NCBI GenBank assembly: GCA_012964435.1
Contig: DTTX01000031.1
Coordinates: 1 to 48,382, forward strand
Reading direction: 5' to 3'
From: Mesonia sp.
Lineage (GTDB): Bacteria > Bacteroidota > Bacteroidia > Flavobacteriales > Flavobacteriaceae
DNA length: 48,382 bases
In this document: positions 1 to 48,382 of the stretch, one piece after another
Position numbering within the stretch: the stretch's first letter is position 1
How the letters are laid out: every line of letters begins with the position of its first letter
The notes under the pieces: generated by a model
Told to the model about the DNA's origin: nothing
Seen by the model: only the letters and a program-made list of their open reading frames with translations
The model's database searches: none
Translations under genes and position numbers: made by a program

Positions 1-55
1 GAATATAGTATTTTAAATTTTTTACTTGCAGTTAATGGGTGTTGCTTTGCCTTCT
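1..55. repeat. Exact 55-bp direct repeat, copy 1 (window edge)
   Basis: Bases 1-55 are identical to 448-502; the next base differs (c versus t). The offset is 447 bp, exactly 149 codons, so both copies are read in the same frame of the glycosyltransferase. Its position at the very edge and its length of 55 suggest a de Bruijn graph contig end rather than a biological repeat. Confidence 0.9.
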
Positions 56-1142
56 CTATTTCTTTAATTACTGTATTAGCAGTAGCTCTAGTTAAATAAA
101 CTCCACCATTAGAATCTCTTAGTACTTTATGAACCTCTGAGTCTTTATGACCAGTTACTATAGATGGTTTTGCGCTAGCCATCATACCTAGAATCTTAGA
201 TGGCATTACAGTGTCTAAAATCTCTTCTTTTTGAAATAAAAAATGTAGATCTGTACCACAAAGTAGATCATTTAGTGTTTCGTAAGATACAGGCGGATGA
301 ATTTTTATATTAAAAGCCTTTAACTCTTCTTCCAGGTTAACTTTTGCACTACCGTCACCTACTAAAATAAATTCATATTCTTGGCTATTTATATTCTCTA
401 CAATTTCTAAGAACAAGTTCCAGTTTTGTTTATCTGCAATACTACCTGAATATAGTATTTTAAATTTTTTACTTGCAGTTAATGGGTGTTGCTTTGCCTT
501 CTTTGGATCTATTGTTTGACTATCTATCCAATTTGGAAAAAAATATGTAGTTGAGGCTGTCTTCGATTGAAGCTTTTTTATCATTGAATAACTAATAGTA
601 CTCACTTTATCTGCCTTATTAAGAACGTTTCTTTCAAACTTCATAAGTAGTTTATACAAAAAACTCCCTTTTTTATTAAATGCTAGTCCAGACTGAAATG
701 CTGCGTCAAACTCAAAATCTTGTATATGAATCCAAGATTTAGATTTATGTTTTTTACTTAGAAAATTTCCTAATAATGCTGATGTTGTAAATGGGATAAC
801 AGATATTACTAAATCACAATCTTGTGTTTTTTTTGTGTTGAAATAACTACCTATTGTAAAATCTAAAATATGAACTATTCTTTTTAAAAACGTAGGATTT
901 GACGGTGTGTATTGTTTATATCTGTAAATCGAAATACCTTTATAATTCTCTTTTAAAAATTTAGGTTTAGACTTATAATTTTCTGATATTCTCCATTGCG
1001 GGTAATATGGAAATGCGGTAATTACAGATACATTATAGCCATTGTCGTTTAAGTACTCTGCAAACTGAGTAGAGTATAAACCTATTGCAGTGTTTTCTGG
1101 ATAAAAATTTAATGATATTAGGGTGATATTCTTTATTTTCAA
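1..1142 (-). CDS. WcaI-like GT4 glycosyltransferase, cut by left window edge
   Basis: Cytoplasmic glycosyltransferase that would add a sugar to a lipid-linked polysaccharide precursor. I translated this frame by hand: it is open from a TTG at 1142 to the window edge (380 codons), with a TAA four codons upstream of the TTG. The N-terminus has FYPENTAIG and PYYPQW, both typical of WcaI-type family 4 glycosyltransferases. The second Rossmann domain starts near KFKILYSGSIADKQ and holds VGDG. The 3' end is not in the window. The last 18 codons repeat an internal segment in frame (see the repeat entries), so the terminal residues may be an assembly artefact. It lies just downstream of the WcaF-like acetyltransferase, the usual WcaI/WcaF association. 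The family call is firm; the acceptor and donor sugars are unknown. Confidence 0.8.
   Translation of the reverse strand, partial: MKIKNITLISLNFYPENTAIGLYSTQFAEYLNDNGYNVSVITAFPYYPQWRISENYKSKPKFLKENYKGISIYRYKQYTPSNPTFLKRIVHILDFTIGSYFNTKKTQDCDLVISVIPFTTSALLGNFLSKKHKSKSWIHIQDFEFDAAFQSGLAFNKKGSFLYKLLMKFERNVLNKADKVSTISYSMIKKLQSKTASTTYFFPNWIDSQTIDPKKAKQHPLTASKKFKILYSGSIADKQNWNLFLEIVENINSQEYEFILVGDGSAKVNLEEELKAFNIKIHPPVSYETLNDLLCGTDLHFLFQKEEILDTVMPSKILGMMASAKPSIVTGHKDSEVHKVLRDSNGGVYLTRATANTVIKEIEKAKQHPLTASKKFKILY
448..502. repeat. Exact 55-bp direct repeat, copy 2 (inside glycosyltransferase)
   Basis: Internal copy, encoding KAKQHPLTASKKFKILYS at the start of the second Rossmann domain. This is the natural place for that sequence, so copy 2 is probably the authentic one. 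Confidence 0.9.
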
Positions 1143-1172
1143 ACCTTTGACTTAAAGTTGAATTTATAGCTT

Positions 1173-1718
1173 TTAAATTCTATTTTTTATTATTTTAAAT
1201 GGGCTACCAAAGCCGATTTTCTGTTTTGGAACATTTTTGAAAACACTACTTCTAGCTCCAATTACTGAACCTTCGCCAATAGTAACTCCGGGTGCTACAT
1301 AAACATCTGTGGCTAACCAACATTTTTTTTCAATAGAAATTTTTTGAGCATATATCTCAAAGCTCTCGCTTTTATAATCATGGGATCCGGTGCAGAGATA
1401 TGATTTTTGAGATATTACTGCGTGAGCCCCAATTTCTATTTCTCCTAAAGTATACAAAACTACATCGTCACCAACCCAAGCATAATCTCCTATACTTAAC
1501 TTCCAAGGATAAGTTATTTTTACACTAGGTCTAATAATTACATTTTTTCCGATTTTTGCATCAAAAATTCTTAATAAAAACCTTCTCCAAGCATACATAA
1601 ACTGTGGTGACAACTTAAATAAAGTAGCTTGTACCAACCACCATAATTGAACGGTTATTTTTGATCTACCTCTAAATCCCGGCGGTGTTTTATATGTATT
1701 TAAGTTTTGAATGTTCAA
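1173..1718 (-). CDS. WcaF-like hexapeptide acetyltransferase
   Basis: Predicted O-acetyltransferase that decorates a polysaccharide repeat unit using acetyl-CoA. The 181-residue length fits the WcaF family. The N-terminus has the family's PPGFRGRSK and QLWWLVQ segments. Residues about 55-165 form hexapeptide repeats of a left-handed beta-helix (IGKNV, IGDYAWVG, IGAHAVI, IGEGSVIGA). The CTGSHDY motif carries the likely catalytic His113. It lies between two GT4 glycosyltransferases, 30 bp from the WcaI-like gene and 13 bp from the other, in one co-directional block. The acetylated sugar cannot be read from the sequence. Confidence 0.85.
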   Translation of the reverse strand: MNIQNLNTYKTPPGFRGRSKITVQLWWLVQATLFKLSPQFMYAWRRFLLRIFDAKIGKNVIIRPSVKITYPWKLSIGDYAWVGDDVVLYTLGEIEIGAHAVISQKSYLCTGSHDYKSESFEIYAQKISIEKKCWLATDVYVAPGVTIGEGSVIGARSSVFKNVPKQKIGFGSPFKIIKNRI

Positions 1719-1731
1719 AGTTTTTAATTAT

Positions 1732-2844
1732 TTATTTTGGCAATAAAGATTTATAAATATTATTCCACTCATTAAATCTACTTTTCCACGAATAATTTTT
1801 TTCAACAAAACTCTTTAGTTTTTTACCATTATATTCACGTTCAACATCGGATAAGTTTAAAATTCTGTCTAAAGCATCGACTAATTCTTTTGTATTAGGG
1901 TTTATTAACTCACCTCCATTATTTGACCATTCTTTTTTAATTCCTGTTGCATATGTTGTAATTACAGGAACCTCTTGTAGTGCAGCTTCTATATTTACCA
2001 TACCTATCACTTCTGAATATGATGGGGCAACAAATACAGTAGAATTTTTATATAGCAGGTTTTTTTCTTTACCATTGACTCTTCCCAAAAACTCAACTCT
2101 GTGCTCAATGTTTAAAGAGTTAGCTTTATTTTTTAATTCAGATAAATAATCACTTTTAGGTCCAGCTATTTTTAATTTAATATTAGAGTCTTGAATCAAA
2201 GAAAGAGCATTCAACAATAAGTCAATTCCTTTCACCAAGTGGAGTCGACCAACAAATAGAATATACCTTTTGTTTTTATTTTTGAAATTAGTTGACTGTA
2301 ATTCTTTTTCTTTATAATTACTTGTATCTATTAAGTTGGGTATTTCAAAAATCTTTGTTCGAGGGAATATCTTTTTTAGGTTCTTTTTTTCAGATAAAGT
2401 TATTGCATGAATAGCTGTTGCTTTAGAGAATTTAGTATTTGTTAAGAATGAAGAATATATTTTCTTTTTTAAGAATTTTTGCTCCCAAAGCCATGGCTCA
2501 TACATACCGTGAAATGTTATGATGAATGGTATATTATTTTTTATAGCAAATTTAGCTGAAAAATATTGTTGGTGCATCCAAGCACCATGAATATGTAAAA
2601 TATCTATATTATCATTCTCTTTTAGATTTCTAAGATTTTTAATAAATCTTTTTGAATAATTCCAAGGATTTTTTTTCTGATCAGAAAATTCTACAACACA
2701 TTCATCGCCTTCTTCATAAAATGGGCTTAGTATTTTAGATATAAATCCATTTTCATTCAACTTATTGTTAAGGCTCTTGACAGTAGTTCTAACGCCACCG
2801 CTAGCATAAGAAAAGTCTTCTAGTATATGGATGATCTTTATCAA
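1732..2844 (-). CDS. Family 4 glycosyltransferase
   Basis: Retaining GT-B glycosyltransferase (370 aa) of a surface-polysaccharide locus. The N-terminal domain has a GGVRTT loop (about residues 16-21). The C-terminal domain has FVGRLHLVKG (about 197-206) and the EX7E pair Glu278/Glu286 in PSYSEVIGMVNIEA. The start is TTG at 2844: no in-frame ATG lies nearby, and the TTG overlaps the TGA of the upstream polymerase-like gene (TTGA), which suggests translational coupling. The donor and acceptor are unknown. Confidence 0.85.
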   Translation of the reverse strand: MIKIIHILEDFSYASGGVRTTVKSLNNKLNENGFISKILSPFYEEGDECVVEFSDQKKNPWNYSKRFIKNLRNLKENDNIDILHIHGAWMHQQYFSAKFAIKNNIPFIITFHGMYEPWLWEQKFLKKKIYSSFLTNTKFSKATAIHAITLSEKKNLKKIFPRTKIFEIPNLIDTSNYKEKELQSTNFKNKNKRYILFVGRLHLVKGIDLLLNALSLIQDSNIKLKIAGPKSDYLSELKNKANSLNIEHRVEFLGRVNGKEKNLLYKNSTVFVAPSYSEVIGMVNIEAALQEVPVITTYATGIKKEWSNNGGELINPNTKELVDALDRILNLSDVEREYNGKKLKSFVEKNYSWKSRFNEWNNIYKSLLPK

Positions 2845-4079
2845 ACTAAAACTTTTTTATTATTTATTTCGGGTAATTTTTCGAATAAGCTATTAAGAGA
2901 AAAAAGATTTAAAAACAAGGCAAAAAAGATAACTCCATCTTCTCTCTCCAAAATATTTTCGGTAAGCATATTTAAAAAATAAAAAAGCATTACGGCAATA
3001 AAAAACTTATTGTCTAGCCGTATGGCATAAAGAAAGTTAAGGGTTAAATAACCCATAAATACTATCATTAAAACAATACCGCCGATAAGCAAAAAGCTCA
3101 ATATCTGATTATGAGAGTTATATCTGCCTTTTTGTAATATATAGTTTTCAGATTCGTAGTATGCTTTAAATAACCTTTCGTTATAATCTCCAATACCATA
3201 TCCCAAAACTGGTGCTTCTTCGATTACCTCAAGGCTTTTGGTATAAATAGAATAGCGAATATTAGTAGAAGAAGCTTTGCCCTCCTGTAAATTCTCCATC
3301 GCTATTATTTCATAAAATTTCTCTCGTGTTTTTGGGATTGTAGCAATTAAAAGGATAAAGGTAAAAACCCCCATTAAATAAGGGCGTGTTATGTTTATAT
3401 TTTTTTGGCTTAGCACCAATAGGGTTAATACCAATACCAAAGCGATAATTGGCCCTTTTTTAGAATACAATAAAATAAAAGACAACAAGCCTGCGTCTAT
3501 CAAAAGCAAACTTACCAGGCTTAAGGTTTTTTGATTTTTAAATAAAAGAAAAGCAGAAAATATAATTGCCAATGCACAATGTATGGATATATAAATCGGG
3601 TGTATATTAAATTTTCCAGCGTCTTTATCAATTGCTGTGGCAAAGTGAATAAGCATTTCATCAAACGTGTAGTTGGTTGCCCAAAACCAAATGAACAAGC
3701 CAGCATTTAATATAAATATACTGAAGATATAGGTTTTTAGATAAGTGTCTAAATTACTAAAAAGGTAGTTTCTTTCTTCTTTTCTTAGTAAAGAAAACAT
3801 AAACGGAAAAACCACTAAAGAGGACATTGTAGAAAGTTTTTTTATACCATAGCCTAAATTGGAAGAGTAAATTAAAGTTAAGGTCAAAAAGAAAAAGAAT
3901 AAACCATTAGTTATAAAAAACTTTTTATTGAGGTAAAATTTATTTTTAAACCTAAATAGTAGAAGGCTCAAAAAAACAATACCTATTACTATTGCTTTTA
4001 GGTTAGAAGGCAACAAAACTAAGGCAAATAATGGCCATATAATATATTTTAAATAATTATAAGTTTTCTCCGAACTCAT
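2841..4079 (-). CDS. O-antigen ligase / polymerase family membrane protein (WaaL/Wzy_C type)
   Basis: Polytopic inner-membrane protein of 412 aa with about ten hydrophobic segments. The Wzy_C region is recognisable: R275 in NIRYSIYT, then a periplasmic loop with LGYGIGDYNE and a SHNQILSFLLIGG motif (His323-Asn324) before the next membrane helix. The family transfers or polymerises undecaprenyl-linked glycans on the periplasmic side. It overlaps the upstream Wzy-like gene (4057) by 23 bp and the downstream glycosyltransferase by 4 bp, so it is part of a tightly packed operon. With a separate Wzy-like gene next door, it may be the ligase and the neighbour the polymerase, but the sequence does not settle this. 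Confidence 0.8.
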   Translation of the reverse strand: MSSEKTYNYLKYIIWPLFALVLLPSNLKAIVIGIVFLSLLLFRFKNKFYLNKKFFITNGLFFFFLTLTLIYSSNLGYGIKKLSTMSSLVVFPFMFSLLRKEERNYLFSNLDTYLKTYIFSIFILNAGLFIWFWATNYTFDEMLIHFATAIDKDAGKFNIHPIYISIHCALAIIFSAFLLFKNQKTLSLVSLLLIDAGLLSFILLYSKKGPIIALVLVLTLLVLSQKNINITRPYLMGVFTFILLIATIPKTREKFYEIIAMENLQEGKASSTNIRYSIYTKSLEVIEEAPVLGYGIGDYNERLFKAYYESENYILQKGRYNSHNQILSFLLIGGIVLMIVFMGYLTLNFLYAIRLDNKFFIAVMLFYFLNMLTENILEREDGVIFFALFLNLFSLNSLFEKLPEINNKKVLV

Positions 4080-5493
4080 TATTTCTTTTTGTTTTTGTAA
4101 AAGCCTGTCTTATGAAATATTGAATAATTTTAGGTAATACAATTACCCCTCCTAATGTGCCAATATAATAAGAAAAACCATTGGTGAAATCTCCTCTTAA
4201 TAAAAAGATTAAATGAATGGCAAAATAAAATGCCATTACTTTATATAAAAAATCTTCGTGACTTAACCAATTATCCATAAGCTTAAATACACAAGCTAAA
4301 AAAATTGCTGCTATTATAACCCCTAGAATACCAAAATTTATATAGCCTTCGGATACAATTGGATTTGATAAATTATCAAATTTAAAATCATAATCGGCTA
4401 TTAGATATTCACCAATAAGTTTGCCGGTGGTATTGGGTTTATTTTCCCAAATATCTCTTGGTATAAAAAATAAAAATGCGCTTAAAGATTGATAACCGTA
4501 TGATAGTTGATGATGATCCGTATAATCAACAGTTGCCATTACGTTAGAAAATGCATCATAATTAAGTGTTTCAAAAGTAGAAGTTAGGCTCCCTCCTTTA
4601 TTTTTTTCTAATAAAACACTCGGTTTGTTAACAATCTCCTCGAACGAAGCATCGGTATGTGTTAGAACTGCAGTTAAAGGAAACAAAACTATCATTGAAA
4701 AAAATAAAAAAGACAGCGTTTTAATATTCGTATTTAGGAGTCTTGGTATAAATAAAAATATTAAACTAATATAAATTGGCCCTAATGCATTTCTTTTTTC
4801 TGTAAGCGGATTTTTAAACCAAAATAATAAAATAAAAAAAAGCGTCAAATAACATAATATCTCTAATGCCTTCTTCGATCCTGGTTTTTTGTTTTTGAAA
4901 TATTGAACACAGAGTATTATACCTGCAAAAGGTAAAAGAAATAATACTTTTTTCCAGATTAAAAGTGTAGATACAGAATAAGTTGATTCCATCCAGTTAG
5001 GTCTAGATAATTCTGCCATTAAAAAACTTAAACTCCCTACAAAAACAAATATCGATAATATTAGTATTACAAAAATTGCAACCCGTAATGTCTTTTTATT
5101 TCCTTGTTTATAAATATTCTTTTTTGTTTTTAATTTCTTTAAAAATAAATAGGTGGTAACAAAGGAAATATTGAATAAAAAAATAAGAAAGTTTGTAAAA
5201 AGTACTAGATCCTCTCTATATATAAAGTTTGTTGCAAATCTATTATTATCTATTGAAAATGAATTAATCTGTATAATAGGAGCCACCAAAAAAAATAAAA
5301 TATTAAAAACTATAAAGCTAGATAAAAATGGAGAAAACTTTTTTTCTACAAATATGTGATAATAAGTTATAAGAGTTAAAACAATAGCATTTACGATAAA
5401 AGAGATAAACACATTAAGGCTAGATTCTAGAGTAGAAAAAAGAAGTATTAGCAACAGAAGGTACGATATAAACAAAAAAAGTTTAGCTTTCAT
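4057..5493 (-). CDS. Wzy-like oligosaccharide repeat-unit polymerase
   Basis: Polytopic membrane protein of about 478 aa with numerous hydrophobic helices and a large loop in the second half. The motif FFIPRDIWENKPNTTG is the PR..W..KP....G signature of oligosaccharide repeat-unit polymerases. It would join lipid-linked repeat units after the flippase exports them. The frame can open at TTG 5511, but I chose ATG 5493, which gives MKAK followed directly by the first membrane helix. From 5493 it overlaps the upstream glycosyltransferase by 11 bp. The call is fairly firm from the motif and context; Wzy proteins diverge strongly. Confidence 0.75.
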   Translation of the reverse strand: MKAKLFLFISYLLLLILLFSTLESSLNVFISFIVNAIVLTLITYYHIFVEKKFSPFLSSFIVFNILFFLVAPIIQINSFSIDNNRFATNFIYREDLVLFTNFLIFLFNISFVTTYLFLKKLKTKKNIYKQGNKKTLRVAIFVILILSIFVFVGSLSFLMAELSRPNWMESTYSVSTLLIWKKVLFLLPFAGIILCVQYFKNKKPGSKKALEILCYLTLFFILLFWFKNPLTEKRNALGPIYISLIFLFIPRLLNTNIKTLSFLFFSMIVLFPLTAVLTHTDASFEEIVNKPSVLLEKNKGGSLTSTFETLNYDAFSNVMATVDYTDHHQLSYGYQSLSAFLFFIPRDIWENKPNTTGKLIGEYLIADYDFKFDNLSNPIVSEGYINFGILGVIIAAIFLACVFKLMDNWLSHEDFLYKVMAFYFAIHLIFLLRGDFTNGFSYYIGTLGGVIVLPKIIQYFIRQAFTKTKRNNEFGENL

Positions 5494-6556
5494 GTGCAAA
5501 GTAAATTTCAATAAAGGTTGATGCCATTGACTCTATAGAGTAACGATCTTTACAAAACTCAGCAATTTCCTTTCTCCTAAGTAACCATAACTCTTTTTGA
5601 AGAAAAATATCGTTTAATTTTTTTCTAAAATCAATAAGATTATCAGTTTCAAAATAAATAGCATTAAAATCTTCTTTTACGGCTTCAATTTCTGGTGAAT
5701 GATTTTCGTGTCTAGAAATGATCATAGGCACCCCAAAGCCAAAACTTTGAGTAATCGATAAACCTACATACCCTGGAGATACCGAAACTAAAGATTTTTG
5801 ATATAGTATTGATAGTCTTTCAACCTCGCTAATATGACCTAAAATTTCTACTCTATTTTCTAACTTATTTTTTTTTGTATAATCTATTAAATTTTGCAAT
5901 TCTTCTCCGTCCCCTACCAAAATCAAATTAGTATTTTCAGGTATGATATCTAAACTTTGATGAAAACCTTTTAAAAGAAATTTAGGTTTCTTATCTGCTA
6001 CCATTCTTCCAACATAAATGATATTGTTTCCAGCAATACTATAATCTGTACACATTTCTTTTTTACTATATACAGAGTTTGGTGCAGCTTTAATGTTTTT
6101 TTTGGGCATTTTTTTTTGAAGCTCCTCTTTTTGCTGATGAGTATAAACAACAACTTCTGTAGCTAACAAACGCATTAAGTTTCTTACGAAATCTGATTTA
6201 CTTTTCTTTCCTGCTCTTGGCCAAGCGTGTCCCCAAGCAATAGTTTTTCTAAAAAAAAGTTTTCTAAACATTAAAAATAGCCAGTTAGAAATAATCCTAG
6301 GATTCATCTCTAATACCAAAACATTTTTACTAAACAAAAGATACCAATGCCCTTTTTGAAAAAGAAGTTTTCTTTTTAAAAAATAAATGTTTTTAAGCTT
6401 ATTAAAAGTAATTCTATTATCTGACTTTATAGATCTATCAAAATAAGACTCACCAGAATATACTTCAAAGTTATTACCTAATTTTTCTTTTAAAAAATTA
6501 ATGAATTTTGACCTATAATCAGGTAAACAAGTTTGTATAAGTATTAATTTAGGCAA
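5483..6556 (-). CDS. Family 4 glycosyltransferase with degenerate EX7E motif
   Basis: GT-B glycosyltransferase of 357 aa. It has YVGRMVADKKPKFLLKGF at the start of the nucleotide-binding domain and VGDGEE further on. Where family 4 enzymes usually carry EX7E, the sequence reads SPGYVGLSITQSFGFGVP, so the usual glutamates are replaced, the second by Gln. This PG-VGL form occurs in a subset of polysaccharide glycosyltransferases and need not mean inactivity. The start is TTG at 6556, overlapping the flippase stop by 8 bp; no ATG occurs before the conserved N-terminal strand. The sugar specificity is unknown. Confidence 0.8.
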   Translation of the reverse strand: MPKLILIQTCLPDYRSKFINFLKEKLGNNFEVYSGESYFDRSIKSDNRITFNKLKNIYFLKRKLLFQKGHWYLLFSKNVLVLEMNPRIISNWLFLMFRKLFFRKTIAWGHAWPRAGKKSKSDFVRNLMRLLATEVVVYTHQQKEELQKKMPKKNIKAAPNSVYSKKEMCTDYSIAGNNIIYVGRMVADKKPKFLLKGFHQSLDIIPENTNLILVGDGEELQNLIDYTKKNKLENRVEILGHISEVERLSILYQKSLVSVSPGYVGLSITQSFGFGVPMIISRHENHSPEIEAVKEDFNAIYFETDNLIDFRKKLNDIFLQKELWLLRRKEIAEFCKDRYSIESMASTFIEIYFAHES

Positions 6557-7805
6557 TATTCTCTATTTTTTTGAAATAATAGAATGAGATTATAAGAATA
6601 ATTAATTCTGTTGACACTGCAGATAATGCAACTCCGTAAATATTAAAAAAGTTTGCAAGTAATACACATATTATAATATTATAAATACCTCCGTAGATCA
6701 TGGATTTCATCCTAATTTTATATTTTTTAATTGCAGGAAAATATAATGTAACAAATAACATATTAAGAGATGAGAATATTGCTATAAAAGATAGAATTCT
6801 TAAAATTTCAGCATATTTTAATATTAATTCATCTTCATAAACTAACCATAAAATTTCTTCAGAAAAATAAAATGTTACTCCGAATACAATCAATGCACTT
6901 ACAGAAATTGGTGCAATCATTCTATTAATTAACGATTTGATTGTAATAAACTTTTTTTTTGATAACCAAGGGAATAATGCTTGGTAAAGAGGTATGTATA
7001 AACTTTTTACTGCTAATATTAGTTTTTCTAAGGCGGCAAAAACTCCAGCTAATGCATCACCAGCTATTATACCTAGTATAAACGTGTTACTTGATGTATA
7101 AAAGCTTGTAGCTACATTAGATAAAAACAAAGGAGCAGATTCTTTTACTAATACTTTAAGGTTTTTGATTTTCGGAGTTTTAAAATACACATATTTTAAA
7201 CTCAAAAATAAACCAATTAACCCCGCTACGATAAAACCACCTCCATTAAATATTGGCACTAAATAATAATCTGATGATGAATGAATGAAGATGAAAATAC
7301 AAGCAGTAAAAATTAATTTTGCAAGAATATTGATATAAGTGATAATTTTCATTTTTTCAATTCCTTGAAAAAACCAAGTAGGAAATATACACTGCCCTAA
7401 AACCATACCGAAGCTAAATAAGTAAACCGATGCTTCCGCTCTAAATTTTTCAACCGTTAAGATCAATAGTAAAAGTATAACAAGGGTACATATTAATAGA
7501 AAGCTTTTAATACTGAAGACACTCCAATAAAAATTGGAAAGATTTTTTTTGTTGGACTTTAAAAGCGAAACTTCTCTAGTTGCGCTAATGTTAAAACCAA
7601 AATCTACAATTACCGTAAAAAAAACGGCCAGTGATTGGGCAACCATTACCGTACCGTATTTTTCTGCTCCAAGATTTCTAACCAAATAAGGAAATGTGAT
7701 TAGAGGTAATATATAGTTTGATCCTTGAATTAATAAAAGGGATAAAAAGTTAATTAAAACTTGCTTTTTATCTTTTTGATTAATCAAAGATTTTAGCATT
7801 ATCAT
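6549..7805 (-). CDS. Wzx-type polysaccharide flippase
   Basis: Membrane protein of 418 aa with about 12 hydrophobic helices, belonging to the MOP/PST flippase superfamily. The N-terminal pattern LPLITFPYLVRNLGAEKYG is characteristic of O-antigen/capsule Wzx proteins, as are the helix 4-5 region with GQCIFPTWFFQG and the APLFLSN loop. It would move undecaprenyl-linked repeat units across the inner membrane for the neighbouring polymerase. ATG codons at 7805 and 7799 are both possible starts. It is the first gene of the compact overlapping block running leftward, preceded by a terminator-like hairpin, so a promoter for the block may lie in 7806-7863. Confidence 0.88.
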   Translation of the reverse strand: MIMLKSLINQKDKKQVLINFLSLLLIQGSNYILPLITFPYLVRNLGAEKYGTVMVAQSLAVFFTVIVDFGFNISATREVSLLKSNKKNLSNFYWSVFSIKSFLLICTLVILLLLILTVEKFRAEASVYLFSFGMVLGQCIFPTWFFQGIEKMKIITYINILAKLIFTACIFIFIHSSSDYYLVPIFNGGGFIVAGLIGLFLSLKYVYFKTPKIKNLKVLVKESAPLFLSNVATSFYTSSNTFILGIIAGDALAGVFAALEKLILAVKSLYIPLYQALFPWLSKKKFITIKSLINRMIAPISVSALIVFGVTFYFSEEILWLVYEDELILKYAEILRILSFIAIFSSLNMLFVTLYFPAIKKYKIRMKSMIYGGIYNIIICVLLANFFNIYGVALSAVSTELIILIISFYYFKKIENIA

Positions 7806-7814
7806 TTAAATACT

Positions 7815-7846
7815 TAAAAATATCTTAGCGCTTAACGCTAAGATAT
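7815..7846 (-). terminator. Terminator-like hairpin between cysQ and wzx
   Basis: Perfect 11-bp arms (7820-7830 and 7836-7846) around a 5-nt loop. Read leftward, a short U-run follows (7815-7820). It would end the sulfate-activation transcript before the polysaccharide block. Confidence 0.65.
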
Positions 7847-7863
7847 CTTATTAATTTAATAAC

Positions 7864-8625
7864 CTACCGCTTCACCAAAAAGTGCGGATTGAGTAAGTTT
7901 TCTTTATTGTAACGAAGCGGTTTATCGTCTTCCATATTGATCACTTCTAAGTCTAAACCTTTTAAAACTGCATGTGCTGCTGCAGTATCCCATTCCATCG
8001 TTGGGGCGAAGCGTGGATAAATATCGGCTTCACTATCGGCGATCAACATAAACTTTAATGAGCTTCCCATCGAAACGGTCTGCGCATTATCAAATTTTTC
8101 GATATAATTAGCCGTCTCGTCGTTTAAGTGTGATCTTGATGCAACTATACGAACCGTGTCTGTTTCGTTCTTTATAAGCTCTAATTTATGCTGCGGATCC
8201 ATATTTTCACCCATATAGGCTCCAAGATCTTTTCCGCCAAAATAAAGTTTATCTAAAACCGGCGCATACACCACTCCTAAAATAGGTTCGTTTTTATGTA
8301 TTAACGCGATGTTTACAGTAAACTCACCGTTTTGTTTGATGAATTCTTTAGTACCGTCTAAAGGATCGACCATCCAGAAATATTCCCAGTCTTTCCTTTC
8401 TTCGTAAGGAATTTCTTTTCCTTCTTCAGATAAAATAGGAAAGTCGTTATGATCTTTTAATTTTTTAACAATAACCTCATGTGCCAAGCGATCTGCTTTG
8501 GTTAATGGACTATCATCTCCCTTTTTTTCAACATTAAAATCATCAGAGTTATATACTTCTAAGATTTCTATTCCTGCATCCCTCGCTGCATCGATAATTA
8601 CTGGGAGATATTCTTTAAGTTCCAT
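7864..8625 (-). CDS. cysQ: 3'(2'),5'-bisphosphate nucleotidase CysQ
   Basis: Hydrolyses 3'-phosphoadenosine 5'-phosphate (PAP), the by-product of PAPS-dependent sulfation or reduction, to AMP. The 253 residues carry the inositol-monophosphatase-fold metal site: EE at 67-68, DPLDGTKEF at 87-95, and WDTAAAHAVL near 213. It closes the cysC-cysD-cysN-cysQ run, 17 bp after cysN, which fits a role in recycling PAP from PAPS made by the same operon. The assignment over other IMPase-family members rests on sequence flavour and on this neighbourhood. Confidence 0.93.
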   Translation of the reverse strand: MELKEYLPVIIDAARDAGIEILEVYNSDDFNVEKKGDDSPLTKADRLAHEVIVKKLKDHNDFPILSEEGKEIPYEERKDWEYFWMVDPLDGTKEFIKQNGEFTVNIALIHKNEPILGVVYAPVLDKLYFGGKDLGAYMGENMDPQHKLELIKNETDTVRIVASRSHLNDETANYIEKFDNAQTVSMGSSLKFMLIADSEADIYPRFAPTMEWDTAAAHAVLKGLDLEVINMEDDKPLRYNKENLLNPHFLVKR

Positions 8626-8642
8626 AGTTAGTTATTGGTTTT

Positions 8643-9899
8643 TTATAAAATCATTCCGGCAGCAACCGTTTCATTGGTGCTTTCATCAATTAAGATGATG
8701 CTTCCGGTATTTCTATTTTCTCGGTAATCGTCTGTCATTAATGGTTTAGTAGTTCTTAATTTTACTCTACTAATATCATTCATTTTTAATGACTTGTCTT
8801 CGGTATTTCTATTATAAGTATTGATGTCGATTTTATACACTACTTCTTTAATCATCGCTCGTTGCTCGTTAGAAGTATGCATGACCGTATATTTTGCTCT
8901 CGGCTTCGCTTCATCTGTATTTAACCAACATAACATCGCATCGATATCTTGCTTAGGTTCTGGCTGATTGTTTGTTTTCACGATCATATCACCACGACTA
9001 ATGTCAATATCATCTTCCAACGTAATAGCTATAGACATCGGTGCAAAAGCTTCTTCTAATTCACCTTCATCAGAATGTACTGCTTTTATGGTTGAAGTAA
9101 ATCCTGAAGGTAAAATAGTTACCTCATCTTTTGGTCTAAAAATTCCGCTGGCAACTCTTCCTGCATAACCTCTAAAATCGATAAAACCTTCACGTTGTGG
9201 TCTTAATACCGTTTGCACAGGAAAACGTGCATCTACTTTATTGATATCACTACTAATATGAAGGGTCTCTAGCTCGTGTAATAAAGGCGAACCTTGATAC
9301 CATTTCATATTTTCTGAACGATTCACCACGTTATCTCCTAACAATGCACTAATCGGAATGTAGCGTACATCTTTGATCAATAATTTAGATGAAAACTCTT
9401 CGAACTGACCAACAATATCATTATATACTTCTTCTGAATAATCTACCAAATCCATCTTATTGATACATACAATAATGTGCGGAATTTGAAGTAAGGAAGC
9501 GATAAATGTGTGACGCTTGGTTTGTTCTATAACACCGTGACGCGCATCAATTAAAATAATCGCTGCATTTGCTGTTGAAGCTCCAGTCACCATATTTCTG
9601 GTATACTGAATGTGTCCCGGAGTATCTGCAATGATAAACTTACGTTTAGGAGTCGTGAAATAGCGATAGGCTACATCGATGGTGATCCCTTGTTCACGTT
9701 CATCTTTTAAACCATCGGTAAACATGGCTAAATCGACACCTTCGTGACCTTTTTTCTTACTAGAGTTTTCTACTGCTTCGATCTGATCTTCAAAAATAGA
9801 TTTAGAATCGTATAAAAGTCTACCGATTAAGGTACTTTTTCCGTCGTCTACACTTCCGGCAGTTGTAAATCTTAGTAATTGGTTTTTATCTATTTGCAT
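8643..9899 (-). CDS. cysN: Sulfate adenylyltransferase subunit 1 (GTPase) CysN
   Basis: GTP-hydrolysing subunit of ATP sulfurylase, driving APS formation by CysD. It shows the EF-Tu-like G motifs: GSVDDGKST (about residues 15-23), DTPGHIQYTRN and NKMD, followed by beta-barrel domains with TVLRPQREG. The frame opens upstream at 9923, but I chose ATG 9899, giving MQIDKNQLLRFTTAGSVDDG, the usual spacing to the P-loop (418 aa). No fused CysC kinase domain is present; cysC is a separate gene here. It is separated from cysD by 140 bp, in which I see no clear hairpin or gene. Confidence 0.95.
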   Translation of the reverse strand: MQIDKNQLLRFTTAGSVDDGKSTLIGRLLYDSKSIFEDQIEAVENSSKKKGHEGVDLAMFTDGLKDEREQGITIDVAYRYFTTPKRKFIIADTPGHIQYTRNMVTGASTANAAIILIDARHGVIEQTKRHTFIASLLQIPHIIVCINKMDLVDYSEEVYNDIVGQFEEFSSKLLIKDVRYIPISALLGDNVVNRSENMKWYQGSPLLHELETLHISSDINKVDARFPVQTVLRPQREGFIDFRGYAGRVASGIFRPKDEVTILPSGFTSTIKAVHSDEGELEEAFAPMSIAITLEDDIDISRGDMIVKTNNQPEPKQDIDAMLCWLNTDEAKPRAKYTVMHTSNEQRAMIKEVVYKIDINTYNRNTEDKSLKMNDISRVKLRTTKPLMTDDYRENRNTGSIILIDESTNETVAAGMIL

Positions 9900-10039
9900 T
9901 GGTTTAAATTTTAAGCTTACCAATTTTGCAGCAATCTCGAAATTATTGTTTCTCTACAAGCTATTGGTAAAAAGGTGTTTTTTTTGAAAAACTTTATCAA
10001 TTAATCATAATATATTCACAAAACAAAAAAGGCAATTTT

Positions 10040-10945
10040 CTAGAAATAACCTTCTCTTTTTCTGTCTTCCATCGCAGTTTCAGAACGCTTATCATCAGAA
10101 CGATTTCCACGCTCGGTTTGACGCATCGTTGAAACTTCTAAAGCAACTTTCTCTAACGTATCGGCATCACTTTCAATACCACCGGTAATGGTAATATCTC
10201 CTAAAGTTCTAAATCTAATTTTCTTAGTAACGATCTCTTCGTGTTCTTCTAACTTCAAAAATTCTGAATTAGGGATCCAAGAACCGTTTCTCATCACCAC
10301 TTCTCTTTCGTGTGCTAAATACAATGAAGGAATTTGAATGTTTTCACGCTGAATGTAGTTCCACACATCCATCTCGGTCCAGTTACTAATTGGGAAAGCT
10401 CTAAAATGTTCTCCTTCAAAATGTTTTCCGTTAAGTAAGTTCCAAAGTTCCGGACGTTGATTCTTAGGATCCCATTGCCCGAAATCGTCACGATGTGAGA
10501 AGAAACGTTCTTTTGCTCGTGCTTTCTCTTCATCACGACGCCCGCCACCAATCGCACAATCTACTTTGTTTTCTTCAATAGCATCTAAAAGCGTGGTGAT
10601 CTGTAAAGCGTTACGCGTTGCATTTTTTCCTTTTTCTTCCTGAACGCGACCTTTATCGATCGATTCTTGTACCGAACCTACGATTAATCTTGCGCCTAAA
10701 CTTTCAATAAGATCATCTCTAAATTTGATCGTTTCCGGGAAGTTATGGCCGGTATCTACGTGCATTAACGCAAATGGAATTTTACACGGGTAAAATGCTT
10801 TTTTTGCCAAATGAGTTACTAAAATGGAATCTTTTCCTCCGGAAAAAAGGATCACCGGATTTTGAAATTGAGCGTAAACTTCTCGCAATATGTAAATTGC
10901 TTCCGACTCTAATTCGTCTAAATAATTTAAATAATATTTACTCAT
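10040..10945 (-). CDS. cysD: Sulfate adenylyltransferase subunit 2 CysD
   Basis: Catalytic subunit of ATP sulfurylase, converting ATP and sulfate to APS. The PP-loop motif SGGKDS sits at residues 35-40. GGGRRDEEKARAKERFFSHRD and the C-terminal TERGNRSDDK segment are hallmarks of CysD. Its 301-residue length is normal. The start overlaps the cysC stop by 8 bp, so the two are likely translationally coupled. It acts as a heterodimer with the CysN encoded just downstream. Confidence 0.96.
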   Translation of the reverse strand: MSKYYLNYLDELESEAIYILREVYAQFQNPVILFSGGKDSILVTHLAKKAFYPCKIPFALMHVDTGHNFPETIKFRDDLIESLGARLIVGSVQESIDKGRVQEEKGKNATRNALQITTLLDAIEENKVDCAIGGGRRDEEKARAKERFFSHRDDFGQWDPKNQRPELWNLLNGKHFEGEHFRAFPISNWTEMDVWNYIQRENIQIPSLYLAHEREVVMRNGSWIPNSEFLKLEEHEEIVTKKIRFRTLGDITITGGIESDADTLEKVALEVSTMRQTERGNRSDDKRSETAMEDRKREGYF

Positions 10946-11543
10946 GACTTGGCAATTCTAGTTTTGTTTTAATTTGATCCATAATAATTTGTATGGATTC
11001 TGCTATGGTTTCTTTTTCAGAATTTACTACTACATCAGGATTTTCAGGCTCTTCATAAGGAGCGCTAATTCCTGTAAAATTCTTTATTTCTCCATTTCTG
11101 GCTTTTTGGTAAAGTCCCTTTACATCACGCTTTTCACAAGCTTCTACACTTGCTTTTACATAAATTTCGATAAAGTTCTCTTTACCAACAATTTGCTTGA
11201 TCTTTTCTCGGTCTTTTTGTAGTGGAGAAATGAAAGCCGCTAAGGTAACAACTCCTGCATCGATAAACAACTTTGCGGCTTCTGCAATTCTTCTAAGGTT
11301 CTCTTTTCTGCCTTCCGGAGTAAAATCTAGATCGGTATTTAAACCTCTTCTAATATTATCACCGTCTAAAACATAAGTTCGTAAACCTTGCTCGTGCAGC
11401 GCCACTTCTACCTGATTGGCTAAAGTAGATTTTCCTGAACCGCTAAGCCCTGTAAACCAAATTAATAAACTGTTATGTTTATTTTGTTTTCTACGATGCT
11501 CAACGCTTACGTTATAATCTTGCTGAATAACGTTCTTATTCAT
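10938..11543 (-). CDS. cysC: Adenylylsulfate kinase CysC
   Basis: Phosphorylates APS to PAPS. The 201-residue protein has the Walker A motif GLSGSGKST (32-40), the APS-binding stretch DGDNIRRGLN and the FISPLQKDRE segment. It overlaps cysD by 8 bp and the DUF2061 gene by 8 bp, so it sits in the middle of a coupled operon. Standalone CysC next to a polysaccharide locus suggests PAPS is wanted as a sulfuryl donor, assimilation being the alternative. No APS or PAPS reductase gene is in the window. Confidence 0.96.
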   Translation of the reverse strand: MNKNVIQQDYNVSVEHRRKQNKHNSLLIWFTGLSGSGKSTLANQVEVALHEQGLRTYVLDGDNIRRGLNTDLDFTPEGRKENLRRIAEAAKLFIDAGVVTLAAFISPLQKDREKIKQIVGKENFIEIYVKASVEACEKRDVKGLYQKARNGEIKNFTGISAPYEEPENPDVVVNSEKETIAESIQIIMDQIKTKLELPSHE

Positions 11544-12009
11544 TTTCTTTATTTTTTGCTGAAGCTTCTACTTCTTCATAATACGTAATCCCGAAATTGG
11601 TTTTATACCATAAACGTTCATGAACGTAATATAAAATCATCTTTGTTATTACTTCAGTCAGTCCAATTTTCATCCCGGTATAAGGATCGCCTGAAATTGC
11701 CCAACCTAATAGCGTTGTGTCTAAAGTACCAATAATTCTCCAAGTAATGGTTTTGGCAATGTGGCGTTTTCTACTATTTAAGAGTTCTTTTTTCTTGTTA
11801 AGGTCTGCTTTTGCCCAAATGCGTTCATGAAAATAATACAGTAGAGGTTTGGTAATTAACTCGGCTGTACCTAACATCATTCCGGTTTCAGAATTATCGA
11901 TCACCGAACCTAAGAAAATAGTGTCTAACGTCCCTAAAGTCCGCCAAGTGACGGCCTTCGCAATATGACGCTTTTGTGCTATTTTTACCTTCCTATTCTT
12001 CTCTTCCAT
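11536..12009 (-). CDS. Tandem DUF2061 membrane protein
   Basis: 157-residue protein made of two homologous DUF2061 units of about 60 aa each. Unit 1 is near residues 13-68 (KRHIAKAVTWRTLGTLDT ... YYFHERIWAK) and unit 2 near 80-137 (KRHIAKTITWRIIGTLDT ... YYVHERLWYK). Each has two hydrophobic stretches, so four short membrane segments are likely. It is the first gene of the sulfate-activation operon and overlaps cysC by 8 bp. DUF2061 has no established function. The tight coupling suggests a role in sulfate uptake or in handling APS/PAPS, but that is inference from position only. Confidence 0.85.
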   Translation of the reverse strand: MEEKNRKVKIAQKRHIAKAVTWRTLGTLDTIFLGSVIDNSETGMMLGTAELITKPLLYYFHERIWAKADLNKKKELLNSRKRHIAKTITWRIIGTLDTTLLGWAISGDPYTGMKIGLTEVITKMILYYVHERLWYKTNFGITYYEEVEASAKNKENE

Positions 12010-12027
12010 CTAATCTTAAACAAAGAA

Positions 12028-13236
12028 CTATTTATAGATTCCGCAGAAATCCAATATTACTTTTTCTTCTGAAATCTCTAAATTTTTAAATTCATTGTGA
12101 GCTACTAAAAATACAATAATATCTGCTTTCTTAGTTGCTTCATTATAATCGGTAAGTTTAAAAACCTGATGACTTTCTACATTAGGCTCTACAATATAAT
12201 AATCTTCGTCTTGTGCATTTTGAAGTACACGCTGAACGATATATTTAGCCGGGGATTCTCTTAAATCATCAATATTCGGTTTGAACGCTAAACCCATTAA
12301 TGCAATTGAAGGCTTACGATGATGTTTTAATTCAAACTCTTGTTTAGCTTTTACAACTTGCTCGGCACACCAAAACGATTTATAATTATTAATTTCTCTT
12401 GCCTTCCCTATGATTTGAGATTCCATCGGAAATTCTGAAACTATAAAATATGGATCTACCGCAATACAATGACCTCCTACGCCACAACCCGGTTGCAAAA
12501 TATTTACTCTCGGGTGTTTGTTTGCTAAATCGATCAGTTCCCAAACATTGATTCCTGCTTTATCGCAAATAAGCGAAAGCTCGTTTGCAAAAGCGATCTG
12601 AACATCTCTTGATGAATTTTCGGTAAGCTTACACATTTCTGCCGTACGGGCATTGGTAGCGTGTAATTCACCTTTTACAAAGTCTTTATAAAAAGCTATT
12701 GCTTTTTGAGTTGATGCTTCATCTACTCCGCCAATTACGCGATCGTTATGCACCAATTCGTACATCACATTACCCGGTAAAACTCGCTCCGGGCAATAAG
12801 CTATATGAATTTTATTTTCTAATTCTGGTCTTTCTGTATAAATATAATCACGCATTTTCTCTGTCGTCCCTACCGGGGAAGTCGACTCTATAATGTATAG
12901 ATCATTTTCTTTTAAATGCGGAATAATTTCTTTGGTAGCAGCTTCTACATAAGAAATATCGGGTTCGTGATTTCCTTTGAAAGGAGTGGGCACCACCACC
13001 AAATAAGTTGATGCTGCTTCAATTTTAGTTCCGGCTTTTAAGTAACCTTTCTCTACTGCTTGCGCAACGGCATCTCCTAAATCAGGCTCTACGATATGAA
13101 TTTTTCCTTGGTTGATGGTTTCAACAACTTCCGGATTAATATCTACACCAAAAACCTCAACGCCATTGCTGGCAATTAGTGCTGAAGTGGGTAAACCTAT
13201 ATATCCTAAACCTACGGTGGTTACTTTTGGTGTCAT
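12028..13236 (-). CDS. wecC: UDP-N-acetyl-D-mannosamine dehydrogenase WecC
   Basis: NAD-dependent oxidation of UDP-ManNAc to UDP-ManNAcA, a precursor of acidic surface polysaccharides. The Rossmann motif GLGYIGLPTSALIA begins at residue 9. ESTSPVGTTEKM and the catalytic-cysteine region GCGVGGHCIAVDPYF are present. The 402-residue length is normal. The upstream wecB makes its substrate. A TATTTTTG element 25 bp before the start may give it its own promoter. Related UDP-GlcNAc/UDP-Glc dehydrogenases are the alternative, but the adjacent 2-epimerase supports WecC. Confidence 0.93.
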   Translation of the reverse strand: MTPKVTTVGLGYIGLPTSALIASNGVEVFGVDINPEVVETINQGKIHIVEPDLGDAVAQAVEKGYLKAGTKIEAASTYLVVVPTPFKGNHEPDISYVEAATKEIIPHLKENDLYIIESTSPVGTTEKMRDYIYTERPELENKIHIAYCPERVLPGNVMYELVHNDRVIGGVDEASTQKAIAFYKDFVKGELHATNARTAEMCKLTENSSRDVQIAFANELSLICDKAGINVWELIDLANKHPRVNILQPGCGVGGHCIAVDPYFIVSEFPMESQIIGKAREINNYKSFWCAEQVVKAKQEFELKHHRKPSIALMGLAFKPNIDDLRESPAKYIVQRVLQNAQDEDYYIVEPNVESHQVFKLTDYNEATKKADIIVFLVAHNEFKNLEISEEKVILDFCGIYK

Positions 13237-13260
13237 ACATTTATTTCTTTAAGCAATCTG

Positions 13261-13268
13261 CAAAAATA
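13261..13268 (-). promoter_or_regulatory. Candidate Bacteroidota -7 element upstream of wecC
   Basis: On the minus strand this reads TATTTTTG, matching TAnnTTTG, about 25 bp before the wecC ATG and just past the wecB stop. I found no convincing -33 TTG at the expected distance. Confidence 0.35.
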
Positions 13269-13281
13269 AGATTTTCAACGA

Positions 13282-14409
13282 TTAAGCCTTAGCCTTCATA
13301 AAAGAAATTATTCGTTCGCTCGCTTTACCATCACCATAAGGATTATGAAGCTTACTTAGCGTTTGGTAATAACTTGTATCGTCTAATAATCTTTGAGTTT
13401 CTGTGGTGATTTTTTCAGCATCTGTACCTACTAAAATTACCGTTCCGGCTTTTACTGCTTCAGGACGTTCGGTAATTTCTCGCATCACCAAAACCGGTTT
13501 TCCTAAACTTGGCGCTTCTTCTTGTACGCCACCGCTATCGGTAATAATGAGGTAAGATTTTTCCATTAACCAAACAAATGCCGGATAATTAAGCGGAGCA
13601 ATCAATTCTATATTTTCAATCTCTGAAAGTAGGTCGTACACCGGTTTTTGCACATTCGGATTTAAATGTACCGGATAGACCAACTGACAATCAGGATTCT
13701 TTTCTGCTATTTCTTTTAAGGCTTTACAGATATTAATAAACCCGTCACCGTGATTTTCACGACGATGACCGGTGACTAAAATTATTTTTTTTGTAGTATC
13801 AACTTCTTGTTGAACCATTTCAATCTCTTGATCTGTGTAATTTTGTTGTTGAATTTTATCGACACTAAATAATAAAGCATCGATCACCGTATTACCGGTA
13901 ATAGTAATGTTTTCTTCAGAAACTGCTTCGTTAACTAAGTTTTCTTTTGAACGATCTGTGGGTGGAAAATGATAATCGGCCAACCTCCCGGCGATCGATC
14001 TATTGATTTCTTCGGGGAAAGGAGCTCGTTTATTAAAAGTACGAAGTCCTGCTTCAACGTGGCAAACTTCTGCACCATTATAAAAAGCAGCTAAAGCAGC
14101 AGCCATTGTAGTTGTGGTATCTCCGTGAACATAAACATAATCGGGCTGGAAGTCTTCCAACACCGGTTTCATATTTTCTATGATACCTGCAGTTAATGAA
14201 TACAGGTTTTGGTTAGGTTTCATTAAATCTAAATCGTAATCGGGCGTTATTTCAAAAAAATCTAATACCTGATCGAGCATTTCTCGATGCTGAGCCGTGA
14301 TGCAAACTTTCGTTTCGAAAATGTCCTGATGTTTTTGAAAAGCCTTTACTAATGGAGCCATTTTAATAGCTTCCGGGCGTGTGCCAAATACGATTAGATT
14401 TTTCTTCAT
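13282..14409 (-). CDS. wecB: UDP-N-acetylglucosamine 2-epimerase (non-hydrolysing) WecB
   Basis: Interconverts UDP-GlcNAc and UDP-ManNAc. It has GTRPEAIKMAPLV at the N-terminus, VHGDTTTTMAAALAAF, VEAGLRTFNKRAPFPEE, GHRRENHGDG and TDSGGVQEEAPSLGKPVL, all family signatures. The frame extends upstream to a TTG at 14448, but ATG 14409 (MKKNLIVFGTRPEA, 375 aa) places the first beta-strand correctly and shares one base with the rmlD stop (TAATG). It feeds the WecC encoded next. Confidence 0.95.
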   Translation of the reverse strand: MKKNLIVFGTRPEAIKMAPLVKAFQKHQDIFETKVCITAQHREMLDQVLDFFEITPDYDLDLMKPNQNLYSLTAGIIENMKPVLEDFQPDYVYVHGDTTTTMAAALAAFYNGAEVCHVEAGLRTFNKRAPFPEEINRSIAGRLADYHFPPTDRSKENLVNEAVSEENITITGNTVIDALLFSVDKIQQQNYTDQEIEMVQQEVDTTKKIILVTGHRRENHGDGFINICKALKEIAEKNPDCQLVYPVHLNPNVQKPVYDLLSEIENIELIAPLNYPAFVWLMEKSYLIITDSGGVQEEAPSLGKPVLVMREITERPEAVKAGTVILVGTDAEKITTETQRLLDDTSYYQTLSKLHNPYGDGKASERIISFMKAKA

Positions 14410-15260
14410 TAAAGACTTTTTTGCAAATCTGCTAAACTCTGCTGCCAAGTTGGAATATTGACTCCTAAACTTTTCTTAATTTTTTCTTTCAATAAGACAC
14501 TGTTATTCGGTCTCTTAGCAATTGTTTTGTATTCGTTAGAAGCAATTAATTCAACGTCATCTAATTTATTAGCATTGGTAAAGATCGCTTTTGCAAAACC
14601 GTACCAAGTGGCCTCGCCTTCATTACTGAAATGATAGACACCGTATGCTGTTTTTTGTTCAGAAATTATTTGCAGTACTGCAAATGCCAAATCGTTTGCG
14701 TTGGTGGGTGTTCCTTTTTGTTCTGTTGTAATTTTTAAAACACAGTTTTCTTCATTTGCTTTTCGAAGCATCGTATTGAAAAAATTATGACCAAATTCTG
14801 AATACAACCAAGAAGTTCTTAATATGAAATATTCAGCTAAATTCTGCTGAATATATTCTTCTCCTTTCAACTTTGATGCTCCGTAAATATTGATGGGATT
14901 CACTTGATCTTCTTCCACATAAGCTGAATCTTTTTCGCCATCAAATACATAATCTGTACTAATATGAATAAGCTTTACGCCGAATTCTGCACAAGCTTTA
15001 GCTATATTTTTAGCGCCTTCAGCATTAACTAAAAAAGATTTCTCTTCTTCAGATTTGGCTTTTTCAACGTTTGTATAAGCAGCACAATTTATACACCAAT
15101 CGTAGTTTCCCTCTTTAAAAGCTTCGTTCACTTTTTCAGCATCAGTGATATTTAAATTGACAGAAGAGAAATAGTGAAGTTCTAATTCTGAAAAGTTGGA
15201 AGCTTGCTTTTTAATGCATTGTCCTAATTGTCCGTTAGCACCGGTTACTAAAACTTTCAT
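14409..15260 (-). CDS. rmlD: dTDP-4-dehydrorhamnose reductase RmlD
   Basis: Last step of dTDP-L-rhamnose synthesis, an NAD(P)H-dependent reduction. It shows GANGQLGQ (7-14), CAAYTNVEKAKSEEE, STDYVFDG, the YGASK catalytic pair and RTSWLYSEFGHNFF, all typical of RmlD, and 283 residues is normal. It overlaps rmlC by 4 bp upstream and wecB by 1 bp downstream, so the rhamnose and ManNAcA pathways are transcriptionally linked. Confidence 0.95.
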   Translation of the reverse strand: MKVLVTGANGQLGQCIKKQASNFSELELHYFSSVNLNITDAEKVNEAFKEGNYDWCINCAAYTNVEKAKSEEEKSFLVNAEGAKNIAKACAEFGVKLIHISTDYVFDGEKDSAYVEEDQVNPINIYGASKLKGEEYIQQNLAEYFILRTSWLYSEFGHNFFNTMLRKANEENCVLKITTEQKGTPTNANDLAFAVLQIISEQKTAYGVYHFSNEGEATWYGFAKAIFTNANKLDDVELIASNEYKTIAKRPNNSVLLKEKIKKSLGVNIPTWQQSLADLQKSL

Positions 15261-15805
15261 GACTTTTTGAATTCTTCGAAGGTTGGTAATTCTTGATCTT
15301 TTTCTGAAAGAATTAATTGTTCTTTAGGCAAGTGCCAGTCGATATTTAAAGTTTCGTCACTATAAATAATTCCTGCTTCTGAAGCTTTGTTGTAGTAATT
15401 ATCGCATTTGTAAGCGAAAATAGCTTCATCTGAAATGGTAATAAAAGCGTGACCAAAGCCTTTGGGAACAAAGAGTTGATGGTTATTTTGTTCATTTAGA
15501 ATAATGCTGAAGGTTTCACCAAAAGTTTCTGAGCCTTCTCGAAGATCGACCACCACATCCATCACTTCACCTTTAATCACTCGCACTAATTTTGCTTGCG
15601 CGTGCTCTCCTTTTTGCAAATGAAAACCTCGTAAAGTACCTTTTTTAGAAATTGATTGATTGTCTTGCACAAAATTAACTTCTAAACCAGTTTCTTTTAG
15701 GAAAGTTTCTTCATTAAAGCTTTCAAAAAATGAACCACGATCGTCTTCGAAAACGCGTGGTTTTATAATTAAGCAGTCTTTTAAAGGTGTCTTTTCTATC
15801 TGCAT
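15257..15805 (-). CDS. rmlC: dTDP-4-dehydrorhamnose 3,5-epimerase RmlC
   Basis: Cupin-fold epimerase of the rhamnose pathway. Characteristic segments are FEDDRGSFFESF, FVQDNQSISKKGTLRGFHLQ (the HLQ holds an active-site His), KLVRVIKGEVMDVVVDLR and VPKGFGHAF. I place the start at ATG 15805 (MQIEKTPLKDC, 182 aa) rather than the longer frame opening at 15835. The shorter start matches the family length and follows the rmlA stop by one base. Confidence 0.95.
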   Translation of the reverse strand: MQIEKTPLKDCLIIKPRVFEDDRGSFFESFNEETFLKETGLEVNFVQDNQSISKKGTLRGFHLQKGEHAQAKLVRVIKGEVMDVVVDLREGSETFGETFSIILNEQNNHQLFVPKGFGHAFITISDEAIFAYKCDNYYNKASEAGIIYSDETLNIDWHLPKEQLILSEKDQELPTFEEFKKS

Positions 15806-15806
15806 C

Positions 15807-16658
15807 TTAATATTGTAGATTTTTTGCGTAACCACTTTTTAATAAGGAGGCTACTTGCTTTTTCATTTCTTCTTTAGTAATATACCCCATTTTATAAGCT
15901 ACTTCTTCTATAGAACCTACTTTTAGTCCTTGACGTTCTTCGATAGCTTCTACAAAATTCGAAGCTTGCATTAAAGATTTAAAAGTGCCGGTATCTAACC
16001 AAGCGGTTCCTTTATCGAGAATACTTACGCTAAGTTTTCCTTTATTTAAGTAAGCATTATTCACATCGGTAATTTCTAATTCGCCGCGATCACTAGGCTT
16101 AATATTTTTAGCGATTTCGACCACTTCATTATCGTAAAAATAAATTCCGGGAACGGCGTAACGCGATTTGGGTTGTTTTGGTTTTTCTTCAATAGAAATC
16201 GCTTTTCCTTCATCATCAAACTCAACCACTCCATAACGCTCAGGATCGTTAACGTGATATGCATAAATCACTCCGCCATCAGGATCGTTATTGCTTTGTA
16301 AAAGTTCATCCATCCCTGAACCGTAAAAGATATTATCGCCTAAAATAAGCGCTACTTTGTCTTTGCCTATAAATTCTTCTCCAATAATAAATGCTTCTGC
16401 TAAACCATTTGGATTTTCTTGAACAGCATATTGAAAATGACAACCTAAATTCTTCCCATCGCCTAGCAATTGCTCGAATAATGGTAAATCTTTTGGAGTT
16501 GAAATGATCAAGATTTCTTTTATTCCGGCAGACATTAACGTAGCTAACGGATAATAGATCATAGGTTTATCGTAAACCGGCATAAGCTGTTTACTTACCG
16601 CGATGGTTAACGGATGTAATCTTGTGCCAGAACCTCCTGCGAGAATAATACCTTTCAT
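15807..16658 (-). CDS. rmlA: Glucose-1-phosphate thymidylyltransferase RmlA
   Basis: Makes dTDP-glucose from glucose-1-phosphate and dTTP, the committing step to dTDP-rhamnose. Nucleotidyltransferase motif [11 protein letters not shown], then [43 protein letters not shown] and WLDTGT, as expected. The 283-residue length fits short RmlA enzymes (family average near 290). It lies between rmlB and rmlC in the run rmlB-rmlA-rmlC-rmlD. Confidence 0.96.
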
Positions 16659-16683
16659 AACAAATCCTATTTTTTGGTGAGTT

Positions 16684-17694
16684 TTATTTACTGTATTTTT
16701 CTAAATACCATTTGATGGTCTTCTTGATACCGGTCTCGAAAGTTTCTTCTGCTTTCCAGCCTAAATTATCTTCAATTTTAGTGGCGTCGATCGCATATCT
16801 GAAATCATGCCCCGGACGGTCTTTTACGAAAGTTATTAATTCACTATAATTTTTTTGATTTGCTCTCGGCTTTTCTTCATCTAAAATGGAGCAGATTTTT
16901 TCAGCAATGTATAGGTTTTTACGCTCGTTGCGACCGCCTATATTGTAAGTCTCTCCTAAATTTCCTTTAGCTATTGCTAACTCAATACCTTTACAATGAT
17001 CGAGTACATACAACCAATCGCGAATATTGGTTCCTTCCCCGTAAATAGGAATATTTTCTTCGTGGATCGCTTTTCTAATAATTGTCGGGATTAATTTTTC
17101 ATCGTGTTGATGCGGACCGTAATTATTAGAACAGTTAGTCGTTACTACAGGCATTCCGTAAGTATGAAAGTAACTTCTTACTAATAAATCTGAAGAGGCT
17201 TTAGATGCGCTGTACGGACTATTAGGCGCGTATGGTGTTTCTTCTGTAAATAGACCTTCATCGCCTAAGGTGCCATAAACTTCGTCGGTAGAAACGTGCA
17301 GAAAACGAGCACTCTTAAACTCTTCTTTAATGCTGAATGGCTCATGCATCCAAAGTTTATAAGCGGTTTGTAAAAGATTGAAAGTTCCGTTAATGTTGGT
17401 TTCTATAAACGCTGAAGGATCTGAGATCGAATTATCTACATGTGACTCTGCCGCAAAATGAATGATCTCATCAAATTGATATTCTGCAAATAAATCATGA
17501 ATCAATTTTAGATCGCAAATATCTCCCTGAATAAATGTATAGTTTTCAGCTTCAGGGTTTTTGATATTTTCTAAGTTACCTGCATAGGTTAACTTGTCTA
17601 AATTGATAATATGATGTTCACCTTTTTCAACTTGATAGTTAACGTAATTACTTCCTATAAAACCAGCACCGCCGGTAACTAATATTTTTTTCAT
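16684..17694 (-). CDS. rmlB: dTDP-glucose 4,6-dehydratase RmlB
   Basis: SDR-family dehydratase producing dTDP-4-keto-6-deoxyglucose. [11 protein letters not shown] (8-18) binds [22 protein letters not shown], the YSASK catalytic pair, [18 protein letters not shown] and the NIGG segment are all RmlB signatures. At 336 residues it is full length. It is the first of the four rml genes, 4 bp after the stop of the Wzz-like gene. Confidence 0.96.
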
Positions 17695-17697
17695 TAT

Positions 17698-18666
17698 TTA
17701 ATCTAATTTTCGTGCTTTTTGTACCACTTTTATAAATATGATTAATCCAAAATAACCTAACACTAATAATAATGGAATTAAGATAATTTTATAAGAAGTA
17801 ATACTCTTGTGTTCAATCTTGCTTGGCGTTCCGAGATTAACTAATCTCAAAAACTCAGTAGTCAAAATTTTATCACTATAGAAACTTTGTAGCTGACTTT
17901 GAATAATAGTTCTATTTTGTATCACAACCCCTAAATCTAAACTATTTGCAGAGTTGTAGATTGTAGAAGTTGATGATTGATTACTTACTAAATTTTTAGA
18001 GTAATTTCTTACTAAACTATCAATCTGTAATACTAAATTTTCATTAGCTTCTATTTGTTTGTCTAAAAACTTTAAGCTTACATCATTATACTCCTGAAAA
18101 TACTTATTATTTCTTAATTTTTTTAAAATGTTTTCTAAAATATAAGTAGAATTTTCTGTTTTAGGGTGATATAAAATGATTTTATAATAATCAAAATATC
18201 TAGCGAACATTTCTTTTTTTTCATCGTCTTCAAGAAAGTTAGATTCTGAAATTAATTCTAAAAAAACTTCTTCTTCTTCAGAAAATTTATCAATATTTAC
18301 GATAGGCTCTACCTCAAGTTTTAAATTAGTATTTTCTAAAGGTATGCCTAATTCTTCTAAAGCTGAGGAATCTCTATTTTTAATCTGATAGGAAATCTCA
18401 TCTACGGAATTAAATAAATATTCTGCGCTTTCAAAATTTGAAACCACAATCATTTCAGTCTTTACTAATTCACCAGATTTTTTCTGAAGAAAATAACCGA
18501 TAATCGCTCCAATAACAATCAAAACGATCAAAACAATCGCGTGTCTTAGAACAAAAGCTACGAATCTTAAAAAAAGATTGAAAATATACTGAATTCCCTT
18601 TTTAAGTAATCGAAATAAATCTCCTAGATCTACTTCTTCATCTTGATGTTTTTGATGCTGACTCAT
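17698..18666 (-). CDS. Wzz-like two-TM membrane protein
   Basis: 322-residue protein with the topology of a polysaccharide co-polymerase: a cytoplasmic N-terminus, one membrane helix near residues 44-62, a periplasmic domain of about 220 residues rich in Glu, Asn and Lys with coiled-coil-like stretches, and a second helix near 290-312 with a short basic tail. I do not recognise a strong family motif, so the Wzz-like call rests on topology and on its place immediately upstream of rmlB. It could set chain length for the polymer made by this locus. It overlaps the upstream gene by one base. Confidence 0.6.
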   Translation of the reverse strand: MSQHQKHQDEEVDLGDLFRLLKKGIQYIFNLFLRFVAFVLRHAIVLIVLIVIGAIIGYFLQKKSGELVKTEMIVVSNFESAEYLFNSVDEISYQIKNRDSSALEELGIPLENTNLKLEVEPIVNIDKFSEEEEVFLELISESNFLEDDEKKEMFARYFDYYKIILYHPKTENSTYILENILKKLRNNKYFQEYNDVSLKFLDKQIEANENLVLQIDSLVRNYSKNLVSNQSSTSTIYNSANSLDLGVVIQNRTIIQSQLQSFYSDKILTTEFLRLVNLGTPSKIEHKSITSYKIILIPLLLVLGYFGLIIFIKVVQKARKLD

Positions 18667-20345
18667 TAATCGTTAAGTATTTGTTCTAAAATCTTTTCAG
18701 TTATTAAATAAGTAGGTTTTACTCCTGTCGTTCCTAAACCTCCTGATGCTAAGGTGCTTCCGGTTTCTAACGGATTATCACTTGCATAATAAGCATACCT
18801 CACTTTTACTTTTGGCTTAATGCTGCCTCGCAATTTAGAAGCTGCTTGAATTGCTTTTTGATAGTGCGCGCCTTCCATTTCTAAGCCGATCACATTCCAA
18901 GTCGAATCGTGAAAGAACGAAAGTATATCTTTATTTTGAAGTGAAGTTCCTAAAACCGTGATCATCGCTCCGTCATAAATATCGATACCGTGACCTTCTA
19001 GGTGCTTTTTCTTCAACTTATTTTTGAAAGGATAATTATCTGCTGTTCCCTCAAACAAATGAGCAGTCGGGATCATAATATCTCCTTTTTTTCCTTCTAA
19101 AATACCTGCCTTTCCCATGATTGAAATAGAATCGACATCTAAATGAATTTTTGTTTCTCCTAATTGGAAAGGCTTTAACAGCTCATCAATCGTTTCATAA
19201 GCTTGTTCTCCAAATGCATAATCCATCACAATAATTACGGGAGCATTTTCATCTTTTGAAGTTGAAAACTTCTCGTCCGGATGATCTATTTTTGAAGTAT
19301 CGAAAAGCTGCACGTTAATATTTGCTCCGCTTTTATCTTCAATATAAATCATTCCGTTATCCAAAGCGGTTTTCGTTACTTTTTGACGAAGTTTACCGTT
19401 TGCGCTATTACTTAAATCTTCATAAATAGCATTGATAGGTTTCTTTTTCAGCTCCGTTTTTAAAGCGATTGACGCATAAAGTGTATTCATCACACTATGC
19501 ATATTGGCGCTAATAATATGAAGTTGCCGTTGCAGCAAACCATTCTCAGATAAGGTTTGTTTAATTTTATCTGCCCAAACTTCACCGTGAATATGATGTC
19601 CTAATCGTTCTCTTAACACCGGCGTAAATGTGACAATACGTTTGTTATTGCTCAGCGCTTCATCGATCGCTAGACGACCTAAATTATAAATAATATGTAA
19701 AAAACGTTCGGGATTATTCGAGGTACTAAATAACGGGTGTACTTGAGAAACTTCTTTAAACGTTCTTCCTAAAATATTTGCGGTATGCGTAAGTGCGATC
19801 TCACGCTCAGCTTTACTCAATTCTTTTTGTTGTACGGCAGCTTCTAACTTTTGCCAATCTCTATTTACGCTTCCTTCTTCATCGATAATTACGCGTTTCA
19901 TAATCTTATGAGACTCGATAAACAAAAAGGTAAGATGCGTTAGAATATCGTAAATTTCAGATCGCCCGCGAGTAATTTCAATATTCATTTGCTCTTCGTC
20001 TATACGATAGCAATTTCTTCTTCTTTTTGGCGGTACGATAGGTGTAAAATGAGAATCGCCATAACCTTCATCGCTGGTTAAATTGATGTATCGGCACTCT
20101 TCAATCCCAATAGGTAAACGATCGATCACATATAACAACCCGTGAAGTTCTAATTTTTCATCAGCAACAGAACCGTAAATTTCTGGCCTTAAAATAAGTA
20201 AAGCTTCTCGTAAAGTTTCTCCAGAAACACCCATAGGTTTATAAAACCCACGATTAAAAAGGTGACGCATCGTGATGTACATTCGTTCGATGGCGTTAGA
20301 GCTTTCTTGGGCTCGGTTTCTTCCTGTATTTATAAGGTTACTCAT
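18666..20345 (-). CDS. Conserved protein, possibly DUF6909, with nucleoside-phosphorylase-like C-terminus
   Basis: 559-residue soluble protein with no signal peptide or membrane helix. I recall similar flavobacterial proteins listed as DUF6909, but cannot confirm this here. The N-terminal half is helical, with RNCYRIDEEQMNIEITRGR. The C-terminal part has GAMITVLGTSLQN and IGLEMEGAHYQKAI, which resembles the EMEGA motif of the nucleoside phosphorylase/nucleosidase superfamily, where the Glu contacts ribose. A nucleosidase activity is therefore possible but unproven. It shares one base with the Wzz-like gene (ATG/TGA junction at 18666), so the two are probably co-translated. Confidence 0.6.
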   Translation of the reverse strand: MSNLINTGRNRAQESSNAIERMYITMRHLFNRGFYKPMGVSGETLREALLILRPEIYGSVADEKLELHGLLYVIDRLPIGIEECRYINLTSDEGYGDSHFTPIVPPKRRRNCYRIDEEQMNIEITRGRSEIYDILTHLTFLFIESHKIMKRVIIDEEGSVNRDWQKLEAAVQQKELSKAEREIALTHTANILGRTFKEVSQVHPLFSTSNNPERFLHIIYNLGRLAIDEALSNNKRIVTFTPVLRERLGHHIHGEVWADKIKQTLSENGLLQRQLHIISANMHSVMNTLYASIALKTELKKKPINAIYEDLSNSANGKLRQKVTKTALDNGMIYIEDKSGANINVQLFDTSKIDHPDEKFSTSKDENAPVIIVMDYAFGEQAYETIDELLKPFQLGETKIHLDVDSISIMGKAGILEGKKGDIMIPTAHLFEGTADNYPFKNKLKKKHLEGHGIDIYDGAMITVLGTSLQNKDILSFFHDSTWNVIGLEMEGAHYQKAIQAASKLRGSIKPKVKVRYAYYASDNPLETGSTLASGGLGTTGVKPTYLITEKILEQILND

Positions 20346-20369
20346 GAAGTGATAAATATATAATAATTT

Positions 20370-21863
20370 TTATTGCTGAAGTTTTTCAAGCTCATCGGCT
20401 ATTTTTCGGTCATTGGCTAAACGCGGAATTTTATTTTGCCCGCCCAATTTCCCGATCGATTTCATATACTGCTGAAAACCTTCTTTCTGTACGGTTGAAA
20501 TCACTAAAGGTTTTAAAATATTCCCTTCAATTAGATCTTTATAATACGAATTTTGCTCTTGTAAACGTCGATCTAGGAAGGCGGAAAGTTTTGGTAATGA
20601 TTCCGGTTCTTTTTCAAACTCAATAAACCATTCGTGATACGGCAAACCTTCTTTCGGATTTATTTGTGGCGCCACGGTAAATTCTGCGATCTGAAAGTTA
20701 AACTCTTTGGTAGCTTCGCTCATCGCAGCTTCCACTTCTTTAGCGATCACATGTTCTCCAAAAGCTGAAGTAAAATGTTTTATTCTGCCTGAAACAATAA
20801 CTCGGTAAGGTTTTGTGCTGGTAAACATAACGGTATCTCCCAAATTGTAAGCCCATAAACCGGCGTTGGTGGAAATTACCATCACATAATTCACATTAGT
20901 TTCTACTTCACCAATGGTTAATCGTTGCGGATTTTCAGAAAAAAAATCGTCTGCTTTTATAAACTCATAAAAAATACCGGAATTTAAACGCAATAACATT
21001 CCTTTCTCATCTTGCTTATCTTGGTAAGCAAAAAATCCTTCAGAAGCAGGAAAAAGCTCGATACTCGGTACTTTTCTACCGATGAGATTTTCAAATTTTG
21101 CACGGTAGGGTTCAAAATTAACGCCACCGTAAATAAAGAGATCAAACTCGGGGAATACCTCGCCTACTTTCTTTCCTGTTTTTTGATAGATCTTTTCAAA
21201 ATACATTTGCACCCAAGAAGGAATTCCGCTAATTACGGTCATATTCTCCGCTAGCGTTTCTTCTATGATCGCTTCAACTTTATCTTCCCAATCTTCAATG
21301 CAATTGGTATCCCAACTTGGTAATCTGTTTTTCTGCAAATAGGAAGGCACAAAATGCGCCACGATCCCAGAAAGTCGACCTAATTGTATTCCGTTTTTGC
21401 TGTCTAATTTCGGACTTCCTTGTAAAAAGATCATCTTACCATCAACAAAATCGGCGTTTCCGGTTTCAGCAATATAATTAAGAATAGCGTTTCTCGCTCC
21501 TTTAATGTGGGTTGGCATCGATTCTTTGGTAAGCGGAATGTATTTTGCTCCGCTTGTCGTTCCTGAAGTTTTAGCAAAATAGAGTGGTTTTCCCGGCCAC
21601 AAAATATCTGCTTTCCCTTCAACTACTTGATTTACGTAAGGTTTTAACTCTTCATAATCACGAATAGGAACTTGCTGAGCAAAATCTTGCGTAGATTGAA
21701 TCTTATCGAAGCTGTGATCTTTACCAAAGCTTGTATTTTTAGCTTGCTGAATAAGCTGCTGAAATACTTTTTGCTGAGTTTCAACCGGTTTTGTAGCCCA
21801 ACTTTGCGTTTGACGTTGAATATAGTTAGCAAAAATTTTTGCAGCAAAAGATTTTAAACTCAT
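20370..21863 (-). CDS. GH3-family acyl-adenylate synthetase
   Basis: 497-residue ANL-superfamily protein of the GH3 type. In plants these couple carboxylic acids to amino acids through an acyl-adenylate; the substrate of the bacterial versions is unknown. Visible signatures are the phosphate-binding loop KTSGTTSGAKYIP (about 109-121), FIYGGVNFEPYRAKF, FPASEGFFAYQ and YNLGDTVMFTS. It sits 2 bp from the M23 peptidase gene. The name refers to the fold and does not imply auxin metabolism. Confidence 0.88.
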   Translation of the reverse strand: MSLKSFAAKIFANYIQRQTQSWATKPVETQQKVFQQLIQQAKNTSFGKDHSFDKIQSTQDFAQQVPIRDYEELKPYVNQVVEGKADILWPGKPLYFAKTSGTTSGAKYIPLTKESMPTHIKGARNAILNYIAETGNADFVDGKMIFLQGSPKLDSKNGIQLGRLSGIVAHFVPSYLQKNRLPSWDTNCIEDWEDKVEAIIEETLAENMTVISGIPSWVQMYFEKIYQKTGKKVGEVFPEFDLFIYGGVNFEPYRAKFENLIGRKVPSIELFPASEGFFAYQDKQDEKGMLLRLNSGIFYEFIKADDFFSENPQRLTIGEVETNVNYVMVISTNAGLWAYNLGDTVMFTSTKPYRVIVSGRIKHFTSAFGEHVIAKEVEAAMSEATKEFNFQIAEFTVAPQINPKEGLPYHEWFIEFEKEPESLPKLSAFLDRRLQEQNSYYKDLIEGNILKPLVISTVQKEGFQQYMKSIGKLGGQNKIPRLANDRKIADELEKLQQ

Positions 21864-21864
21864 A

Positions 21865-22731
21865 CTATTCGAATTCTAAAAAATCTGTTGGATTTACCGG
21901 TCTACCGTTACTCCACAATTCAAAATGTAAATGCGGTCCGGTACTCAATTCTCCGGTAGAACCAACCATCCCGATCACTTCTCCTTTTTTCACCAATTCT
22001 CCTTGTTCTTTTGCTAGAGAGGAATTGTGCTTGTAAACCGAAATTAAACCGTAACGATGCTCAATAATAATTACATAACCTGTTTCTGCTGTCCATTCAG
22101 AAAAAACTACGGTTCCTTCTGCGGTGGCTTTAACAGGACTGTTTTTTGAGGTAACTATATCGACTGCAAAATGATTTTCTTCAGCATTATAGGCTTCAGA
22201 AATTTGCCCTTTTACCGGCGGAAATAATTTAAAATCGGTACGATCTACCGCAGCATCGATCACGTTATATTTATCTTCTTGTTCTACTTGTTCTCTAAGT
22301 AACGAGTCTTCTTTGGAAGGATTTAAAGTAACCTCAGCAATATTTTCATTTGTACTAAGTACAGAATCTTTATTAAAATTCTCTACAGAAACCTTTCCGC
22401 TTAATACATTACTAATCGATTTAAAGTATTGATTTTGTTTATGGATTACTTGTTGTAATGAATCTGTTTTTAACGCCAATTGGGTAGCCTGTTGATTTAA
22501 TTTTGCTGAAGAATAACCCGGTATGTATTCTCTTAATGGTGTAAATGCAATTAATAGTGTTGTTAAAATAATTAGCACCAACATCGAAACTCCCACGGTT
22601 ACAAATACGTTAAGTCGGGTGAGTTTAAATGCAAATTTTTCTTCAAAAGTATCTTCATTTAATACTACTAGCCGGTATTTATGAAGTAGTTTTTTTGCAA
22701 GTTTTTTATCTGTATTTTTCTTCTTTGCCAT
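21865..22731 (-). CDS. M23 family metallopeptidase, membrane-anchored
   Basis: Predicted zinc peptidase, or LytM-type regulator, acting on peptidoglycan in the periplasm. It has a lysine-rich cytoplasmic N-terminus, one membrane helix near residues 38-62, a coiled-coil linker, and a C-terminal LytM domain. The zinc ligands of a classical active M23 site are visible: HFAVDIV (H-x3-D) and HLHFELW (H-x-H). 288 residues is typical for flavobacterial members. A -7 element (TATATTTG) lies upstream at 22749-22756, divergent from tatA, so this gene may start the transcript that continues into GH3. Confidence 0.9.
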   Translation of the reverse strand: MAKKKNTDKKLAKKLLHKYRLVVLNEDTFEEKFAFKLTRLNVFVTVGVSMLVLIILTTLLIAFTPLREYIPGYSSAKLNQQATQLALKTDSLQQVIHKQNQYFKSISNVLSGKVSVENFNKDSVLSTNENIAEVTLNPSKEDSLLREQVEQEDKYNVIDAAVDRTDFKLFPPVKGQISEAYNAEENHFAVDIVTSKNSPVKATAEGTVVFSEWTAETGYVIIIEHRYGLISVYKHNSSLAKEQGELVKKGEVIGMVGSTGELSTGPHLHFELWSNGRPVNPTDFLEFE

Positions 22732-22748
22732 ACAAGCGAGTTACAGTA

Positions 22749-22756
22749 CAAATATA
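22749..22756 (-). promoter_or_regulatory. Candidate -7 element for the M23-GH3 transcript
   Basis: Minus-strand TATATTTG, an exact TAnnTTTG match, about 18 bp before the M23 ATG. No clear -33 element was seen. Confidence 0.5.
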
Positions 22757-22819
22757 GAATAATCTATTATTGTGAGCTTATTTATTAAGATGTTAACGTA
22801 AACATTAAATATTAATTAT

Positions 22820-22827
22820 TATGTTTG
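22820..22827 (+). promoter_or_regulatory. Candidate -7 element for tatA
   Basis: TATGTTTG, an exact TAnnTTTG match, 22 bp before the tatA ATG. The -33 position lacks an obvious TTG. Together with 22749-22756 it forms a divergent promoter pair. Confidence 0.5.
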
Positions 22828-22849
22828 TAGAACATTAAAACAAGAAATT

Positions 22850-23047
22850 ATGTCACTAGGTATTTTTTTAATGATTGGAGCATGGCAATACATCATCATT
22901 GGTGTAGTTGTTTTACTTTTATTTGGCGGAAAGAAGATTCCTGAATTAATGAAAGGATTAGGAAGCGGAATAAAAGAATTTAAAGATGCTTCAAAAGAAG
23001 ATGAGCCAACGACTGACAAAAAAGTTGAAGACAATAAACAATCATAA
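22850..23047 (+). CDS. tatA: Twin-arginine translocase subunit TatA/TatE
   Basis: 65-residue pore-forming subunit of the Tat export system. It has a short periplasmic N-terminus, one membrane helix (about residues 11-25), the FGG hinge, then the amphipathic helix [18 protein letters not shown] and an acidic, lysine-rich tail, all standard for TatA. It is transcribed alone on the plus strand and ends in a strong shared terminator. No tatC is in this window. Confidence 0.93.
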
Positions 23048-23074
23048 AAAAGTTTATTCGACAAAAACCATTTA

Positions 23075-23115
23075 AATAAAAAAGCCCGATGAAAATTTCA
23101 TCGGGCTTTTTTATT
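23075..23115. terminator. Bidirectional terminator between tatA and the DUF4837 gene
   Basis: Near-perfect inverted repeat with 20-nt arms (23075-23094 and 23096-23115) around one base. The GC core is AGCCCGATG, with A-run and T-run flanks, so it works for both convergent genes. The DUF4837 stop codon overlaps its edge. Confidence 0.9.
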
Positions 23116-24091
23116 ATTTAAACTTAACAGATCTTAAAATCGATTCGAGCTCAAAAATATTATCTCGTTTGGTATTTGAAGGTTTAAATACAAAGCCTTC
23201 TAACACTAAATAACGGTCGTTCTCTTCATCTCTTACCGCATAATTAATAAATGGTCCCGCCATAAAAGCGCCTTTTACTTCCCAAGTTCCCTTGGTTTCG
23301 TAAGCAAATTTACCATCTATTTTAGTCTCAAATAAATAAGGTGCATAAGCTTCTTCGGTAATCATAAAAGAACCTTCATTTGGTCCCGGTACGTGTTGCT
23401 CACCGATGGAGTCACGCATTTTAATAATATTACCAATTACGTTGGTGTCTTTATCGATCACTTGCATAGGTACTTCGTAAACCAGAATTTCCATACTACC
23501 ATGTTTAATGTCTTTTCTAATCCAGAAAAAATCATCTTCGGTCTTTGCATAACGATATGCCGTAGGAAACTTCATACTCACTCCTAAACTTTCTTCTAGT
23601 TTTTGGTCACTTTTTAGAGAATTAGAAATACGTTTTTGTTGCTCTTTTAATTCAGCATTTTTAAAAGTCTCAATTATTCTATCGGTGTTTTCATTGAATA
23701 CTTTATTAATTTCTGAAGGTGTTGCTCCAGAAATATAAATACCGGTTTGCGGTTGCGCCAAGGTATCTTTTACTACTTCAAAATTAGCTGACTGACTGTT
23801 TTTAATGTATAAAAATGTTCGGTTTCTTGCGGCAAAGCCAGAAAATGCCTTTGGCGGAATTTGATTAAGAGAGAACATAGGTTCTTGTTGTGGTAAACCA
23901 TCTACCGGAGCGGCAAGTTTTTCTCTTAAATTCTCACCTACTTGACCTTCCCAAAGATCGTTATTCATCACGATCGATAAGCTGTTTAGCCTCCCGGAAG
24001 ATTCTGCTAAGACCTTTTGACTCTTTTTATTAGATTCTTTACATCCGATGAGTAATATGATGCTGAAGAATAAAACGGCAATTTTTTTCAT
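23114..24091 (-). CDS. DUF4837 family lipoprotein
   Basis: 325-residue predicted lipoprotein: MKKIAVLFFSIILLIGC gives a signal peptide ending in a lipobox with Cys17. The mature protein starts with serine- and lysine-rich linker residues and includes SIVMNNDLWEGQVGENLR and the segment ending ARNRTFLYI, which I associate with DUF4837 of Bacteroidota. No enzymatic motif is seen. It lies 22 bp after the MltD-like gene, so a cell-envelope role is plausible, but its function is unknown. Confidence 0.8.
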   Translation of the reverse strand: MKKIAVLFFSIILLIGCKESNKKSQKVLAESSGRLNSLSIVMNNDLWEGQVGENLREKLAAPVDGLPQQEPMFSLNQIPPKAFSGFAARNRTFLYIKNSQSANFEVVKDTLAQPQTGIYISGATPSEINKVFNENTDRIIETFKNAELKEQQKRISNSLKSDQKLEESLGVSMKFPTAYRYAKTEDDFFWIRKDIKHGSMEILVYEVPMQVIDKDTNVIGNIIKMRDSIGEQHVPGPNEGSFMITEEAYAPYLFETKIDGKFAYETKGTWEVKGAFMAGPFINYAVRDEENDRYLVLEGFVFKPSNTKRDNIFELESILRSVKFK

Positions 24092-24113
24092 TTGTTTGAC
24101 TTTTGATTAGTGC

Positions 24114-25736
24114 TTAACCGTTAGAAACTTTTAATTTCATTCCCGGTTTTAACTTGTTCCCGCTAATATCATTCCACTTTTGAATGTTTTGCACCGTAAT
24201 CCCAGGAAATTTTTTAGAGATGCTCCACAGCGAGTCTCCTTTTCTTACAATATAATACTTTTCTGAAGTTTTTACGGAAGCATTTTTTGTTGAAGTAGGC
24301 TTCTGAATATTCACCGGATTGCTCGCGACCGGCTTTCTTGGGTAAATGGTTAAGTATTGCCCAACGCGAATGTTGTTGCTTCGTAAATTATTCCAACGTC
24401 TGATTTTACTTACACCAACACCAAATTTTTCAGCAATTCTTCCTAAGTAATCTCCAGATCTTACGCGGTATCTAATTTTATCGTCGGCTTCGTAGTATTT
24501 TGGGAGTGGTTTTTCTTCCGCAGTTGCTAAAATGGCTTCTTCAGCATAATTGTAAATCAAATTTTCATTGGCCACAAAAATACCGGTCTCCACTAAAGGC
24601 AACCGAATATAGTATTCTTCATCTTTAATAAACGGAACAATATTAAGCTTATAACTCGGATTTAAAAACTCTAATAATTCAGTATCAATATTGGTAACGC
24701 GCGTAATTTGATCAAATTTAATAAGCTGTTTTACCTTCACGGTATCGGTTTCAAAATAAGTGATCTCCGGTTGGTAAGGTTGGTAACCGTGCTCATCGGC
24801 GTATTCAAATAAATACATCGTGGCTAAAAATGCCGGCACATAACCTGCTGTTTCTCTTGGTAAATAATTACGAAGTTCCCAATAATCTGTATTTCCGCCG
24901 CTTCTGCGAATGGCTTTAGAAACATTACCGGGTCCAGAATTGTATGAAGCCAACACCAAATCCCAATCACCAAAAGTTTTGTATAAATTAGATAAGTATT
25001 GACAAGCAGCTTCGGTAGCTAAAACCGGATCCATACGTTCATCTACGTAACTACTCACGTCTAAACCGTGCATTTTACCGGTCGCAAACATAAATTGCCA
25101 AAGACCGGTCGCTCCTACTCTAGATTTAGCACGCGGATTTAAAGCTGATTCTACAATCGCTAAATATTTAATTTCTAGTGGAATATCATATTTATCGAGT
25201 TTCTCTTCAAATAGCGGAAAATAATAATGCCCTAACGACATTAAACGTTCCATCACTTCTTTATCGCGCTTTAAATAATATTGAATAACACTTTCTAAAG
25301 ACTCGTTATAAGTAACGTTGAAAGGAGTTTTTGCATTTAAAAGCGCTAAACGTTCTTTTAATACTTCTGTTGAAATAGCTTTGTTAACCGTATCGTTATA
25401 AGGAATATTTTCAATGCTTTCTTGCATCTCGTCGTACAAACGAGAGTCTAAGAGTGTTTGCTGCCAAATAGAATCGATTAAAGCGGGTTGGTGATAATCG
25501 CGTAAACCAAAAAGAACATCTTCATTTAAAAAACTCGAAGAGCGTGAAAACGACGTAAATTGAGGCTCGATCACTCGGTCGAAACCGGGATGTCTTTCGG
25601 CTTTTTTGGTAAAATCTATTTCTTCTTGGGTTTCTTCAACTTCTACAGCAATAGAATCTTTTTCTTGCTTTGGGGTTTGTGCAAATGCGATCCCTGAACA
25701 AAATGTGATTCCTAAAACAATATTTTTTATCTTCAT
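24114..25736 (-). CDS. MltD-like lytic transglycosylase with two LysM domains
   Basis: Cleaves peptidoglycan glycan strands. The chosen start ATG 25736 gives a signal peptide (MKIKNIVLGITFCSGIAFAQ); the frame opens further up at 25775, but that start would bury it. The transglycosylase core has the catalytic Glu in AIVESALNPRAKSRVGATG followed by LWQFM, then SYNSGPGNV and the YLPRETAGYVP stretch. Two LysM peptidoglycan-binding repeats close the protein: YRVRSGDYLGRIAEKFGV and YIVRKGDSLWSISKKFPG. About 540 residues in this form. It is upstream of, and probably co-transcribed with, the DUF4837 lipoprotein. Confidence 0.92.
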   Translation of the reverse strand: MKIKNIVLGITFCSGIAFAQTPKQEKDSIAVEVEETQEEIDFTKKAERHPGFDRVIEPQFTSFSRSSSFLNEDVLFGLRDYHQPALIDSIWQQTLLDSRLYDEMQESIENIPYNDTVNKAISTEVLKERLALLNAKTPFNVTYNESLESVIQYYLKRDKEVMERLMSLGHYYFPLFEEKLDKYDIPLEIKYLAIVESALNPRAKSRVGATGLWQFMFATGKMHGLDVSSYVDERMDPVLATEAACQYLSNLYKTFGDWDLVLASYNSGPGNVSKAIRRSGGNTDYWELRNYLPRETAGYVPAFLATMYLFEYADEHGYQPYQPEITYFETDTVKVKQLIKFDQITRVTNIDTELLEFLNPSYKLNIVPFIKDEEYYIRLPLVETGIFVANENLIYNYAEEAILATAEEKPLPKYYEADDKIRYRVRSGDYLGRIAEKFGVGVSKIRRWNNLRSNNIRVGQYLTIYPRKPVASNPVNIQKPTSTKNASVKTSEKYYIVRKGDSLWSISKKFPGITVQNIQKWNDISGNKLKPGMKLKVSNG

Positions 25737-25772
25737 ATAGCTAATTTTCCTGTTAAAAATGGGGTATAACAA

Positions 25773-25814
25773 CACCTATACTAAAACTCAATTTGCTGAA
25801 TATTAGTATAGGTG
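25773..25814. repeat. 12-bp inverted repeat between pgk and the MltD-like gene
   Basis: Arms CACCTATACTAA (25773-25784) and TTAGTATAGGTG (25803-25814) are exact reverse complements, separated by 18 nt. No U-run follows on either strand, so it does not look like a standard terminator. It could be an attenuating hairpin or a protein-binding site ahead of the MltD-like gene. Confidence 0.6.
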
Positions 25815-25842
25815 ATTAATTAAATTGAAACAAGAATTATGC

Positions 25843-27030
25843 CTAAGCTTCTTCTATAGCGGCAATACCCGGTAAAGATTTACCTTCTAGTAATTCTAAC
25901 ATCGCTCCACCACCGGTAGATACGTAACTTACTTTATCTTCGAAACCAAATTGTTTTACCGCAGCAACACTATCGCCACCTCCTACTAAAGAGAACGCTC
26001 CGTTTTTAGTAGCTTCAGCAACAAAATTACCTACAGCAATGGTTCCTTTAGCAAAAGCATCCATTTCGAATACTCCTAAAGGTCCGTTCCAAAGAATAAT
26101 TTTTGAATCTAGAATTACTTGCTTTAAGTTTTCTAACGATTTTGGTCCGGCATCTAAGCCCATCCAACCATCTGGAATGCTATCGATCGCTGAAGTATCT
26201 TTATTGGCATTAGCATCAAATTTATCGGCAATTACACAATCTACTGGAAGTACAATATTGGTATTTTGCTCTTTTGCTTTCTTTAAAATAGAAAGTGCCA
26301 ATTCTTGCTTATCGTCTTCTACTAAAGAATCTCCAATGCTTCCGCCTTGGGCTTTAATAAACGTATAAGCCATACCACCGCCGATAATCAAATTATCTAC
26401 TTTTGGTAAAATATTTTCGATCACTGTAATTTTTGAAGAAACTTTTGCCCCTCCTAAAATTGCAGTTACCGGTTTTTCTTCTGAATGTAAAACTTTATCT
26501 AAACTCTTAATTTCTTTAGCTAGTAAATAACCGAAGCATTTTTCTTCAAAAAATTGTGCTACAATCGTTGTTGAAGCGTGCGCTCTGTGCGCTGTACCAA
26601 ATGCATCGTTGATGTAAACATCACCGTGTTTAGCTAATTTTTCAGCAAAAGCTTGATCTCCTTTTTTCTCTTCTTCATAAAAACGAAGGTTTTCAAGAAC
26701 TAAAACTTCTCCGCTTTTTAAATTGCTAGACATTTCAAAAGCTTCTTCACTTACGCAATCGCTGGCAAATTTTACTTGTACGCCAATTACTTCAGAAACT
26801 TTATTGACAATATGTTTTAAAGAAAATTCTTCTTGAACGCCGCTTGGCCTTCCTAAATGCGACATTAAAACTACTGCACCGCCGTCTTCCAAAACTTTTG
26901 TAATACTTGGTTTAGCAGCTTCGATTCTTGTAGCATCGGTTACCTCGTGTTTTTCGTTAAGAGGCACGTTAAAATCTACACGTATTAAAGCTTTCTTATC
27001 TTTAAAATTATAGTCTTCAATGGTTTTCAT
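25843..27030 (-). CDS. pgk: Phosphoglycerate kinase
   Basis: Glycolytic enzyme transferring phosphate from 1,3-bisphosphoglycerate to ADP. Signatures in order: [88 protein letters not shown] and [13 protein letters not shown]. At 395 residues it is full length. It is transcribed divergently from holB, with a TAAATTTG element (27045-27052) just ahead. Confidence 0.97.
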
Positions 27031-27044
27031 AAATATGTTTTTTT

Positions 27045-27052
27045 CAAATTTA
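27045..27052 (-). promoter_or_regulatory. Candidate -7 element for pgk
   Basis: Minus-strand TAAATTTG matches TAnnTTTG, 15 bp before the pgk ATG. A -33 motif at the standard distance was not evident. Confidence 0.4.
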
Positions 27053-27117
27053 ATTATTTATTGCTTTGTGAGGTAAATTCAACCAAAATAAATCTAAAAT
27101 AACTATTTTCGCCCGGT

Positions 27118-28269
27118 ATGTTATTTACAGAAATTCTTGGCTTAGAACATATCAAAAAGCATCTTACGGGAACTGCCGATAATGGTAGAATACCTCACGC
27201 GCAATTGTTTGTGGGAGCTCCCGGTTATGGTACGTTATCGATGGCGATCGCTTATGCACAATATGCTTTGTGTAAAAATAGTAATGGTGAAAATGATAAT
27301 GGTAACCAAGCTTGTAATTTAAAATTCAACTCGATCACGCATCCCGATTTGCATTTTGCCTATCCTGTATTTACGGGAAAAGGCGGCGTTAAGAAGCCTA
27401 AATCGACCGATTTTATTACCGAGTGGCGAACATTCGTCAAAGAAAATCCTTATGGGAGTTTATATGATTGGTATCAATCGCTGGGCGTAAAAAATCAGCA
27501 AGGAGAAATTCGCGTACAGGAAGCCGCTGAAATATTAAAAACGCTTTCTTTAAAATCGTACGAAGGTGGCTTTAAAGTTTCGATTATTTGGGGCGCCGAT
27601 AAAATGAATACCGAATGTGCCAATAAGTTGCTAAAGCTTATTGAAGAGCCACCCAATAAAACGCTTCTTATTTTAATTGCTGAAAGCGAAGAAGATATTC
27701 TTCAAACCATTAGGTCGCGTTGTCAAGTTTTACATTTTCCGCCATTGGGAGAGCAAGTAATTGCAGATGCGTTAACCGAATATCACGATTGTGCTCCTGC
27801 AGAGGCTTTAAAAATTGCCAATCGCGCGCAAGGTAATTACAACACGGCACTTCATTTTTTGCATAACGATGACGACGATCATCAATTTGAAGAATGGTTT
27901 ATTGCTTGGATAAGAACTGCTTTTAAAGCAAAAGGCAACAAAGCTTCGATTCGAGAATTGATTAGTTGGAGTGAAGAAATTGCCGGTGTGGGAAGAGAAT
28001 CGCAAAAACGCTTTTTGTTGTATTGTCAAAATTTCTTCAGACAAGCCTTAATGCAAAATTATACTCAAGGAAAATTGGTCTATTTTGAACCGGCCACGAA
28101 AGGATTTCAATTAGAAAAATTTGCTCCTTTTGTTCACGGCAACAATATTCTTGAAATTACTGAAGAGTTAGAAAAAGCTATTTACCACATTGAACGTAAT
28201 GTAAATACAAAATTGGTTCTTACCGATCTCTCGATAAAACTAACTCGTTTATTACATAAAAAAGCATAA
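27118..28269 (+). CDS. holB: DNA polymerase III delta' subunit
   Basis: Clamp-loader subunit. The N-terminal AAA+ fold has a degenerate Walker A (GAPGYGTLS, with no Lys), as expected for the non-ATPase delta' subunit. Sensor-like sequence NKLLKLIEEPPNKTLLILI and the SRC motif in TIRSRCQVLHFPPL follow. A C-terminal collar-like domain completes 383 residues. The insertion with HPDLHFAYPVFTGKGG is of the kind seen in Bacteroidota homologues. It stands alone between pgk (divergent) and a strong terminator. Confidence 0.9.
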   Translation: MLFTEILGLEHIKKHLTGTADNGRIPHAQLFVGAPGYGTLSMAIAYAQYALCKNSNGENDNGNQACNLKFNSITHPDLHFAYPVFTGKGGVKKPKSTDFITEWRTFVKENPYGSLYDWYQSLGVKNQQGEIRVQEAAEILKTLSLKSYEGGFKVSIIWGADKMNTECANKLLKLIEEPPNKTLLILIAESEEDILQTIRSRCQVLHFPPLGEQVIADALTEYHDCAPAEALKIANRAQGNYNTALHFLHNDDDDHQFEEWFIAWIRTAFKAKGNKASIRELISWSEEIAGVGRESQKRFLLYCQNFFRQALMQNYTQGKLVYFEPATKGFQLEKFAPFVHGNNILEITEELEKAIYHIERNVNTKLVLTDLSIKLTRLLHKKA

Positions 28270-28297
28270 AAAAAGCGCTTCAATCGAAGCGCTTTTT
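28270..28297. terminator. Bidirectional terminator between holB and the Skp-like gene
   Basis: 12-bp arms with core AGCGCTTC around a 4-nt loop (28282-28285), flanked by A and T runs, directly after the holB stop and 20 bp from the convergent Skp-like stop. Confidence 0.9.
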
Positions 28298-28317
28298 AAA
28301 TTTATATGAAAGACTTT

Positions 28318-28869
28318 TTATTCTTCTGTTGAAGTTTCTTCGGTAGTGGTTTCAGCTCCACCATATTCTTCATTTAAAGCTTTTAAAACCTCATCGGTAA
28401 TATCTTTACCTTCTTTTGCGTACATAATATTAGCAGATTCGTTAGAACCAAAAATGTAAGTATAACCATTTTCTTTTCCGTAATCACCAACAAAATCTTT
28501 CACCTTTGTAATTAAAGAATCGATAATTTTATCGCTTTCTTCTCTTAACTGTCCGCTTTGTATTTGTTGCTGTCTCGACAACATCTGTTGCTTTTGCATT
28601 AACTGTTGTTCTTTTTCTTGACGTTGTGCATCAGACATTGATGCCGATTGACTTTGGTAATCCTGAACTTCTGCTTGAAATGCTCTTGCTACAGAATCTA
28701 AACTTTTTTGAAGTTTTTCTGAACGTTTGTTGAAACGAGTTTCTGTTTCTTTCATTTCTTTAAAATCCTGAATCAAAACTGTATTATCAACATAAGCTGT
28801 TTTTTCTTGATTTTGATTACAAGAAGTAAGTATTGCTGCACCAAAAATTACTAAAGCAATTTTTTTCAT
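28318..28869 (-). CDS. OmpH/Skp-family chaperone-like lipoprotein
   Basis: 183-residue protein with Skp-like organisation: a short head strand (KTAYVDNTVLIQDFKEMKE), a long Gln/Glu-rich coiled coil (about residues 45-125), then a return segment TYIFGSNESANIMYAKEGKDITDEVLKALN that resembles the Skp C-terminal core. Skp chaperones carry unfolded outer-membrane proteins through the periplasm. Unlike classical Skp, the signal sequence ends in a lipobox (ILTSC, Cys16), so this copy is probably lipid-anchored. The C-terminus is Thr/Glu rich. Confidence 0.82.
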   Translation of the reverse strand: MKKIALVIFGAAILTSCNQNQEKTAYVDNTVLIQDFKEMKETETRFNKRSEKLQKSLDSVARAFQAEVQDYQSQSASMSDAQRQEKEQQLMQKQQMLSRQQQIQSGQLREESDKIIDSLITKVKDFVGDYGKENGYTYIFGSNESANIMYAKEGKDITDEVLKALNEEYGGAETTTEETSTEE

Positions 28870-28964
28870 TTTTATTTCTTATTAAAATTAGAGTTGCGAA
28901 AGTAAGAAGTATTTTCAAAAAATAGGTTAATTCTCTATTAATTAGATAAATCTATATTTTATTA

Positions 28965-28991
28965 TTTTTAATAGAATAAATCTATTAAAAA
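28965..28991. repeat. AT-rich hairpin in the methyltransferase/Skp-like intergenic region
   Basis: 11-bp arms (28965-28975 and 28981-28991) around a 5-nt loop, in a 208-bp gap with no gene that I can see. It has no U-run on either strand, so terminator function is doubtful. Confidence 0.45.
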
Positions 28992-29077
28992 GGGTTTGAT
29001 TTTAGGCGTTTTGAAGGCGAAATAAATTACAGACTACTATTTTATTAGTCTTGAAGTTTAAATCGTCTGAAAACAGC

Positions 29078-29944
29078 TTAAAATTGATTTTTAGCCTTTT
29101 TGAAGACATATATTAAGCTAGAAAATTCATTTGTGCGTTTTGCTTTCAAATTACTCTTCATTCCTACTCGAAAAGCTTTTAGAAAATTAGATTTTCCGGT
29201 TTTATATTTTTCTGAAAGTAAACTCACATAAAAAGAATCAAAAACTAAAGGTAAAGTCTTTTGAAATTGAAATTGATGAGATTCTAATAATCTAATCATC
29301 CCTTTTTTTGAAAAATGCCATAAATGTCGAGGCACGTCGTAGGCTGCCCAAAATTCTTGGTAATAACTAGCATCGTAACTTTTAAAATTAGGCACTGCAA
29401 TAATTAAATATCCGTTTGTATTTAATAATGAATGAAATTTTTCTATTTGACGATCTAAGTCGGGAATATGTTCTAAAACATGCCAAAGACTAATTACATC
29501 AAATTTTTCTTCCGAAGAAATTAAAGAAAAATCTTCAACTAAACGAATCTCTTTTTGCTCGGCTAATTTTCTAGCCGATGAATTTGGCTCCACTCCCCTA
29601 ACCTTCCAGTTTTTTTGTTTGGCAGTTTTTAAAAAATCTCCGGTTCCTGCGCCAATATCTAGTAAGGTTTTATTTTCTGAATTTACTAAAGAATTGATCA
29701 ACTTCACTTTTTTCTGAAGCATCACATTTTTTACACCTTGATAAAGTTTATCTGAGAATTTTTTTCTTGCATCGGTATGCGAAATATAATCTTCACTTTG
29801 ATAATACTTAGGAAGATCTTCTGGTGAAGGCTGCGGTTGCGTAATTAAAATATCTTGATGATCGTTATAGATCAATTCAAAATTTTCACCACTAACTGTA
29901 TAATCTTTACAAGTTAAAAAAGGTTTTTTTTGAGAGGTTTTCAT
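29078..29944 (-). CDS. Class I SAM-dependent methyltransferase
   Basis: 288-residue methyltransferase of the Methyltransf_23 type. SAM-binding motif I is LLDIGAGTGDFLKTA (about residues 94-108), the acidic residue after strand 2 is in VRGVEPNSSA, and motif IV is FDVISLWHVLEHIPD. PRHLWHFSKKGMIRLLE is a recurring segment in this group, members of which often sit in cell-surface glycan loci. The N-terminal 90 residues include YYQSEDYISH. The substrate is unknown. It overlaps the upstream lipoprotein gene by one base. Confidence 0.85.
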   Translation of the reverse strand: MKTSQKKPFLTCKDYTVSGENFELIYNDHQDILITQPQPSPEDLPKYYQSEDYISHTDARKKFSDKLYQGVKNVMLQKKVKLINSLVNSENKTLLDIGAGTGDFLKTAKQKNWKVRGVEPNSSARKLAEQKEIRLVEDFSLISSEEKFDVISLWHVLEHIPDLDRQIEKFHSLLNTNGYLIIAVPNFKSYDASYYQEFWAAYDVPRHLWHFSKKGMIRLLESHQFQFQKTLPLVFDSFYVSLLSEKYKTGKSNFLKAFRVGMKSNLKAKRTNEFSSLIYVFKKAKNQF

Positions 29945-30429
29945 TAATCTATAATTCTTTGGTAAAATCGTAAACGCTCCATTACGGTTTGTTGACGTAA
30001 ACTTTTTTCTTGTAAAATATCATTCTCTTCAGCATCGGTAACCTGAATAGAAATATAATGATGCATGGTTTTTTTAACTGTCGGTTCTTTTTCTTTATCT
30101 CTTGTACCGAGCAGACCTGATAAAGCAACTAACTGTACAAATTTATCGTCGTCTTCAAAAATAGAAATAAATACGGTTAATTCTTCATCGGGATATAAAG
30201 CTTTTGTTGTAAAACTGTACGGAAAATACTTTTCTTTTAGATTGAAATATGATCTAGATCGTTTCTCAAACAGTTCAATATTTCCGTTAAACTCGAAAGT
30301 AAACGATAGATCTCCGCCATTTCCCGGAGCATCGATTTCATGAATATCGACCGTTCTTGCTTTTTTTACCGAAAAACAAGATTGAAAACTAATGATGAGA
30401 ATAAATAAGAGAACTAGTTTTTTAAACAT
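29944..30429 (-). CDS. Small lipoprotein, paralogue of its upstream neighbour
   Basis: 161-residue predicted lipoprotein with signal MFKKLVLLFILIISFQSC (lipobox Cys18). The mature part is strand-rich: FTFEFNGNIELFEKRSRSYFN, KYFPYSFTTKALYPDEELTVFI, and a C-terminal HYISIQVTD. These line up with the next upstream gene (30435-30932), so the pair arose by tandem duplication. I do not recognise the family. It overlaps the methyltransferase by one base. Confidence 0.75.
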   Translation of the reverse strand: MFKKLVLLFILIISFQSCFSVKKARTVDIHEIDAPGNGGDLSFTFEFNGNIELFEKRSRSYFNLKEKYFPYSFTTKALYPDEELTVFISIFEDDDKFVQLVALSGLLGTRDKEKEPTVKKTMHHYISIQVTDAEENDILQEKSLRQQTVMERLRFYQRIID

Positions 30430-30434
30430 TATTT

Positions 30435-30932
30435 TTAATTAATATAAGCTCGATATTTATTTAATGCTTGCAATACAATTTTTGATCGCTGGGTTTCTTC
30501 AGCTAAAACATCTACTCCGTTTTTATCGACCACTTGAATATGTAAGTAATCAAATTTTTCTCCTCTTTTAGAAATTTTATCTTGTTCTGAATTGCTAGAA
30601 AAACCAATCCAATTAAAAAAAGAACCTGAAAACAAATCTAAGTATTTGTCTTGATCTGTAGAAAGATTGAAACTGATGATTAGTTTTTCTTCCGGATGAA
30701 GAAGATCTGTTTCGAATGCATCGGGTAAATAAGTTCCTTCAATTTGAAAATATTTCTGCGTTCTAGCCTCAAACGTTTGTCGGTTTCCGTAGAAATGAAA
30801 ACCATAATAAGTATTCCCGTTTTTCAGTTTGGACTCTATTAAATCGTAGCTTTCAATCCGTGGCGCTTTATGCACTCGAATACAAGATTGAAAGCTAAAT
30901 ACGATTATAAATAGTAGAATTATTTTCTTCAA
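30435..30932 (-). CDS. Small lipoprotein, paralogue of its downstream neighbour
   Basis: 165-residue predicted lipoprotein with signal MKKIILLFIIVFSFQSC (Cys17). It shares with the adjacent gene the pattern F-F-G-N---FE-R---YF----Y-P--F-T--L-PEE-L and a C-terminal Y-HIQV-D. No catalytic motif is visible and the function is unknown. Its start lies 9 bp from a parS-like palindrome and 32 bp after the mnmG stop. Confidence 0.75.
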   Translation of the reverse strand: MKKIILLFIIVFSFQSCIRVHKAPRIESYDLIESKLKNGNTYYGFHFYGNRQTFEARTQKYFQIEGTYLPDAFETDLLHPEEKLIISFNLSTDQDKYLDLFSGSFFNWIGFSSNSEQDKISKRGEKFDYLHIQVVDKNGVDVLAEETQRSKIVLQALNKYRAYIN

Positions 30933-30941
30933 AATAGTGAT

Positions 30942-30957
30942 TGTTCCACGTGGAACA
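30942..30957. promoter_or_regulatory. parS-like centromere site, intergenic copy
   Basis: Perfect 16-bp palindrome TGTTCCACGTGGAACA, matching the known ParB-binding parS consensus TGTTNCACGTGNAACA. It lies between the mnmG stop and a lipoprotein start. An identical copy lies 1913 bp away, on the other side of mnmG. Confidence 0.85.
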
Positions 30958-30964
30958 TTAAAAA

Positions 30965-32836
30965 TTATCTTCCCATATAAACCAGAAGAACTGAAATATC
31001 TGCCGGACTTACTCCGCTCACTCTAGAAGCTTGCGATACGGTTTTAGGTTGAATTTTATTTAATTTTTCACGTGCTTCCATCGACATAGATTTCAACTTC
31101 ATATAATCAAAATCAGATGGAATTTTTAAATTTTCTAAACGATGAAGTTTATCTGCGTTGTTCTTTTCTTTTTCGATATAACCCGCATATTTCACCTGAA
31201 TTTCGGTTTGCTCTAAAACCTCATGATCTAATTGATGTTCTTGAATATAATTTTCTACCGATTCAATTTTACGCATATCATCCATCGTCATATTTGGCCG
31301 AGCAAAGATCTTGAACATCTTACCACTTTGTTTTACGCTAGCAGAATTGTTAGCTTCTAATACCGGATTAATTTCTTCCGGATTCACACTCGTTTCTCTA
31401 AAGAAAGAAACAAACGCATCTGAAGAATCTTTTTTAGATTCCATTCTCGCCATTCGCTTAGCCGAAGCTAAACCAAGTTGATAAGATTTCTCTGTCAGTC
31501 TAAAGTCAGCATTATCCTGTCTAAGAAGGGGTCTGTATTCCGCACGCGAAGTAAACATACGATAGGGTTCTTCTGTACCTTTTGTAATGAGATCGTCTAT
31601 TAAAACGCCTATATACGCTTCATCTCGACTTAACACAAATTCTTCTTTCTCTTGAACTTTAAGCGCCGCATTAATACCTGCCATTAATCCTTGACAAGCT
31701 GCTTCTTCATAACCGGTGGTTCCATTAATTTGTCCGGCAAAATATAACCCTTCAACTAATTTAGTTTCCAAGGTATGTTGTAATTGCGTTGGCGGAAAAT
31801 AATCATATTCGATCGCATAACCCGGTCTAAAGAATTTTACGTTTTCAAAACCGGCAACAGATTTTAAAGCACGGTATTGAACATCTTCTGGTAACGAAGT
31901 TGAAAAACCATTTACATAAAACTCCACCGTATTCCACCCTTCTGGTTCTACAAAAAGTTGATGACGATCTTTATCGGCAAAACGGTTAATCTTATCTTCG
32001 ATACTCGGGCAATATCTTGGGCCTACACTTTCTATTCTTCCGTTGAACATTGGTGAACGATCAAAACCTTCTTTTAATAAATTATGCACTTCAGGAGAAG
32101 TGTAGGTCATGTGGCAAGATCGCTGTTTAGCTAAGGGCTTGGTCACATCTAAATAAGAAAATTTAGCAGGAACATCGTCACCAGGTTGTTCTACCATTTT
32201 TGAGAAATCTAACGAACGACCATCTACTCGTGGCGGAGTTCCTGTTTTCATTCTACCCGATTCAAAACCTAGATTTACTAAATCTGCTGTAATTCCTGTC
32301 GCAGCTCTTTCACCAGATCTTCCTCCGCCAAAATTCTTTTCACCAATATGAATTAAACCATTAAGGAAAGTACCGTTCGTAAGAACTACACTTTTACCTT
32401 TAATTTCTAGACCAAGTGAAGTTCGTACTCCGGTAATTTTTCCGTTTTCAGATAAAATACCTGAAACCATTTCTTGATAAAAATCTAAATTTTCAGTTTG
32501 CTCCAGCATCATTCGCCAATCTTCAGCAAAACGCATGCGGTCACTTTGCACACGCGGACTCCACATTGCAGGACCTTTGGATTTATTCAGCATTTTAAAT
32601 TGAATAGCGCTGGTATCACTCACAATACCGCTATAACCACCCATTGCATCAATTTCACGCACAATCTGCCCTTTTGCAATCCCACCCATTGCAGGATTAC
32701 AAGACATTTGCGCTATGTTTTGCAAATTCATGGTTACTAATAAGGTTTTACTTCCCATATTCGCAGCAGCAGCAGCAGCTTCACTTCCTGCGTGCCCACC
32801 ACCTACTACAATCACATCGTATTCTTTCTCAAACAT
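30965..32836 (-). CDS. mnmG: tRNA U34 carboxymethylaminomethyl-modifying enzyme MnmG (GidA)
   Basis: FAD-dependent subunit of the MnmE-MnmG complex that modifies wobble uridine in several tRNAs. FAD-binding GGGHAGSEAAAAAA is near residue 12. SCNPAMGGIAKGQIVREIDAMGG, GTFLNGLIHIGEKNFGGGR, RMKTGTPPRVD and AGQINGTTGYEEAACQGL are strong MnmG signatures, and the C-terminal helical domain ends in GVSPADISVLLVYMGR. Full length at 623 residues. Its historic name gidA (glucose-inhibited division) reflects its place near oriC in many genomes; here parS-like sites flank it. Confidence 0.97.
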   Translation of the reverse strand: MFEKEYDVIVVGGGHAGSEAAAAAANMGSKTLLVTMNLQNIAQMSCNPAMGGIAKGQIVREIDAMGGYSGIVSDTSAIQFKMLNKSKGPAMWSPRVQSDRMRFAEDWRMMLEQTENLDFYQEMVSGILSENGKITGVRTSLGLEIKGKSVVLTNGTFLNGLIHIGEKNFGGGRSGERAATGITADLVNLGFESGRMKTGTPPRVDGRSLDFSKMVEQPGDDVPAKFSYLDVTKPLAKQRSCHMTYTSPEVHNLLKEGFDRSPMFNGRIESVGPRYCPSIEDKINRFADKDRHQLFVEPEGWNTVEFYVNGFSTSLPEDVQYRALKSVAGFENVKFFRPGYAIEYDYFPPTQLQHTLETKLVEGLYFAGQINGTTGYEEAACQGLMAGINAALKVQEKEEFVLSRDEAYIGVLIDDLITKGTEEPYRMFTSRAEYRPLLRQDNADFRLTEKSYQLGLASAKRMARMESKKDSSDAFVSFFRETSVNPEEINPVLEANNSASVKQSGKMFKIFARPNMTMDDMRKIESVENYIQEHQLDHEVLEQTEIQVKYAGYIEKEKNNADKLHRLENLKIPSDFDYMKLKSMSMEAREKLNKIQPKTVSQASRVSGVSPADISVLLVYMGR

Positions 32837-32850
32837 TACCTTATAAATTT

Positions 32851-33270
32851 CTATTGTTCCACGTGGAACATTTTAATTTTTTCATCTTCTTTTTCACGCA
32901 TAAGTTGCGCTTCCTCATCTGTTTTATCTTTATAACCACAGAAGTGCAATAAACCGTGAGCAATGACTCTTTTTAATTCATCCTGAAAAGTAACCTGAAA
33001 TTTTTCAGCATTTTCAGCCACACGTTCTGTACTAATAAATATATCACCGTGCAAAATATTTCCAACCGCATTATCAAAACTGATGATGTCGGTATAGTCG
33101 TCATGATTTAAATACTTTACATTTATCTCGTGTAAATATTCATCGTCACAAAAAATATAATTGATATCGCCTTCTTTTTTTTCTTCTGATATAATGACAT
33201 TTTGTAACCACTTTTCGTAAGTTACATTGTCTTCTAATTCAAAATTGTTTTCACTGAAAAAGTTAATCAT
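32851..33270 (-). CDS. ybeY: Endoribonuclease YbeY (rRNA maturation)
   Basis: Metal-dependent endoribonuclease involved in 16S rRNA 3' maturation and ribosome quality control. The metal-binding motif is HGLLHFCGYKD: the first two histidines are present, but the usual third His is Asp, as I recall in Bacteroidota members. YTDIISFD is another family signature. 139 residues is normal. The last residues, MFHVEQ, are encoded by a parS-like palindrome (32855-32870). It overlaps the DUF4175 gene by 8 bp. Confidence 0.92.
   Translation of the reverse strand: MINFFSENNFELEDNVTYEKWLQNVIISEEKKEGDINYIFCDDEYLHEINVKYLNHDDYTDIISFDNAVGNILHGDIFISTERVAENAEKFQVTFQDELKRVIAHGLLHFCGYKDKTDEEAQLMREKEDEKIKMFHVEQ
32855..32870. 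promoter_or_regulatory. parS-like centromere site inside the ybeY 3' end
   Basis: Second perfect TGTTCCACGTGGAACA palindrome. It lies wholly in the last codons of ybeY (Met-Phe-His-Val-Glu-Gln, then TAG) and 18 bp upstream of the mnmG start. Confidence 0.85.
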
Positions 33271-36200
33271 TCGCTTTAAAATATTCTTGAACTTTTATTT
33301 TGAAATTTTGCTGCAAAGGTAAGCTTTGTCTATTTAAAATTTCAGTGGTGTTGAAATATTCTTTCGCCTTATCTAATTGAAGTTGAGTTGGATTCTGATA
33401 CGTTTTTCTATTCGTTTCAGATTCACGTTTATTATCCTGCCCTTGTTGTAAAGAAGCTTCTTCTAACTTTAATAATTGATGCTGAATATTCTTCATTTGA
33501 GATTCGGTTCGCTCGGTAACTCCGCCACGCAACAATTCATCTTCAATTTGCTTCATTTGGCGAGCTAGATTTTTAGCTTTTTCATCTAAACCTTCTTTAC
33601 GAATCATATCTTCTAATTGATTACGCAATTCTTGCTGACGTTGATAGATCTCAAAAATCTCACCACTCAATTGCTCCGCAGATTTTTGTCCGTTTTCACC
33701 TTGTTGGTTTCCGTTGCCATCTTTACCATTGTTTCCAGATTGACCACCATCACCGTTTCTTCCGTTTTCACCTTGAGAACCAGATTGACCTCCTTGTCCT
33801 GATTGTTCTCCTTGACCAGATTGACCTTGTTTACCTTTACCGGGAGAACCAGACTCTCCTTGCTTTTTACCTTTACCTTGCCCTATTTGTTCACCAAGTT
33901 CTCCTTGTTTTTGAATAATATCTTGTAATTGAAAACCTCTTCCCTGCCCTTGTCCTTGTCCCGGACTTGGTTGACCTTGACCTTGACCTTGACCAGAACC
34001 CATAGCCATTGCCTGCATTTGTTGTAAAGATTCATTAAGCATATTTGCCAAATCGTTCGCACCTTTAAATACATATTGCTGACTCGCAACACCGGTTCTT
34101 AACTGATTTTCTGATAATCTTTCTAAAGATTTATCGATATTAAATTCTATATCGGTGAGTTGGGAAGTGATTTGATCGCCAATCATCGGATTTCGTAGTG
34201 CTAAAGCATACAAACTATCATCGACGTGCTGAAAGTTCTCTTTTAAAACATATTGATATCGGAGTTTCTTTGCGTATTGCGGACTGTTTTCTTCAATCGC
34301 ATTAAAATCTTCCATCAAGTCTTCTTGCTGAAATGAAAACGTAATTAGGTTATCTAAAATTTGCCGAAGCATTTCTGCATCTTCTTGATTTTGCTCTGAG
34401 CTTCCTTGCATCATCATATTCATCATCTGTTGGCCCATTTGTTGCATTTTCTGTCCGGCAGATTTTTGCTTTTGTTTGGCTTTTTGAGAAGGTGAAGATT
34501 TTTGTTTTTGAGAATTCTGTTCTTCTTGGCTCTGTTCAGAATTTTTTGAATTCTCTTTATCTGAAGGTTCGTCTCCAGATTCATTATTTTCTTCTTCAGA
34601 ACCAGATTTTTGTTCAGAATTTTCAGATTGTTTTTCTTCAGAATCTTTTAGTTCTTCGCTTGCCTCTTTTTGATCATTTTTAATAGATGCTTCCTCTATT
34701 TCATCACGATGAGTTTTTAATGGATTTTTTAGTTTATTATTTTCTTCCTCTAACTCATCCATTTGCTTTTGTAATTCTTCAAAAGCTTTATTCATTTTTT
34801 CTTGTTCTTCCGCAGAATTTAAAGAATCATTCTCTGCTAATTTTTCTTGTTTTTTTCCAAGCTCATCGATCTCTTTAGAAATTTGCTCTGCCTTTTTCTG
34901 AACGTAATAACGCTTTGTTAACTCTAGGAGTTGTTCTAAACTTTTTTGTTCGTTTTGATTTTGTTTGCTTAATTTTTCAATCTTTTGGTTAAGCTCTTCT
35001 TTATTTATTTTATCTTGATATTTTTCTAGTTCTTTCAGCAATTCTTCGTTTTGCTCAATACGCTCTTCATTTTTTTCTAAACGCTCTTTTAGTTGTTCTT
35101 TAAATTGATCACTTTTTTCAGGCTGAAATTGCTCTAAGTTCTCCTTCATCTGCTTAGAGTATTCTTTCATCATTTTTTCTTGCTGCTGTTGACGCTCGAT
35201 ATAATTTTCTAATTTTTTACGGTCGTTATAATTGAGCTGCTTTTTTTCTTTCTGTAGTTGATCAAGCTCTTGTAATTCTTTGTTGCTCTCTTTCATTTTT
35301 TGCAACGAATTATCCATATCTTTTATGGTTTCTTCTTGATTGTTGAGCTGTTCTTGTGTTTCTTCATCTTCAGTAAACTTGCGGAAAGAAAAAGTTTCAC
35401 TTTTGGTCCGCTTCTTTCCATTTACTTGGTCATTATCAAAAACCTGAAAATAAAATTCGTAAGCTTTGCCACGATCTAACTGCAAATCTCCAGGAAAAGC
35501 ATAAACAAAATCATCGAAGGTTGAAGTGCTTAACGAGAAGTTCACTTTTTTAGTTTCCTTAGGATTTTCACTGGCAAAATAAACCAACTGTAAACCGGTT
35601 AAACCGTAATCGTCGGCTACTTTACCATAGAAATACATCACTTGACGATCTAAAGAATCACGCTTCATTTCTACATCAAGCTCAGGGAATTCATCACGAA
35701 CGACTTTTAATTGATAGGACAGTTGTTCGTAATTTTTTAATTGCTCGTTAGAAGTTGAAATCTGATACGAAGTATTTCTGAAAATTTGCTGTTGAAGCGA
35801 AAATTGATCTTCTGATCGATGAAAATTTTCTAACGTATCGGGTAAATTCAACTGAATTTGGTTCGTGGCTTTTGCGGTAAGATTCCACGAAACTTTAGTA
35901 CCTTCAGGAATAGTGGCATTTCCGGTTCCTTTTAAAACTTCATCTTGTTTACCCACATAAGCAGGATAATCGAGTTGCATTTCAAAATTTACCAAGGTAG
36001 GAACGTTAATTACTTGTAATTGGTAAGGTTTGGAAGTCACCTCGTTCGAGCTAAAATAAAATTCGGTATTCTTTGAAACACGATCAAAAGTATATTCAAA
36101 AACACCGGGATTTACTTTCTTTAAAAAATAGGTTTCACCATCGTAATGAATGCTGGCATTATCAGGAATTACACTACCATCGGTAAATATTCTCAAGCTT

Positions 36201-36841
36201 AAACTTTCATTTTCTTTTACCTGCAATTGATCCTGATTAAGTTGAAATGAAAACGGAGCCGGTGGTTCGTAAGCTTGATCGTAATTGACAACCCGTGTAT
36301 AGCTTTCGGAGAATAAATTACTATTCCCAGAAATATAGATCGCTAAAAAAATAAACACCGGAATTATCGCATACTTTACATACCTAAGATTTGATTTAAA
36401 ATTTACCGCAATTTGAAAAGGAATAGGTTGTAGCTCCAGAGATTTTTGATCGATACTTGCCAACAACAATTCAGAATCATTACTTTTTGCATTTTTATGA
36501 AGCTGTAGAATATTCAGCAATTTATCGTTTACTTCCGGGAAATGTTCACCAATAATTTTAGAAGCTTGCTCGTAATTAATTCCTTTAGAAAGTTTGAATA
36601 GTTTAGCGAGCGGGTACAAAATAAATCTTCCGAATAAAGCTACCTCTACCCCAACAAAAAGCCAGAATAAAATTTTTCTTCCGAGGGAATTCAGCCAGAA
36701 AAAATATTCAAAAGAAACTGTGATCAGAAAATACAAAAACCCAATGGCAAAAAATAAAATTGCTCCTTTTACTAATTCATTTAAGTAATATTTTCTAATA
36801 AAAGCTTCTAACTTATGCTTGATAAGTTGGTAATTATTCAT
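33263..36841 (-). CDS. DUF4175-type giant membrane protein with coiled coil and Gly/Gln-rich region
   Basis: 1192 residues. Two or three membrane helices lie near the N-terminus (about 25-45, 55-75 and 155-172), followed by a periplasmic beta-rich part with APFSFQLNQDQLQVKENESL. From about residue 490 there is a very long Glu/Lys/Gln coiled coil, with an acidic Ser/Glu/Asn patch near 725-780. A Gly/Gln/Asn low-complexity stretch runs from about 945 to 1050, and a short coiled tail ends the protein. This matches the large DUF4175 proteins of Bacteroidota, whose function is not established. DNA in the Gly/Gln region includes four TTGACC hexamers in tandem on the plus strand (33971-33994), a possible slippage site. 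Confidence 0.75.
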   Translation of the reverse strand: MNNYQLIKHKLEAFIRKYYLNELVKGAILFFAIGFLYFLITVSFEYFFWLNSLGRKILFWLFVGVEVALFGRFILYPLAKLFKLSKGINYEQASKIIGEHFPEVNDKLLNILQLHKNAKSNDSELLLASIDQKSLELQPIPFQIAVNFKSNLRYVKYAIIPVFIFLAIYISGNSNLFSESYTRVVNYDQAYEPPAPFSFQLNQDQLQVKENESLSLRIFTDGSVIPDNASIHYDGETYFLKKVNPGVFEYTFDRVSKNTEFYFSSNEVTSKPYQLQVINVPTLVNFEMQLDYPAYVGKQDEVLKGTGNATIPEGTKVSWNLTAKATNQIQLNLPDTLENFHRSEDQFSLQQQIFRNTSYQISTSNEQLKNYEQLSYQLKVVRDEFPELDVEMKRDSLDRQVMYFYGKVADDYGLTGLQLVYFASENPKETKKVNFSLSTSTFDDFVYAFPGDLQLDRGKAYEFYFQVFDNDQVNGKKRTKSETFSFRKFTEDEETQEQLNNQEETIKDMDNSLQKMKESNKELQELDQLQKEKKQLNYNDRKKLENYIERQQQQEKMMKEYSKQMKENLEQFQPEKSDQFKEQLKERLEKNEERIEQNEELLKELEKYQDKINKEELNQKIEKLSKQNQNEQKSLEQLLELTKRYYVQKKAEQISKEIDELGKKQEKLAENDSLNSAEEQEKMNKAFEELQKQMDELEEENNKLKNPLKTHRDEIEEASIKNDQKEASEELKDSEEKQSENSEQKSGSEEENNESGDEPSDKENSKNSEQSQEEQNSQKQKSSPSQKAKQKQKSAGQKMQQMGQQMMNMMMQGSSEQNQEDAEMLRQILDNLITFSFQQEDLMEDFNAIEENSPQYAKKLRYQYVLKENFQHVDDSLYALALRNPMIGDQITSQLTDIEFNIDKSLERLSENQLRTGVASQQYVFKGANDLANMLNESLQQMQAMAMGSGQGQGQGQPSPGQGQGQGRGFQLQDIIQKQGELGEQIGQGKGKKQGESGSPGKGKQGQSGQGEQSGQGGQSGSQGENGRNGDGGQSGNNGKDGNGNQQGENGQKSAEQLSGEIFEIYQRQQELRNQLEDMIRKEGLDEKAKNLARQMKQIEDELLRGGVTERTESQMKNIQHQLLKLEEASLQQGQDNKRESETNRKTYQNPTQLQLDKAKEYFNTTEILNRQSLPLQQNFKIKVQEYFKAND

Positions 36842-36968
36842 CGAGAACAGGTTTGCTTAATCGTTAACTTCTAAAACTACAATAAAAATTTAAGCTATCT
36901 AAATGGCTTAAGTAGTTTAACATCAAGACCTCAACAAATTTCTTACCAATTTTATCTTCTTGTTTTGA

Positions 36969-37000
36969 TTGAATATTCGACAGATAAGATTGTATCTTTG
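36969..37000 (+). promoter_or_regulatory. Promoter for gltX
   Basis: TTG (36969-36971), 21 bp spacer, TATCTTTG (36993-37000): a good fit to the Bacteroidota -33/-7 pattern. The -7 ends 18 bp before the gltX ATG. Confidence 0.65.
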
Positions 37001-37017
37001 CCAAAAAACAGAAGAAA

Positions 37018-38541
37018 ATGTCTCAGAGAGTACGCGTGCGTTTTGCACCAAGCCCAACCGGACCTTTACATATTGGCGGAGTAAGAACCGCATTATTCAA
37101 TTATCTTTTTGCAAAAAAACACGAAGGCGATTTTGTTTTACGTATAGAAGATACCGATCAAACTCGTTATGTAGAAGGCGCCGAAGATTATATTGTCGAA
37201 GCTTTAAATTGGTTGAATATTCCTTACGATGAAGGCCCGGGAAAAGAAGGTGATGCAGGCCCATACCGCCAAAGTGAACGCAAAGGCTTGTACCGAGAAT
37301 ATGCCGATAAATTATTAGCGAGTGGAAATGCTTATTATGCGTTTGATACTGCGGAAGAATTAGCCGAAAAAAGAGCCGAACACGAAGCGCAAAAAGAAAC
37401 CTTTATCTATAATTGGCACAATCGTGAAGAGTTAAACAACTCATTAGCACTTTCTGAAGAAGAAACCAAGCAAAAAATTGAAAGTGGCGAGCCTTATGTG
37501 ATCAGGTTTAAAGCTCCAGAAAATGAAGAGCTTGATTTACAGGACGAAATTCGTGGCGATATACAAGTAAACACTAAAGTACTTGACGATAAAGTTTTAT
37601 TTAAAAGTGACGGAATGCCTACCTATCACTTAGCGAATATTGTTGATGATCATTTGATGAAAATCACCCACGTAATTCGTGGGGAAGAATGGTTACCCTC
37701 TTTAGCTTTACACGTTTTATTATACCGTGCTTTTGGTTGGGAAGCTCCTAAATTTGCGCATTTACCATTAATTTTAAAACCTACCGGAAAAGGAAAATTA
37801 AGTAAACGTGACGGTGATAAAATGGGATTCCCGGTATTCCCTCTGGAATGGAAAGATCCTAAAACCGGAGATATCGCTTCCGGTTACCGTGAAGATGGTT
37901 ATTTGCCACAAACCGTTCTAAATATGTTAGTTTTCTTAGGTTGGAACGAAGGTGAAGGTTCAGAAAAAGAAATTTATACCTTAGAAGAATTAACCCAAGC
38001 TTTTAGTTTAGCGCATGTTTCTAAAGGTGGTTCTAAATTTGATCCTGAAAAAACAAAATGGTTTCAGCATCATTATTTACAAGAGCAAGATAATGTAGTT
38101 TTAGCGGAGCAATTTTTACCGATTTTAAAAGAAAAAAACATTGATCCTGCCCTAACCTATGTCGAAGAAATTGTAAAAACCATTAAAGAACGCGCAACCT
38201 TTGTAAGTGATTTCTGGGAACTTTCTTCTTTTTATTTTGAAGCTCCTACAGATTTTGATGCAAAAGCTTCGAAAAAAGCTTGGAAAAAAGGAACTGCTGA
38301 AATTATGCAAAATGTAAAAAATGTAATTGATGAAGTAGAAGATTTCAACCAAGAAAATCTTCAGGAAAAAGTGAAAGGATGGATTACCAATGAAGGAATT
38401 GGCTTTGGAAAAGTAATGCAACCACTCCGTTTATCGCTAGTTGGAGAAATGAAAGGACCCGATCTATTTCATATTATGACTTCCGTTGGAAAAGAAGAAA
38501 CCCTAAAACGTATCGATTTTGCCATCGAAAAATTAGGCTAG
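37018..38541 (+). CDS. gltX: Glutamyl-tRNA synthetase
   Basis: Class I aminoacyl-tRNA synthetase charging tRNA-Glu. RFAPSPTGPLHIGGVRTALFN holds the HIGH-type motif and GKLSKRDGDKMGFPV holds KLSKR. At 507 residues it is full length. Its own promoter lies upstream and a terminator follows, so it is monocistronic. The discriminating GlnRS motifs are absent here and present in the separate glnS. Confidence 0.97.
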   Translation: MSQRVRVRFAPSPTGPLHIGGVRTALFNYLFAKKHEGDFVLRIEDTDQTRYVEGAEDYIVEALNWLNIPYDEGPGKEGDAGPYRQSERKGLYREYADKLLASGNAYYAFDTAEELAEKRAEHEAQKETFIYNWHNREELNNSLALSEEETKQKIESGEPYVIRFKAPENEELDLQDEIRGDIQVNTKVLDDKVLFKSDGMPTYHLANIVDDHLMKITHVIRGEEWLPSLALHVLLYRAFGWEAPKFAHLPLILKPTGKGKLSKRDGDKMGFPVFPLEWKDPKTGDIASGYREDGYLPQTVLNMLVFLGWNEGEGSEKEIYTLEELTQAFSLAHVSKGGSKFDPEKTKWFQHHYLQEQDNVVLAEQFLPILKEKNIDPALTYVEEIVKTIKERATFVSDFWELSSFYFEAPTDFDAKASKKAWKKGTAEIMQNVKNVIDEVEDFNQENLQEKVKGWITNEGIGFGKVMQPLRLSLVGEMKGPDLFHIMTSVGKEETLKRIDFAIEKLG

Positions 38542-38593
38542 ATATATGATGAGATGCTGAAATAAATTCAGCATAAAAAATATAACAGTTCAT

Positions 38594-38627
38594 AAAAAGC
38601 AGTTTGAGATCTCAAGCTGCTTTTTTT
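38594..38627 (+). terminator. Terminator after gltX
   Basis: Stem AGCAGTTTGAG / CTCAAGCTGCT (one G-U pair) followed by seven Ts. Confidence 0.8.
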
Positions 38628-38692
38628 GTTAACGAAATCTAAAAACTAACGGTTAATCATGTATATTTAGAGCATTAATCAATTAAAATGTT

Positions 38693-39694
38693 ATGGGAGT
38701 ATTCTTTACAGGATTTATTATTTTCTTAGGATTAATCATCCTAATCACCGGTATTTTTACCGTAAAACAACAAACTGCAGCGGTAGTTGAGCGCTTTGGG
38801 AAATTCAACAGTATTCGAAATTCCGGACTTCAATTTAAAATTCCGGTGTTCGATAAAATTGCGGGAAGGTTGAATTTGAAAATTCAGCAATTAGATGTGA
38901 TCGTTGAAACTAAAACGAAAGATGATGTATTTGTTCGTTTAAAGATTTCGGTTCAATTTCAAGTGATTAAAATGAAGGTTTACGATGCTTTTTATAAGCT
39001 TGAAAATCCGCACGATCAGATAACTTCTTATGTTTTTGATGTAGTTCGTGCAGAAGTGCCTAAAATGAAGTTAGACGACGTTTTTGAGCGTAAAGACGAT
39101 ATTGCTAACGCGGTAAAACTAGAATTGAATGATGCGATGGTCGATTATGGTTACGATATTATTAAAACCTTAGTAACCGATATTGATCCTGATGTACAAG
39201 TAAAAGCAGCGATGAACCGTATTAACGCTTCTGAACGTGAAAAAGTTGCTGCCGAATATGAAGCGGAAGCAGAGCGTATTAAAATTGTGGCAAAAGCGAG
39301 AGCCGAAGCAGAAAGTAAACGTTTACAAGGTCAAGGTATTGCCGATCAACGTCGAGAAATTGCTCGTGGTTTAGAAGAATCTGTAGATGTATTGAATAAT
39401 GTAGGGATTAACTCGCAAGAAGCTTCAGCATTAATTGTGGTTACCCAGCATTACGATACGTTACAATCTTTAGGAGAAGAAACCGATACCAACTTAATTT
39501 TATTGCCTAATTCACCACAAGCGGGAAGTGATATGCTGAATAATATGATCGCTTCTTTTGTAGCTTCTAACCAAATTGGTGAGAAAATGAAAGAGCAAAA
39601 CAAGGTAAAAGGAATTGCTTCAACTGCTAAAAAAGCAAAACCAAAAAAGCAAAATCCACCGATGGATGATGATGAATATAGAAGTGAAGAGTAA
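38693..39694 (+). CDS. SPFH/band-7 (stomatin-like) membrane protein
   Basis: 333-residue protein with an N-terminal membrane helix (residues 5-24), then a band-7 domain: VKQQTAAVVERFGKF, GLQFKIPVFDKIAGRLNLKIQQLDV, KDDVFVRLKISVQFQV, and DVVRAEVPKMKLDDVFERKDDIA. An Ala/Glu-rich coiled coil near residues 175-215 (AAEYEAEAERIKIVAKARAEAES) is the usual oligomerisation region. The tail is Lys-rich. The family forms membrane microdomain scaffolds and often modulates membrane proteases; no NfeD or protease partner is adjacent. A near-match -7 element (TATATTTA, 38662) precedes it. Confidence 0.9.
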   Translation: MGVFFTGFIIFLGLIILITGIFTVKQQTAAVVERFGKFNSIRNSGLQFKIPVFDKIAGRLNLKIQQLDVIVETKTKDDVFVRLKISVQFQVIKMKVYDAFYKLENPHDQITSYVFDVVRAEVPKMKLDDVFERKDDIANAVKLELNDAMVDYGYDIIKTLVTDIDPDVQVKAAMNRINASEREKVAAEYEAEAERIKIVAKARAEAESKRLQGQGIADQRREIARGLEESVDVLNNVGINSQEASALIVVTQHYDTLQSLGEETDTNLILLPNSPQAGSDMLNNMIASFVASNQIGEKMKEQNKVKGIASTAKKAKPKKQNPPMDDDEYRSEE

Positions 39695-39714
39695 AATTTT
39701 TATTGAATTCAAAT

Positions 39715-39746
39715 AAAAAACCCGCTAAGATCTAGCGGGTTTTTTT
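39715..39746. terminator. Bidirectional terminator between the SPFH gene and the M16 protease
   Basis: 13-bp arms with core CCCGCTA around a 5-nt loop (39728-39732), with A and T runs outside. Confidence 0.9.
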
Positions 39747-39763
39747 GTTTTGAAATGGAAGAA

Positions 39764-42594
39764 TTATTCAGTTTCTTCCGGATTATGGATCGCTAAAATA
39801 TAACCATCGGTTAGGTATTTTTTAGCTACTTTCTGTAGGTAAGAAGTATCCATCTTTTCTACATTCTTTTCATAATTGAATACTTTAGTAGCATCTTCAT
39901 TTTGATAATCGGCATCCTTTAAAAGTGATAACCAAAATCTGTTCTCTTTTAAAGATTCTTTATGTTCTAATAATTGCGTTTCTTTTACTTTCTGAAGGTC
40001 TTTTTCTGTAGGACCTTCTGCAACTAATTTTTCAACTTCTTTAATTGCTGCATTTTTAAGTTTATCTACGTTTTCTGGTCCGCACGGGAAGCTAATGGTA
40101 AAATTATACCAACCGTAAGGAGTTTTACTAATGTTACCTCTTGCGCCAACACCATAAACACCACCTTCTTCTTCACGTAGTTTTTCAACTAGCTTAATGG
40201 TTAAAATTTCACCTAAGGTTTTTAAAGCATAAGCGTCTTTTTTGTTGTATTTAGCTCCGCCTTGATAAGTGATTCTTACTGAACTTTTAGGATCTTTACC
40301 TTTTTCTACAATCTTTTCGTGAGATCCAGATTTAGGTCTAAAGTCTGGAACTTCATAAGATTCATCTGAATTTTTTGAAGGTAAACTTGCTAAATAAGTT
40401 GCTGCATAATCTTTAAGCTTTGCTTCATCGATATTACCTACAAAATAGAAATGAAAATCGCCTGCATCTGCAAAACGTTCTTGATATTTTTTGTAAGCTA
40501 AATCGTAATCCGCAGCATCCATTTTCTCCGGAGTTGGGAATCCTGTATAACGAGGACTATCACCATAGATAAACTCTCCTAACTCTTTTTGAAAATAAAA
40601 TTGAGGACTTGCCAATAGATTTCCTAAAAATGCTTTTTGCTTATTAACGTAAGAATCAAAGCTTCTTCATCTTTATTTAATTCGGTAAAATATAAATGAG
40701 TTAACTGAAATAATTCTTCTAAGTTTTTAGGTGCTGCATTCCCTCTAAATCCTTCACTATACGTTGAAATATAAGGATTTACCGAAACAATTTTACCAGA
40801 CATCATTTTACTTAAATCTGTTTTGCTAAAATCGTTTACACCGGCTTCTGTTAAGCCACTATTTGCAAAGGTGGTAGCTTTATAATCTTCAACAGAATAT
40901 AAAGATGTACCTCCGTAACTAAATGCTTCAAATAAAACCTCATCATTTTTAAAATCGGTTTTCTTGTAGGTTACCGTTGCACCGTTGCTTAAGGTTAATG
41001 TTGTAGTTCCTAATTCTTTATTCGTTTCAGTTTTAGTGATACTTCCTTTTTTAGGAGTTTTTGCCATTAGCGATTCGGCAACTTCAGTTTCTTCGTAAGG
41101 TTCTAATTCTTTATTCTCAATTTCTTTAAATAAAGCTCTTACTTCTTCTTCTGTAGGTTGCTCAACAGCATCTTTCTCTGGACCGGTAAGCACTACTACT
41201 CTATTTTCATCTTTAATGTAACCTGAAATTAAGCTATTGATCTCTTTTAAATTAATCGTAGGTAATTGTTCTTGATGAAATTTATATTCCCAATCGATAC
41301 CCGGCATTGGTTCGTTTTCAAGAAAGTTTCTAATATATTCTCCAACAACACGTGAAGATTCGTTTTTCCCTTTATTCTTGAAAGATTGTTCTAATCTTGC
41401 TAAAATGTCTTTTTTAGCGCGTTCTAGCTCACTTTGAGTGAAACCGTGTTGTTTTACTCTTTCGTTCTCTTCTAATAAAGCACGTAAAGCGGTAAGCTGT
41501 TTACTGGCGTCACACATGGCAAAAGATTGGTAAGCTTCTTTTGTTCTAGACCAAGTACCACCGTGATAACTGTAACCGTAAACGAATGGCGGATTATTGC
41601 TATTTCTCAATTCATCAAAACGATTATTGATCATTTGCGCAAATAGTGACTCTACCATCGAATTTCTATAGTCTTCTAAAGTTTCTTCTGCTTCAACATT
41701 ACCTTTGTCTTTAAATAAAACTTGTACGTTAGCAAAAGTTGCTTCTTCATCAGACTCGATCGCGATTAAAGTTTCTTCGTGATTGGGAAGCTCGAAAGAT
41801 TCTCTTTTTCTTTCGTCTTTCGGATTTTTAATGTGAGCGAAATGATCTTTTATTTTTTGTTCTAAAATTTCAACATCTACATCTCCTACTGCCATTACAG
41901 ACATTAGATCTGGACGATACCAATCGTTGTAAAAACTACGAATGCTTTCGTAATCAAAAGTTTCTAGGTTTTCTTTGGTACCAATAGGAAGTCGATCTGC
42001 GTACTTTGAACCGTGTAGGATCTTCGGTAAATATTCTTGACGCATGCGCTGCTCGGCGCCTTGCCCTAAACGGTATTCTTCTAAAACCACACCACGCTCT
42101 TCGTCGATATCTTTATCTTCTAGTAATGCGTTGTGCGCCCAATCTTCAATAATCTGAAATCCTTTTTCAAGTTTTTCTGGATCGTCACTCGGGATGGGAA
42201 GAATGTAAACCGTCTCATCGAAACTGGTATAAGCGTTTAAATGCGCCCCAAATTTTACTCCAATACTTTGTAGGTAATCTACTAATTCGTTCTTTTTGAA
42301 GTTTTTGGTACCATTAAAATTCATATGCTCCATAAAGTGAGCTAAACCTCTTTGGTCTTCATCTTCTAAAATCGAACCTGCATTTACCACAAGTCTTAAT
42401 TCTACTTTGTCTTCGGGTTTACCGTTGTTTTTAATGTAGTAAGTTAGTCCGTTTTCTAAAACTCCTTTTTTTACTTCTGGATTAAAAGGAATTTCTTCTG
42501 ACAGATCTTGACTACTTTGCGCTTTTGTTTGTTGAAAGGGCGTAAATGCTAGAAAAGCCCCTACAAAAAGCGCAGGAAGATTTAAATATTTCAT
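39764..42594 (-). pseudogene. M16 zinc protease (PqqL-like), interrupted by a one-base frameshift
   Basis: Two adjacent frames together make one M16 metalloprotease. The upstream part (42594-40624) has a signal peptide (to about residue 25) and the zinc motif HFMEH within GLAHFMEHMNFNGTKNF, then EERGVVLEEYR. It breaks off with a foreign tail after LNKDEEA. The downstream part (39764-40615) resumes with ASPQFYFQKELGEFIYGDS and carries the last M16 domain. Adding one T in the TTT of GCTTTGATTC (plus strand AAA at 40658-40660) restores LNKDEEAFDSYVNKQKAFLG and a continuous protein of about 943 residues, the usual length. It may be a real inactivating mutation, a phase-variable tract, or a sequencing error; the rest looks intact, which favours a recent event or an error. 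Confidence 0.9.
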
Positions 42595-42660
42595 CTGAAT
42601 AAGTTAATGTTAGAGCTTAAAAATATAAATTATATAACAAACCGTATAGTTTATAAACAC

Positions 42661-42692
42661 AAAAAAGCTCACTTTAACAGTGAGCTTTTTTT
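42661..42692. terminator. Bidirectional-looking terminator after the YtxH operon
   Basis: 13-bp arms with core GCTCACT around TTAAC, with A and T runs outside. It separates the YtxH operon (ending 42716) from the M16 gene downstream on the same strand. Confidence 0.88.
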
Positions 42693-42715
42693 GAAATTCT
42701 TCTTCTTAGCAATTT

Positions 42716-42946
42716 TTATTTATTCACAATCTTAGCTTTTTGAATACCGATAAGTTTAGAAACGGCTTTTAATATAAAAGCTCGTTTAGCTATTTTTGTA
42801 GCAATACCGGTAGCTACACTAATAGGTGATAAATCTTCTTTAATATTATTTACAGAAAGTTTTATACGCTCTTTATCGATATGATTTTGGAGCTTTAAAA
42901 CTTTAAGATCGTTGTTTATTTCTTCGTATGATTCGTAAATTTTCAT
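42716..42946 (-). CDS. Small conserved protein, possibly DUF6327
   Basis: 76-residue protein MKIYESYEEINNDLKVLKLQ..., basic, with a moderately hydrophobic second half (PISVATGIATKIAKRAFILKAVSKLIG) that may associate with the membrane. I recall such proteins as DUF6327 of Flavobacteriia but cannot confirm the number. Third gene of the YtxH/holin-like operon, overlapping the preceding gene by 4 bp. Function unknown. Confidence 0.65.
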   Translation of the reverse strand: MKIYESYEEINNDLKVLKLQNHIDKERIKLSVNNIKEDLSPISVATGIATKIAKRAFILKAVSKLIGIQKAKIVNK

Positions 42947-43347
42947 TGGCTGTCTACTTCTGTTTGTAAAGGTTCATCTAAAACTTCATCGATCGTACTT
43001 TCATTAAAGAACATTTTCGAAAATTTAGTAAGTATAAATGAGTCGAAAACATTTCTTCCGAAGAGAAGAAACAGAATGAATACTACTAGATAAAAACCGG
43101 CTACTATAAAAAATCCTGCGGCATAACTATCTAAAGCATCACCAATTAAAAATGCTGCCCCGAAAGATAAAAAGCCGATAAATATTAAAAAAATGCTTCC
43201 GGCCACAAGCATAGTGACCAACATAGACGAACTTTCTGTAAGCTTTTTAAAAGCGAATAGCTTATAATACTCCATCGTACTTTCGATATACGCTTGGGTA
43301 TTTTTATAAAGCTCGTCTATGTGGTTGGTTACTTTATTTAAAGGCAT
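42943..43347 (-). CDS. Holin-superfamily-like (DUF1469-type) membrane protein
   Basis: 134 residues with two long membrane helices (about 42-68 and 75-97) separated by a short loop, an N-terminal amphipathic segment and an acidic C-terminal tail. This is the layout of the phage_holin_3_6/DUF1469 family, which despite its name is usually chromosomal and not tied to lysis. It lies between the YtxH gene (3-bp gap) and the small basic protein (4-bp overlap). A stress-related envelope role is inferred from the company it keeps. Confidence 0.7.
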   Translation of the reverse strand: MPLNKVTNHIDELYKNTQAYIESTMEYYKLFAFKKLTESSSMLVTMLVAGSIFLIFIGFLSFGAAFLIGDALDSYAAGFFIVAGFYLVVFILFLLFGRNVFDSFILTKFSKMFFNESTIDEVLDEPLQTEVDSQ

Positions 43348-43350
43348 AGA

Positions 43351-43728
43351 CTACGCTGTTGCGTTTTTAACATTGGTCTTTACTTCTTCTTTTTTAACTT
43401 CTTTTTGAAATTTTGCGTTTTTCTCTCTTAAGGCTTCTAATTTTTCTTCCATTGCAGAAAGAATATCGTCTGCTTTATAACTTGCTGAAGAAAGGGTTTC
43501 TTCTAACTTAGATTCGAAATTAAGTTTTGCGCTTTTAGCAGATTCAGATAAGTTAGAAGAAGTTTCTTTAACTTGCTCATCTAATCTTTTCTTCGCTTTT
43601 TTAGCTTCTTTGTTAAGTTTCTTACGTGTATTTTCTCCTTTATCTGGAGCGTAAAGTAAACCTACTCCTGCACCAATTGCAGCACCAGTTAGTAAAGCTA
43701 AGATGGTTGTTCCTGTATTATTTGCCAT
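43351..43728 (-). CDS. YtxH domain-containing protein
   Basis: 125-residue protein with an N-terminal Gly-rich membrane helix, ALLTGAAIGAGVGLLYAPDKGENTRKKL, the YtxH signature, followed by a long Lys/Glu/Ser coiled coil. YtxH proteins are commonly linked to general stress responses. First gene of the three-gene operon, with a TAAATTTG element at 43764-43771. Confidence 0.88.
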   Translation of the reverse strand: MANNTGTTILALLTGAAIGAGVGLLYAPDKGENTRKKLNKEAKKAKKRLDEQVKETSSNLSESAKSAKLNFESKLEETLSSASYKADDILSAMEEKLEALREKNAKFQKEVKKEEVKTNVKNATA

Positions 43729-43763
43729 AATTCTTGTTTTTAAAGGTTAATGATTAGTTCCTT

Positions 43764-43771
43764 CAAATTTA
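43764..43771 (-). promoter_or_regulatory. Candidate -7 element for the YtxH operon
   Basis: Minus-strand TAAATTTG matches TAnnTTTG, 36 bp before the YtxH ATG. No clear -33 element. Confidence 0.45.
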
Positions 43772-43861
43772 ACATTTATCGGTCTTGCTTCTTGTTAATA
43801 ACCGGTTAATATCCTGAAATTCAATGCTAAAATTATCTTAATGAAATCTGAATTATTTCCA

Positions 43862-43901
43862 CATAAAAAAAGCGCATTCAACATAATATTGAATGCGCTT
43901 T
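43862..43901 (-). terminator. Terminator after glnS
   Basis: 13-bp arms (43869-43881 and 43889-43901, core AAAGCGCATTCAA) around a 7-nt loop. On the minus strand a T-run follows (complement of the A-run at 43865-43871). Confidence 0.85.
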
Positions 43902-43922
43902 GATCAGCTAAATTGAAAAAAC

Positions 43923-45599
43923 TTATTTTTTCTTAGCCCAAGAATCTCTTAGTGTTACTGTTCTGTTGAATACTAATTTTTCTGAAGTACTACTTTGATC
44001 TACACAGAAATAACCGATTCGTTGAAATTGAAATTGCTCTAACTCTTTCGCATCTTTTAAACTTGGCTCTACATAACCGGTAATTACTTCTAACGAATTA
44101 GGATTTACAAATTCTAAGTAATCTTTTTCTTTATCGGCATCGGGAGCTTCTACCGTAAATAAACGATCGTATAAACGTACTTCTGCGGCAACCGCATGTT
44201 TAATAGAAACCCAATGTAAGGTTCCTTTTACTTTACGTTTAGACTCTTCTGTACCGCTACCGCTTTTACTTAACGGATCGTAGGTACAATGTATTTCGGT
44301 GATATTTCCTTCTTCATCTTTAACTACATCTTCTCCTTTAATGATGTAAGCATTCTTTAAACGTACTTCTTTTCCTAAAGTTAATCTGAAAAATTTACGA
44401 TTCGCACTTTCTTTAAAATCTTCTCTTTCAATATATAATTCTTTTGAAAAAGGTACTTGTCTGCTTCCTGCATTTTCATCTTCAGGATTGTTTTCTGCCT
44501 CTAGCCATTCTTCCTCTTTCTCGTAATTGGTAATGACTAATTTTACCGGATCTAAAACGCCCATTACTCGTGGTGCAGTTTTATTTAAATCTTCTCGAGC
44601 GCAGAATTCTAAATGAGAAAGATCGATGATATTTTCACGCTTTCCTACACCAATCGACTCCGCAAATTTTCTAATAGAATTTGGCGTATATCCTCTTCTT
44701 CGTAAACCGGAAATCGTTGGCATTCGTGGATCGTCCCAAGATTCTACCAATCCTTTTTCTACCAATTGCGCTAATTTACGTTTACTCACTACCGTATGAC
44801 TTAAATTACGGCGTGCAAACTCTCGCTGTTTAGGCTGAAATTCTTCCGGTTTGCTTACTTTATTTACAAACCAATTGTATAATTCTCTATGCGGAAGAAA
44901 TTCTAACGTACAAAATGAATGAGAGATCGATTCAATAAAATCACTTTCTCCGTGTGCCCAATCGTACATCGGGTAAATTTTCCACTCGTCATTAGTTCTG
45001 TGATGTGCTTTATGCACGCAACGATACATAATTGGATCACGCATTAACATATTAGAAGAAGTCATATCGATCTTAGCACGAAGTACGTGAGCTCCTTCTG
45101 GAGTATCGCCGTTCTTCATCGCTTCAAAAAGTTCTAGGTTTTCTTCTACAGAACGCTCACGATACGGACTTTCTTTACCGGGCTCGGTTGGTGTTCCTTT
45201 TTGGTTGGCAATCGCTTCAGAAGTTTGGCTGTCTACATAGGCATCGCCATTTTTAATCATTTCTACAGCCCAATCATACAATTGCTGAAAGTAATCTGAT
45301 GCGTAACACTCTTTTGCCCATTTAAATCCTAACCATTCTACATCACGCTTGATCGAATCGACAAACTCTTTTTCTTCTTTAATAGGATTGGTATCATCAA
45401 AACGAAGATTTACCGGCGCATTGTAGCGTAAACCTAAGCCAAAATTTAAATTGATCGACGAGGCGTGACCAATGTGTAAATAGCCATTAGGTTCTGGCGG
45501 AAATCTAAATTTTAGATCTTCCTTCTTATAACCTCCCGTCGCTAGATCGTCTTCGATGATTTGTTCTATAAAATTGAGTGACTTCTTTTCTTCTGCCAT
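43923..45599 (-). CDS. glnS: Glutaminyl-tRNA synthetase
   Basis: Class I synthetase charging tRNA-Gln. FRFPPEPNGYLHIGHASSINLNFGL has the HIGH motif and SHTVVSKRKLAQLVEKG the KMSKS-equivalent; RPGCGG-like substitutions are absent and the C-terminal beta-barrel domains are complete. The frame runs up to 45707, but I chose ATG 45599 (MAEEKKSLNFIEQIIEDDL, 558 aa): it fits the family N-terminus, and a TAACTTTG element lies 21 bp upstream, which would make the longer start untranslatable. Having both GltX and GlnS means direct glutaminylation is available. Confidence 0.96.
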   Translation of the reverse strand: MAEEKKSLNFIEQIIEDDLATGGYKKEDLKFRFPPEPNGYLHIGHASSINLNFGLGLRYNAPVNLRFDDTNPIKEEKEFVDSIKRDVEWLGFKWAKECYASDYFQQLYDWAVEMIKNGDAYVDSQTSEAIANQKGTPTEPGKESPYRERSVEENLELFEAMKNGDTPEGAHVLRAKIDMTSSNMLMRDPIMYRCVHKAHHRTNDEWKIYPMYDWAHGESDFIESISHSFCTLEFLPHRELYNWFVNKVSKPEEFQPKQREFARRNLSHTVVSKRKLAQLVEKGLVESWDDPRMPTISGLRRRGYTPNSIRKFAESIGVGKRENIIDLSHLEFCAREDLNKTAPRVMGVLDPVKLVITNYEKEEEWLEAENNPEDENAGSRQVPFSKELYIEREDFKESANRKFFRLTLGKEVRLKNAYIIKGEDVVKDEEGNITEIHCTYDPLSKSGSGTEESKRKVKGTLHWVSIKHAVAAEVRLYDRLFTVEAPDADKEKDYLEFVNPNSLEVITGYVEPSLKDAKELEQFQFQRIGYFCVDQSSTSEKLVFNRTVTLRDSWAKKK

Positions 45600-45619
45600 A
45601 ATTTTTTCTTGTAAAGCCG

Positions 45620-45627
45620 CAAAGTTA
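45620..45627 (-). promoter_or_regulatory. -7 element for glnS
   Basis: Minus-strand TAACTTTG, an exact TAnnTTTG match, 21 bp before ATG 45599. It decides against the longer upstream start. Confidence 0.5.
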
Positions 45628-45689
45628 TCAAAAATTAAAATGTAGTGAATAACTTCAAAAGGTTTTATAATTTTATAATCTAAAACTAA

Positions 45690-46409
45690 ATGATGACTGA
45701 ACTTCAAAAAATAATTCTGTATTCAGGTTTATCGGGAATTACTGTGTTTATTGGCGGAATAATTGCTCAACTCGTTGAAAAAAAATCTTCATCAACTAGT
45801 TTATTGAAGAAAGAAATTAACCACGGTATTTCTGCTTTTGGTGGCGGTATTATTGTTTCTGCATTAGCTCTAGTCTTAATCCCAAAAGGTATTGAAAAAT
45901 TAGCTGTTTTACCCGTTGTTCTTTGGTTTAGTTTAGGTTCTATTTGCTTTTTTATGCTCGATCGATTAATTGCCAAAAAAGGAGGAAAAATTGCTCAACT
46001 TTTAGTGATGTTGATGGATTTTATACCTGAAGCCATTGCGCTGGGTGCTGTTTTTGCTACCGATAATAAAACAGGTATTTTACTGGCTGTTTTCATTGGT
46101 TTACAGAATTTACCTGAAAGTTTTAATTCCTATAAAGATTTACGATCAACAGGTTTTTCAGCTAAAAAAACACTTACGCTATTATTCATTTTAAGTTTTA
46201 GCGGAATTGCAGGTTCGTTAATTGGCTATCATTTTTTACAAGATCAGCCAGAAATTACTTCAGCTTTAATGTTATTTGCCAGTGGCGGTATTTTATATTT
46301 AATTTTTGAAGATATTGCACCACAAGCCAAACTTAATCATACTTGGGTACCGGCTTTAGGAGCTAATTTAGGATTTTTAGTAGGCATTATTGGGCATTTA
46401 TTAATTTAA
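45690..46409 (+). CDS. ZIP-like metal permease family protein
   Basis: 239-residue membrane protein with about seven to eight hydrophobic helices. NHGISAFGGGIIVSALALVLIP, MLMDFIPEAIALGAVFA and IGLQNLPESFNSYKDL resemble the helix 4/5 region of ZIP transporters: the PEA and LPE motifs supply metal-site Glu residues, although the classic HxxPE histidine is replaced (DFIPEA, LQNLPE). Whether it moves zinc or another metal is open. Either of two adjacent ATGs (45690, 45693) could start it. It diverges from glnS and is followed by folB. Confidence 0.72.
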   Translation: MMTELQKIILYSGLSGITVFIGGIIAQLVEKKSSSTSLLKKEINHGISAFGGGIIVSALALVLIPKGIEKLAVLPVVLWFSLGSICFFMLDRLIAKKGGKIAQLLVMLMDFIPEAIALGAVFATDNKTGILLAVFIGLQNLPESFNSYKDLRSTGFSAKKTLTLLFILSFSGIAGSLIGYHFLQDQPEITSALMLFASGGILYLIFEDIAPQAKLNHTWVPALGANLGFLVGIIGHLLI

Positions 46410-46453
46410 GTAAATTCAAAATTTAGATAGTATATTCGTAAAAAAATAATATT

Positions 46454-46810
46454 GTGGGAATTATTAAGCTGAATAATATACGTGTTTACACCAATCACGG
46501 TTGTCTAACAGAAGAAGGAAAAATAGGAAGTGATTACCGCGTAGATCTAGAAATTCACGCCTCTTTGGAAGCTTCATCTATTTCGGATGAATTAAAAGAT
46601 ACGGTTGATTATGTGCATCTTAACCGAATTGTAAAAGAAGAAATGGATATACGCGCTAAACTATTAGAGCACGTTGCCAAACGTATTATCGATCGCATTT
46701 TTGAGGAACTAGAAATGGTTGAACAAGCTGAAGTAGCCGTTTCTAAAATAAATCCGCCATTAGGAGGCGATGTAGAAAATGTAACTATTGTATTATCAAA
46801 AGCAAGATAA
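46454..46810 (+). CDS. folB: Dihydroneopterin aldolase FolB
   Basis: Folate-pathway enzyme converting 7,8-dihydroneopterin to hydroxymethyl-dihydropterin and glycolaldehyde. 118 residues, with IKLNNIRVYTNHGCLTEEGKIG, DTVDYVHLNRIV and ISKINPPLGGDVENV-type C-terminal sequence (VSKINPPLGGDVENV) as in the family. The start is GTG at 46454; no ATG fits. A near-match -7 element, TATATTCG, lies at 46431-46438. Confidence 0.9.
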   Translation: MGIIKLNNIRVYTNHGCLTEEGKIGSDYRVDLEIHASLEASSISDELKDTVDYVHLNRIVKEEMDIRAKLLEHVAKRIIDRIFEELEMVEQAEVAVSKINPPLGGDVENVTIVLSKAR

Positions 46811-46814
46811 ATGT

Positions 46815-46843
46815 TTGCTTTTAGCTAAAAATTATTACATTTG
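46815..46843 (+). promoter_or_regulatory. Promoter for tRNA-Cys
   Basis: TTG (46815-46817), 18 bp spacer, TACATTTG (46836-46843), the best -33/-7 pair in the window, ending 19 bp before the mature tRNA. Confidence 0.75.
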
Positions 46844-46861
46844 CAGTCCTTAATTATAAAG

Positions 46862-46932
46862 GGTGCCGTGGCCGAGTGGCTAGGCAGTGGTCTGCAAAAC
46901 CATGTACAGCGGTTCGAATCCGCTCGGCACCT
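46862..46932 (+). tRNA. tRNA-Cys (anticodon GCA)
   Basis: 71-nt cloverleaf: acceptor GGTGCCG pairs with CGGCACC, discriminator base T, anticodon loop CTGCAAA giving GCA, and T-loop GGTTCGAATCC. CCA is not encoded. Confidence 0.97.
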
Positions 46933-46936
46933 CAAC

Positions 46937-46969
46937 AAAAAAGCCTTTCCATCCTGAAAGGCTTTTTTT
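46937..46969. terminator. Bidirectional terminator between tRNA-Cys and the LysE-family gene
   Basis: 13-bp arms with core GCCTTTC around a 6-nt loop (46950-46955), with A and T runs. The stop codon of the convergent LysE-family gene lies inside the right-hand end. Confidence 0.9.
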
Positions 46970-47669
46970 ATGATTCGTCGTTATCACTCTTCGGGATCAC
47001 ATGCTCCACTTTACTTTCTAACTCTTCTAATTCTGAAGGGAAAATACCTCTAGAAACCAAGACCAATCCAAAAACGATAATTACTATACTTATCCCTCGT
47101 TTTAAACGATAAATTCTGGTGGGTGTTAATTTATGATTTAAGCGTTTCGCTAATAAAATTTTCAATAGATCGATGATGAAATAAGTACTGATTACCGTTG
47201 TAAAAAATACCAATAATCGATTTGGATCCATTTCTAACTGCGGACCAAAAACAATGATTAATCCTAACCAGAAACCTAGCACGCCAATATTTACAAAATT
47301 CAACAGAAAACCTTTGAACATGAGCTGAAATAAAGCACCTTTCTTCAACTTTCGAATACCATCTTCATCATCGGGATGCGGAATTGCTTTCTTTTCTTTT
47401 ACAAACGTAATTACGCCATAAGTGGCCATCACACAACCGCCAAATATAAAAAGTGCAGGATCGTCTTTTATGCTATTAAGAAGTTTGCTAGTCCCTAAAT
47501 AAGCGATCGATAAGAAGAAAATATCGGCTAAAATTACACCAATATCAAAAAAAACAGCCGCCTTAAAACCTTTAATAGCAGCAGTTTCTAGCAAAACAAA
47601 AAATACAGGACCCAGTAAAAAGGCCAAAAAGAAGCCTAACGGAATTCCGGCAAAAATGTCTTGTAGCAT
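46968..47669 (-). CDS. LysE/RhtB-family exporter
   Basis: 233-residue membrane protein with six hydrophobic helices. The N-terminal GIPLGFFLAFLLGPVFFVLLETAAIKGFKAAVFFDIG is the LysE-family pattern (GPVFF region and an upstream helix-loop-helix). The family exports amino acids or related small solutes; the substrate here is unknown. The acidic cytoplasmic loop HPDDEDGIRKLKKG and the C-terminal tail are less conserved. A TACCTTTG element sits 27 bp upstream (47697-47704). The stop codon is within a terminator hairpin. Confidence 0.85.
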   Translation of the reverse strand: MLQDIFAGIPLGFFLAFLLGPVFFVLLETAAIKGFKAAVFFDIGVILADIFFLSIAYLGTSKLLNSIKDDPALFIFGGCVMATYGVITFVKEKKAIPHPDDEDGIRKLKKGALFQLMFKGFLLNFVNIGVLGFWLGLIIVFGPQLEMDPNRLLVFFTTVISTYFIIDLLKILLAKRLNHKLTPTRIYRLKRGISIVIIVFGLVLVSRGIFPSELEELESKVEHVIPKSDNDES

Positions 47670-47696
47670 AAATTGGGTGTTCTAATCTTGATTACA

Positions 47697-47704
47697 CAAA
47701 GGTA
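47697..47704 (-). promoter_or_regulatory. Candidate -7 element for the LysE-family gene
   Basis: Minus-strand TACCTTTG, an exact TAnnTTTG match, 28 bp before the ATG. No clear -33. Confidence 0.45.
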
Positions 47705-47723
47705 AGCAATAGAAAATTGAAAT

Positions 47724-48382
47724 TTACCTTAGGTTAATATTTCCGCCTAAAGTCACTTTTTGATCTACTTTTTCAGGATCGCCATAGATATTAATATTAC
47801 CACCAGCTTGTACTTTGGCTTTACAATACTTTGAAGTTTTTATATCGGCATTTCCGCCGGCTTGCACTTTTACCTCGGTAGTTTTAGTTTCTAGATCTTC
47901 GCCATCATATTGGCCGCCGGTTTTAACTTCTATAATTTGTTGTTTTGCATTGCCACGCGTTTGCACGTAACCACCCGTTACACTTTTAACTTCTAATTTT
48001 TCGACATTCAAATAACCGGCAATAATTTGCGCTCCTTCTTGTGAGTTTAACGTGAGTAAAGCTTGCTCCACATGTTCTGCTATCTCTACGTAAGCGCCTT
48101 CGTTAGCATCGACAACTTCTGCAGTTTTATAATAAACTTTGATCTTGGTATCGGTTTCACTCCAAATATTACCTAAACCTAACCTAATTTTTAAGGTGTT
48201 GCCTTTTACATTGGCTTCAATTTCGTCTTTATCGAAACCGGTTGCCACAATTTTATTTTCTGTGGAAGGAATTAAAGTCGCCTGAATTTTACTGTAAATC
48301 TTGATTTCTGAAAATTCTTCGTTGATCGCTATCTCTGTTTCTTGTGCAACTACAGAAGCGCTCAAACTTAGCAAAAACAAAA
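47724..48382 (-). CDS. GIN-domain (DUF2807) secreted protein, start beyond window
   Basis: At least 219 residues of a putative auto-transporter adhesin head GIN-domain protein. The right-handed beta-helix character is clear: repeated short strands with Gly turns (VQAGGNADIKTSKYCKAKV, QAGGNINIYGD, VTLGGNINLR). The visible N-terminus FLLSLSASVVAQETE is the end of a signal peptide, so the true start lies beyond 48382; the TTG at 48380 is not the start. The export route is Sec. The function is unknown; the family is common and multicopy in Flavobacteriia. Confidence 0.8.
   Translation of the reverse strand, partial: LFLLSLSASVVAQETEIAINEEFSEIKIYSKIQATLIPSTENKIVATGFDKDEIEANVKGNTLKIRLGLGNIWSETDTKIKVYYKTAEVVDANEGAYVEIAEHVEQALLTLNSQEGAQIIAGYLNVEKLEVKSVTGGYVQTRGNAKQQIIEVKTGGQYDGEDLETKTTEVKVQAGGNADIKTSKYCKAKVQAGGNINIYGDPEKVDQKVTLGGNINLR

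Follow-up and report, generated by a model that had tools for sequence, protein, structure and literature searches.

Two identical palindromes that flank the tRNA-modification gene mnmG (gidA) in a genome of the genus Mesonia are very probably the parS sites of the chromosome, at which ParB and ParA would form a partition complex, and the C-terminal tail of YbeY, which one of the two palindromes encodes, would be a by-product of this function. The window in which they lie, a stretch of 48,382 nucleotides, is the whole of contig C31 of a draft genome (94 contigs, 3.05 Mb, 90.5% complete); judged by MnmG, with 99% identity, the best named relative is Mesonia mobilis (Flavobacteriaceae, Flavobacteriales). 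A sequence-only reading of this DNA had proposed that the same 16-mer occurs twice and fits the parS consensus. Both copies of TGTTCCACGTGGAACA are indeed exact (30942-30957 and 32855-32870, neither assigned to a strand), and both match TGTTNCACGTGNAACA at every position. The first copy lies 7 nt past the stop codon of mnmG (30965-32836, minus strand; NCBIfam TIGR00136, 847.5 bits against a cut-off of 524.85). The second copy, which precedes the mnmG start by 18 nt, falls within the last codons of ybeY (32851-33270, minus strand; NCBIfam TIGR00043, 108.4 bits against a cut-off of 45), where it encodes FHVEQ. The end of the gene reads ATG TTC CAC GTG GAA CAA TAG, exactly the MFHVEQ-stop that had been described. 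The same neighbourhood contains a methyltransferase gene (29078-29944, minus strand) next to an OmpH-like gene, and a gene for a 1192-aa protein directly upstream of ybeY (33263-36841, minus strand) that matches DUF4175 only marginally (27.8 bits, the cut-off being 27.3).

The two copies around mnmG are the only places in the assembly where TGTTCCACGTGGAACA occurs without mismatch, and the reversed control pattern does not occur at all. When up to two mismatches are allowed, the real pattern is found at five places and the reversed control also at five, so that the three degenerate places can be regarded as background. Many dispersed copies had been named in advance as a finding that would speak against parS; the genome holds the two exact sites only. 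At the family scale, the exact site is present in 261 of 299 genomes (our own included) and the reversed control in a single one, and the exact pair can therefore not reasonably be attributed to chance. In a phylum-level draw of 247 genomes, all at least 90% complete, the exact site was present in 184 and missing from 63, with control matches in G220, G369 and G434.

The association with mnmG is almost invariable in the Flavobacteriaceae loci examined. All 30 loci of relatives that were fetched by the pattern itself (L006-L035) have mnmG at no more than 1.5 kb from the site; these loci were chosen by the site, and a choice by MnmG similarity makes a cleaner test. We therefore assembled a set of 81 loci, 80 named loci (the best 80 of 304 by MnmG similarity) plus the window, and searched it for the 14-bp core GTTNCACGTGNAAC, taking as flanks 300 nt upstream and 600 nt downstream of mnmG. 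The core was found upstream in 81/81 and downstream in 80/81 loci, hence on both sides in all except L080, which has the upstream site only. Median distances are 16 nt (range 10-77) from the end of the nearest upstream core to the mnmG start and 10 nt (range 3-479) from the mnmG stop to the beginning of the nearest downstream core. Over the 1.10 Mb of these loci, 185 of 187 core sites fall inside the flanks, the remaining two being extra copies in L061. This locus, from Winogradskyella wichelsiae, has three extra parS copies in total, which lie beyond the mnmG stop (about +450 to +980) at intervals of about 240-270 bp and share an A at the first degenerate position.

The 38 family genomes that lack an exact site were examined through their MnmG proteins. 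A match was obtained in 32 and none in six; after setting aside G112 (a 77-residue fragment) and G035 (a marginal match of 39 residues), 30 loci were fetched. A site with one or two mismatches is present upstream of mnmG in all 30 and on both sides in 28, the exceptions being L270 and the truncated L278. The mismatches are mostly located at the two outermost bases, which vary also in the list of P. aeruginosa parS sites (PMC4368675). A different arrangement was observed in G322, from genus g127, which we guess to be Flavobacterium: five parS cores are clustered within about 300 bp at a contig start (L312:260-560), the last of them in the ybeY tail. The 15-kb piece that was fetched has no mnmG, so that the contig appears to break there. 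A protein 44% identical to the 1192-aa protein of the window is encoded at the same place in this locus.

Single-contig genomes allow the sites to be counted over a whole chromosome. In nine of 12 such genomes the count of core sites is exactly two, with about 1.9 kb between them; the control was zero in all 12. The sites abut mnmG in these nine genomes and in G131, which has one core site and, on the other flank of mnmG, a site with an internal mismatch. In G023, three cores are grouped within 1.7 kb (C1:997144-998780; L284, L295), and neither mnmG nor ybeY lies within 1.5 kb of them. The cores surround a methyltransferase gene 49% identical to that of the window; two of the three flank this G023 gene, and an OmpH-like gene follows, as in the window. 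A homologue of this methyltransferase was found in all 81 mnmG-selected loci. As the sites of G023 have stayed with this neighbourhood without mnmG, they seem to belong to the place rather than to the gene. One genome counts against the parS reading: G123 (single contig, 2,735,158 bp) has a ParB, and searches for core parS and, by protein and by family, for mnmG found neither. Contig ends were considered as a cause of this double absence and offered no explanation. The link between parS and mnmG loosens outside the order, as mnmG was present in the 3-kb locus for seven of 13 class-level loci fetched by pattern (families f4 and f8) and not for the other six (f5 and f9). Two loci of family f5, L225 and L226, were scanned for the neighbours of parS. 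In L225 the first site starts 12 nt after the threonine synthase gene (thrC); in L226 a threonine synthase gene lies about 0.6 kb from parS, with a small ORF between them.

The copy inside ybeY raises the question of which molecule is conserved, the DNA or the protein. We compared 152 ybeY genes with a readable stop codon. FHV occurs within the last 25 residues of 65 of the encoded proteins and is absent from 87; in the latter, the site is mostly located between ybeY and mnmG (named set). In all 65 tails FHV is coded by TTY CAC GTG and the DNA is the parS core, and where the 16-bp consensus is not followed exactly (nine deviations), the difference always concerns an outermost base. The 110 ybeY genes from loci fetched by MnmG, not chosen for the site (30 of these loci come from genomes chosen for lacking the exact site), give the same picture, with FHV in parS-compatible codons in 47/47. 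FHV is preceded by Met or Leu (xTG) in 62 tails and by Arg (AGG) in the three that have an outer G, in agreement with what the DNA dictates. It is followed by Glu in 58 and by Lys in seven, and this exchange reverses the charge at a position that parS leaves degenerate. Two further parS sites lie in ybeY in another reading frame. One could suppose instead that the tail is conserved as protein and that the palindrome is simply its codons, since FHVE recurs in 58 of the 152 YbeY tails. We find this scarcely credible: more than half of the genes (87/152) do without FHV, and the 65 that have it use CAC and GTG without exception, against 34.6% of His codons and 19.0% of Val codons in gene bodies. 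Moreover, the exchange of E for K is tolerated in seven of 65 tails, yet H and V never show a silent change. The compared genes come from related genomes, so the FHV tails are not independent events. The comparison supports the idea that the pattern reflects a constraint on DNA, not on protein, and with 65 of 65 FHV tails in parS-compatible codons only, the earlier suggestion of a YbeY tail dictated by the centromere is strengthened.

Two other explanations concern the palindromes themselves. They could be operators for a transcription factor controlling mnmG or its neighbours, their likeness to parS being secondary. Such operators would be well placed upstream of mnmG, where the median distance of 16 nt could allow binding to affect expression, and the sites accompany the same gene in nearly all the Flavobacteriaceae loci examined. 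However, an operator need not follow a stop codon, yet the downstream copy is kept in 80 of 81 loci, and the sites occur away from mnmG in 6 of the 13 class-level loci and, in G023, away from both mnmG and ybeY. The variation of the FHV tails is also confined to the open positions of the parS consensus plus the outermost base, and the site is a published parS letter for letter. We consider the operator explanation highly unlikely. The palindromes could alternatively act in RNA, as hairpins serving as terminators or attenuators at gene ends. A perfect 16-nt palindrome can form a 6-bp stem, and the 51-nt stretch around the second copy folds better than its shuffled versions (z -2.90, with 2/200 as good), whereas the stretch around the first copy does not (z -0.38, 63/200 as good). 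The second copy was also scored as terminator-like, but on the plus strand, antisense to ybeY and mnmG; neither site received such a call on the transcribed strand. In many relatives, moreover, the site is in the spacer that separates ybeY from mnmG, 10-90 nt ahead of the start of the latter, where it does not close a transcript. Both the terminator and the attenuator versions were dropped after folding and terminator scoring, and a role as RNA hairpins appears extremely improbable.

A partition function for these sites would involve a ParB. The only TIGR00180 match of the assembly is a ParB encoded on contig C34 (L119:6473-7381) with ParB_N, HTH_ParB and ParB_C domains. It is preceded by the gene of a ParA-type ATPase (L119:5702-6466; Pfam AAA_31 and CbiA), for which none of the NCBIfam ParA models reaches its cut-off, and the pair is followed by genes for DUF5683, dapB and signal peptidase I. 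The statement that the window has no parA or parB thus holds for ParB, and the lack of any ParB homologue in the genome, which would have spoken against parS, is not what we found. More generally, ParB scored above the cut-off in 36 of 36 genomes searched. The Mesonia ParB reaches 244.8 with the NCBIfam Noc model, below its cut-off of 315, and as the one ParB-family match it leaves no separate Noc protein in the assembly; among proteins of solved structure, its best relatives carry the annotations ParB family protein and Spo0J. Two residues described as absolutely conserved in ParB, R173 and G201 in Caulobacter numbering, set the preference for parS over the Noc site (PMC7383237). By hand count along the protein only, they fit the R of GKNRST and the G of SMGHGR in the Mesonia ParB. 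The same hand count along the protein gives K at position 184, a residue reported as permissive for Noc-site binding (PMC7383237).

No Smc above cut-off was found beside this ParB. In the Mesonia genome (90.5% complete) the best match to TIGR02168 reaches 28 bits against a cut-off of 567, all 24 candidates having been scored. In a wider comparison, in which no more than 17 candidates of each genome were scored, Smc exceeded the cut-off in none of 17 Flavobacteriales genomes (G000, G053, G273, G143, G154, G254, G175, G059, G023, G068, G123, G125, G131, G171, G256, G310 and G390) and in seven of nine other Bacteroidota. ParB was also searched for in 13 of these 17 Flavobacteriales and was present in all 13. 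By gene content, the sites would not belong to the Smc-loading type of parS (Bacillus or Caulobacter), which is defined by an encoded Smc. A protein matching PF13558 (SbcC-type Walker-B), in an open frame of about 1010 aa, occurs in all three genomes of the window's genus that were searched, and no match was detected in five other Flavobacteriaceae or in G305. As PF13558 is confined to this genus among the genomes searched, it does not identify a replacement condensin. Smc loading is the usual second job of ParB; in these bacteria it is probably either absent or performed by another partner.

The palindromes had further been claimed to lie near oriC. In the Mesonia genome, dnaA and parB are both on contig C34, 68 kb apart. 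We analysed the GC skew of five single-contig relatives (G143, G254, G154, G175 and G059, the order kept below), using 20 stretches of 20 kb from each, one of which (L138, from G143) contains 7,923 N. The skew was corrected for gene direction, and origin and terminus were fitted with a resolution of roughly 200 kb. In the first fit, the origin lies 218, 23, 126, 0.7 and 361 kb from parS and 2.1, 1.07, 1.25, 0.99 and 0.74 Mb from dnaA. When residuals were permuted, the fit was reached in 0, 1, 0, 0 and 3 of 100 cases. A finer fit places parS at 15.5, 2.3, 3.5, 0 and 0% of the half-chromosome from the origin (Fisher p 4e-7). Because extra samples had been placed near parS, the fit was repeated without them, giving 15.5, 3.4, 1.3, 16.4 and 9.6% (combined p 0.002). 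Neither dnaA (p 0.95) nor parB (p 0.89) is near the fitted skew origin in these relatives. The skew of G254 is weak (coefficient 0.014 versus 0.027-0.040 in the other four), and in G143 parS and the fitted origin are separated by 0.22-0.34 Mb, with dnaA near the fitted terminus. From the listed positions, parB lies 0.66-1.41 Mb from parS in six genomes (G143, G154, G254, G175, G059 and G023). In all five relatives, therefore, parS marks the skew origin to a resolution of roughly 200 kb, and dnaA and parB do not. The claim of proximity to oriC stands in so far as the skew origin is 0-16% of a half-chromosome away, and fails if dnaA or parB is taken as the marker; since the sites are far from both genes in these relatives, it rests on the skew.

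We also searched for DnaA boxes, taking TTATCCACA as the presumed consensus and defining a cluster as three matches (up to one mismatch) within 400 bp. The search covered about 6 kb around mnmG in the 81 loci, ten 20-kb samples next to parS in the five relatives and eight further samples of G143. No cluster adjoins mnmG; in all the DNA covered, clusters occur in L055 and L085 only, about 5 kb from mnmG, and oriC itself was therefore not located. In the window, TTWTNCACA has five matches where 6.84 are expected, and the GC skew is mostly negative with no clear switch, most genes being on the minus strand too.

Returning to the reading of the palindromes as parS, the following scheme can be proposed by analogy. 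ParB, encoded elsewhere beside ParA, would load at both sites as a CTP-dependent clamp, and ParB-CTP would then slide outward over ybeY-mnmG and the neighbouring genes. ParA would move the resulting partition complex, so that the sister origins separate first. The site inside ybeY would be kept as DNA, with the protein tail as its by-product. Given that no Smc match above the cut-off was obtained in the 17 Flavobacteriales, this complex would work without the usual loading of Smc. On a larger scale, it is possible, and we suggest it tentatively, that the centromere of Flavobacteriaceae is a compact unit, usually parS-mnmG-parS, which stays with the origin, operates without Smc and is so strongly conserved that it writes the YbeY tail, dnaA and parB having moved away. 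The adjacency of parS and mnmG may be left over from an organisation of the origin that predates the phylum.

If these interpretations are correct, mnmG with its flanking parS sites would provide a landmark of the origin region in a large family where dnaA misleads, which could help to orient genomes and to derive growth rates from sequencing coverage. With about two sites and no Smc above the cut-off, these bacteria would also offer a natural setting in which to study ParB-parS segregation without Smc. The end of ybeY would be a clean example of a signal at the DNA level overriding constraint at the protein level. Our literature search did not find a family-wide parS pair around mnmG, apart from dnaA and parB and without Smc, nor a parS within ybeY or a YbeY tail dictated by parS; for both, the work of Livny et al. 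of 2007, reportedly a survey of parS sites, stands outside the comparison.

The individual elements of this arrangement have counterparts in other bacteria. In 12 gut genomes, origins were placed by clusters of parS and GC skew and are not systematically located at dnaA; in two of these species, Bacteroides caecimuris and Muribaculum intestinale, no known condensin was found (PMC10197239). These gut Bacteroidetes differ in not being Flavobacteriaceae, and the available part of that account does not mention the position of parS relative to mnmG or ybeY. In Bradyrhizobiaceae, the parS-type palindrome TGTTTCACGTGAAACA occurs in predicted oriC regions next to gidA, that is mnmG, at a switch in GC disparity (Ori-Finder, PMC2275245). 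In that different phylum, however, the sequence was read as two DnaA boxes, and the account, in its available part, describes no pair flanking gidA (PMC2275245). At the DNA level the likeness is with Pseudomonas: the parS listed for P. putida (PMC7022226, table) and parS2/parS3 of P. aeruginosa (PMC4368675) are TGTTCCACGTGGAACA, the identical 16-bp site, parS1 and parS4 of P. aeruginosa differ from it at the last base only, and nine of the ten P. aeruginosa sites are predicted in coding sequence (PMC4368675). Unlike the ParABS system of Pseudomonas, the Mesonia system has a pair of sites around mnmG, a parB encoded on a different contig and no Smc above the cut-off. There is thus nothing new in parS itself, in its presence inside genes or beside gidA, or in an origin that lies away from dnaA; what we provisionally regard as new is the family-wide pair of sites flanking mnmG, its separation from both dnaA and parB, and the YbeY tail.
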